This document shows, one piece after another, positions 1 through 38,026 of a DNA stretch of 38,026 nucleotides. Position 1 is the first letter of the stretch, and the number at the start of each line of letters is the position of its first letter. The stretch comes from Clostridia bacterium (GTDB taxonomy: Bacteria; Bacillota; Clostridia; Oscillospirales; Acutalibacteraceae). Under the pieces are notes generated by a model. The model made no database searches, had not been told where the DNA came from, and worked only from the letters and a program-made list of their open reading frames with translations. Position numbers and translations under genes: made by a program. Location: assembly GCA_017623615.1 (NCBI GenBank), contig JAGAOT010000016.1, positions 1 to 38,026 on the forward strand. Reading direction: 5' to 3'.

Positions 1-1446
1 CATTTTCAAATATCAATACAAAAGCGGAGTGAAAATAAATCCGCTGTTGCAGGAGCCGCTTACCAAAGCGGCTCCAAACTTTTCTCGGAATATGATAACC
101 GAACAAAAAACTATACAAGAAAACAAAGCGAAGTTATCCACTCTGAAATTCTTCTTCCTCAAAACGCACCGCAAGAATATCTCGACAGAGAAACTTTGTG
201 GAACTCTGCCGAGAAAGTTGAAACACAGTGGAACTCACAACTTGCTAGAAAAATTATCATCGCACTTCCGAGAGAAATTCCAACCGGGCAGTATGCAGAA
301 CTCGTCAGAAATTATTGCCGTGAGCAATTTGTTTCAAAAGGAATGTGTTGCGATTTCGCCGTTCACGATAAAGGTGACGGCAATCCGCACACACATATTA
401 TGCTGACAATGAGAGCGATTGATGAAAACGGAAAGTGGCTTCCGAAGTGCAGAAAGATTTACGATCTCGATGAACACGGCAACCGAATCGGCGAACACCG
501 TGAAGATATTGTTGATTGGAATAAAAAAGAAAATGCAGAATTGTGGCGGCACGCATGGGAAGAAAAAGTTAACGAATATCTTGAAAAGAATAACCGACCC
601 GAAAGGATTGATATGCGTTCTTATGAACGTCAAGGAATTGATTTAATTCCGACAGTTCATCTCGGTCCCGCCGCATCGGAAATGGAACGCAGAGGTGAAG
701 AAACAATTCTCGGCACTCTGAACCGTGACATTGTTAAATTCAACTCTGTGAGAAAACATTTACGAAAAGCGCTTGCGGAATTGAAAGAATGGATTGAAGA
801 AATCAAGAAAATTCTTTCCGGATTCAAAGAAGAAAAAGTGCCGTCAATCGCAGATATTCTCATTGACTACCTGAACTCACGACAAGAAGCTCACAACGGT
901 AAAAGCAAATATTATTACAACAAAGACCTTGCAGTTGATCTGAAACAAGTTTCGCAGATAGTAACATATCTTCAGCAACGTAACGTCACCACCGCAGATT
1001 CTTTATGGAAAATGATTGAAGAAGTTTCTGCGGTTCAAAGCCGTATCGACACCGCCGATGAAAAAATCAAAGAACTCAAAAAGGGAATTAAATTCCTTAG
1101 TGATTATGAAAAATACAAATCCGTTGCCGATGAGTATGCAAAAAAGAAATTCGGCAGAGATAAGTTTAAAACCGAACACAGTAAGGAATTAAATTCATTC
1201 TACCGAGCGAAACGATGGGTTGATGAAAACCCGAATGCAACAATCAAATCTCTGAAAGCCGACCTCGAAAAAATTGAAATGCAAAAAGCTACCGATGTTA
1301 CTTTAATTGAAAGCAATTACGGCAGCCTTGAAGAACTCAAACGAGCAAAATATATCATTTCAAAAGTTCTTGCAAATGTTAAATATCAGGAACAAGAACA
1401 GTCACGGCAGTCAACGCAAAAATCAAAACAAAAAATTATTGAATAG
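1..1446 (+). CDS. MobA/MobL family relaxase (5' end outside window)
   Basis: The frame is open from base 1 and starts with HFQISIQKRSENKSAVAGAA, the hallmark N-terminus of MobA/MobL relaxases, so only a few codons are missing; 481 residues are visible. The family nicks oriT DNA through a Tyr and a metal-binding His cluster to start conjugative transfer. The metal-binding motif is visible as GDGNPHTHIML at about residues 126-136, after the nuclease-core segment RKIIIALPREIP. The last ~200 residues are charged, helical and coiled-coil-like (repeated KELKKG/EELKRAK segments), as in MobL C-termini. It is followed 14 bases later by the TnpW gene, suggesting one transcription unit with the recombinase. 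An internal TTG at 196 could be taken for a start, but that would remove the conserved N-terminus. Confidence 0.9.
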   Translation, partial: HFQISIQKRSENKSAVAGAAYQSGSKLFSEYDNRTKNYTRKQSEVIHSEILLPQNAPQEYLDRETLWNSAEKVETQWNSQLARKIIIALPREIPTGQYAELVRNYCREQFVSKGMCCDFAVHDKGDGNPHTHIMLTMRAIDENGKWLPKCRKIYDLDEHGNRIGEHREDIVDWNKKENAELWRHAWEEKVNEYLEKNNRPERIDMRSYERQGIDLIPTVHLGPAASEMERRGEETILGTLNRDIVKFNSVRKHLRKALAELKEWIEEIKKILSGFKEEKVPSIADILIDYLNSRQEAHNGKSKYYYNKDLAVDLKQVSQIVTYLQQRNVTTADSLWKMIEEVSAVQSRIDTADEKIKELKKGIKFLSDYEKYKSVADEYAKKKFGRDKFKTEHSKELNSFYRAKRWVDENPNATIKSLKADLEKIEMQKATDVTLIESNYGSLEELKRAKYIISKVLANVKYQEQEQSRQSTQKSKQKIIE

Positions 1447-1460
1447 AAAGGAATTAACCT

Positions 1461-3405
<1,945 letters not shown>

Positions 3406-3500
3406 AACCTTGAAAATATTCAATTTTCAGACTTTTAAAATGATAACTGTTTTACGAACCCCGCCATTTTCGGTGTGCTTTTTGTTTTATCCCGCATTGT

Positions 3501-3571
3501 GTAGGGGCGATTCACGAATCGCCCGAAAAATTTGAGCAAATTAAAGACGGGCGGATAATATCCGCCCCTAC
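3501..3571. repeat. GTAGGGG palindrome pair (REPIN-like)
   Basis: The element starts with GTAGGGG and ends with its complement CCCCTAC. It contains two different perfect hairpins: GGGCGATTC-AC-GAATCGCCC (3505-3524) and GGGCGGATA-A-TATCCGCCC (3549-3567). The outward-facing constant ends and paired palindromes match the architecture of REP doublets (REPINs). Related units occur at 4991-5136, 9588-9769, 13594, 17370, 18890 and 35866 in this window. It lies between the integrated element and the promoter at 3589. Confidence 0.85.
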
Positions 3572-3588
3572 GCTTCAAAATCCCACCG

Positions 3589-3617
3589 TTGACATAATTT
3601 CAATTTAGGGTTATTCT
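3589..3617 (+). promoter_or_regulatory. Sigma-A-type promoter for the 3644 gene
   Basis: TTGACA (3589-3594), a 17-base spacer and TATTCT (3612-3617), 26 bases before the start codon and just after the REPIN-like repeat. The -35 is perfect and the -10 matches four of six. Confidence 0.65.
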
Positions 3618-3643
3618 TAATAAAAACCCTTTTGGAGGTAATT

Positions 3644-4447
3644 ATGTCTGATTTATACAGCTCCATCTGCATTTCCTCGGTTGCGGCAACCGCTTTAAAA
3701 GCCGCAAATATTGCTATCCCCGAAAACATCGAAAAAACCAACGCCGTTATATCCGCGCTTTTGCAGAAAAAGCTCGGCGGCAAGGGCGTTGACCGCGTTG
3801 TGCTCTATAATCCCGATGCCGTTGCGCTGTGGGTCTATCAGAAATATACGGATTTATTCACCGATGCCGCGCTCTGCTCCGACCTTGCGCTGCCCATGCT
3901 CTCCGTTATGCCCAGCGTAACGCCCGTCTGCTTTGCATCAATGTATACGGGGGTCATGCCCGATGTGCACGGGATAAAAAAATACGAAAAGCCCGTTTTA
4001 ACAACAAAAACTCTTTTTGATTATTTCATTGCCGCGGGCAAAAAAGCCGCCATCGTTTCAACCGACGGCGACAGCATTTCCAAAATCTTTCTTGAAAGAA
4101 ATATGGAATATTTCATTTATGACACACCCGAAGAGGTCAACAAAAAGGCTCTTGAGCTGATTGACGAGGACCGCTTTGACCTGATTGTTATCTACAACGG
4201 CAATTATGACGGCACAATGCACCGCCACGGACCCGAAGCCACCGAATCGCTCGATGCGCTGAAAATGAACATCGCATTCTATTCCGAGCTTGTCGCAAAA
4301 ATCAACTCCGAGTGGAAAAACCACAGCGTTTTCTACGGCTTCTGCCCCGACCACGGCTGCCACGAAATTGACGGCGGCTGCGGCTCACACGGGCTTGATA
4401 TGGAGGAGGATATGAACGTTATCCACTTCTACGGAATAAAGGAATGA
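3644..4447 (+). CDS. Alkaline-phosphatase-superfamily phosphodiesterase/nucleotide pyrophosphatase-like protein
   Basis: A 267-residue protein; the ATG at 3644 follows TTTGGAGGTAATT, a better start than the TTG at 3632 that lies inside the ribosome binding site. Superfamily signatures run in order: RVVLYNPDAVALW at the first metal-site position (a normal DG replaced by NPD), SVTPVCFASMYTG holding the probable Thr nucleophile, DVHGI, NYDGTMHRHGPEA with metal-binding Asp and His, and PDHGCHEIDGGCGSHG near the C-terminus. Members hydrolyse phosphodiesters or pyrophosphates, or are phosphoglycerate-mutase-like; the substrate cannot be read. No signal peptide, so it is probably cytosolic. Its TGA directly abuts the stop codon of the convergent dismutase gene. 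Confidence 0.8.
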   Translation: MSDLYSSICISSVAATALKAANIAIPENIEKTNAVISALLQKKLGGKGVDRVVLYNPDAVALWVYQKYTDLFTDAALCSDLALPMLSVMPSVTPVCFASMYTGVMPDVHGIKKYEKPVLTTKTLFDYFIAAGKKAAIVSTDGDSISKIFLERNMEYFIYDTPEEVNKKALELIDEDRFDLIVIYNGNYDGTMHRHGPEATESLDALKMNIAFYSELVAKINSEWKNHSVFYGFCPDHGCHEIDGGCGSHGLDMEEDMNVIHFYGIKE

Positions 4448-4918
4448 TTAATAAAATCCTATATTCTGCTTAATCTCGCCGCAGGCAATCATTTCGCCCG
4501 CATCGCCCGAGGGCTGGGTTGTAAAATCGTCGCGGCGGCGGTGGATAACAACGTTTTTGCCGATAACCTCATGCACCCGAATACGCTCCGTCAAAAAGGC
4601 GCACCATGCATCCGAGCCGTCAACAAAAAGCGGCGGCATATCGCCCGCATGATTGGGGTGAGCCGTGCCCGCGGGGTTATAATGCTTGCCCGTTGCGGGG
4701 TCATGGATATGCATGGCAAGAATTTTGCCGCAGCCAAGCCTTGCGGGGATTCCTCCGACGGAAACAACAACAAACACACCCGCGTGGGACTGATAAAGCA
4801 TCAGCGTACCGCAGATTTCGGGAAACTCAACCGTGCCGCAAATCTGCGCAACCGCGCACGGACGGGTGCGTGACAAAAAATCAAGAATTCTTCTTGAACG
4901 GCTGTGATAAGTATACAT
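4448..4918 (-). CDS. Cu/Zn superoxide dismutase family protein, no signal peptide
   Basis: A 156-residue protein with the classic Cu/Zn SOD ligand pattern: MHIH (two Cu His), GKHYNP (bridging His), AHPNHAGDMP (two Zn His and the Zn Asp) and VVIHRRRDDF (fourth Cu His), ending in IACGEI with the disulfide-type Cys. All metal ligands appear present, so it could be active in converting superoxide to hydrogen peroxide and oxygen. Unlike periplasmic or secreted SodC proteins it begins MYTYHSRSRRIL with no hydrophobic leader, so it is predicted cytosolic, as seen in a subset of clostridial homologs. The ATG at 4918 follows AAGGGCGGTAGCC on the minus strand. It is convergent with the 3644 gene with no terminator room between them. 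The HRRRDD segment is unusually basic. Confidence 0.88.
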   Translation of the reverse strand: MYTYHSRSRRILDFLSRTRPCAVAQICGTVEFPEICGTLMLYQSHAGVFVVVSVGGIPARLGCGKILAMHIHDPATGKHYNPAGTAHPNHAGDMPPLFVDGSDAWCAFLTERIRVHEVIGKNVVIHRRRDDFTTQPSGDAGEMIACGEIKQNIGFY

Positions 4919-4990
4919 GGCTACCGCCCTTTCACATCAAACTGTACTTTTTGAAATAATAATCTCAATTCACAAAATCGGGTTTGCAGA

Positions 4991-5136
4991 GTAGGGCAGG
5001 GGCTTGCTCCCGCCGTAGAATTTCTTGCGATTTCGATTTTGCGCCTACGGCACAAACGGAACGACACAGAGGTCGTTCCCTACGGTGTTTCCAACATTTG
5101 TGCTGATTTTACGGGCGATTCGTGAATCGCCCCTAC
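4991..5136. repeat. Cluster of GTAGGG palindromic repeats
   Basis: Starts GTAGGG and ends CCCCTAC. Inside are GGAACGAC / GTCGTTCC (5058-5079, followed by CCTACGG) and GGGCGATTC-GT-GAATCGCCC (5113-5132), plus a CAGGGGCTTGCTCCCG unit at 4996. This occupies most of the 412-base gap between the dismutase and the ABC exporter operon. I see no gene in the gap. Confidence 0.8.
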
Positions 5137-5150
5137 AATAACGACATTGC

Positions 5151-5178
5151 GAATTGCGAATTACGCATTACGAATTTT
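5151..5178. repeat. AATTACG-type short tandem repeat
   Basis: About four imperfect 7-9-base units of the type GCGAATT / ACGAATT / ACGCATT follow the palindrome cluster directly. Similar tracts are common intergenic repeats in clostridial genomes (general knowledge); no coding signal is seen. Confidence 0.5.
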
Positions 5179-5292
5179 AAAAGTAAGGCGCAGTTATTCG
5201 ATTCAAAAAGTATATTAATATTCTATGCAGAGCACATCAAATGTGCCTCATATAATTTAGTATTTCCGTTCAAGACTAAAATAATTACCGAC

Positions 5293-5324
5293 AAAAAACG
5301 GCTTGTTTAAAACAAGCCGTTTTT
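5293..5324 (-). terminator. Intrinsic terminator of the MarR-ABC operon
   Basis: A near-perfect hairpin of AACGGCTTGTTT and AAACAAGCCGTT flanked by A-runs and T-runs, so it can act in both directions. It lies seven bases beyond the stop of the last ABC gene. Confidence 0.9.
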
Positions 5325-5330
5325 CTTATA

Positions 5331-7256
5331 TCAATCCAATTCAAATTGACCCGTATAAAGCTGATAATACTTTCCTTTTTGCTCAATGAGGTCATCATGG
5401 TTGCCTCGCTCGATTATTTCACCATGCTCAAGCACCATAATTGCATCGGAGTTGCGCACGGTTGAAAGGCGGTGAGCGATAACAAACACCGTTCTGCCCT
5501 CCATAAGCTTATCCATACCCTTTTCGATAAGGCGTTCCGTTCTTGTGTCGATTGAGCTCGTTGCTTCATCAAGAATAAGCACCGGCGGGTCGGCAACCGC
5601 GGCTCTTGCAATGGCAAGAAGCTGCCTTTGACCCTGCGAAAGGTTTGCGCCGTCGCCCGTTATCATTGTGTTGTAGCCGTCGGGCAGGCGGGTTATGAAC
5701 GAATCCGCATTTGCAAGCTTTGCGGCGGCAATGATTTCTTCATCTGTTGCATCAAGCCTGCCGTATGCAATGTTGTCGCGCACGGTGCCCGTGAAGAGGT
5801 GGGTGTCCTGCAAAACCATTGCCATGGAGCGGCGAAGCTCCGCTTTTTTGATTTTCTTTATATTGATGCCGTCATAGGTTATCTTGCCCTCGTTGACATC
5901 ATAGAAACGGTTGATAAGATTGGTTATTGTTGTTTTGCCCGCGCCCGTTGAGCCGACAAAGGCAATCTTCTGCCCCGGCATTGCGTAAAGCGAAACATTT
6001 TTAAGAACGGTCTTTTTGCCGTCGTAGCTGAAGGTTACGTCATGGAAGCGCACGTCGCCGCGCCATTCGGTGTAGGTCAAGGTGCCGTCGCCGTGAGGAT
6101 GCTTCCATGCCCACATGCCCGTTCTTTCCTCGCATTCGGAAATGCTTCCGTCGGGGTTTTTCTTGGCGTTTACAAGGGTAACATAGCCGTTATCCTCTTC
6201 AACGGGCGTGTCAATAATCTCAAAAATACGCTCTGCACCCGCAAGAGCGGCAATGATGTTGTTGAACTGCTGTGAAATCTGGGTAATCGGCTGGAAAAAC
6301 TGCCTTGTGTAAAGCAGGAAGGTGAACAGCGCACCGACCGAAAGACCCCAGAAGGATTCCTCAGGCACGGTCATGATAATAAGCGAGCCGAGTGTTGCCG
6401 AAGCGGCGTAGGTGATATATGAAATGTTGCCCATAATCGGCATAAGAATGCTCGCGTAGGTGTGGGCATTGGTTGCCGCGTGGCGAAGCCTTCCGTTGAT
6501 TTCGCCAAATGCTCTGTTTGCAGCATCCTCGTGGCAGAAAACCTTAACAACCTTCTGACCCTCGATGAATTCCTCGATGTAGCCGTTAACATCGCCCACG
6601 CATTTCTGCTGAAGCCTGAAATACTTTGCGCTTCGCTTGCCGAGGAATTTGATGATAATGAATGCGATTATGAGCATGACGATAACAAGCAGGGTGAGCA
6701 GAGGGCTGTAATACGCCATCATAACGAATGTGCCGATAACCGTAACGGCGGAGGAAACAAGCTGAACAAAGCTGTTGCTTATGCATTCGCGCAAAACGTC
6801 CGCATCGTTGGTGTAGCGGCTCATAAGCTCGCCGTGGGTGTGGGTATCAAAAAACTTAATGGGCAAATCCATCATGTGGTTAAAAAGGTCGCGTCTTATG
6901 GTGTTGAGCGTTTTTTGCGCAACCTGAAGCATAATTCTTGAATATGCATATGAGGAAATAACGCCGAATGCGTAGATAAATCCGAGCAAAACAAGGGTTT
7001 TAACAAGCGGCGCAAGCAGCTCGCTTGTGATTTCCGAGCCGATGATAGGCAAAAGGAAATCGTCGGTTATGCTTTCAACGAAAGAGGTGCCGATTATGCC
7101 CGCAAGGGAGCTTATTGCAACGAAAATAAAAACAAGAAAAAGCAGAGCCTTGGATTTGCCGAGATAGCCCAGCAGGCGGCTAAAGGTTGCCTTGGTGTTT
7201 GCGGGCTTTTGCATGGGGCTGCCGCCTTTTTGCGGTTTTTTAATCTGCGGTGCCAT
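5331..7256 (-). CDS. ABC exporter half-transporter, catalytically intact subunit
   Basis: A 641-residue fused transmembrane-ATPase protein. Six membrane helices occupy about residues 35-330 (first helix ALLFLVFIFVAISSLAGI; coupling-region motif FFDTHTHGELMSRYTND). The nucleotide-binding domain begins near residue 400: Walker A GSTGAGKTT, Q-loop VLQDTHLF, signature NLSQGQRQL, Walker B VLILDEATSS with the catalytic Glu, and the H-loop IAHR. It carries an unusual ~30-residue insertion (CEERTGMWAWKHPHGDG) just before the ATPase domain. Its start overlaps the stop of its partner by one base (TAATG), which argues for equimolar coupled translation of a heterodimeric exporter of the BmrCD/LmrCD class. 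The MarR gene upstream suggests drug, toxin or peptide export; the substrate is unknown. Confidence 0.93.
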   Translation of the reverse strand: MAPQIKKPQKGGSPMQKPANTKATFSRLLGYLGKSKALLFLVFIFVAISSLAGIIGTSFVESITDDFLLPIIGSEITSELLAPLVKTLVLLGFIYAFGVISSYAYSRIMLQVAQKTLNTIRRDLFNHMMDLPIKFFDTHTHGELMSRYTNDADVLRECISNSFVQLVSSAVTVIGTFVMMAYYSPLLTLLVIVMLIIAFIIIKFLGKRSAKYFRLQQKCVGDVNGYIEEFIEGQKVVKVFCHEDAANRAFGEINGRLRHAATNAHTYASILMPIMGNISYITYAASATLGSLIIMTVPEESFWGLSVGALFTFLLYTRQFFQPITQISQQFNNIIAALAGAERIFEIIDTPVEEDNGYVTLVNAKKNPDGSISECEERTGMWAWKHPHGDGTLTYTEWRGDVRFHDVTFSYDGKKTVLKNVSLYAMPGQKIAFVGSTGAGKTTITNLINRFYDVNEGKITYDGINIKKIKKAELRRSMAMVLQDTHLFTGTVRDNIAYGRLDATDEEIIAAAKLANADSFITRLPDGYNTMITGDGANLSQGQRQLLAIARAAVADPPVLILDEATSSIDTRTERLIEKGMDKLMEGRTVFVIAHRLSTVRNSDAIMVLEHGEIIERGNHDDLIEQKGKYYQLYTGQFELD

Positions 7257-8989
7257 TACTCAACACTCCCTTCCTGCTGTGATTTATAAACCTCGGTATA
7301 AATTTCGTTTGTGCCGAGCAATTCTTCGTGGGTGCCAACTGCATTTATCTTGCCGTCGTCAAGCACGATTATTTTATCCGCGTGCTGAATGGAGCTGATT
7401 CTCTGCGCAACGATGAGGGTTGTTACATCGCCGTGATTTGCCTTGAAGCCCTCGCGTATCTTTGCATCCGTTGCGGTGTCAACCGCGCTTGTGCTGTCGT
7501 CAAGAATAAGCACCTTGGGGGATTTGAGGAGCGCTCTTGCAATGCAAAGGCGCTGCTTCTGACCGCCCGAAAGGTTAACGCCGCCCTGACCGAGATTGGT
7601 CTGATATCCGTCGGGGAAAGCGGTGATGAAATCATGTGCCTGCGCAACCTTGCAGGCGTTTTCAATCTCTTCCTTTGTTGCGTTCTCGTTGCCCCAGCGC
7701 AGATTTTCTTCAATCGTGCCCGAAAAAAGCAGGTTAACCTGCAAAACCATGGCAACGGCATCGCGCAGGTTTTTGAGCGTGTAGTCCGCAACGGGTCTGC
7801 CGCCAACCTTAACAACACCCTCCGTGACGTCATAAAGGCGGGGTATCATCTGAACAAGCGTGGTTTTTGCCGAGCCCGTGCCGCCGATGATGCCGACGGT
7901 TTCGCCCGATTTTATGTGAATGTTGATGTTATCAATAACGTTCTTTTTGCCCGTTTTCTTATATTTGAAGCTGACGTTTTCCATGTCGATATCGCCGTTT
8001 TCAACCGCAAGCTCGGGGTCCGCCATGCTGTCGTTGATATCGGGCTCCTCGCGGATAACCTCCGCAACGCGGGTAAAGGATGCGCGCGACATGACCGCCA
8101 TAACAAAAATCATGGAAATCATCATCAGCGACATAAGAATCTGGCTGACATAGGTGATGAATGCCGTCAGCTCCGAAACACCCATTGTGCCCACAATTAC
8201 AAGCTTGCTTCCGAACCAGAGGATTGAAATTATGCACGCATAAACCGTCATCTGCATAAAGGGGTTGGAGAGAATGAGCAGCTTTTCGGCATAAATTGAA
8301 GCATCGCGAAGCTCATCGTTGGAAATGCGGAATTTTTCTTTTTCGTGCTTTGCTCTGACGAATGCTTTAACAACCCTTGCGCCGATAAGCGTTTCCTGAA
8401 TGGAAGCGTTCAGCCCGTCGTATTTTTTCATGAGTGCCTTGAAGCGGGGCAGAGCAAGGCTGCCCATCGTGCCCAGAAGAACAAGCAAAAGCGGAGCCGC
8501 GCAGGCAAAAACCACAGCAAGCCTGCTGTTGATTGTGTAAGCGCGTGTAAACGCCATAACAAGCATTATGGGTGAGCGCACAAACATGCGGATAACCATG
8601 GTGTAGCCCATCTGAATGGTGTTAACATCCGTTGTCATTCTCGTTATGAGTGAGGGAGTGCTGAATCTGTCAATATTGGCAAAGGAAAAATCCTGAATTT
8701 TCGCAAAAATCGTTCCTCTTAAATTTGAGCCGAAGCCCATGCCCGCCTTTGCGGCAAGCCTCGCTGCGCCCGCGCCGCTCAAAAGAGAAACAAACGCCAT
8801 GAGCACCATTTTTATGCCTTCGCGCAGAACATATTCAATGCCCGCGCCGCCGATTATTCCGTTGTCAACCATTGCGGACATCGCAAACGGAATCTGAACT
8901 TCCATATAGACCTCAACTATAATCAGCAGAGGGCAGAGAACGGAAGGCAGGCGATATCCCTTTGTCTGTTTTAACAGCGTTTTAATCAT
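7256..8989 (-). CDS. ABC exporter half-transporter, degenerate-site subunit
   Basis: A 577-residue partner of the downstream gene with an N-terminal six-helix domain and an ATPase domain from about residue 340. Walker A is GGTGSAKTTL, with Ala where Gly is usual; the signature NLSGGQKQR is intact. Walker B is VLILDDSTSAVD, with Asp replacing the catalytic Glu, and the H-loop is IVAQR, with Gln replacing His. These losses are typical of the subunit forming the non-hydrolytic site in heterodimeric exporters such as BmrC/BmrD or TM287/288. The start at 8989 has GGGAG nine bases upstream; an ATG at 8998 touches that site and is less likely. It overlaps the end of the MarR gene by eight bases, so the three genes form one coupled operon. 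Confidence 0.92.
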   Translation of the reverse strand: MIKTLLKQTKGYRLPSVLCPLLIIVEVYMEVQIPFAMSAMVDNGIIGGAGIEYVLREGIKMVLMAFVSLLSGAGAARLAAKAGMGFGSNLRGTIFAKIQDFSFANIDRFSTPSLITRMTTDVNTIQMGYTMVIRMFVRSPIMLVMAFTRAYTINSRLAVVFACAAPLLLVLLGTMGSLALPRFKALMKKYDGLNASIQETLIGARVVKAFVRAKHEKEKFRISNDELRDASIYAEKLLILSNPFMQMTVYACIISILWFGSKLVIVGTMGVSELTAFITYVSQILMSLMMISMIFVMAVMSRASFTRVAEVIREEPDINDSMADPELAVENGDIDMENVSFKYKKTGKKNVIDNINIHIKSGETVGIIGGTGSAKTTLVQMIPRLYDVTEGVVKVGGRPVADYTLKNLRDAVAMVLQVNLLFSGTIEENLRWGNENATKEEIENACKVAQAHDFITAFPDGYQTNLGQGGVNLSGGQKQRLCIARALLKSPKVLILDDSTSAVDTATDAKIREGFKANHGDVTTLIVAQRISSIQHADKIIVLDDGKINAVGTHEELLGTNEIYTEVYKSQQEGSVE

Positions 8990-9467
8990 TTTTATCATCT
9001 CCCTTTTTTATCATTTCAATAACTTCTTTTTCGGTTATCCCATCCAAAGAAAGATTTTTTCCTATTCTTGAAAGCATATCAGAAAAAACGGAAATTTCAT
9101 CGTCTGAAAAACCCGAAAACATGAGCTTGTCAATCTTGTCACACTCCGCCTTGCCCGCTTTGCGGGTTGCCTCGCCCTTTTCGGTCAGCCGCATGCGGTT
9201 AATGCGTCTGTCGGCTTCGTCGGGTGTTCTTTCAATAAAACCCGCCTTGCTCATGCGCTTGAGGCTTGTTGCGATTGATGCGGGCGTAACGCCCAGAAAA
9301 TCCGCAAGCTCGCGTTGGGAACAGCCGCCGTGTTCGGTAAGATATTCAAGAATTTCGGGCTGACCGCGGTAAATATTGAGCCCCGAAAGAGCGGTTGAAA
9401 TGCGGTAGCGGTGCAACAGCGTTACCTTGCACATGTTATGCACGGCTTTTTTGTATAAATTTGACAC
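8982..9467 (-). CDS. MarR family transcriptional regulator
   Basis: A 161-residue winged-helix regulator: helix-turn-helix GGCSQRELADFLGVTPASIA with recognition helix SIATSLKRMSKAGFI, then the wing RTPDEADRRINRMRLTEKG (the DxR-type turn conserved in MarR proteins). Flanking helices would make the dimer interface. The start is GTG at 9467, preceded by AGAGGTGGGAAA; no better ATG is available without losing helix 1. It is the first gene of the operon with the two exporter genes and probably represses it from sites around 9500-9566, with export substrates or toxic ligands as likely inducers (inference from the family). Confidence 0.92.
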   Translation of the reverse strand: MSNLYKKAVHNMCKVTLLHRYRISTALSGLNIYRGQPEILEYLTEHGGCSQRELADFLGVTPASIATSLKRMSKAGFIERTPDEADRRINRMRLTEKGEATRKAGKAECDKIDKLMFSGFSDDEISVFSDMLSRIGKNLSLDGITEKEVIEMIKKGDDKND

Positions 9468-9527
9468 TTTCCCACCTCTTTTGTCAAATAATTAAGCGTT
9501 TAACAGTTAATCGGTTAACGGTTTTAT

Positions 9528-9566
9528 ATTTTAAAACCTCCTGACCGAAAAGTCAAGAGGTTTTAA
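9528..9566 (-). promoter_or_regulatory. Promoter and candidate MarR operator
   Basis: On the minus strand TTGACT (9556-9551), a 17-base spacer and TAAAAT (9533-9528) form a good promoter about 60 bases before the MarR gene. A long inverted repeat (TTAAAACCTC at 9531-9540 and GAGGTTTTAA at 9557-9566, continued inward by CTGAC/GTCAA with one mismatch) covers both boxes, as expected for autorepression. Downstream, at 9496-9522, three GTTAAC-like half-sites follow one another. The repeat could alternatively be a hairpin in a longer transcript. Confidence 0.65.
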
Positions 9567-9587
9567 GGATTATTAATGTTTGCGAAT

Positions 9588-9719
9588 GTAGGGGCAGATA
9601 CAGCCTCCCTTGTCAAAGGGAGGGGGACCGCTTGCGGTGGAGGGATTCCTGAGGGCGGGAGGGGCGTTCTTTGAACGCCCGTGCGCGGACTTTGCGGGCG
9701 ATTCGTGAATCGCCCCTAC
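9588..9719. repeat. Composite GTAGGGG...CCCCTAC repeat
   Basis: A 132-base unit bounded by GTAGGGG and CCCCTAC. It holds CCTCCCTTGTCAAAGGGAGG (9604-9623, a repeat widespread in gut Clostridia from memory), ACCGC/GCGGT (9627-9638), GGGCGTTC/GAACGCCC (about 9663-9680) and GGGCGATTC/GAATCGCCC (9696-9715). With the promoter region and the unit at 9746 it fills the 312-base gap between the MarR gene and the small membrane protein gene; no gene is seen there. Confidence 0.8.
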
Positions 9720-9745
9720 AGTTTTTGCAAATCCCATTCAGCATC

Positions 9746-9769
9746 GTAGGGGCGACCTGCGGTCGCCCG
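9746..9769. repeat. GTAGGGG palindrome
   Basis: GTAGGGG followed by the hairpin GGGCGACC-TGC-GGTCGCCC, a single REP-like unit with its own stem sequence. It lies ten bases beyond the stop of the small membrane protein gene and may serve as its 3' hairpin. Confidence 0.8.
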
Positions 9770-9779
9770 CCAAACACGG

Positions 9780-10052
9780 TTATCTGTTTTTTATCATATT
9801 GATAATGAATAACACCGCATTTTCCGCCGCGATTGCAAGGGTTATGAGCAGAGAATTTCTGAACCATTCGAAATATGCGGCTCTGCTCCAGCCGTCCTCA
9901 CCGCCGAGCAGGCACATAAGCGAGCTTGCGCCCACAATGCCGTCATTCACCTCGGGTATCAGCGAATAAAGGAAGGTCAGCCCGAAATCAACCGTTACAA
10001 AAACGGATATCAGCAGAATTATCAAAGATGCGATTCTTATTGTTTTATTCAT
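9780..10052 (-). CDS. Small two-helix membrane protein, unknown
   Basis: A 90-residue protein from the ATG at 10052, which has AAAGGAG seven bases upstream; an ATG at 10070 overlaps the preceding stop and is less likely. Two hydrophobic stretches are visible: IASLIILLISVFVTVDFGLTF near the N-terminus and LLITLAIAAENAVLFIINMI near the C-terminus, with a short polar, probably external, segment containing GGEDGWSRAAYFEWF. I do not recognise a family. It is the last gene of the run with the acyltransferase and the NimA-like gene. Confidence 0.7.
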   Translation of the reverse strand: MNKTIRIASLIILLISVFVTVDFGLTFLYSLIPEVNDGIVGASSLMCLLGGEDGWSRAAYFEWFRNSLLITLAIAAENAVLFIINMIKNR

Positions 10053-10066
10053 GGCTTTTTCTCCTT

Positions 10067-11074
10067 TCATTTCTTCAAAATCCCCGTCGGATTTGCCGCG
10101 AGGGTCATTATTTTGTCAAAAATTCCGATTGAGGAAACAAACATAACCAAAACCGCAAGGGGGATGCCGAGCAATTCGGGCGTTTCGGGCAGTATTTTTT
10201 CGAAAAGGCTGTTGATGCCGACTTTATAATAAAGTATAAATAAAATTATATAGTGGAATGCGTATATCGGCAGGGTGCGTTTGCCGAGCTTTGCCGCAAC
10301 GCCCAGCGGGGTTTTGCCGGGTGTCAAAACAACAACTGCAAAGCAGATAAGCCCCGAAACGGCGTAAAGCGCAAGGCGCAGAAGAAAGCCGAATTTCCAA
10401 TGATTGCCCAGCGCGGCAAAGGGGTTAAGCCCCGTCACGAGCGGGCGCAGCCAATAAAGCTTTTCGCCAAAAACGAATGCAGCCGTCACCGCCGCGGCAA
10501 GGATAACCGCCGCAGAGCATTTTGCGCTCTTTTTGCGGCAAAACTCCTCGATTTTTGCGGCATCGAGCAGATAGCCGAGATAATAAAACGGATAATAAAC
10601 AATTATTCGCGAGAGCGAAAGAAAGCTGTTGATTTCGCGGTCATAGCCCGCAAGGCAGGCAAGCAGAATGCTGAAAAACAGCACATATTTCGGTGAAAAA
10701 TCCCGAATGGCGATTGTTATAACCGCAAAGGCGAAAAGCGCAAGCATAAACCACGGCAGATGCGGCTCGGTAAAAAGGCTGAACTCAAATTTACCGTAGG
10801 CGCAGGCGTTATACACCGCAAAAATCAGCTTTATCACGATATAAAGCGAAAGATAGCCGAAAATTTTGTCCTTTCTTTTCTCGTTGACGGTTTTTTTGGA
10901 GAAAAGACCCGAAACAAAAATAAACAGCGGCATGTGGAAGGTATAGATTAGCAGATAAAGATTTCGCATGCCCTGTGATTCCTTGGTGTAAAAATCGGCA
11001 ACATGACCGAGCACAACAAGAAAAATCAAAAAGCATTTCAGAATATCCCATTTTTGAAGTCTGGTTGCAGGCAA
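10067..11074 (-). CDS. Acyltransferase family 3 membrane protein (fucose 4-O-acetylase-like)
   Basis: A 335-residue integral membrane protein with about ten hydrophobic segments. The N-terminus WDILKCFLIFLVVLGHVADF carries the catalytic His motif of acyltransferase-3 proteins, followed by YTFHMPLFIFVSGLFSKK, typical of the COG3594 fucose 4-O-acetylase-like branch. Such proteins move acetyl or other acyl groups onto surface sugars or peptidoglycan. Translation probably begins at TTG 11074, which has AGGAGG seven bases upstream; no ATG fits. The ribosome binding site lies directly after the stop of the NimA-like gene (11092), so the two are co-transcribed. The acceptor is unknown; O-acetylation of a cell-surface glycan is the simplest guess. 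Confidence 0.85.
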   Translation of the reverse strand: MPATRLQKWDILKCFLIFLVVLGHVADFYTKESQGMRNLYLLIYTFHMPLFIFVSGLFSKKTVNEKRKDKIFGYLSLYIVIKLIFAVYNACAYGKFEFSLFTEPHLPWFMLALFAFAVITIAIRDFSPKYVLFFSILLACLAGYDREINSFLSLSRIIVYYPFYYLGYLLDAAKIEEFCRKKSAKCSAAVILAAAVTAAFVFGEKLYWLRPLVTGLNPFAALGNHWKFGFLLRLALYAVSGLICFAVVVLTPGKTPLGVAAKLGKRTLPIYAFHYIILFILYYKVGINSLFEKILPETPELLGIPLAVLVMFVSSIGIFDKIMTLAANPTGILKK

Positions 11075-11091
11075 TCAAAAGCCTCCTATTT

Positions 11092-11583
11092 TCATTTTTT
11101 GGGCATCGGGCGGCGTTTCGCCGTGTATTTGATAACATCAATGCGGATAACGCTGACGATTTCCGCCATTTTATCCTCAAAATCAAAGTCCTTGCCCGTC
11201 TGCGTTTTCATCAAAACGGAAAGAGCAAGCTTTTTTTCCTCGATATCTTCAACGATTACGGCTTTGCCTCTGCCCATAACGGATTCGTATGTTATGCCGT
11301 AGCGGCAGGCAATATCGCCCTCAAACGGGGTGATTCCGCAGTCCAGCTCGAAGAAAACCTTGGGGTTTGCTCTTATCAAATCGAGCTTGCGGCCTCTGCG
11401 TGCGCCGTGAAGATAAACGGTCAGCTTGCCGTCAACCATGGTGTAGCCGTAATTCATCGGCACAACATAGGGCTCGTCGCCGTCAACCAAACCGAGATGG
11501 AGCACCTTTGCCGTGTCAAGAATGCTTTTGATTTCGTTGATGTCTGTTACTTCCCGCTCTCTGCGGGTCATACCGTTGCTCAT
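11092..11583 (-). CDS. NimA-like pyridoxamine-5'-phosphate-oxidase-family flavoprotein
   Basis: A 163-residue split-barrel protein: VLHLGLVDGDEPYVVPMNYG, then VYLHGARRGRKLDLIRANP, VFFELD and the C-terminal VIRIDVIKYTAKRRP. This matches the NimA-related branch of FMN-binding PNPOx-fold proteins, small reductases of anaerobes, some linked to nitroimidazole reduction; the natural substrate is generally unknown. The ATG at 11583 has AGAGGAC spaced five bases upstream, better than the GTG at 11628, which runs into the ATATCGC repeat at 11619-11638. It is followed tightly by the acyltransferase gene. Resistance should not be assumed from family membership. Confidence 0.85.
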   Translation of the reverse strand: MSNGMTRREREVTDINEIKSILDTAKVLHLGLVDGDEPYVVPMNYGYTMVDGKLTVYLHGARRGRKLDLIRANPKVFFELDCGITPFEGDIACRYGITYESVMGRGKAVIVEDIEEKKLALSVLMKTQTGKDFDFEDKMAEIVSVIRIDVIKYTAKRRPMPKK

Positions 11584-11618
11584 AAGAAGTCCTCTTTTCT
11601 GTTTAATAAATCTCGTTA

Positions 11619-11638
11619 CCGCGCACATATCGCAAATT
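11619..11638. repeat. 20-bp direct repeat, left copy, beside the four-helix-bundle cassette
   Basis: Twenty bases (beginning CCGCGCAC, containing ATATCGC, ending AAATT) are repeated exactly at 12149-12168 within the array. The pair flanks the four-helix-bundle gene and most of its array, 530 bases apart. This copy lies one base beyond the gene's stop and carries the only GCGATAT-type linker found outside the array. Confidence 0.85.
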
Positions 11639-11639
11639 A

Positions 11640-11993
11640 TTATTTGCTGTTATTCTTTGCGGTGGTTACAGAAGCAATCAGCTTTCTTCTTATTACACCG
11701 CATTTGTTTATCAAAGCTTTGTATGTAGCTCCATCAATCGTATTAACCTTAAACAATATTTCCAACCAATATTCTGTTTCATAACATTCTTTAAGCGCGA
11801 TTTCCATTTTATTAATAAAATCTGCTCTGCTTTGGGCATATCTAGCTTCGTGTGAATTGGCACCGATTGAAGAGCAAGAACGAAGCAACTGATTAGTAAA
11901 AACTGAACGCCCTTTAATATTATCACAAACAGCGGTTATTTCAACAATCAGTTCCACCGCCAATTCTTTTATTGACATTGATTTAGTTTCCAT
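11640..11993 (-). CDS. Four-helix bundle protein (23S rRNA IVP/Avd-like), copy 1
   Basis: A 117-residue, all-helical protein with the family core QLLRSCSSIGANSHEARYAQ, then DFINKMEIALKECYETEYWL and a C-terminal RRKLIASV helix. This is the TIGR02436-type four-helix bundle family, first seen in 23S rRNA intervening sequences and related to the Avd accessory protein of diversity-generating retroelements; Avd-type proteins form pentamers and bind nucleic acid, but the function of stand-alone members is unknown. The ATG at 11993 follows AGAAAGGAAACACC. Directly upstream lies an array of eight GCGATAT/ATATCGC linkers and hairpins that reaches the rlmD stop codon. A paralogue at 24696-25046 shares 35 of 47 residues over the central segment and has the same kind of upstream array. 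Confidence 0.92.
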   Translation of the reverse strand: METKSMSIKELAVELIVEITAVCDNIKGRSVFTNQLLRSCSSIGANSHEARYAQSRADFINKMEIALKECYETEYWLEILFKVNTIDGATYKALINKCGVIRRKLIASVTTAKNNSK

Positions 11994-12007
11994 GGTGTTT
12001 CCTTTCT

Positions 12008-12188
12008 GCGATATATTTGCTTTTGCAAATGCGATATAACCTCACTTTGCTCGGTTGCGATATAGGCTCGCTTCGCTCACCTGCGATATGATATAAATTC
12101 TTTAATCTCGTCCCGCAGGGACATATCGCACCGCAGGTATATCGCGTGCCGCGCACATATCGCAAATTCTTTTAAGAATTTATATCGC
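12008..12188. repeat. 4+4 linker-hairpin array upstream of four-helix-bundle copy 1
   Basis: Four GCGATAT linkers (12008, 12031, 12057, 12083) are followed by four inverted ATATCGC linkers (12123, 12139, 12157, 12182). Between them are short palindromes of differing sequence: ATTTGC/GCAAAT (12015-12030), AACC/GGTT (12038-12056), AGG/CCT with an inner GC/GC (12064-12082), GTCCC/GGGAC (12110-12122), ACC/GGT (12130-12138), GTGC/GCAC (12146-12156) and AAATTCTT/AAGAATTT (12164-12181). Linkers of opposite halves are complementary, so the whole array could fold into one long stem bearing side hairpins. It fills the space from the rlmD stop codon, which is inside the last linker, to the ribosome binding site of the four-helix-bundle gene. 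Confidence 0.93.
12149..12168. repeat. 20-bp direct repeat, right copy
   Basis: An exact copy of 11619-11638. It consists of part of the GTGC/GCAC hairpin, the seventh linker and the first bases of the next hairpin, so the repeat outside the gene is one unit of the array. Confidence 0.85.
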
Positions 12189-13547
12189 TGAAACCGTACG
12201 CACTAAAAGTGCGGCGGTTTCACAATGCCCCGTGCGCGGGAAAAGGTCAACGGGAGTTGCTTTTACCGCCGTGTAGCCGAGGTCCTTGAAAATTCCGCAG
12301 TCGCGGGCAAGGGTTGCGGGGTCGCAGGAAACATAAACAATTTTTTCGGGGCACATTTGCGCCGCCGTTTTTATCATGTCGGGGCTGCAGCCCTTTCGGG
12401 GCGGGTCAAGAATAATCACATCGGGTCTAGCTCCCTCGTCTTTGAGCATCTGTGCCGCCTGCGCCGCGTCCGCGCAGATAAAACGCGAGTTTGTTATGCC
12501 GTTTATCTCGGCATTTATCTTTGCATCCTCAACCGCTTCGGGCACTATCTCAACGCCGATAATCTCCTTGGCATTTTTCGCCATGGAAAGCCCGATTGTG
12601 CCCGCTCCGCAGTAAAGGTCCATAACCGTTTCGCTGCCCGTCAAGCCCGCATACTCCGCCGCTTTGTTATAAAGCTTCTCCGCCTGATTGCGGTTAACCT
12701 GATAAAATGACAGCGGTGAAATGCGGAATTTCAGCCCGCAGAGAATATCCGTTATATAGTCGCTGCCCCAAAGAGTGCGGCACTTATCGCCGAGGATAAC
12801 GTTGGTATCCTTGGTATTGATGTTAACAACGATGCTTTTTATCGCTTTTTCTTTTTCAAGCAAAGCGGCAACCAGCTTTTCTTCCGCAGGCAGCTTTTTG
12901 CCGTTGATGACGGCGCAAACCATTATTTCTCCGCTTGCGCTTCCTTTTCTTATATAAACATGGCGCAAAAGCCCGCGGTGAGCCGTTTCGTCATAGACGG
13001 AAACACCGTTTTCTTTGATATATTGCGCAAAAACAGCAAGAATGCCCTCAAATTCTTCGGGCTGCAGGCGGCAGTCGGGGCAATGGACAACGCGGTGGCT
13101 GTGGGGCGAATAAAATCCCGTTTTTATCTCGCCGTTTTCAAATGCAACGGGATACTGCGCCTTGTTGCGGTAGCGGCTGTCGGCCTCCGCGGCAATAATC
13201 GGCTCAAATTCGGGCATAACTCCGCCGATGCGCTTGAAGCATTCGGCAACATGCGCCGCCTTGAGCTTTGACTCTGCTTCATACGTCATATGCAAAAAAA
13301 CGCATCCTCCGCATTTAAGATAAACGGGGCATTCGGGCTCAATTCTGTCTGCAGAGGGGGTTATAACGCTTTCAACCTTTGCAAAGGCATAGCTCTTTTT
13401 GACCTTGAGAATATGCGCGGTTATTTCGTCACCCACCGCCGTTGCGGGCACGAAAATCGCCATGCCGTTATGCCTGCCCACACCGCTTCCGTTAACGGAG
13501 CAGGAATCTATTTTTAAATTAATTCTGTCATTCTTTTTGAGTTCCAC
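12180..13547 (-). CDS. rlmD: 23S rRNA (uracil-C5)-methyltransferase, RlmD/RlmCD-type
   Basis: A 455-residue RNA m5U methyltransferase of the TrmA/RumA family. An N-terminal TRAM domain (about residues 1-60) is followed by iron-sulfur Cys motifs CPVYLKCGGC and HCPDCRLQ. The SAM-binding fold carries VMDLYCGAGTIGLSMA, then IILDPPRKGC and the catalytic YVSCDPATLARDC. Members methylate uridines such as U1939 (and U747 in the dual-specificity Gram-positive RlmCD) of 23S rRNA; which sites are used here cannot be read, and non-rRNA targets occur in the wider family. The start is GTG at 13547 with GGAGG eight bases upstream. The last codons and the TAA come from a GCGATAT linker of the neighbouring array, suggesting the array replaced the original 3' end. 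Confidence 0.92.
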   Translation of the reverse strand: MELKKNDRINLKIDSCSVNGSGVGRHNGMAIFVPATAVGDEITAHILKVKKSYAFAKVESVITPSADRIEPECPVYLKCGGCVFLHMTYEAESKLKAAHVAECFKRIGGVMPEFEPIIAAEADSRYRNKAQYPVAFENGEIKTGFYSPHSHRVVHCPDCRLQPEEFEGILAVFAQYIKENGVSVYDETAHRGLLRHVYIRKGSASGEIMVCAVINGKKLPAEEKLVAALLEKEKAIKSIVVNINTKDTNVILGDKCRTLWGSDYITDILCGLKFRISPLSFYQVNRNQAEKLYNKAAEYAGLTGSETVMDLYCGAGTIGLSMAKNAKEIIGVEIVPEAVEDAKINAEINGITNSRFICADAAQAAQMLKDEGARPDVIILDPPRKGCSPDMIKTAAQMCPEKIVYVSCDPATLARDCGIFKDLGYTAVKATPVDLFPRTGHCETAALLVRTVSAI

Positions 13548-13593
13548 GGGGGCGTCCTCCGAATATCATTTATATGCGTTTGGTTTTAATGCC

Positions 13594-13618
13594 GTAGGGG
13601 CGATTCACGAATCGCCCG
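13594..13618. repeat. GTAGGGG palindrome
   Basis: GTAGGGG with the stem GGGCGATTC-AC-GAATCGCCC, the same core as at 3505. It sits in the divergent gap between rlmD and the DUF4474 gene, upstream of the promoter at 13718. Confidence 0.85.
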
Positions 13619-13717
13619 AACTTAATTTTCATTAAATTATACCACGACTTATCCCGTGTAGTAAATACATTATTTTGTTTCTGTTCCGTTTAAATTTTGT
13701 TAAAATGCAAATAATGC

Positions 13718-13746
13718 TTGATTTTTATACATTTTTTGGGTATAGT
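13718..13746 (+). promoter_or_regulatory. Promoter of the Ig-like/DUF4474 gene
   Basis: TTGATT (13718-13723), exactly 17 bases, then TATAGT (13741-13746), in an AT-rich tract. The start codon follows 29 bases later, preceded by TTTTGGAGGTAAACA. Confidence 0.75.
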
Positions 13747-13775
13747 ATATGGGAATATTTTTTTGGAGGTAAACA

Positions 13776-14936
13776 ATGAAGAGATTTGCAGTTAAACTTA
13801 CGGCAGTATTTTTCGTGCTTCTGTTCGCATGCACAAGCGTTTTTTCCGCAACCGTTTATGCAGTTGACGGCGAAAGCTCCGCTGAAAACGGCGAAGCTGT
13901 TGTAAACCATGCGCTTGTTCTTGAAAGCGACCATCTTTCCGTAACCGAAAGAAAAACCATTCAGATGAAAGCTTCCGTTACCAATGTTGACACCCAGCCG
14001 CAGATTTTCTGGAGCTCATCCGACGAATCCGTTGCAACCGTTGACTCCAACGGCGTTGTTAAGGGTGTGGGCGTAGGCAAGGCTGTTATCATTGCAAAAG
14101 CTTATATTGACGGCGAGACCCTTCGCGGCGAGTTTGCAATCAACGTTGTTGCAAGAAGCAACTTTTTGAGGGACTTCCTCGTTAATCAGCAGGTGCTCAG
14201 CTATCAGTACAGCTACATCGATGACTATTATTACACCAACGACAAGGAAGCATGGCAGTATAACTTCGGCTTCGGCAAAATTTATGACTTCGTTTCCCCT
14301 TATATTCTGCTTGAATATGACTATATCCGAGTTTTCTTCACATACGAGAATAAGGACTGGATGCTCCAGATGTGGAAAGGTCAGTACGGTCTTATTTTCT
14401 ACGGCGGCGAGATTGGCATTTACAACCGCCCCCATTCTGACGACGGCATTAATGAATGGACATTCTTTAACTGCCCCGCAGAAGAAGATTGGCTCAACAT
14501 GGAAATGACCCTCTGGCATGAAGAGCTTAACGGCAACTGGACCCGCGAATTCACCAGAGAATACACAAAATACTGGTGGTGCACAGGCTTCAAAAACGGC
14601 CATCTCCGCCAGGAAGAGCCTGCAGACGAGCTTCGCCTGACCGGCAGAATCACCCTTAAGGATGCTGAAATGACAAAGCTTGTTGTTGACGGCCTTAAGG
14701 AATGCGGCTTCGGCGTGAGCGAAACCAAGGACGGAATCGGTCTTGACCAGATTTATACAGAAGGCAACGATGTTTACTTCTGCTGGCAGAATATCTCCGA
14801 AGCGGAAAGCACAATGGCAATCAAGGTTGGCTTTGGCGCACTCACCACTTTGCAGATGCTCCCCATTCTTCCGTTCATCCTGCCCTTTGTTCAGATGTTT
14901 GCATTGGCAGCATTGCTCGTTTCGGTAATTCTTTAA
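13776..14936 (+). CDS. Secreted Ig-like (BIG2) plus DUF4474 protein
   Basis: A 386-residue protein with a signal peptide (MKRFAVKLTAVFFVLLFACT, likely cleaved after VYA). A bacterial Ig-like domain covers about residues 48-127 (LSVTERKTIQMKASV, then WSSSDESVATVDSNGVVKG with the typical BIG2 ending). A DUF4474 domain follows at about 150-340, recognisable from WMLQMWKGQYGLIFYGGEIGIY, FFNCPAEEDWLNM and KYWWCTGFKNGH. The C-terminus is strongly hydrophobic (LPILPFILPFVQMFALAALLVSVIL), probably a membrane anchor. DUF4474 is common in Firmicutes and has no assigned biochemical function; the tryptophan-rich GQYG motif is its hallmark. It is a single-gene unit with its own promoter and terminator. 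Confidence 0.85.
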   Translation: MKRFAVKLTAVFFVLLFACTSVFSATVYAVDGESSAENGEAVVNHALVLESDHLSVTERKTIQMKASVTNVDTQPQIFWSSSDESVATVDSNGVVKGVGVGKAVIIAKAYIDGETLRGEFAINVVARSNFLRDFLVNQQVLSYQYSYIDDYYYTNDKEAWQYNFGFGKIYDFVSPYILLEYDYIRVFFTYENKDWMLQMWKGQYGLIFYGGEIGIYNRPHSDDGINEWTFFNCPAEEDWLNMEMTLWHEELNGNWTREFTREYTKYWWCTGFKNGHLRQEEPADELRLTGRITLKDAEMTKLVVDGLKECGFGVSETKDGIGLDQIYTEGNDVYFCWQNISEAESTMAIKVGFGALTTLQMLPILPFILPFVQMFALAALLVSVIL

Positions 14937-14953
14937 TTTAATATTTCATCAAG

Positions 14954-14986
14954 GACTGTTTCACTTATGTGAGGCAGTCTTTTTTT
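14954..14986 (+). terminator. Intrinsic terminator of the DUF4474 gene
   Basis: A GACTG...CAGTC stem extended by a GU-containing inner stem around TTCAC-TTAT-GTGAG, followed by a run of seven Ts, 17 bases after the stop codon. Confidence 0.85.
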
Positions 14987-15007
14987 GTTGCAAACCCTAA
15001 AAAACTC

Positions 15008-15036
15008 TTGACAAATTTAAAAATTGCGACTATCAT
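15008..15036 (+). promoter_or_regulatory. Promoter of the SOS lysis cassette
   Basis: A consensus TTGACA (15008-15013), 17-base spacer and TATCAT (15031-15036). The predicted start of transcription falls at the left edge of the LexA-type palindrome, giving a leader of about 95 bases. Confidence 0.8.
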
Positions 15037-15042
15037 AGTAAT

Positions 15043-15068
15043 CATTAACGAACATTTGTTCGTTAATG
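15043..15068 (+). promoter_or_regulatory. Perfect SOS-box (LexA) palindrome
   Basis: Twelve-base arms CATTAACGAACA and TGTTCGTTAATG are separated by TT. The core CGAACATTTGTTCG (15049-15062) fits the Gram-positive LexA/DinR consensus GAACNNNNGTTC and differs at one central base from CGAACATATGTTCG. It covers the transcription start of the five-gene cassette, so LexA binding would repress it and DNA damage should induce it. A phage-type repressor with the same half-sites is the alternative. Confidence 0.82.
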
Positions 15069-15139
15069 AGATACAATTTTCGCCGTTACGGTATAAGTTA
15101 AACGTAAAAGCCAACAAAATTTTAACGGAGGTGACGTCA

Positions 15140-15397
15140 ATGAGTAAAAATTGCTGTCCTTTTGAATCGGAGCTTTCCGTTTCACAAATCAGGCAGCAGG
15201 TCGATTATGCCAGAACAATCTGTTCGGACCTTTTTAGCCTTTATTCTCCCGAAAAGCCCGATATTGAGGCTCTTTTAATCGACTATCAGACAACCCGCAC
15301 CAAGCTTTCGATGATGCTTGATTTCCTTGTTCAGGCAAGGCTTTGGTGCGACGCTGTTTATACGGAAAAGGAGAAGAATGAGAAATTACAGAATTGA
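15140..15397 (+). CDS. Small helical protein, first gene of the lysis cassette, unknown
   Basis: An 85-residue protein starting at ATG 15140 after ACGGAGGTGACGTCA. The longer frame to 14969 runs through the promoter and operator and is not credible. The sequence is mostly helical, with CC near the N-terminus (SKNCCPFESEL), then VSQIRQQVDYARTICSDLFSL and LLIDYQTTRTKLSMMLDFLVQ. I do not recognise a family. Its 3' end overlaps the tail-fibre-like gene by 20 bases, so it belongs to that operon and is the first product made on induction. A regulatory, chaperone-like or tail-associated role is possible; nothing in the sequence decides. Confidence 0.8.
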   Translation: MSKNCCPFESELSVSQIRQQVDYARTICSDLFSLYSPEKPDIEALLIDYQTTRTKLSMMLDFLVQARLWCDAVYTEKEKNEKLQN

Positions 15398-16241
15398 TTT
15401 TAACTTGACAGACCCTTTCCCCGACGGCAGGGTTATCGGCAGAATCGGCGAAAAAAACGCCGCAAGCCTTGTTATCACCCCGCCCGCGGAAATGGCTGAA
15501 AATGAAAATATAACAAACTATGTTGCGGTTTTTGCAACCGCAAGGGGCACGGTTGAAACAGACCCGTATCCCAAATCGGAGCAATTCACCGTTGCCGTTA
15601 CCGAACTGCTTTCCGTGGGTTATTCAATGGCAGTTCAGCTTGAGGGGCGCGACGACGGCGATAATCTGATTGTTAAAACTCCGCTTGTCCACGGCTTATC
15701 CTTTGAGGCATCCGCCGTGCGCTGCGGCTGCGGCATTGCGGGCGGATATCCGCAGAACACCGCACTCCCCTCGCATTATCACCGCAATCTTGCCGTTCTC
15801 AACAAGCTCGGCGAAGCGGAGAATTCGCTCACATACAACGGCAAGCCAATCGGCGCGCAAAGCTTCAAAACTGTTGAGCTTAATTATGGCAAAGGCGATT
15901 TTGATGCGATGATTGACAGCTGTGATACCAACAGCTTTTCGATTTTCGTTTATGGTAACCTTGTTCCCGAAAACGCCGAAATTCTGAGCATTGAATTAAA
16001 AGCGCTTGAAAACCGCGTCGAATCCGACTGGATAGACCTGCGCGACATGTATATGCATGACCTGATTTCGCCCTATCTGCTTCTCGGTTACAGGGCGCGC
16101 CCCGTTGAGGGATTTATGGGCTTATGCATTTCAACGGTGCACTTTTGGGACAGAACTCCCAACAAATTCTATGACTATGTTTCCGCGTCACTTTTAACCG
16201 CGCTGCGCGTTACTTATATCGACGAAAGCGGGGCGGAATAA
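15378..16241 (+). CDS. Phage tail-fibre/baseplate-upper-like protein
   Basis: A 287-residue protein from ATG 15378 (GGAAAAGGAGAAGA directly upstream). The N-terminal ~110 residues form a beta-rich domain ending VGYSMAVQLEGRDDGDNLIV, reminiscent of BppU-type baseplate N-domains. Then comes HYHRNLAVLNKLGEAENSLTY followed by NGKPI (about residues 137-165), the H-x-NxxVLxKL...LxYNGKPI linker very common in tail fibres of phages of Firmicutes. The rest (VELNYGKGDFDAMIDSCDTN onward) is not recognised and could be the receptor-binding tip. Its stop overlaps the next start (TAATG). In phages such genes sit immediately before holin and endolysin, exactly as here, but the other structural genes are missing. 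Confidence 0.75.
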   Translation: MRNYRIDFNLTDPFPDGRVIGRIGEKNAASLVITPPAEMAENENITNYVAVFATARGTVETDPYPKSEQFTVAVTELLSVGYSMAVQLEGRDDGDNLIVKTPLVHGLSFEASAVRCGCGIAGGYPQNTALPSHYHRNLAVLNKLGEAENSLTYNGKPIGAQSFKTVELNYGKGDFDAMIDSCDTNSFSIFVYGNLVPENAEILSIELKALENRVESDWIDLRDMYMHDLISPYLLLGYRARPVEGFMGLCISTVHFWDRTPNKFYDYVSASLLTALRVTYIDESGAE

Positions 16242-16453
16242 TGGAAACCGAGGTTGTTGTTTCGCTCATTACATTATGTGGCTCTGCCCTGGGCACCTTT
16301 GCGGGCATTGCCGTTAACTCAAAGCTGACGAGCTACCGCCTTGAACAGCTTGAAAAAAAGGTGGACAAGCACAACAGCGTTATTGAGCGCACGGGTAAGC
16401 TTGAAGAGCGCATAGGTGCGATTGACTACAGGCTCCGAGAGCTGGAAAAATGA
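16241..16453 (+). CDS. XhlA-like membrane-anchored coiled-coil protein
   Basis: A 70-residue protein: an N-terminal membrane segment (VVVSLITLCGSALGTFAGIAV) and then a charged coiled coil (YRLEQLEKKVDKHNSVIERT, KLEERIGAIDYRLRELEK). The YRLEQLEKKVDKHN...RTxKLEER pattern is characteristic of a small phage protein encoded next to holins in phages of Firmicutes, related in layout to haemolysin XhlA. It likely assists membrane lesion formation. Start ATG 16241 overlaps the preceding TAA by one base; the next gene begins 12 bases after its stop. Confidence 0.8.
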   Translation: METEVVVSLITLCGSALGTFAGIAVNSKLTSYRLEQLEKKVDKHNSVIERTGKLEERIGAIDYRLRELEK

Positions 16454-16465
16454 AAGGAGAATTCT

Positions 16466-16666
16466 ATGGAAATTAACTGGAAACAGAAGCTTACAAGCAG
16501 AAAATTCTGGGCGGCGGTTGTGGGATTTGTTACCCCTATCATGCTTGCCTTCGGCGTTTCGGAAAGCGTAACCGCGCAGGTTACCGCAATAATCACATCG
16601 GGTGCGGCGGTTGTTGCCTATATCATAGGCGAGGGCTTTGTTGATGCCTGCGGAAGGGAGGACTGA
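16466..16666 (+). CDS. Phage holin-like protein
   Basis: A 66-residue protein starting MEINWKQKLTSRKFWAAVVG, close in form to the small holins of phages of Firmicutes (phi-LC3-like NWKxRxKxxxFW motif). Two membrane segments follow (WAAVVGFVTPIMLAFGV and ITSGAAVVAYIIGEGF) and a charged tail (DACGRED). Holins oligomerise in the membrane to release or trigger the endolysin. The ribosome binding site is AAAGGAGAATTCT. It directly precedes the endolysin, as in phage lysis modules. Confidence 0.85.
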   Translation: MEINWKQKLTSRKFWAAVVGFVTPIMLAFGVSESVTAQVTAIITSGAAVVAYIIGEGFVDACGRED

Positions 16667-16668
16667 CT

Positions 16669-17355
16669 CTGCCTAAAACAAACACGGGGCTTGTGGACTA
16701 CGCCAAGGCACAGCTTGGCAGACCGTATTGGTACGGCACCTTCGGCAACACCGCAACAGTCAGCCTGCTGACCGCAAAGAAAAAGCAATATCCGAGCCAT
16801 TATCAATACGAAAGAACGGAAAAATATAAATCTGAAATCGGCGAAAGGGTGCACGACTGCGTGGGGCTTATCAAGGGCTTCCTCTGGAGCGAATCACCCG
16901 AATTGCCGCCTAAATATAATGCGTCTCAGGATGTTTCCGCAAACGGGATGCTCAAAAAGTGCAAGGAAAGAGGGCATATCGGCACAATGCCCGACATGCC
17001 GGGGATTCTGGTGTTTATGCCGGGGCATGTGGGAATATATGTGGGCTGCGGCAGGGTAATTGAAGCAAGGGGCTTCAATTTCGGCGTTGTGGAAACCGAT
17101 TTAAAAAGCAGAAACTGGGAAAACTGGGGCAAATGCCCGTGGATTGAATATCCCTCGGGTAAAAATTATTTCAAAGCCTGCGCCCACGACGAAACATCCG
17201 TTGTTGATGCGCTCAAATCAATCGGCGCAAACAGCGGCTTTGCCTACCGCAAAAAAATTGCCGCGGCAAACGGCATGGCGGGTTATGTGGGCACTCCCAA
17301 GGAAAACATAAAGATGCTCTCGCTTTTAAGGCGCGGCTTGCTTGTTAAGCCGTAA
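16669..17355 (+). CDS. NlpC/P60-type endolysin, probable CTG start
   Basis: A peptidoglycan hydrolase of about 228 residues. After the N-terminal PKTNTGLVDYAKAQLGRPYW, which matches clostridial phage endolysins, the catalytic Cys is in HDCVGLIKGFLW and the His in MPGHVGIYVGCG, with a third polar position in VIEARG; Val replaces the usual Ser after the Cys (DCVGL instead of DCSGL). The C-terminus (SVVDALKSIGANSGFAYRKK then NGMAGYVGTPKENIKML) resembles the small helical wall-binding repeat of these lysins. The frame has no ATG. CTG at 16669 lies seven bases after GGAGG and two bases after the holin stop, and keeps the conserved N-terminus. GTG 16693 lacks a ribosome binding site and would remove eight family-typical residues. 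Confidence 0.88.
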   Translation: MPKTNTGLVDYAKAQLGRPYWYGTFGNTATVSLLTAKKKQYPSHYQYERTEKYKSEIGERVHDCVGLIKGFLWSESPELPPKYNASQDVSANGMLKKCKERGHIGTMPDMPGILVFMPGHVGIYVGCGRVIEARGFNFGVVETDLKSRNWENWGKCPWIEYPSGKNYFKACAHDETSVVDALKSIGANSGFAYRKKIAAANGMAGYVGTPKENIKMLSLLRRGLLVKP

Positions 17356-17369
17356 GAATTTTTAACACC

Positions 17370-17396
17370 GTAGGGGTCGATGCCCGCATCGACCCT
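17370..17396 (+). repeat. GTAGGGG palindrome with T-run
   Basis: GTAGGGG with the stem GGGTCGATGC-CC-GCATCGACCC (17374-17395), followed by T-rich sequence, so it may double as a terminator for the lysis cassette. The same stem recurs at 18890. Confidence 0.8.
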
Positions 17397-17413
17397 TTTT
17401 CTTTTTTCCGGCA

Positions 17414-17456
17414 GGTAAAATCTTTGCAAAACACAGCAGAGATTTTACCCGTTTTT
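17414..17456 (+). terminator. Intrinsic terminator between lysin and melA
   Basis: A 10-bp perfect stem GGTAAAATCT / AGATTTTACC with a 16-base loop and a following GTTTTT run. It stands between the cassette and the melA leader; an attenuator role for melA is possible but not shown. Confidence 0.6.
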
Positions 17457-17515
17457 ATTGCAAAACTCCGAAATATGTGTTACATTTAGCTTATAATCCC
17501 GAAAGGAGTTTTATT

Positions 17516-18838
17516 ATGATTAAAATTACGTTCATGGGTGCGGGAAGCACCGTTTTTGCAAGAAACGTTTTGGGCGACTGCATGTGCACCCCCGCTCTTC
17601 GCGACAGCGTTATCGCTCTTTACGACATTGATGCCGAAAGACTTGAGGACAGCTACATTATCCTCTCCGCAATGAACAAAAACGTTAACGAGGGCAGAGC
17701 AAAGATTGAAAAATACTGCGGCGTTGAAAACAGAAAAGAAGCTCTTCGCGGCGCAACCTTTGTTGTTAACGCAATTCAGGTCGGTCTTTATGACCCCTGC
17801 ACCATAATCGACTTTGAGGTGCCCAAGAAATACGGTCTTCGCCAGACCATTGCCGACACCCTCGGCATCGGCGGCATCATGCGCGGACTTCGAACAATCC
17901 CCGTGCTCCGCGATTTTGCGGCAGATATGGAGGAGGTCTGCCCCAATGCATGGTTCCTCAACTACACAAACCCCATGGCAATCCTTTCAGGCTATATGCA
18001 GAGATACACCAAAATCAAAACAATCGGTCTTTGCCACAGCGTTCAGAGCTGCACAAAGGATTTGTTCAACAAGCTCGGCATGGAGGATAAGCTTGAGGGC
18101 AGAAAAGAGCTCATCGCGGGCATCAACCACATGGGCTGGCTGCTTGAAGTTCAGGATAAGGACGGCAACGACCTTTACCCCGAAATCCGCAAAAGAGCCG
18201 CAGAAAAGAATGCAACCGAAAAGCACAGCGATATGGTCAGATTTGATTATATCAAGAATTTCGGCTACTACTGCACAGAGTCCAGCGAGCATAACGCGGA
18301 ATATAACTGCTTCTACATAAAGGATAAATACCCCGAGCTTATCGAAAGATATAACATTCCTCTTGACGAATATCCCCGCCGCTGCGTTAATCAGATTGCG
18401 GGCTGGAAAGAGGAAAAGGAAAGAATCCTCAACAACGGTCAGATTACCCACGAGCGTTCGGGCGAATACGCCTCATACATCATGGAAGCCCTTGTTACCG
18501 GCAACCCTTATAAGATAGGCGGCAACGTGCTCAACACGGGTCTTATCGACAACCTGCCCGCAGATGCATGCGTTGAGGTTCCCTGCCTTATCGACGGCAA
18601 CGGCATCCACCCCTGCCACGTCGGCAGGCTGCCCGTTCAGCTTGCGGCAATGAACATGACCAACATCAACGCCCAGCTTCTGACAATCAACGCCGCAATC
18701 ACTCAGAAGAGAGAGGATATCTACATGGCGGCAATGCTTGAGCCCCACACCGCCGCAGAGCTTTCCATTGACGATATCAAGGCAATGGTTGACGAGCTTA
18801 TCGAAGCCCACGGCGAATACATGAAAGAATATAAATAA
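17516..18838 (+). CDS. melA: Alpha-galactosidase, glycoside hydrolase family 4 (MelA-type)
   Basis: A 440-residue NAD- and Mn-dependent glycosidase. The N-terminal dinucleotide-binding motif is ITFMGAGSTVFARN. Family 4 signatures follow: DTLGIGGIMRGLRTIP, the metal-ligand Cys in GLCHSVQ, the metal His in AGINHMGW, and FGYYCTESSEHNAEY, DEYPRRC and LIDNLPADACVEV, all closely resembling E. coli MelA. It hydrolyses alpha-galactosides such as melibiose and raffinose-type sugars by a redox mechanism; alpha-glucosidase activity occurs in close relatives. No signal peptide, so it acts on imported sugar. The ATG at 17516 follows GAAAGGAGTTTTATT; a TATAAT at 17492 may be the -10 but has no clear -35. 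It has its own terminator. Confidence 0.93.
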   Translation: MIKITFMGAGSTVFARNVLGDCMCTPALRDSVIALYDIDAERLEDSYIILSAMNKNVNEGRAKIEKYCGVENRKEALRGATFVVNAIQVGLYDPCTIIDFEVPKKYGLRQTIADTLGIGGIMRGLRTIPVLRDFAADMEEVCPNAWFLNYTNPMAILSGYMQRYTKIKTIGLCHSVQSCTKDLFNKLGMEDKLEGRKELIAGINHMGWLLEVQDKDGNDLYPEIRKRAAEKNATEKHSDMVRFDYIKNFGYYCTESSEHNAEYNCFYIKDKYPELIERYNIPLDEYPRRCVNQIAGWKEEKERILNNGQITHERSGEYASYIMEALVTGNPYKIGGNVLNTGLIDNLPADACVEVPCLIDGNGIHPCHVGRLPVQLAAMNMTNINAQLLTINAAITQKREDIYMAAMLEPHTAAELSIDDIKAMVDELIEAHGEYMKEYK

Positions 18839-18842
18839 ACAA

Positions 18843-18875
18843 AAATCGGCTTGCATGAATCATGCAAGCCGATTT
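18843..18875 (+). terminator. Terminator of melA (bidirectional)
   Basis: AAATCGGCTTGCATGA and its exact complement flank a single base, giving a long stem with A- and T-runs on either side, five bases after the melA stop. It may also serve the convergent acetyltransferase gene. Confidence 0.9.
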
Positions 18876-18889
18876 CGATTTTCTGCTTT

Positions 18890-18916
18890 GTAGGGGTCGA
18901 TGCCCGCATCGACCCT
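18890..18916. repeat. GTAGGGG palindrome, same core as 17370
   Basis: GTAGGGG with stem GGGTCGATGC-CC-GCATCGACCC. It is identical in core to the copy on the other side of melA, so melA is bracketed by a matching pair in direct orientation about 1.5 kb apart. Confidence 0.85.
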
Positions 18917-18923
18917 TATAATA

Positions 18924-20102
18924 TTATACATTATCCAATCCGTATGAGAAGAACGGGAGCGGGAACCAGCTTTGGGCGAACGCCTGCTGCATGGTTGCTC
19001 TGTCTTTTGAATAAAGCCCGCCGACAAAGTGGATTGCGTCGCTGTGCGAAAGCTCGATATCGGGCTTTTCGTCCGTTTCCTCAACGCTGACTGCGTTGTT
19101 TTCGTCAACGGTAACTGCTATCTGCTCATCGCGCTTAACGCCGTGAATAAGCAGGTTAAGCCTGCCGGGGCAAAGCTTTGTTACGCTCGCCTTAACCGAA
19201 AGGAACGCTTCGATAAATCTGCCGAAATTGAAAATGTTAATCATTTCGGGCGTGCCGATTGAAACACCGCCGCAGTTTTTGTTCATATAGTCGCAAAGCT
19301 CCGTGTCAAACAAGGGCACATTGAGCGATGCTTCCTCGCTTTTTGCGGTTTCCATTGCGCAGACAATGAGCATCAGCGTGTCGCTCATGTCAACAGCCCT
19401 GATTTCGGAAATGTGTCTGCCGCCGCGCTTGCCGATAACAAAATATCCCTTGAATTCTTCGCCGTCAAATGCGGCATAGGGAACATTTTCCCACGATTTG
19501 AGGATATCAACATAGGCTTCCTCGCTTCTGTCAATATAAAACGGAAGCGACTCATTGAGAGCCTTGATTCTTTTGATGATTTCCGTGTCCGCTTCTGTTA
19601 CCTCGCGGGCTGTATAAGCCGATTTCGGCATCTCGCCGAGGATGCGCCTGATATTGCCCTTGTCAATGCAAAAACGGCATTCGGAGCCTATCGGCTCATA
19701 GCCGAAAAAGCCGTATCTCTGCCTTTGACCGCCGAGAAGCGAATAATCGTAGTTTTCGTTTTTCATTATGTCGATTGACATATTCATCAGGTCAATCATA
19801 TAGCCCTTGCTGCGGGAATCCCTTGCAACCGCAACGTTGCCGATGCCGAGAATGCGCAGTTTTTTGCCCGCGGCAACCGCTTCCGAGGGGAAGCAGCCGA
19901 CAGCCGCCTTTATTTCGTCACCCTCTTTAATAATTACATTATTATAGGCGGGGTTGTATTGCTCCTTATAGAGCTTCGGAAGCAGGGTTAAAAATTCTCT
20001 GCGTGTTTCTTCCTCGTCCTCAAGAAAGAATACGTTATCCAGCATTTCGAGAAGCTGCTTTGCTTCTTCGGGTTTTCCTCTGCCTTTGTATATGTTTGCC
20101 AT
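18924..20102 (-). CDS. Eis-like GNAT N-acetyltransferase
   Basis: A 392-residue protein. The N-terminal GNAT fold includes IKAAVGCFPSEAVAAGKKLR and the acetyl-CoA loop NVAVARDSRSKGYMIDLM, then YGFFGYEPIGSECRF. A second GNAT-like middle part and a C-terminal SCP2-like domain (LLIHGVKRDEQIAVTVDENN onward) give the three-part layout of Eis-type acetyltransferases. Such enzymes acetylate amines; some modify aminoglycosides, but the substrate here is unknown. The ATG at 20102 has AAGGAGAAAAAT upstream, and the gene starts ten bases after the dacA-like stop, so the two are co-transcribed. Confidence 0.82.
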   Translation of the reverse strand: MANIYKGRGKPEEAKQLLEMLDNVFFLEDEEETRREFLTLLPKLYKEQYNPAYNNVIIKEGDEIKAAVGCFPSEAVAAGKKLRILGIGNVAVARDSRSKGYMIDLMNMSIDIMKNENYDYSLLGGQRQRYGFFGYEPIGSECRFCIDKGNIRRILGEMPKSAYTAREVTEADTEIIKRIKALNESLPFYIDRSEEAYVDILKSWENVPYAAFDGEEFKGYFVIGKRGGRHISEIRAVDMSDTLMLIVCAMETAKSEEASLNVPLFDTELCDYMNKNCGGVSIGTPEMINIFNFGRFIEAFLSVKASVTKLCPGRLNLLIHGVKRDEQIAVTVDENNAVSVEETDEKPDIELSHSDAIHFVGGLYSKDRATMQQAFAQSWFPLPFFSYGLDNV

Positions 20103-20112
20103 ATTTTTCTCC

Positions 20113-21483
20113 TTATCTCATATGCATAAAATCGTTGTAGTTAAGAACACGGTAGTTTTTGCCGCCGACCGTGGGTGCCTTTTCCCTTCTCAGCCTCAAT
20201 ATTATGAGAACAACAAGGGCAATTATCACCGCAATCGCAAGAATTTTAACAATCCAATGTGAAAAAATGCTTTTTGCGGTTGAACCGAGGAATGCAAAGA
20301 TGCTCATTTTAACATCCATGTTTGCAACAAGGTCAATTTCTTTTATAACCTGACCCGCATACATAACCTTTGCGCGGCAGATAACATCGCCCTTTTTGAC
20401 GGGAGCTTTGAGCGACTTCGGCAGAGTGCTTTCAATCGGCTCAACAAGCAGACCCGTGGACTGTGTGCCCTCCGGCACAAGGCTGTAAACGGTTTCCGCT
20501 GGAGAAAGGGTTATGTAGTCGGTATCCTTTGCATATTTTACGGGCACCTGACCGACAATTTGAGTTGTGTCGGCTATCGCAACAAGCTCAATGTTTTTAT
20601 ATGCCCATTCAAACATTTCCTTGCAGTCAAGGAATGCGCCGTTTTCACTCACTCCGTCGTTGTCAACGTCATAGAATGTGGAATTAAGCGAAACAGCAAT
20701 ATAGTTATAGCCGTCATGCGAAGCAAAGGCAACCATACAGCGGCCAGCCGTTGAGGTTGAGCCCGTTTTGCCGCCCTTGACATATTTGCAGTAATAATCC
20801 TTGTATGCGCTGTTGAGCATGTAGTTGGTTGAATAAAGCTTGCGCTCCTCTTGAAGATTGGTTGCCGCAAGCGTATATGTTGACCTGCCTACGATTTCTT
20901 CAAACGCGGGGAATTCCATTGCGTGGAGAATGAATTTCGCCATATCGCGCGCGGTAACATATTGATTTTCGTCGTCAAGACCGTGGGGATTAACAAAATG
21001 GCTGTTGTCGCAGCCGAGCCTTTGCGCCGTTTCATTCATCATCGAAACAAATTTTGCTCTGTCGCCGCCCGAAACATGGTCCGCAAGGGCGGTTGCCGCT
21101 TCGTTTGCGCTCTTTAAAAGCAGGCAGCAAAGCAAATCATAAACGCTCATTTGCTCGCCCGCCATAAGCCCGCCGAGTGAGCTGCCCGTGCCGCTGAGTT
21201 CCTTTATGCAGGATTCGTTGACCGTTACCAAAGCATTCAGGTCGGGGCAGTTTTCAAGCACGACAATGGCGGTTACAACCTTTGTGAGGCTTGCGGGGGC
21301 GGTCTGCTTGCCCGCATTCTTTTCAAAAATCACCTCGGAGTTATCCACGCTGACAAGCAGCAGACAGTCGGAATAAAGCCCGAGTGACTCCATAACATCG
21401 TCATAAGCCGCGTTTGCGTTAACGCAGAATATGCTGCTCAAAAGAACAGACACTATAATTAATATACCGAATATCTTTTTCAT
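20113..21483 (-). CDS. D-alanyl-D-alanine carboxypeptidase (peptidase S11)
   Basis: A 456-residue penicillin-binding protein that trims the terminal D-Ala from peptidoglycan stem peptides. A signal peptide (MKKIFGILIIVSVLLSSIFC, ending NANA) is followed by the three active-site motifs: SLTK in APASLTKVVTA, SAN in LLKSANEAAT, and KTG in GGKTGSTSTAGR. A C-terminal domain precedes a membrane anchor (WIVKILAIAVIIALVVLIIL) with a basic tail, so the enzyme sits on the outer face of the membrane. The ATG at 21483 fits the signal peptide; its ribosome binding site (GGTGTTGTG) is weak. TATACT at 21524-21519 on the minus strand may be the -10. Sporulation-type DacF-like relatives look similar. Confidence 0.92.
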   Translation of the reverse strand: MKKIFGILIIVSVLLSSIFCVNANAAYDDVMESLGLYSDCLLLVSVDNSEVIFEKNAGKQTAPASLTKVVTAIVVLENCPDLNALVTVNESCIKELSGTGSSLGGLMAGEQMSVYDLLCCLLLKSANEAATALADHVSGGDRAKFVSMMNETAQRLGCDNSHFVNPHGLDDENQYVTARDMAKFILHAMEFPAFEEIVGRSTYTLAATNLQEERKLYSTNYMLNSAYKDYYCKYVKGGKTGSTSTAGRCMVAFASHDGYNYIAVSLNSTFYDVDNDGVSENGAFLDCKEMFEWAYKNIELVAIADTTQIVGQVPVKYAKDTDYITLSPAETVYSLVPEGTQSTGLLVEPIESTLPKSLKAPVKKGDVICRAKVMYAGQVIKEIDLVANMDVKMSIFAFLGSTAKSIFSHWIVKILAIAVIIALVVLIILRLRREKAPTVGGKNYRVLNYNDFMHMR

Positions 21484-21626
21484 ATCACAACACCGTTTTA
21501 AAAAAATCTGACCCAAACAGTATAACACAGATTTTTTAATAAATAAACTGTTATTTTCAATATTCCATAAATTTAATGCCGCACGCCTTGATTTTTTTTC
21601 GGTTTTAGAGTATGCTTTGATAAGCG

Positions 21627-21739
21627 GAGAGTTAAAAGTTAAAAGTGAAGAGTTAAGAGTTTCGGACGGGTTTCACCCGTACCCAATATAAATGCGGCGC
21701 AGCCCCTCAACTTTTCACTTTTCATTTTTCACTTTTCAC
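21627..21739. repeat. AAAAGTTA/TTTTCACT repeat forming an imperfect inverted repeat
   Basis: The left part (21627-21663) holds three to four GTTAAAA / GTGAAGA units; the right part (21707-21739) holds TTTTCAC units in complementary sense. Between them is the small hairpin CGGGTTTCACCCG. Nothing coding is apparent, and the structure ends about 28 bases before the phosphoesterase start codon, so it may be in the leader of that mRNA. Confidence 0.65.
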
Positions 21740-21767
21740 TAAACTATGTTATTAAAGGAGTAATTCC

Positions 21768-22460
21768 ATGGTTTATATAACCGGCGATATGCACGGCGAT
21801 ATTTCCCGCTTTGATTCGCCCGCAATCAAGCAGCTAAAAAAAGGCGACACCCTGATTGTCTGCGGCGATTTCGGCTTTGTTTGGGATAACAGCAAATACG
21901 AGCAGAAAATCCTCAAAAAGCTCGGCAACAAAAAATTCAATATCTGTTTTATAGACGGCACTCACGAAAACTTTGAGCTTCTCAACGCCTACCCCGTAAC
22001 GGAATGGTGCGGCGGCAAGGTGCACCGCATCTGCGGCAATCTTTACCATCTCATGAGAGGTCAGATTTTCAAGATTGACAACATGACCTTCTTCACCATG
22101 GGCGGCGGCGAAAGCCCCGATATCGACATCCGTTTTGAAGAAAATGCGTGGTCGAGATATGAATTTCCCAGCCGCGAGGAGCTTCTGGAGGGCGCGGCAA
22201 ACCTTGAAAAGCTCAACTGCCGCGTGGATTACGTTATCACCCACGAGCCGCCCGTTAAAATCAAGGGATTTTTAAAGCTTAAGGACAGCGAAACCGCAAG
22301 CGTAACGGGTCTTAACACCTATCTTGAGGAGCTTTCCGAGGCATGCGTTTTCAGACGCTGGTTTTTCGGCTCGATGCATCTTGACAAATACATTTCCAAT
22401 TCCCATGTTGCGGTTTTCCAGAATGTTATCAACGCAATAACAGGCGAGGTGCAGAGATAA
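21768..22460 (+). CDS. Calcineurin-like metallophosphoesterase
   Basis: A 230-residue protein with the two-metal phosphoesterase motifs in order: ITGDMHGD, IVCGDFGFVWDN, a modified GNHE motif (IDGTHENFE), ITHEPP and a modified GHxH (GSMHLD). Members hydrolyse phosphomonoesters or diesters of proteins, nucleotides or RNA; the substrate is not evident. No signal peptide. The ATG at 21768 follows AAAGGAGTAATTCC. The stop overlaps the start of the M24 peptidase gene (TAATG), indicating translational coupling. Confidence 0.88.
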   Translation: MVYITGDMHGDISRFDSPAIKQLKKGDTLIVCGDFGFVWDNSKYEQKILKKLGNKKFNICFIDGTHENFELLNAYPVTEWCGGKVHRICGNLYHLMRGQIFKIDNMTFFTMGGGESPDIDIRFEENAWSRYEFPSREELLEGAANLEKLNCRVDYVITHEPPVKIKGFLKLKDSETASVTGLNTYLEELSEACVFRRWFFGSMHLDKYISNSHVAVFQNVINAITGEVQR

Positions 22461-23518
22461 TGCAAATCAACGCTTTACAGTCACGCCTTGAAAAAAATCA
22501 GGCGTTTCTCATTCATTCGCCCGAAAACAGAAGATATTTAACGGGCTTTGCTTCCTCGGACGGCTATTTGTTCGTAACGGAAAACGAAGCAATCCTCTTC
22601 ATGGACAGCCGCTATATCGAGGCAGCTCAAATGCAGGCAAAGGGCTGCACCGAAATTGCGCTTCTTACATCGCTTTCGCAGCAGCTCAAAGAATATGCCG
22701 AAAAGCTCGGGATTAAAACGGTTTTCACCGAGTCCCAACGATTGAGCGTTTCGGAGTTTAACCGCTTTTGCGAAATCCTGCCCTGCGAATGCATGGCGGA
22801 GCGCGCAGACGATGCGATTGACTCACTTCGCCGCATAAAAAGCCTTGAAGAAAAGCAAAAAATTCTTGCCGCGCAGGCAATCGCGGAAAAAGCGTTTGAC
22901 CGCATACTCGGCTTTATCAAAGAGGGAGTGACGGAGCGCGAAATTGCTCTGGAGCTTGATTTTTATATGCTCAAAAACGGTGCGGAATACGTTTCTTTTG
23001 AAACTATAGCCGTCAGCGGCAAAAATTCCTCGATGCCCCACGGCGTGCCGAGCGATAAAAAAATTGAACGCGGCGATTTTATAACGATGGATTTCGGCGC
23101 GGTGGTTGACGGATACCACAGCGACATGACCCGCACGGTTGCCGTCGGCGAGGTTTCGTCGAAGCAGGCGCAGGTCTATGAAACCGTGCTTGCTGCGCAG
23201 AAAAAGAGCCTTGCTTCGCTCAAGGCGGGCGTTTCGTGCTTTGATGCCGATGCCGCCGCAAGGGATATCATCAAAAACGCGGGCTGCGGAGCATTTTTCG
23301 GCCACGGCACGGGTCACGGAGTGGGCATTGAAATCCACGAGCAGCCAAGGCTTTCGCCAAAGAGCAGGGAAATTCTCCAAATCGGCGACGTTGTAACCGT
23401 TGAGCCCGGCATTTATCTGCCCGGCGAGTTCGGCGTTCGCATTGAGGACATGGCATTTATCACCGAAAACGGCTTTGAAAACCTCACAAAATCGCCAAAA
23501 TCCCTCATAATTCTTTAA
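22460..23518 (+). CDS. M24 family Xaa-Pro aminopeptidase
   Basis: A 352-residue protein with a creatinase-type N-domain (about 1-125: LIHSPENRRYLTGFASSDGY, FMDSRYIEAA) and a pita-bread catalytic domain. All five metal ligands are visible: Asp in ITMDFGAVVDG, Asp in YHSDMTRTVAVG, His in GHGTGHGVGIEIHE, Glu in VTVEPGIYLPG (about 315) and Glu in GVRIEDM (about 329). It should remove N-terminal residues preceding proline, or cut Xaa-Pro dipeptides. Cytosolic. An M24 peptidase immediately upstream of efp is a conserved arrangement in many Firmicutes; here efp has its own promoter as well. Confidence 0.93.
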   Translation: MQINALQSRLEKNQAFLIHSPENRRYLTGFASSDGYLFVTENEAILFMDSRYIEAAQMQAKGCTEIALLTSLSQQLKEYAEKLGIKTVFTESQRLSVSEFNRFCEILPCECMAERADDAIDSLRRIKSLEEKQKILAAQAIAEKAFDRILGFIKEGVTEREIALELDFYMLKNGAEYVSFETIAVSGKNSSMPHGVPSDKKIERGDFITMDFGAVVDGYHSDMTRTVAVGEVSSKQAQVYETVLAAQKKSLASLKAGVSCFDADAAARDIIKNAGCGAFFGHGTGHGVGIEIHEQPRLSPKSREILQIGDVVTVEPGIYLPGEFGVRIEDMAFITENGFENLTKSPKSLIIL

Positions 23519-23544
23519 CATGGCGTGTTTCTTTAAAAAAAGAC

Positions 23545-23573
23545 TTGAAAAATCATAGTGAATAGTATAAAAT
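23545..23573 (+). promoter_or_regulatory. Promoter of efp
   Basis: TTGAAA (23545-23550), 17 bases, TAAAAT (23568-23573), 40 bases before the efp start codon. Confidence 0.6.
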
Positions 23574-23612
23574 AACTGTGAAAACATATAAACTATAAGG
23601 AGAAATAATTTT

Positions 23613-24170
23613 ATGGTATCAGCAGGCGATTTCAGAAACGGCGTAACCTTCGAAATGGAGGGCCAGGTTTATCAGATTATCGAATTCCAGCATGTTAAGC
23701 CCGGTAAAGGCGCTGCTTTCGTAAGAACCAAGATTAGAAACGTTATCGGCGGTGCAGTTGTTGAAAGAACTTTCAACCCCACCGACAAGTTCCCCACCGC
23801 TTACATCGAGCGCAAGGAAATGGAATATTCATATGAGGACGGCGGTCTTTACTATTTCATGGACCCCGAAACCTATGACATGGTTCCCATCGGTGCAGAC
23901 ACTCTCCCCGAAAACTTCAAGTTTGTTAAAGAAAACGAAACATGCCGCGTTCTTTCCTATAAGGGCAGCGTTTTCGGCGTTGAGCCTCCCACAACCGTTA
24001 CTCTTCAGGTAACAAAGACCGACCCCGGCTTCGCAGGCAACACAGCCACCAACGCAACAAAGCCCGCAACTCTTGAAACAGGCGCAGAGGTTAAGGTTCC
24101 CCTGTTCATCGACGAGGGCGAAATGATTGTTGTTGACACCCGCACAGGCGAATATCTCAGCCGCGCATAA
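23613..24170 (+). CDS. efp: Elongation factor P
   Basis: A 185-residue, three-domain factor that helps the ribosome through polyproline stretches. The N-terminal KOW-like domain carries VKPGKGAAFVRTK, with Lys32 at the loop tip as the likely functional residue. The OB domains contain MDPETYDMVPI and TVTLQVTKTDPGFAGNTATN, ending IVVDTRTGEYLSRA, which is diagnostic of EF-P. ATG 23613 follows AAGGAGAAATAATTTT. No EpmA/EpmB-type or rhamnosylation enzyme is in the window, so modification of Lys32 cannot be judged. Confidence 0.97.
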   Translation: MVSAGDFRNGVTFEMEGQVYQIIEFQHVKPGKGAAFVRTKIRNVIGGAVVERTFNPTDKFPTAYIERKEMEYSYEDGGLYYFMDPETYDMVPIGADTLPENFKFVKENETCRVLSYKGSVFGVEPPTTVTLQVTKTDPGFAGNTATNATKPATLETGAEVKVPLFIDEGEMIVVDTRTGEYLSRA

Positions 24171-24211
24171 TATACGCAGCTAATAAATAATTTATTTTGG
24201 AGGACAAAGAA

Positions 24212-24628
24212 ATGACCGTAACAGAAAAGGTTGCATATCTTAAGGGCCTTGCAGAGGGTCTTTCCCTTGACGAATCCAAGCCCGAAACAAAAATTATCAA
24301 CGCTATGCTCGACGTTCTCGATGAGCTTGCTCTCACAGTAACAGACCTTGAGGACGGCATGGACCTCATCTCCGAACAGCTTGACGCTGTTGACGAGGAC
24401 CTTGACGAGCTTGAAAGCTTCGTTTACGAAGAACTCGACGATTGCTGCTGCGACGATTGCTGTGACGACGAGGAAGAAGAATATTACGACGTTGAATGCC
24501 CCAGCTGCGGCGAGGTTATCTGCGTTGACAGAGATATTCTTGAAGAAGGAAGCATCTGCTGCCCCAAGTGCAACGAGCTTCTCGAATTCGAAGTTGAGTG
24601 CGACTGCGATTGCGACGACTGCGAATAA
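24212..24628 (+). CDS. CD1247-type acidic zinc-ribbon protein
   Basis: A 138-residue protein. The N-terminal helical part (EKVAYLKGLAEGLSLDESKP, ALTVTDLEDGMDLISEQLDA) matches the CD1247 N-terminal domain found across Clostridia, usually near efp. The C-terminus is a zinc-ribbon (VECPSCGEVICVDRDIL and CCPKCNELLEF) between two Cys/Asp-rich runs (DDCCCDDCCDDEEEE and CDCDCDDCE). Function unknown. Start ATG 24212 after TTGGAGGACAAAGA; the TTG at 24197 lies inside that ribosome binding site. It is 41 bases after efp and shares its terminator. Confidence 0.85.
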   Translation: MTVTEKVAYLKGLAEGLSLDESKPETKIINAMLDVLDELALTVTDLEDGMDLISEQLDAVDEDLDELESFVYEELDDCCCDDCCDDEEEEYYDVECPSCGEVICVDRDILEEGSICCPKCNELLEFEVECDCDCDDCE

Positions 24629-24641
24629 TAATTTAAAAATT

Positions 24642-24677
24642 AACCACCGTGAAAGCAAATTTCACGGTGGTTTTTTT
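24642..24677 (+). terminator. Terminator of the efp unit
   Basis: A 13-bp perfect stem AACCACCGTGAAA / TTTCACGGTGGTT with a five-base loop and seven Ts. It also lies 18 bases beyond the convergent four-helix-bundle gene and can act on it. Confidence 0.92.
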
Positions 24678-24695
24678 GCGCTTAACTGTCAAGCA

Positions 24696-25046
24696 TTATT
24701 TTGATTTTATTGTTTTAAGTGAAGCAATTAACATTCTTCTGATAGCCCCACAATCATTTTGTAACTTTTTATATTTTTCTTCAGTCATACATTCGGTTTC
24801 AAAAAGAAGTTCCAGCCAATATTCTGTTTCATAGCATTCTTTTTGTGCTATTTCCAGCTTTGATATAAAATCCTTTGTTCCTTGAGCATATTGTGCTTCG
24901 TGTATGTTCGCACCGATTGATGTTGCTGAACGAAGAATTTGATTTATTAAAACCGATTCTTTGCGATTTGTTTTCAGCTCTCTGCAAAGAAAAACAATTT
25001 CCTTGGCAAACTCTTTAGCCTTATCTCTTAAAATGCTGTCAGCCAT
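24696..25046 (-). CDS. Four-helix bundle protein (23S rRNA IVP/Avd-like), copy 2
   Basis: A 116-residue protein of the same family as the one at 11640: QILRSATSIGANIHEAQYAQ, DFISKLEIAQKECYETEYWL and IRRMLIASLKTIKSK. Over the central 47 positions 35 are identical to copy 1. The ATG at 25046 has AGAGGTGG upstream, better than the GTG/ATG-like starts further out that run into the array. The upstream array of eight AGTNNTATT-type linkers reaches the stop of the DUF3298 lipoprotein gene. The arrays of the two copies share architecture but not linker sequence. Function unknown; RNA or DNA binding is inferred from Avd and intervening-sequence relatives. Confidence 0.92.
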   Translation of the reverse strand: MADSILRDKAKEFAKEIVFLCRELKTNRKESVLINQILRSATSIGANIHEAQYAQGTKDFISKLEIAQKECYETEYWLELLFETECMTEEKYKKLQNDCGAIRRMLIASLKTIKSK

Positions 25047-25093
25047 AAAAGCCACCTCTATATGAAAAATACAGAAAACAATATGATTTTTCA

Positions 25094-25264
25094 AGTGATA
25101 TTCTGCCTGTCGGCAGAGTTTTATTATTGCCTTCGGCAATAGTTTTATTGAAACTTTCAGTTTCAGTTATATTTTATTCGCAAAAAACTTGCGAAGCAAA
25201 TACCACTATGCGAAACATAATATCACTGCGAAGCAATATAACTCGCCGTAAGGCGAATAAAACC
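25094..25264. repeat. 4+4 linker-hairpin array upstream of four-helix-bundle copy 2
   Basis: Four direct linkers (AGTGATATT 25094, AGTTTTATT 25117 and 25141, AGTTATATT 25165) are followed by four inverted ones (AATACCACT 25199, AATATCACT 25219, AATATAACT 25235, AATAAAACC 25256). All fit AGTNNTATT or its complement except the last, which ends ACC. Between them are hairpins: CTGCC/GGCAG, ATTGCC/GGCAAT, GAAACT/AGTTTC, a central TTCGCAA/TTGCGAA (25177-25195), ATG/CAT, GC/GC and CGCC/GGCG. The array begins about 47 bases before the copy 2 start and ends four bases from the lipoprotein stop codon. Confidence 0.93.
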
Positions 25265-25268
25265 GGCG

Positions 25269-26099
25269 TTACACTTCTTCCGGATGAACGAAATATCCGC
25301 CAAGGTCAGCCCACGGAATAACCCTTTGATATACTCCGGAGTAAGCGGGGGCAACATCGCCTCTTTCAAAATAGAAGCCGATTCCCTCATCCGTGAGATA
25401 AAACTGATTGGGATTGAAAACAGTTTTGATTTTTTCAACATACACCTGTGAAAGACCCGCATAATCCTCGGTGTCGAAATCCTTCGGCGCGTTTTTCATC
25501 ATGTAATCGGCAAGATGAGCCGTTATTTCCTCTTCAAGAGAGGGGTCGGAAGCAAAATCCCAAACGGAGCAGATTGCGCCCGTCTGAACATTGAAGCACT
25601 TTGTTTCGTATCTCGGCTCAATGCCCTCAATCCCGAAATATGAAATTGTCTTTTTAATAAGGAAGCATACATATTTTGAGCTGATATAGGTTGTTTCAAA
25701 ATCAAGCTCACTTGACCACGGAGTTTTGGACTCCGAGTTTTTCATGTAGCTTGAAGCGGAGGGAACATTCACTTCGGCTCGTTCACACTCTTCCTCAAAA
25801 ATTTCGTTTGTAACCGTGTTGATAAATTCCGCAACGCTTTTTTCACAGTTTTTGGTTATTTCCGGCAGCACAACCTCAACAACATAAACCGTTTTGCCTT
25901 TTTCGTCTTTGAATTTTTTTGTCTTTTTATCCTTTTTCACAACGGGCGGCTTTCCGGTGGTTGCGGTTGTCTGAGTTGTCTGCGAAGCCTCTGCGGCGGA
26001 CTGCTGCACCTTGTGCTCCTCCCAATTTTCAATCTTTCCGCAGGAAGCGAGGGCAAAAATCAGTGTAAAAATTAAAAATATGCTTGTTAATCTTTTCAT
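25269..26099 (-). CDS. DUF3298 (RsiV-like) lipoprotein
   Basis: A 276-residue protein with a lipoprotein signal peptide (MKRLTSIFLIFTLIFALASC, lipobox LASC, Cys20), a Thr/Lys-rich linker (QTTQTTATTGKPPVVKKDKK) and a domain resembling DUF4163/DUF3298 of RsiV-type proteins (VVEVVLPEITKNCEKSVAEF, NVQTGAICSVWDFASDPSLE, FYLTDEGIGFYFERGDVAPA). In RsiV this fold binds lysozyme and controls an ECF sigma factor; here there is no sigma-binding N-terminus and no sigma gene nearby, so an extracellular binding role is only a guess. ATG 26099 follows AGAGGATAATTCT. Its stop is four bases from the linker-hairpin array. Confidence 0.8.
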   Translation of the reverse strand: MKRLTSIFLIFTLIFALASCGKIENWEEHKVQQSAAEASQTTQTTATTGKPPVVKKDKKTKKFKDEKGKTVYVVEVVLPEITKNCEKSVAEFINTVTNEIFEEECERAEVNVPSASSYMKNSESKTPWSSELDFETTYISSKYVCFLIKKTISYFGIEGIEPRYETKCFNVQTGAICSVWDFASDPSLEEEITAHLADYMMKNAPKDFDTEDYAGLSQVYVEKIKTVFNPNQFYLTDEGIGFYFERGDVAPAYSGVYQRVIPWADLGGYFVHPEEV

Positions 26100-26178
26100 A
26101 GAATTATCCTCTCGTTTGAGTTTATATAATTGTATCAGCAATCCGCCCGCCAATCAAGAGCAATATTATAAATTTTTG

Positions 26179-26208
26179 TTGCAATTCCTCACAATTTAAT
26201 ATTATAAT
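26179..26208 (+). promoter_or_regulatory. Promoter of the rhamnosidase gene
   Basis: TTGCAA (26179-26184), 18 bases, TATAAT (26203-26208). A GGGAG-ATTG-CTCCC hairpin (26219-26232), similar to the unit near 4996, follows immediately and would be at the 5' end of the mRNA. Confidence 0.65.
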
Positions 26209-26264
26209 AAGGTAAAGTGGGAGATTGCTCCCGCCGCAAGGATTTTTCCGAAAAGGAGAGTATC

Positions 26265-28448
26265 ATGAAAAATATATTCAACGCTCAATGGATAAAAAGC
26301 CCCGTGCCCGCCTATGACTGCGAGTTCAGCTTTTCAAAGGAATTTACGTCACTCAAGCAGGTTGTTTCCGCAACCCTCGAAGCAACCGCTTTCGGTGTTT
26401 ATTTTGCCGAGATTAACGGCGAAAGGGTCGGCAATCAGATTTTTGCCCCCGGCTGGACTACATACCGCAAGCGTCTGCAGGTTGAAACCTATGACGTAAC
26501 CGCTATGATAAAGGCGCAAAATAAAATTGTTCTCAACGTTGCCACGGGCTGGAAAGCAAGCCGCCACTTCGGCAGATATTGCGGCAATGACTCTCTCGGC
26601 TACAAGGAAATTGCGGCACTCTGCGCCCTGACGATTGAATATGCCGACGGCGAAAAGAGAATCATCACCACCGGCGGCGACTGGAAATGCGAAAAGGGCA
26701 AAAACATCTATACCGAAATTTATAACGGCTATATCTATAACCCCGCCTATGTTGACTCAAACCCCGTGCAGGCGGTTGTTTTTGAAAGAAATAAAAACAA
26801 TCTGATTGACAGACAGGGTGAAAAAATCCTTGAGCAGGAAAGGCTCGAAGCAAAGGAAATCATCATCACCCCCAAGGGCGAAACAGTTATTGACTTCGGT
26901 CAGAATTTGACGGGCTATGTTGAGTTCAAGATAAAGGGCAACAAGGGCGAAAGGGCAGTTATCAGCCACGCCGAGGTGCTTGACGCAGAGGGCAACTTCT
27001 ACACCGACAACCTCCGCAGCGCAAAGGCGCAGGCAGTTTTCATCTGTGACGGCGAAGAGCATATTCACAAGGCACAGCACAATTTCTTCGGCTTCCGCTA
27101 CATAAGGCTCGAAAACTGGAGCGACGAGGTTAAAAAAGAAAACTTCACGGCAATAGTTGTTCACTCCGAAATGAAGCGCACGGGTTATTTTGAATGCTCC
27201 GACAAGCGCGTTAATCAGCTTTTCTCCAACATCATCTGGGGTCAGAAGGGCAACTTCCTCGATGTACCCACCGACTGCCCGCAGCGCGACGAGCGTTTGG
27301 GCTGGACGGGCGATGCGCAGGTTTTCGTCAAAACCGCTTCTTATAACTATGACGTTGAAAAATTCTTTATAAAATGGCTCGCCGATTTGCGCGCGGAGCA
27401 AACGGGCTGGGGCACAATTCCTCATGTTATCCCCTGCGTGTTTGACCCCGACGACGGCTCCTCTGCAGCGTGGGCAGACGCAGTAACCATTTGCCCGTGG
27501 CAGATTTATCTGACCTATGCCAACAAGGAGCTCCTCAAAGAATCGCTTGAGTCGATGAAAAAATATCTTGAATTTATCGATGAACACAGCTATGACGGCA
27601 TTTGGTGCAACAGCTGGCATTTCGGCGACTGGCTCAACCTTGACGGCAGCAGCCCCGAGGACTGCTCCAAGGGCACGGATAAAAACCTTATCGCAACCGC
27701 ATATTATATTTATTCCACCGAAATTCTGATGAAGGCGATGGCTCTTTTGGGCGAGGACACCGCGGAATACGCCGCAAAGCGCGAAAAATCCATTGCCGCT
27801 TTCAGACGCGAATATATGAAAAACGGCAGAATCACACCCGAATACGCAACGCAGACCGCCTGCGTGCTTGCGGTGCATTTCGGCATCAGCGACGATATTG
27901 CCGAAACCGCAAAACAGCTTAACGAGCTTGTTTGCGAATGCGGTCACCTCAAAACGGGCTTTGTGGGCACTCCCTACCTGCTCCATGCATTGAGCGACAA
28001 CGGCTACACCGAAACCGCCTACAGCCTGCTTCTTCGCGAGGAATATCCCTCATGGCTGTTCTCGGTTAAAATGGGAGCAACAACAATCTGGGAGCATTGG
28101 GACGGCATGCGTGAGGACGGCTCAATGTGGAGCACCTCGATGAACTCCTTTAACCACTATGCCTACGGCTCGGTTGCAGACTGGCTTTACGGCGATGCGG
28201 CAGGCATCAAGATTGACGAAAGCAAGCCCGCTTTTGAGCACATCATCTTTGCTCCGCTGACCGACGGCAGGCTCACCTATGTCAAGGCGGCTATCGAATC
28301 CCGCCGCGGCTTGGTTAAATCCGAATGGAAAACCGAAAACGGCAAAACAACCTACACCTTCACAGTCCCCGAAGGCGCAACCGCAACGGTTATCCTCGGC
28401 GGCAAATCAACCGAAATCGGTTCGGGTGTTACGGAAATGACGGAATAA
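26265..28448 (+). CDS. Alpha-L-rhamnosidase, glycoside hydrolase family 78
   Basis: A 727-residue inverting glycosidase that releases terminal rhamnose. N-terminal beta domains include FGVYFAEINGERVG, FDFGQNL-type VIDFGQNLTGYVEF and FFGFRYIRLENW; the catalytic (alpha/alpha)6 barrel has DVPTDCPQRDERLGWTGDAQ, which holds the general-acid Glu, and GATTIWEHWDGM, which holds the general-base Glu. The C-terminal beta domain starts around YGDAAGIKIDES. No signal peptide, so it probably acts on imported rhamnosides. ATG 26265 follows AAAAGGAGAGTATC. No transporter gene adjoins it. It ends at a shared convergent terminator. Confidence 0.93.
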   Translation: MKNIFNAQWIKSPVPAYDCEFSFSKEFTSLKQVVSATLEATAFGVYFAEINGERVGNQIFAPGWTTYRKRLQVETYDVTAMIKAQNKIVLNVATGWKASRHFGRYCGNDSLGYKEIAALCALTIEYADGEKRIITTGGDWKCEKGKNIYTEIYNGYIYNPAYVDSNPVQAVVFERNKNNLIDRQGEKILEQERLEAKEIIITPKGETVIDFGQNLTGYVEFKIKGNKGERAVISHAEVLDAEGNFYTDNLRSAKAQAVFICDGEEHIHKAQHNFFGFRYIRLENWSDEVKKENFTAIVVHSEMKRTGYFECSDKRVNQLFSNIIWGQKGNFLDVPTDCPQRDERLGWTGDAQVFVKTASYNYDVEKFFIKWLADLRAEQTGWGTIPHVIPCVFDPDDGSSAAWADAVTICPWQIYLTYANKELLKESLESMKKYLEFIDEHSYDGIWCNSWHFGDWLNLDGSSPEDCSKGTDKNLIATAYYIYSTEILMKAMALLGEDTAEYAAKREKSIAAFRREYMKNGRITPEYATQTACVLAVHFGISDDIAETAKQLNELVCECGHLKTGFVGTPYLLHALSDNGYTETAYSLLLREEYPSWLFSVKMGATTIWEHWDGMREDGSMWSTSMNSFNHYAYGSVADWLYGDAAGIKIDESKPAFEHIIFAPLTDGRLTYVKAAIESRRGLVKSEWKTENGKTTYTFTVPEGATATVILGGKSTEIGSGVTEMTE

Positions 28449-28474
28449 TTAAACCCTCGCAACTTGTAAAAAAT

Positions 28475-28515
28475 ACCCCTGCAGCAAGAAAATACTTGCC
28501 GCAGGGGTTAATTTT
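28475..28515. terminator. Bidirectional terminator between convergent genes
   Basis: ACCCCTGC-A-GCAAG pairs with CTTGC-C-GCAGGGGT around a six-base loop (28475-28508), followed by AATTTTATTT. It separates the rhamnosidase and the large phosphoesterase genes. Confidence 0.85.
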
Positions 28516-28517
28516 AT

Positions 28518-31500
28518 TTACGCTATGCTCCAAATAATCTGCATAACCTTGTCGAAAACAGAAAGAATAAAGTTCGTTATCTTCCAGGTATATTCAAAGT
28601 TCAGCAAATCAATTATGCTTTCGATTATTCCGCCGAATGCGTCGCCTGCCTTGTCGGCGGGTGATTCGTCGGCGGTCTTTTCAATCGCAAAGTTATCAAC
28701 TCTGACAGCCTCGCCGTCATCAACCTCATATGCGTTGTAATAGAGGCAGTCGCCGTCAACCGTGATTGCCGCAAACATTGAATTTTCGGTGTTTTCGGGG
28801 TTAAGCTTTTCCGCTCTGGGGAAGAGCTTGTCGGTTGCCTCAACATCCTTTGTCTGATAAACCTTAACGCCCGAGGTGCCGCAAATTGAATAAATTGAGC
28901 CTTTGGGGTTGTATTTCATCTGATATTCCATGCCATCATAGGTAACCGTACCCGTCTTTACGGGAACAACCGCGTTTGCGTTCATAACATCTGTTCGCAG
29001 ATAAACGTGGTCATGACCCTGAAGCACAAGGTCAACGCCGAGATACGGAAGCAGCGCGCTGAGCTGGTCTCTCATGCCCTTGACATCGCCGTCATCATAG
29101 TGGGAGCCGTTGGAATAAATCGCCTTGTGGAGAATAACAACCTTCCATTTTGCATCGCTGGATTTAATGTCGTTCTTCATCCACTCAATCTGTGCGTTGC
29201 CGAGCTTGTCATCCTCATCGTCATTGGTGTTGAGCACGGTGAAGTGAACGCCGTTATAATCATAGGAATAATAAACGCCAGTTTCCAAATCCTGCTCGGG
29301 AACATTGGGAAGAACAAAGTTTTCGGTGATTACCGCGCCTTCGTCCTCGTGGTTGCCCGTTACGGGCATAAAGGGCAGGTCGAGCAGCTTTTCGGTGGAA
29401 TTGAGAAGATAATTCCAATGCTTAACGTTTTCGCCCGAGTCAACCTGGTCGCCTGCGGAAACGATGAATTTTGCATCGGGATATTCCTCTGCCGCCGTTT
29501 CAACAACCTCTGCAAATCGCTCATAGTGGGCAGGCTGCTGCGACTGCGGGTCTGTGACATAGAAGAAGGTGAACTTTTCGTTGCCGCCCGCGGCGGTTTC
29601 GATAACGCCCGCTTCGCTCCACCAGCCGCTCTCTGCGTCACCTACGCGGTAGCAATATTTTGTGCCCGCTTCAAGACCCGAAAGCTTAATTGTGTGCTTA
29701 ACATAATCTCTTGAATAGAGAAGCAGAGCAAAAACGCCAAGGTCTGCGCCGGGATAGGTTTTGGGGATAAGCTCGTATGAAGCTGTCACCTTTTTGCCCG
29801 TTGTGGGTCTGCCGGTGAACTTGGGATTTTCGCTGTAGGGAACAAGCTCAATATCCGTTCCCTTAACGCTGTATTTCGTAAGCCATGTGATGCTCACCTC
29901 GGAGGTTGAGTCCTCACCGAGAGTAACCGCGATGTGTGAGGGCGCGCGGTAATTATCCTGCGTTGCCTCGATTTTCTCCGGTCCGCTGTAGGTAATAACC
30001 GCGTTGCTGTCCGATTTTTCGGCGGGGTCGGAGTCAAGAACAAAGGTTATGAGCATCCATTTTATCGTGTAGCCCCATGATTCATACTGGCTCTGTGTGA
30101 TGTATTCACCCATAAGGTGGTCGATTATAGCATCAACGGAGCTGTATTCTTCGGGAACAAGGGGGATTGAAAGAACGGAATCAATAAGATTTGTGAAGCT
30201 GTTGTCACCGCCGAGAAGAAGCTCGGTGATGCCCTGAAGCACTCTGCCGAAAAGATAGAAAACATTGCCTTCGGGGAAAAGCTCTCCGGGGTTGAAATCA
30301 AGGTTTGCAAGGATTTCGCCCTGAACAAGGTCGGTCACAAGCACCTCGCGCAGCAGATTGAAAACCTCCTGCGCAAGCTCGCCGCTTTCAAAGCGGTCAA
30401 GCACCTCGGTAACATAGGGATAAGCGGAAACATCCTCGTCGCCGCCGTAATAGCAGATAAGAATTGTTGTTGCATATTCACCGAAGGTGCAGCCGTCAGG
30501 GTTAACCTCATAGCCGAGCACATCGGTCAGCATGCTTGCAGGCTTGTCGCAAACCTTGTAGTTGAGGATTTTATCGATAAGCGCCTCAACCTTTGCAAGC
30601 GTTTCTTCGGGGTTGTTAACATAAACTTCGTCAATCTGACCCGCAAGCTCGCCGATAAAGCCCATAACATTGGAGCTGACGGTGAGAATTTCAACGGGAC
30701 CGAGTGCAAGTCCGTTAGTGCCCAAAGCATCAACAATAATCTTTTCAAGGTCAAGATTCATTGTTTTGAGGAACGCAAGCAGACCGCCCGCTTCCTGAAT
30801 TGCGGGGAAATATTCGTTAACAAGGGGTCTTAACGCACCCATAACCAAGCCCTTGATGCCGCCCTCGCCGAAGGTGCGGTCAAATGAATATGTGAACTTG
30901 AAGGGCTTTTCGTAAGCCGTGCCGTCGGGAGCAATAACGGGCTGATATTCGTCGATATCGTGCGACTTCATATCCATGGTTGTTGTTTCGCCGTCGGAAA
31001 CAAAATCAACCGTGCGGTAATAGTTGGGGAAGCCTGTCAGAGTGGGGGTGAGGATGTCATAAACCGCCTCGCCGTTGTCGGAAACATGCTTTGCAACGTT
31101 GTTTGCATGGAGATGACCCGTGAAAACATAGTGCATGCCCGCATCGGCATAGGTTTCGGCAACCTCCATCCAATTCTGAACAACGAATGCCCAGAGAGTT
31201 GCCTCCTCAATGCTGATATGGGGCACAAGGTTGTGGTGCTGCATGCCGATTAAGGTCAAGCCCTGCTCATTTGCCTTTTCGCATTCGACAACAATCCAGT
31301 CGAGCAAGCCGTCGGCAATTCTGCCGTCGGTCATGTGCTCGTTGCCCTCTGCGCCGTTATCCTCGCTGTACATATTGCTGTCAATGCAGATAAGGCGGTA
31401 GCCGCCGAGGGTTGCGGCATATGAAAGCATGCCGCCCTTTTTGCCCTCTTCGGGTACAAAGAAGCTGTCCGCCAAATCATAGCCGAGGTCTGCATAAATT

Positions 31501-31982
31501 TCTCTGAAATCCTCGGGTGAGGTGGGTTTCGCCGTTTCTTTTTTGCCGTTTACATATGTAGCGGCGTTGGTGTTGTTGACATCGTGGTTGCCGGGGATAA
31601 CCAAAACGGGGATGCCCGTTTCCGCCTCAAACTGCTCAAGCCTTTCCGCAAGAGCAACATGGCTTTCGTATTCGCCGTCTTTGGTAAGGTCGCCGGGAAT
31701 AAGAAGATAGTTTTCGCCGCCGTCAACCGCATTCCTCTCAACGCCGTCAAGAGCGTTGTTGAGAAGCGCATCAACGTCATTATATTCTTTATGCTTGTCG
31801 TAAACAAATTCGTCCCATGCCTCGCCTTCGCCCTTAAGCGACTCGGCAAGATAATGGATATCCGAAACAACTCCGAAGCGAACAGCCGAGGTATCCGCGC
31901 TGACCATCATGGGCACGCATGCCGCAAGAATGGCAACAACAAGGATAACGCTTATCGCTTTTAAGCCGAACTTTCTTTTCAT
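28518..31982 (-). CDS. Very large secreted double metallophosphoesterase
   Basis: A 1154-residue exported protein. Signal peptide MKRKFGLKAISVILVVAILA, with either a lipobox (LAAC) or type I cleavage near VSA. The first calcineurin-type phosphoesterase domain (about 35-300) has GVVSDIHYL, IPGDLTKDGEY, IPGNHDVNN, MQHHNL and FTGHLHANN. A helical region of ~370 residues without clear homology follows. From about 680 there is a purple-acid-phosphatase-type fibronectin domain (TSEVSITWLTKYSV, LEAGTKYCYRVGD), then a second phosphoesterase (about 805-1010: FYVTDPQSQQ, SAGDQVDSG, VTGNHEDEG, ILHKAIYS, QGHDHVYLR). Both active sites look intact. Probably scavenges phosphate from extracellular phosphoesters. 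ATG 31982 follows AAAGGGAGAAAGAAA. The gene is 14 bases after the GH3 gene, likely co-transcribed. Confidence 0.88.
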   Translation of the reverse strand: MKRKFGLKAISVILVVAILAACVPMMVSADTSAVRFGVVSDIHYLAESLKGEGEAWDEFVYDKHKEYNDVDALLNNALDGVERNAVDGGENYLLIPGDLTKDGEYESHVALAERLEQFEAETGIPVLVIPGNHDVNNTNAATYVNGKKETAKPTSPEDFREIYADLGYDLADSFFVPEEGKKGGMLSYAATLGGYRLICIDSNMYSEDNGAEGNEHMTDGRIADGLLDWIVVECEKANEQGLTLIGMQHHNLVPHISIEEATLWAFVVQNWMEVAETYADAGMHYVFTGHLHANNVAKHVSDNGEAVYDILTPTLTGFPNYYRTVDFVSDGETTTMDMKSHDIDEYQPVIAPDGTAYEKPFKFTYSFDRTFGEGGIKGLVMGALRPLVNEYFPAIQEAGGLLAFLKTMNLDLEKIIVDALGTNGLALGPVEILTVSSNVMGFIGELAGQIDEVYVNNPEETLAKVEALIDKILNYKVCDKPASMLTDVLGYEVNPDGCTFGEYATTILICYYGGDEDVSAYPYVTEVLDRFESGELAQEVFNLLREVLVTDLVQGEILANLDFNPGELFPEGNVFYLFGRVLQGITELLLGGDNSFTNLIDSVLSIPLVPEEYSSVDAIIDHLMGEYITQSQYESWGYTIKWMLITFVLDSDPAEKSDSNAVITYSGPEKIEATQDNYRAPSHIAVTLGEDSTSEVSITWLTKYSVKGTDIELVPYSENPKFTGRPTTGKKVTASYELIPKTYPGADLGVFALLLYSRDYVKHTIKLSGLEAGTKYCYRVGDAESGWWSEAGVIETAAGGNEKFTFFYVTDPQSQQPAHYERFAEVVETAAEEYPDAKFIVSAGDQVDSGENVKHWNYLLNSTEKLLDLPFMPVTGNHEDEGAVITENFVLPNVPEQDLETGVYYSYDYNGVHFTVLNTNDDEDDKLGNAQIEWMKNDIKSSDAKWKVVILHKAIYSNGSHYDDGDVKGMRDQLSALLPYLGVDLVLQGHDHVYLRTDVMNANAVVPVKTGTVTYDGMEYQMKYNPKGSIYSICGTSGVKVYQTKDVEATDKLFPRAEKLNPENTENSMFAAITVDGDCLYYNAYEVDDGEAVRVDNFAIEKTADESPADKAGDAFGGIIESIIDLLNFEYTWKITNFILSVFDKVMQIIWSIA

Positions 31983-31996
31983 TTTCTTTCTCCCTT

Positions 31997-34414
31997 TTAG
32001 ATGTTCTTAAGAAGAGGACCGATGCCCGCGATTGCGCCGGGAATGCCCTTAAGAATCTTGCGGATGCCGCCCTTTTCGCCTGCAATCCATTTAACAAGGC
32101 CGTCTGCCATATCCTCGCTCATTACGCCGCCGCTCATGCTGATGAAATCGCGGAACGGAGTCTGCAGCGCGATTGCCTGCGCAAAGCCTGCGGGAACAAC
32201 CGTTGTGAGGAGCTTATAGAATCTTGCGCCGTTCTTTGTGTGCTTGCAGCTTTCAAAGGTGTCCTGAATGCTCAAAGCTCTGTTGGGGTCATAGTTTGCG
32301 GGGGGCAACTCTCTGCCGAGAACGGCAACAAACTGCTCCGCGGGCACGTTCTGAACATCGCCGCTGTAGTAAAGAGGAGCAACTGCCGAATAATCGGGAA
32401 TGTTTTCGGTTGAGCCGGAAACATTAACCGTTGCGGAAAGTCTTATATCTGCGCTTGATGCGCCGACGAGAATGTCAAATTCGCCGCTTTCAACGCACCA
32501 GTCGCTGATGTTAACGTTATAGAATGCAAATGCTCTCTTGTTGAGAGAAAGCTTGATTTCCTTTGCTTCGCCGGGGTTGAGCCATACCTTTTTGAAGGCT
32601 TTAAGCTCTTTTTCGGGTCTGTAGATTGTGCTTTCTTTATCGGCAACATAAAGCTGGGCAATTTCATAGCCGGGAACATCGCCCGTGTTCTTAACGTTTA
32701 ACGAAACGGTGAGAGTGTCGCCATCTGTCATTGAAGCCTTGTCAAGCTTAATGTCGGAATACTCAAAGGTTGTGTATGAAAGACCGTAGCCGAAGGGGTA
32801 ACGGACTGCTTTCTTTGCCTTTTCGTAGTATCTGTAGCCGATATAAACGCTCTCGCGGTATTCAACGCTTGCGGGGTTGCCGGGGAAGTTGTTGACTGCG
32901 GGAGTGTCGGCATAAACCATGGGATATGTTTCGGGCAGCTTGCCGCAGGGGTTAACCGCGCCGCTGATGATATCTGCAACCGCGCCTGCGCCCGCCTGAC
33001 CGCCGAGATATGAGTTAAGGATAGCCGCAACGCCGTCATTCCAAGGCATTTCAACGGGTGAGCCACCTGCAAGAACAACAACAACGTTCTTGTTTGCCTT
33101 GAGGATTTCGTTAACAAGGGCATCATGTGCGGCGGGCAGATTCATGTGGCTTCTGTCAAAGCCCTCTGCCTCGTATTCGTCTGTAAGACCGATGAAAAGA
33201 AGAACTGTTTCGCATCTTGCGGCAAGCTGTGCTGCTTCTGCGGCAAGGGCGGCGTTGTTCTTCGCCTTTTTCTGCTTGAGCTCATAGCCCTGAGCAAACT
33301 CAACATTGTAGCCCGCTTTCTGAAGCTCTTCGAGAGCGTTGTCAAGCTGTGTGGGGTTGATATGTGAGGAGCCTGCGCCCTGATATCTCGGAGTTCTTGC
33401 AAGCTCGCCGATAACAGCAACCTTGCCGCCCTTTTTGAGGGGAAGAATGCCGTTGTTTTTAAGAAGAACCATTGACTGCGCGGCAACCTTTCTTGCAAAG
33501 GGCTGGTCGTCCGCATCATTGTATGCATAGCCGGGCTTTGCGCCGTCAGCCGCTTTTTTGATAAGGTTGAGCATGTTGAGCGCTCTTTCGTTGAGAACAG
33601 CTTCGTCAAGAGTGCCGTTCTTAACAGCCTCAACAATCTTCTTTGCGCCGCTGCCCGAAGATGAGGGCATTTCAAGGTCGTTGCCGTTCTTGAGGCCAAG
33701 AACTCTGTTGTTAACTGCGCCCCAGTCGCTGACCACAACGCCGTCAAAGCCCCACTCATTGCGGAGAATTTCAAGCTGTGTGTGCTTGTTTTCGGAGCCG
33801 TGTGCGCCGTTAATCTTATTGTATGAGTTCATAACAGTCCAGGGCTTTGCCTTTTTAACGGCAATCTCAAATGCTGTGAGATAAATTTCACGGAGCGTTC
33901 TTTCGTCAACAACGGAATCGCAGGTCATTCTGCGGGTTTCCTGGCTGTTTGCGCAGAAGTGCTTGAGCGATGTGCCCACGCCCTGCGACTGAACGCCGTT
34001 GATAAAGCCCGCGGCAAGCTCACCCGCAAGAATCGGGTCCTCGGAGAAATATTCGAAGTTTCTGCCGCAGAGAGGTGAACGCTTCATGTTGATGCCGGGT
34101 CCGAGAAGCACGCCGACTTCTTCTTTAAGGCACTTTTTGCCGAGAGCAACACCCATTTCATAGAGAAGCTCGGGGTCCCATGAAGCGGCGGTTGTTGCCG
34201 CTGTGGGGTAGCTTATTGCGGGCACGCTGTTTGAAAGGCTGTCACCTTTTTTGCTGTAATCCTTTTTGCGAAGTCCGTGAGGTCCGTCGCAAACCATAAT
34301 TGAGGGGAAGCCGTACTTTTCCATGCCCTTGAGGTGCCAGAAATCCGCGCCGTCGCAGATAGCCGCCTTTTCTTCAAGAGTCATCTGAGCAAGAATTTCT
34401 CTGGGGTCTTTCAT
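31997..34414 (-). CDS. Beta-glucosidase-type glycoside hydrolase family 3
   Basis: An 805-residue enzyme. The N-terminal TIM-barrel domain includes MVCDGPHGLR, SYPTAATTAASWDPELLYEM, LLGPGINMKRSPLCGRNFEY and the nucleophile Asp230 in GFDGVVVSDWGAVN. The second domain has VLLKNNGILPLKKG and the acid/base region DEYEAEGFDRSHMNLP; a fibronectin-III-like domain follows (YEIAQLYVADKES). A ~100-residue C-terminal extension (LSIQDTFESCKH..., ending GIPGAIAGIGPLLKNI) goes beyond the usual domains. No signal peptide, hence intracellular. ATG 34414 follows TTAAGGAGGACATAACC. It follows rmuC by 13 bases. Confidence 0.93.
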   Translation of the reverse strand: MKDPREILAQMTLEEKAAICDGADFWHLKGMEKYGFPSIMVCDGPHGLRKKDYSKKGDSLSNSVPAISYPTAATTAASWDPELLYEMGVALGKKCLKEEVGVLLGPGINMKRSPLCGRNFEYFSEDPILAGELAAGFINGVQSQGVGTSLKHFCANSQETRRMTCDSVVDERTLREIYLTAFEIAVKKAKPWTVMNSYNKINGAHGSENKHTQLEILRNEWGFDGVVVSDWGAVNNRVLGLKNGNDLEMPSSSGSGAKKIVEAVKNGTLDEAVLNERALNMLNLIKKAADGAKPGYAYNDADDQPFARKVAAQSMVLLKNNGILPLKKGGKVAVIGELARTPRYQGAGSSHINPTQLDNALEELQKAGYNVEFAQGYELKQKKAKNNAALAAEAAQLAARCETVLLFIGLTDEYEAEGFDRSHMNLPAAHDALVNEILKANKNVVVVLAGGSPVEMPWNDGVAAILNSYLGGQAGAGAVADIISGAVNPCGKLPETYPMVYADTPAVNNFPGNPASVEYRESVYIGYRYYEKAKKAVRYPFGYGLSYTTFEYSDIKLDKASMTDGDTLTVSLNVKNTGDVPGYEIAQLYVADKESTIYRPEKELKAFKKVWLNPGEAKEIKLSLNKRAFAFYNVNISDWCVESGEFDILVGASSADIRLSATVNVSGSTENIPDYSAVAPLYYSGDVQNVPAEQFVAVLGRELPPANYDPNRALSIQDTFESCKHTKNGARFYKLLTTVVPAGFAQAIALQTPFRDFISMSGGVMSEDMADGLVKWIAGEKGGIRKILKGIPGAIAGIGPLLKNI

Positions 34415-34427
34415 GGTTATGTCCTCC

Positions 34428-35747
34428 TTAAATATCTGAACTTTCATTAATACCTAAAATTTCCTCGGCGTCGCCGCCGTCAATCTCTTCAACTCCGCGC
34501 AGCTTTTTGCGGATTATCTCGTTGCGCTTGCCCGCTTCGTCCAGCGATTTGCCCGCTTCGTCAATCTTCTGCCTTGCCTTTTGGAGCACAACGCCGAATT
34601 TGTCATACTGCACCTTGGCGGCGGCAAGAAGCACGCGCACTTCGTTGGCTTTTTCGTTTATCGCAACGGCTCGGAAGCCGAGAGAGAGTGAGTTGAGCAG
34701 GGCGGTGACCGTTGTGGGACCCGCAATCATAACATTGCACTCGCTGCGTATCTTTTCCGCAATGCCGGAGCGCGAGGAAGCGATTTCGGCATAGAGCCCC
34801 TCGGTTGCGAGATACATTATCGCATAGGGCGTTGTGAGCGGAACGTTGATATATTTGGTTATCGTTTTTGCCTCGCTCAAAACCCTTGCTTCAAGGGCTT
34901 TTCTTGCGGCGGCAAGTGCCTCGGCATCCGCGGAATCGGCGGCATCGCAAAGGCGCACATAATCCTCCATGGGGAACTTTGAGTCAATCGGCAGATAGGT
35001 TACTGCCCCGTCGCTTGACGGAATGCGGACGGCAAATTCAACCCTGTCCCTTGAATTGGGAACGCAGGCAAAGTTTGTTTCATACATGCCGGGGATTGTC
35101 TGGTCAAGTATTGCGCCGAGCTGAACCTCCGCCCATGTGCCTCGCGCCTTGACGTTGGTCAAAACTCTGTTGAGCGTTGTGACGTTTGCGGTAACGCCGT
35201 TTGAAAGCTCCTTCATTTCGCCGAGCGATTTATAAACATTTTCGAGTCTGTCGGAAACGCTTTTGAACGAGCTGTCGAGCCTTTGGGAAAGGGTTGAGGT
35301 CAGCTTTTCGTCAACGGTAACGCGCATCTGCTCCAGCTTCTTTTCGTTGCTCTCGCGCATGCGGTCAACCGCTTCGGTCAGAGCGCGGCTCTGCTTTTCG
35401 TTCTGCTCAATGTTGTTGAGTCTTATGGAGTTGAGCGATTCGGTGAGAGCCTTTTCGGTTTTGCCCTGATATTCGGTGTTATCAAGGCGAAGTTTTTCTA
35501 TCTTTTCGTTCATTTCGCCAAGGGATTTTGAGGTTTCAAGGCGCATCGCCTGCTGACCGCTCTGCATTTCGCGGCGGCTTCGCTCAAATTCCGAGCCGAG
35601 CGAATGCGAAAGCTCCGTCACCTTTTCGCCGACGGAATCAATTTTAATTGCCGTTTCCGGTGATTTGTTTTTCTTTTGCCCCGCAAGCAAAACGCACAGC
35701 AAAACGATAACCGCCGCAAGCAAGGCAATAATTATGTAAAATTCCAA
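34428..35747 (-). CDS. rmuC: DNA recombination protein RmuC
   Basis: A 439-residue protein with an N-terminal membrane helix (FYIIIALLAAVIVLLCVLLA), a long coiled coil (about 40-190, with repeated KIEKLRLDN / EKKLEQMRVT segments) and the conserved RmuC nuclease-like domain: RGTWAEVQLGAILDQTIPG, DRVEFAVRIP, LPIDSKFPMEDYVRLCDAAD, YAIMYLATEGLYAEI and GPTTVTALLNSLSLGFRA. RmuC family proteins limit aberrant recombination at repeats. The start is unusual: TTG at 35753 is only one base from GGAGG, whereas TTG at 35747, two codons later, is seven bases away and is preferred; no ATG is available. It heads the run with the GH3 and phosphoesterase genes. Confidence 0.93.
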   Translation of the reverse strand: MEFYIIIALLAAVIVLLCVLLAGQKKNKSPETAIKIDSVGEKVTELSHSLGSEFERSRREMQSGQQAMRLETSKSLGEMNEKIEKLRLDNTEYQGKTEKALTESLNSIRLNNIEQNEKQSRALTEAVDRMRESNEKKLEQMRVTVDEKLTSTLSQRLDSSFKSVSDRLENVYKSLGEMKELSNGVTANVTTLNRVLTNVKARGTWAEVQLGAILDQTIPGMYETNFACVPNSRDRVEFAVRIPSSDGAVTYLPIDSKFPMEDYVRLCDAADSADAEALAAARKALEARVLSEAKTITKYINVPLTTPYAIMYLATEGLYAEIASSRSGIAEKIRSECNVMIAGPTTVTALLNSLSLGFRAVAINEKANEVRVLLAAAKVQYDKFGVVLQKARQKIDEAGKSLDEAGKRNEIIRKKLRGVEEIDGGDAEEILGINESSDI

Positions 35748-35824
35748 GCGCAATCCTCCATTATAGTTATATATTGTAATAATAACATAAAATTAAAGGA
35801 TTAGCAATAAAAAATTTGCACTTG

Positions 35825-35853
35825 TTGATATTTTGTGATTTGTGTGGTAGAAT
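35825..35853 (+). promoter_or_regulatory. Promoter of mtnN
   Basis: TTGATA (35825-35830), 17 bases, TAGAAT (35848-35853). The mRNA would begin just before the palindrome at 35866. Confidence 0.65.
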
Positions 35854-35865
35854 GGGTGCGTTACC

Positions 35866-35895
35866 GTAGGGGACGGCGTCCTCGACGTCCCGTGC
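35866..35895 (+). repeat. GTAGGGG palindrome in the mtnN leader
   Basis: GTAGGGG with an imperfect stem GGGACG...CGTCCC around GCGTCCTCGA, a divergent member of the family. Between promoter and start codon it would form a hairpin in the 5' leader. Confidence 0.75.
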
Positions 35896-35920
35896 AAAAC
35901 AATTATTAAGGAGCATAAAA

Positions 35921-36610
35921 ATGGTCGGAATCATCGGTGCAATGCACATTGAAGTTGAAACAATAAAATCGCTTATGGAAAACAAAACCGCCGAAACAAT
36001 AAGCGGCGTTGAATATGTTAGTGGCACGCTTCACGGCAGGGAAATTGTGACAGCCGTTTGCGGAATAGGCAAGGTTGCCGCCGCGATGTGCGCCCAGACA
36101 ATGATTCTTAAATATGCGCCCGACTGCATAATCAACACGGGTGTCGGCGGAAACCTTTCAACAAAGCTTGCAATAGGCGACATCGCCGTTGCCGAAAGCC
36201 TTGTTCAGCACGATATGGACACCTCTGCCCTCGGCGACCCCGTGGGGCTTATTTCGGGCATAAATATCGTTAACATTCCCGCCGATGCGGGCGTTGCCGA
36301 AACCCTTGCAAAGGGCGTTGAAACCCTTGAAAACGTTAAGGCTGTCAAGGGCGTTATCGCTTCGGGCGACCAATTTATCGCAAGCGCGGAAAAGAAGCGG
36401 TTCATCGTTGAAAATTTTGATGCTGTCGTGTGCGAAATGGAGGGCGCAAGCATCGCGCAGGTATGCTTCACAAACGGCGTGCCCTTCGGCGTTGTGCGCG
36501 CTGTTTCGGACTGCGCCGACGGCTCATCACACATGGATTACAGAGAATTTCTTCCCGTTGCGGCAGCAAACGCAGCAAAGCTGATTGAATATTTCGTAAT
36601 ACACTCATAA
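35921..36610 (+). CDS. mtnN: 5'-methylthioadenosine/S-adenosylhomocysteine nucleosidase
   Basis: A 229-residue enzyme cleaving MTA and SAH to adenine and the thioribose, recycling methyl-cycle products and feeding AI-2/methionine salvage. Typical motifs: MVGIIGAMHIEVETIKSLM with the catalytic Glu (E11), CGIGKVAAAMCAQ, NTGVGGNLSTKLAIGDI, ASGDQFIAS, VCEMEGASIAQVC with the substrate-binding Glu and VRAVSDCADG with the catalytic Asp. Length is normal. ATG 35921 after TTAAGGAGCATAAAA. Single-gene unit with promoter and terminator. Confidence 0.96.
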   Translation: MVGIIGAMHIEVETIKSLMENKTAETISGVEYVSGTLHGREIVTAVCGIGKVAAAMCAQTMILKYAPDCIINTGVGGNLSTKLAIGDIAVAESLVQHDMDTSALGDPVGLISGINIVNIPADAGVAETLAKGVETLENVKAVKGVIASGDQFIASAEKKRFIVENFDAVVCEMEGASIAQVCFTNGVPFGVVRAVSDCADGSSHMDYREFLPVAAANAAKLIEYFVIHS

Positions 36611-36638
36611 ACGGCGGTTTTCCGCCGTTTTCTTTTTT
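36609..36638 (+). terminator. Terminator of mtnN
   Basis: AAACGGCGG-TTTT-CCGCCGTTT directly at the stop codon, followed by TCTTTTTT. Confidence 0.92.
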
Positions 36639-36678
36639 GTAACTTTTTTCTTATAATTTTGAAAATATATAATGTGTT

Positions 36679-36710
36679 TTGTTGACAATCAACAACATAT
36701 TTGCTAAAAT
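36679..36710 (+). promoter_or_regulatory. Promoter with palindromic operator candidate
   Basis: TTGACA (36682-36687), 17 bases, TAAAAT (36705-36710). The -35 is embedded in a perfect palindrome TTGTTGA-CAA-TCAACAA (36679-36695), a plausible repressor site covering the -35. The start codon of the SCP2-like gene is 36 bases downstream of the -10. Confidence 0.75.
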
Positions 36711-36746
36711 AAATTGACTGTATTTTCTTTAAAGGAGGAAATTAAC

Positions 36747-37505
36747 ATGATTGACCAGAGAACCCTTGCTTATATCAATCTTTACGGCGTTCTGGGAACT
36801 CTTGAAAACCTCTGTGAGCTTGCTCCCGAAGCGGAGAGCATTCTTACCAACAAAAAGCCCATTTCCATCGGCTTTGAGGTTAAAGGCGGTCCCAGCGCAA
36901 CAATCACTTTTAACAAGGGCAGATGCAGAATGGAGCAGGGCTGCGCAAAATGCGACGTTAAGCTCCCGTTCAGCTCCTGCGAAAAATTCAACGGTCTTAT
37001 TGACGGCACGGTTACTCCCATCCCCTCAAAGGGCTTTCAGCACATTAAATTTTTGCTGAACGACTTCACAAAGCTCACCGACCTGCTCAATAAGTATATG
37101 CGACCCGACCCCGCCGATTTGGAGGACGAGGATTTCTTCAGAATCAGCACAACCCTCATGATGTATACTATCTCCGTTGCCATTGCCCAGATTGGCAATA
37201 ACGACGAGATTGGCAAATTCTCCGCAAGCAACATGGTTGACGGCGAAATTGCTTTCAGCATCAAGGGCGGTCCCGCCGCAACAGTCAGAGTTAAAGACCA
37301 CAGACTTCTTGCAATCAAAAAGCCCAGCGAGGCTCCCAGAGCAATCATGGAGTTTTCAAGCATCAAGCTTGCAAGGGATTTGTTTGACGGCAAGGTTAAC
37401 GCCATTGCTTGCGTAGGCAGCGGCGATATCGTTATGAAGGGCATGATTTCAATGCTCGACAACCTTAACAGAATTCTTGACAGAGTTGCTCTGTATCTTG
37501 CATAA
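36747..37505 (+). CDS. SCP2-like protein with internal duplication, unknown role
   Basis: A 252-residue protein from ATG 36747 (TTAAAGGAGGAAATTAAC upstream). After a helical N-terminus it holds two similar halves: ISIGFEVKGGPSATITFNKG...FNGLIDGTVTPIPSKG...DLLNKYM, and GEIAFSIKGGPAATVRVKDH...RDLFDGKVNAIACVGSGDI...NRILDRV. The KGGP-x-AT strand pair, the [LF]xG[TK]V turn and the closing amphipathic helix recur in both, resembling the SCP2 sterol-carrier-like fold that binds hydrophobic ligands. The first half has a Cys-rich loop (GRCRMEQGCAKCDV). I know no function for this arrangement. The class III aminotransferase gene follows 13 bases after its stop, so they probably act together. Confidence 0.75.
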   Translation: MIDQRTLAYINLYGVLGTLENLCELAPEAESILTNKKPISIGFEVKGGPSATITFNKGRCRMEQGCAKCDVKLPFSSCEKFNGLIDGTVTPIPSKGFQHIKFLLNDFTKLTDLLNKYMRPDPADLEDEDFFRISTTLMMYTISVAIAQIGNNDEIGKFSASNMVDGEIAFSIKGGPAATVRVKDHRLLAIKKPSEAPRAIMEFSSIKLARDLFDGKVNAIACVGSGDIVMKGMISMLDNLNRILDRVALYLA

Positions 37506-37518
37506 GGAGGTTTCTGAA

Positions 37519-38026
37519 ATGAGTATGAAGATTAATACACACGAAAAAAGCGCAGAGCTCTTTCAGAGAGCCGCAAAAGTAATTCCCTCAGGTCTTTACG
37601 GCCATCAGGGCCCCGCAGAGGGCTGCTGCATCCCCGTTTCGGCATATCCCCTTTTCAGCCAGAAGGCTCAGGGCACATATTTCTGGGATGTTGACGGCAA
37701 CAAATACATAGACTACATGTGCGCATACGGTCCCAACGTTCTCGGTTACAATGACCCCGACGTTGACAAGGCTGTTATGGAGCAGATGAAGATTGAAAAC
37801 TGCGTTACCGCTCCCTCAACAAAGATTATCGAATTTGCAGAGCTTATGGTTGACACCGTTGCTTCCGCAGACTGGGCATTCTTTGCAAAGAACGGCGGCG
37901 ACACAACCACCGCGGCTATCATGACCGCAAGAGCAGCCACCCACAGAAAGAAGATTATCTTCGTTAAGGGCTATTATCACGGCGTTGCTCCCTGGTGCCA
38001 GAAGGTTGACTACCCCGGCGTTATCC
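37519..38026 (+). CDS. Class III PLP-dependent aminotransferase (3' end outside window)
   Basis: 169 residues are visible of a longer protein. SAELFQRAAKVIPSGLYGHQ, then GTYFWDVDGNKYIDYMCAYG and AFFAKNGGDTTTAAIMTARA are typical of the N-terminal third of HemL-like class III aminotransferases (GSA aminomutase and related omega-transaminases). The PLP lysine lies outside the window. The CVTAPST and KNGGDTT segments resemble the subgroup annotated as aspartate aminotransferase family protein, not true HemL. ATG 37519 is preceded by ATAAGGAGGTTTCTGAA and is co-transcribed with the SCP2-like gene. Confidence 0.88.
   Translation, partial: MSMKINTHEKSAELFQRAAKVIPSGLYGHQGPAEGCCIPVSAYPLFSQKAQGTYFWDVDGNKYIDYMCAYGPNVLGYNDPDVDKAVMEQMKIENCVTAPSTKIIEFAELMVDTVASADWAFFAKNGGDTTTAAIMTARAATHRKKIIFVKGYYHGVAPWCQKVDYPGVI

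What the first reader, a model, noticed from the sequence alone, without database searches (positions are those of the whole stretch)
11640..12188. Four-helix-bundle gene preceded by a symmetric 4+4 linker-hairpin array
Eight 7-bp linkers, four GCGATAT and four inverted ATATCGC, alternate with seven small hairpins of unrelated sequence over 181 bases. Stem sequences differ while pairing is kept, so structure rather than sequence appears conserved. The two halves are complementary, so the array can also fold as one branched stem in DNA or in the mRNA leader. It fits exactly between the upstream stop codon and the ribosome binding site of a four-helix-bundle gene whose relatives (23S rRNA IVP, DGR Avd) act with nucleic acid. 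I know of no described function for this pairing; the structured array as the protein's ligand or mobility substrate is inference.
Basis: partly seen in the sequence, partly recalled or inferred. Interest (0 to 1): 0.9.

Follow-up and report, generated by a model that had tools for sequence, protein, structure and literature searches.

The report
Hairpin arrays paired with four-helix-bundle genes
A small gene of unknown function sits behind a mirror-image row of DNA hairpins joined by eight copies of one 7-letter word; the same design, with other words and other hairpins, recurs in many gut bacteria and looks like a little-known family of mobile or selfish DNA.

Summary
Confirmed: 8 exact linkers (4 GCGATAT, 4 ATATCGC) and 7 hairpins fill 12008-12188, between rlmD and a TIGR02436/PF05635 four-helix-bundle (4HB) gene. 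Comparison goes further. (1) The left half is the orphan Rfam family Gut-1. (2) A 4+4 array precedes 76 of 81 close 4HB relatives (controls 24/301, shuffles 4/208). The linker differs by lineage, but its copies change together and follow the protein; stems covary. (3) Loops obey the rule for very stable single-stranded DNA minihairpins (GNA/GNNA), on opposite strands in the two halves: DNA rather than one RNA. (4) Arrays abut hairpins such as tRNA terminators and mostly lack the gene: 76 of 80 strong Gut-1 hits in the genus. (5) 4HB genes without the array are flanked by period-7 tandem repeats (73 of 87; threshold chosen post hoc), inverted across the gene in 24 of 26. Best reading: selfish/mobile DNA whose heptamers the encoded protein recognises. 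Recognition and the means of movement are inferred; no jump and no consistent target duplication was seen.

The parts
11640..11993 (-). four-helix-bundle gene (TIGR02436 / PF05635 23S_rRNA_IVP), 117 aa
   Evidence: TIGR02436 87.1 bits, cut-off 24; PF05635 77 bits, cut-off 33.8; solved relative 2RLD, 5 chains, E 3.2e-22
12008..12188 (-). dyad-symmetric array: 4 x GCGATAT + 4 x ATATCGC alternating with 7 hairpins
   Evidence: covariation in 12 arrays of the same class
12118..12190 (-). left half of the array: match to Rfam RF01706 Gut-1, 27.4 bits, E 0.0037, full model 1-77, below the gathering score of 50
   Evidence: none at gathering
12090..12109 (-). centre, complementary to linker 1 + hp1 5' arm (GATATAAATTC / GAATTTATATC)
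   Evidence: 99.2% of cells paired, covariation score 0 of 500 shuffles, pairs with double change 3 of 11 (20 of 500 shuffles reach 3)
12189..12222 (-). hp0: imperfect hairpin formed by the rlmD 3' coding end, abutting linker 1
12180..13547 (-). host gene rlmD; its stop codon uses the last base of linker 1
   Evidence: TIGR00479 431.8 bits, cut-off 183.55
11619..11641 (-). likely remnant of a second left half behind the gene (hp1 3' arm - linker - hp2), 96% identical to 12149-12171
   Evidence: D1; downstream left halves in other elements
12000..12007 (-). ribosome-binding-site-like AGAAAGGA next to linker 8
   Evidence: function not tested
24702..25046 (-). second 4HB gene of the window (54% identical to the first)
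25095..25263 (-). array of the second gene, GTTATAT/GTTTTAT-like linkers, 7 linkers detected with at most one mismatch, 2 exact
   Evidence: Gut-1 46 bits (below gathering) at 25195-25265

Best explanation
The array and the four-helix-bundle gene are one selfish/mobile DNA element of the 23S_rRNA_IVP (S23p) family. SHOWN by comparison: (a) genes of this family sit among gene-specific 7-nt repeats, often inverted across the gene; in some Clostridial branches the heptamers are spaced by hairpins, giving the 4+4 array, whose left half is Rfam Gut-1; (b) the heptamers of an element change together and follow the protein lineage, while hairpin sequences turn over and pairing and loop rule are kept; (c) the loops follow the rule for very stable single-stranded DNA minihairpins, on the strand that reads outward from the centre; (d) arrays mostly lie directly 3' of hairpins, occur in many copies without the gene, and are present or absent at orthologous sites. 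INFERRED: when the DNA is single-stranded (most simply on lagging-strand templates or an extruded cruciform) each half folds into three or four minihairpins that leave the 7-nt linkers exposed in series; the ring-shaped protein binds these linkers and brings strands together, so that host replication or repair copies the element to another hairpin-forming site. Gene-less arrays would be non-autonomous copies. Which enzyme cuts or copies DNA is unknown; the protein matched no nuclease or polymerase family.
For: Array before 76 of 81 close relatives; other genes of the same loci 24/301 (some of them real further arrays), shuffles 4/208. Mantel r 0.695, 0 of 2000 permutations; nearest protein neighbour has the same linker in 72 of 81, 0.158 expected. 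Spacers pair: 181 of 202 and 178 of 237, shuffled 28 and 35; covariation. Left loops equal the reverse complement of right loops (cosine 0.85 against 0.035). Outward strand: GNA 87 of 146 triloops, GNNA 64 of 96 tetraloops, other hairpins of the same loci 14 of 197 and 12 of 202; GNRA 32 of the 64. Outward strand G.T 34 against A.C 8, p 7e-5. Hairpin abutting the array 55 of 76 against 16 of 76 and 3 of 76. Solitary copies 76 of 80; nine copies in one genome, mean identity 0.81. Occupied and empty sites. Period 7 at array-less 4HB genes 73 of 87; upstream only 64 of 86 against 15 of 148 other genes of the same loci and 1 of 86 shuffles; 24 of 26 inverted across the gene.
Against: No jump observed, no excision product sought, no consistent target-site duplication (4 of 83, control 1 of 72). 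G100 (completeness 100, 21 Gut-1 matches) has no TIGR02436 match, so supply in trans is not shown. Linker and protein are physically linked, so their correlation is expected from co-inheritance and does not prove binding. G.T and A.C counts are small. A strict tandem-repeat test found only 6 of 87, and an 8-mer count did not separate the phylum-wide set from its controls (15 of 28 against 7 of 19). The window's own array could be transcribed with rlmD.
Confidence: 0.5

Rival explanations
1. Regulatory site: the array is an operator or leader through which the 4HB protein controls its own gene, in DNA where the promoter follows the array and in mRNA where it does not; the alternative pairing of the centre with linker 1 + hp1 is a switch.
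For: An upstream array is regular in close relatives (which looked upstream only); a mutually exclusive helix is kept; the gap from array to ATG is regular within a class.
Against: 76 of 80 strong Gut-1 hits in the genus have no TIGR02436 gene beside them; the place relative to the promoter is not constant; the two halves carry the fold on opposite strands, which one leader RNA does not need.
Confidence: 0.17
2. Structured non-coding RNA (as Gut-1 was described): the array, or its bottom strand ending at a bidirectional terminator, is transcribed and works with the 4HB protein as an RNP.
For: Gut-1 is rated 'Y' (certainly RNA) in PMC2864571 (table and passages seen); 37 of 42 tRNA sites with an array have an A-run that would give a T-run on the bottom strand; the G.T excess could be G.U.
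Against: GNNA loops lack the purine preference of RNA GNRA loops (32 of 64) and no tetraloop is TNCG; the signal flips strand at the centre; in 56 of 76 arrays linker 1 is 0-1 nt from the hairpin, leaving no room for a promoter there.
Confidence: 0.17
3. By-product: palindromes and heptamers are made and kept perfect by replication slippage and template switching, without function; the 4HB gene is a passenger.
For: Hairpin sequences turn over while pairing stays, as template-switch repair of quasi-palindromes would give (recalled mechanism); the second arm of hp0 at rlmD tracks the host's own codons.
Against: Does not explain the 4+4 plan, the loop rule, equal linkers around unrelated hairpins, or the tie to one protein family.
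Confidence: 0.09
4. REP-like element moved by a RAYT (Y1) transposase.
For: A RAYT-like gene stands at hp0 + linker 1 in L331, and one follows a half array in L376.
Against: The detector finds a half array upstream of 1 of 30 RAYT loci (of 42 places found); G100 has no RAYT match at E<=1e-10.
Confidence: 0.03

Closest known systems
Rfam RF01706 Gut-1 RNA (Weinberg et al. 2010, PMC2864571; passages seen)
   Same: The left half of these arrays: at or over the gathering score before the 4HB gene in L062 (66.9), L086 (59.6), L073 (52) and L107 (50.0).
   Different: Described as a free RNA of the human gut; here half of a dyad, with some copies tied to 4HB genes and DNA-type loops on the opposite strand. 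Not every linker class is matched: L109 and L050 score 30.9 and 29.5, and the arrays of L058, L060 and L093 gave no match at E 0.1.
23S rRNA intervening sequences that encode S23p (Coxiella IVS, PMC4990558; passages seen)
   Same: Same protein family; called a selfish element with complementary ends that form a stem-loop; tandem heptamers (GACAGAT) upstream of the frame.
   Different: Not in rRNA here; placed behind terminators and rlmD ends; heptamers separated by hairpins; many gene-less copies.
REP/REPIN elements with RAYT genes (recalled)
   Same: Dispersed palindromic dyads with few cognate genes whose type follows the repeat.
   Different: Partner here has no recognised nuclease; the conserved part is a 7-nt linker repeated eight times.
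Avd of diversity-generating retroelements (recalled)
   Same: Four-helix-bundle protein said to act with structured nucleic acid.
   Different: No reverse transcriptase or variable repeat was looked for; no comparison with Avd was made.
Heptanucleotide repeats of cyanobacteria (STRR/LTRR, recalled)
   Same: A Nostoc plasmid 4HB gene is followed by a long GCGACTT-type heptamer run, inverted relative to one upstream (L391).
   Different: No hairpins between the heptamers.

Membership tests
TIGR02436 / PF05635 23S_rRNA_IVP | Sequence over the curated model cut-off | tested here: met
   87.1 bits against 24; 77 bits against 33.8
TIGR02436 / PF05635 23S_rRNA_IVP | Pentameric ring of four-helix bundles | not tested
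   Relative 2RLD has five chains in its entry; PMC4990558 reports a homopentamer for the Xanthomonas protein; no model was made
Rfam Gut-1 (RF01706) | Score at or above the gathering threshold | tested here: not met
   Window 27.4 bits against 50; sister arrays meet it in 4 of 9 loci searched
23S rRNA IVS element | Located inside a 23S rRNA gene | tested here: not met
   The window copy lies behind rlmD; no Rfam match in the window at gathering score
MITE / TIR transposon | Terminal inverted repeats | tested here: inconclusive
   Heptamer arrays inverted across the gene in 24 of 26 array-less 4HB genes; array-bearing elements carry the dyad upstream, a few a direct left half downstream
MITE / TIR transposon | Target-site duplication | tested here: not met
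   4 of 83 with a repeat of 12 nt or more across the element, control 1 of 72
REP/RAYT system | Y1 HUH transposase as partner | tested here: not met
   Half array upstream of 1 of 30 RAYT loci
Diversity-generating retroelement | Reverse transcriptase with template and variable repeats | not tested
   Only five proteins of the window were scanned, none a reverse transcriptase
Riboswitch / leader RNA | Located in the 5' leader of the regulated mRNA | tested here: inconclusive
   Promoter-like pair between array and gene in 22 of 36 long-gap and 3 of 40 short-gap elements

The most novel reading that the evidence does not exclude
The 23S_rRNA_IVP four-helix-bundle family as a whole is the protein half of a so far unnamed class of mobile DNA that spreads by displaying 7-nt words in single-stranded DNA: heptamer arrays, bare or interleaved with DNA minihairpins, are both its ends and its address, and the protein needs no nuclease because it works on host replication forks. 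Rfam Gut-1 is a piece of this DNA, not an RNA.
Probability: 0.3. Interest if true: 0.93.

Novelty: new variant of a known kind. Interest (0 to 1): 0.82.

Why it matters
Proteins of this family have no known function according to the Coxiella IVS paper (PMC4990558, passages seen). The link between the family and gene-specific 7-nt repeats, often inverted across the gene, gives a concrete ligand to test, and the hairpin arrays are its most ordered form. If DNA is the working form, a curated RNA family would need to be re-read, and there would be a natural system built from the same GNA/GNNA minihairpins that chemists use to stabilise DNA aptamers (PMC4686876, passages seen). It would also make testable how a selfish element can spread with a partner that has no recognised nuclease.

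Tried and rejected
Array as a general property of TIGR02436: rejected, 36 of 92 in genus/family and 3 of 30 phylum-wide; presence of an array needs 12 changes on a tree of 197 proteins (54 or more in 50 label shuffles), so it belongs to some branches. Array only in the mRNA leader: rejected as a rule. RAYT as partner: weak. Target-site duplications: not consistent; of the 4 found, one is the downstream left half of L068 and two (L071, L084) are the terminator in front of a further array. Symmetric terminators as a special target: not distinctive, 47 of 62 terminator-like tRNA ends classed as array-less have the A-run too, and some of those printed do have arrays that the detector missed. Plasmids hold nothing like the window's array DNA by blastn. 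Tandem repeats: the strict test gave 1 of 59 and 5 of 28, controls 4 of 284, all 4 with period 7; the looser test was chosen after that, so its threshold is post hoc, and other genes of the same loci also show some period 7 (15 of 148). Copies of one 8-mer: 30 of 58 against 2 of 56 in the genus/family set, but 15 of 28 against 7 of 19 phylum-wide. The canonical linker list, the detector cut-off and the hairpin rules were likewise set after looking at examples, and rows are related, not independent. Two broken genes (L003, L294) entered the gene tables as two pieces each. Literature: searches listed no paper on arrays or heptamers at 4HB genes except the Coxiella paper; the library lacks most subscription papers and all bioRxiv preprints. 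Structure prediction was not run.

Full report
What is there. On the minus strand of the window, between the 3' end of rlmD (12180-13547) and the ribosome-binding region of a 117-aa four-helix-bundle (4HB) gene (11640-11993), eight exact 7-nt linkers, four GCGATAT and four ATATCGC, alternate with seven hairpins over 12008-12188. The rlmD stop codon uses the last base of linker 1. The protein passes TIGR02436 and PF05635; its one sequence relative among solved structures is 2RLD. The window has a second such gene with its own array (24702-25263), whose linker differs and is degenerate. The assembly holds five TIGR02436 genes, one with an in-frame stop (L003); L003 has an array with yet another linker, while L004 and L005 are not among the detector-positive genes.

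It is a recurrent architecture. A detector that looks upstream for one 7-mer in direct then inverted order finds 6 or more linkers in 76 of 81 genes of that set, in 36 of 92 genes found by profile in the same genus and family, and in 3 of 30 sampled across the phylum. Upstream regions of other genes in the same loci score so in 24 of 301 (several are real further arrays) and dinucleotide shuffles in 4 of 208. The 208 gene pieces were distinct by sequence; 5 of them, brought in by other searches, were kept apart; two broken genes count as two pieces each. On a tree of 197 proteins the presence of an array changes 12 times, at least 54 times in 50 label shuffles.

Linkers move as a set and follow the protein. 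83 of the 208 have at least four exact canonical linkers, two or more on each side: GTGAAAT 22, ATGAAAT 18, GTGAAGT 12, GCGATAT 10, TCGATAT 7, GCTAAAT 5, ATGATAT 4, others 5. A further 31 detector-positive genes did not meet that rule and were left out. Across 81 distinct proteins, linker mismatches correlate with protein distance (Mantel r 0.695; 0 of 2000 permutations), and the nearest protein neighbour has the same linker in 72 of 81 (0.158 expected). Co-inheritance predicts this, so it does not by itself show binding; what is unusual is that separated copies change together while the hairpins between them are nearly all different (172 distinct of 202 left spacers, 223 of 237 right).

Pairing is conserved. 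181 of 202 left and 178 of 237 right spacers form a stem of at least 3 bp (28 and 35 after shuffling). In an alignment of 12 arrays of the window's class 92% of cells at 26 hairpin pairs are paired and 19 pairs have changes on both sides, 0 of 500 shuffles as high; 'further pair types' is reached by 36 of 500. The centre is complementary to linker 1 plus the hp1 5' arm, a pairing exclusive with hp1: 99.2% of cells paired and covariation score 0 of 500, but 3 of 11 pairs with double change are reached by 20 of 500 and the number of pair types by 373 of 500. Over all classes a complement of 8 nt or more is there in 53 of 80 arrays (controls 4 of 72, 2 of 80, 5 of 80).

The left half is Gut-1. 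In e-value mode Rfam matches RF01706 Gut-1 over its full length at 12118-12190 (27.4 bits, E 0.0037), below the gathering score of 50. In 9 related loci, arrays before the 4HB gene reach 66.9 (L062), 59.6 (L086), 52 (L073) and 50.0 (L107) bits; L109 and L050 reach 30.9 and 29.5; those of L058, L060 and L093 gave no match at E 0.1. The right half is hit on the other strand in L062, L086 and L107. The 2010 paper (table and passages seen) marks Gut-1 'Y' as RNA, 'n' as cis-regulatory, human gut only. A search for 'Gut-1 RNA' found no paper in the held library.

DNA rather than one RNA. Loops of the left half are the reverse complement of those of the right half (cosine 0.85 against 0.035 for the same strand). 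Read 5' to 3' outward from the centre (bottom strand on the left, top on the right), 87 of 146 triloops are GNA and 64 of 96 tetraloops GNNA; the closing pair is C-G in 130 of 151 and 108 of 162 hairpins; 32 of the 64 are GNRA and none is TNCG. Other hairpins of the same loci give 14 of 197 and 12 of 202. Ten solitary arrays show the same flip on the top strand: right half GNA 13, TNC 1, GNNA 7, TNNC 0; left half GNA 0, TNC 8, TNNC 8, but GNNA 3. GNA or GNNA loops with at least two G-C pairs are the published rule for very stable DNA minihairpins (PMC4686876, passages seen). Isolated stem mismatches agree: on the outward strand G.T 34 against A.C 8 (left 13 against 2, right 21 against 6). This last signal would also fit two divergent RNAs.

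Where arrays sit. The 45 nt before linker 1 fold (RNA parameters) to -12 kcal/mol or better in 55 of 76 arrays (16 of 76 further upstream; 3 of 76 by shuffled mean), with the hairpin base 0-1 nt from linker 1 in 56 of 76; some first linkers were miscalled. Arrays follow 42 tRNAs of 13 amino-acid types in the loci in hand. At the ends of rlmD or close homologues, 17 of 18 with a detected array fold at -15 kcal/mol or better and one (L037) at -10.7; three more carry an undetected, half or remnant array (L054 -24.6, L144 -12.2, L239 -9.6); of 26 without a detected array none reaches -15, the lowest being -14.5 (L252, itself perhaps a decayed array). The two groups come largely from different lineages and include paralogues. 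By eye the second arm follows each species' own codons. L259 is a half array without such a hairpin. Elements behind a T-run more often keep 30 nt or more between array and gene (32 of 41 against 14 of 39; p 2.4e-4); 22 of 36 elements with a gap of 40 nt or more have a promoter-like pair there.

Copies without the gene, and empty sites. In 45 genomes of the genus, own included, Gut-1 is found in 39 and TIGR02436 in 32. The Gut-1 search scored 81 candidates per genome, so its counts are lower bounds; its control also rang, below cut-off, in E. coli. Of the 80 Gut-1 hits over the cut-off, 4 lie beside a TIGR02436 match, judged by comparing the two lists. G100 (completeness 100) has 21 Gut-1 matches and no TIGR02436 match; nine of its copies average 0.81 identity (0.51-0.96), some in tandem and with shared flanks, so not all independent. 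At one locus with 92-94% identical flanking protein, a half array is present in G000, G071, G078 and G063, a short remnant in G070, none in G062, G084 and G076, another repeat in G080 and G068, and a RAYT-like gene in G072. Behind rlmD, in front of the window's next gene, G069 is empty, G080 has a half array and the window the full element; G062 and G077 have other DNA without an array. Downstream of the 4HB gene the detector finds a direct left half in 7 of 83 elements (control 2); six look real by eye (L038, L043, L047, L068, L095, L102), and the window has a remnant.

The family behind it. 4HB genes without the hairpin array are not bare. Of 87, 73 have a tandem repeat of period 7 in a 300-nt flank at threshold 0.55 (54 at 0.6, 34 at 0.65); no other period from 5 to 12 exceeds 8, and 109 control stretches have none of period 7. 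With controls from other genes of the same loci, upstream only: 64 of 86 against 15 of 148, and 1 of 86 shuffles. Where both flanks have it (26, one broken gene counted twice) the units are inverted in 24, direct in 1, ambiguous in 1. The stricter test found 6 of 87 (controls 4 of 284), and an 8-mer count did not separate the phylum-wide set from its controls. A Nostoc and a Treponema plasmid gene show such repeats by eye, and the Coxiella IVS has heptamers before its S23p frame (PMC4990558). The 7-nt linker of the array is thus most simply the heptamer of the family, with hairpins placed between copies.

Reading. I take the element for a selfish or mobile DNA of the IVP/S23p kind that settles beside hairpins, with a protein that recognises its heptamers in single-stranded DNA. 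Dispersal, structure, loop rule, site preference and period 7 are shown by comparison; recognition, the single-stranded intermediate and the means of copying are inferred. Against it: no jump seen, no consistent target duplication, solitary copies where no 4HB gene was found, and small numbers for the mismatch signal.

Noticed in passing
L331:930-1481: A RAYT-like transposase (NF047646, 60.9 bits, below its cut-off of 80) starts right after hp0 + linker 1 at a site where relatives have a half array.
   Followed up: partly
L095, within about 760 nt downstream of the 4HB gene: Array - 4HB gene - second array - another small ORF - third half array: a cassette-like series.
   Followed up: no
L225, L226: A half array (L225) or array (L226) with a promoter-like sequence stands in front of other genes (a small membrane-protein-like ORF in L225).
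   Followed up: no
L332, L336, L353 (xyl-ox intergenic region): A different repeat-like sequence occupies the same intergenic site in other genomes.
   Followed up: no
L212, L214, L215, L218, L219 (G100): A second repeat (AACGAGCGATACGAAGCTTGCGACGAC) accompanies solitary arrays and duplicated tRNA ends in units of about 275 bp.
   Followed up: partly
L162, L163: Solitary arrays beside different tRNA genes in two genomes share nearly the same tail of about 50 nt beyond the array.
   Followed up: no
L389 (MT835815.1) and L390 (MT835590.1): Two unannotated faecal 'Bacteriophage sp.' records carry a 4HB gene with the same kind of array; in L389 it follows a tRNA-like sequence, so the records may be chromosomal contigs.
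   Followed up: partly
window 21784-21802: Two GCGATAT 12 nt apart at the start of an ORF; not looked at further.
   Followed up: no
window 11092-11628: Neighbouring ORF resembles Nim-type reductases, far below the family cut-offs (51.8 bits against 260).
   Followed up: no
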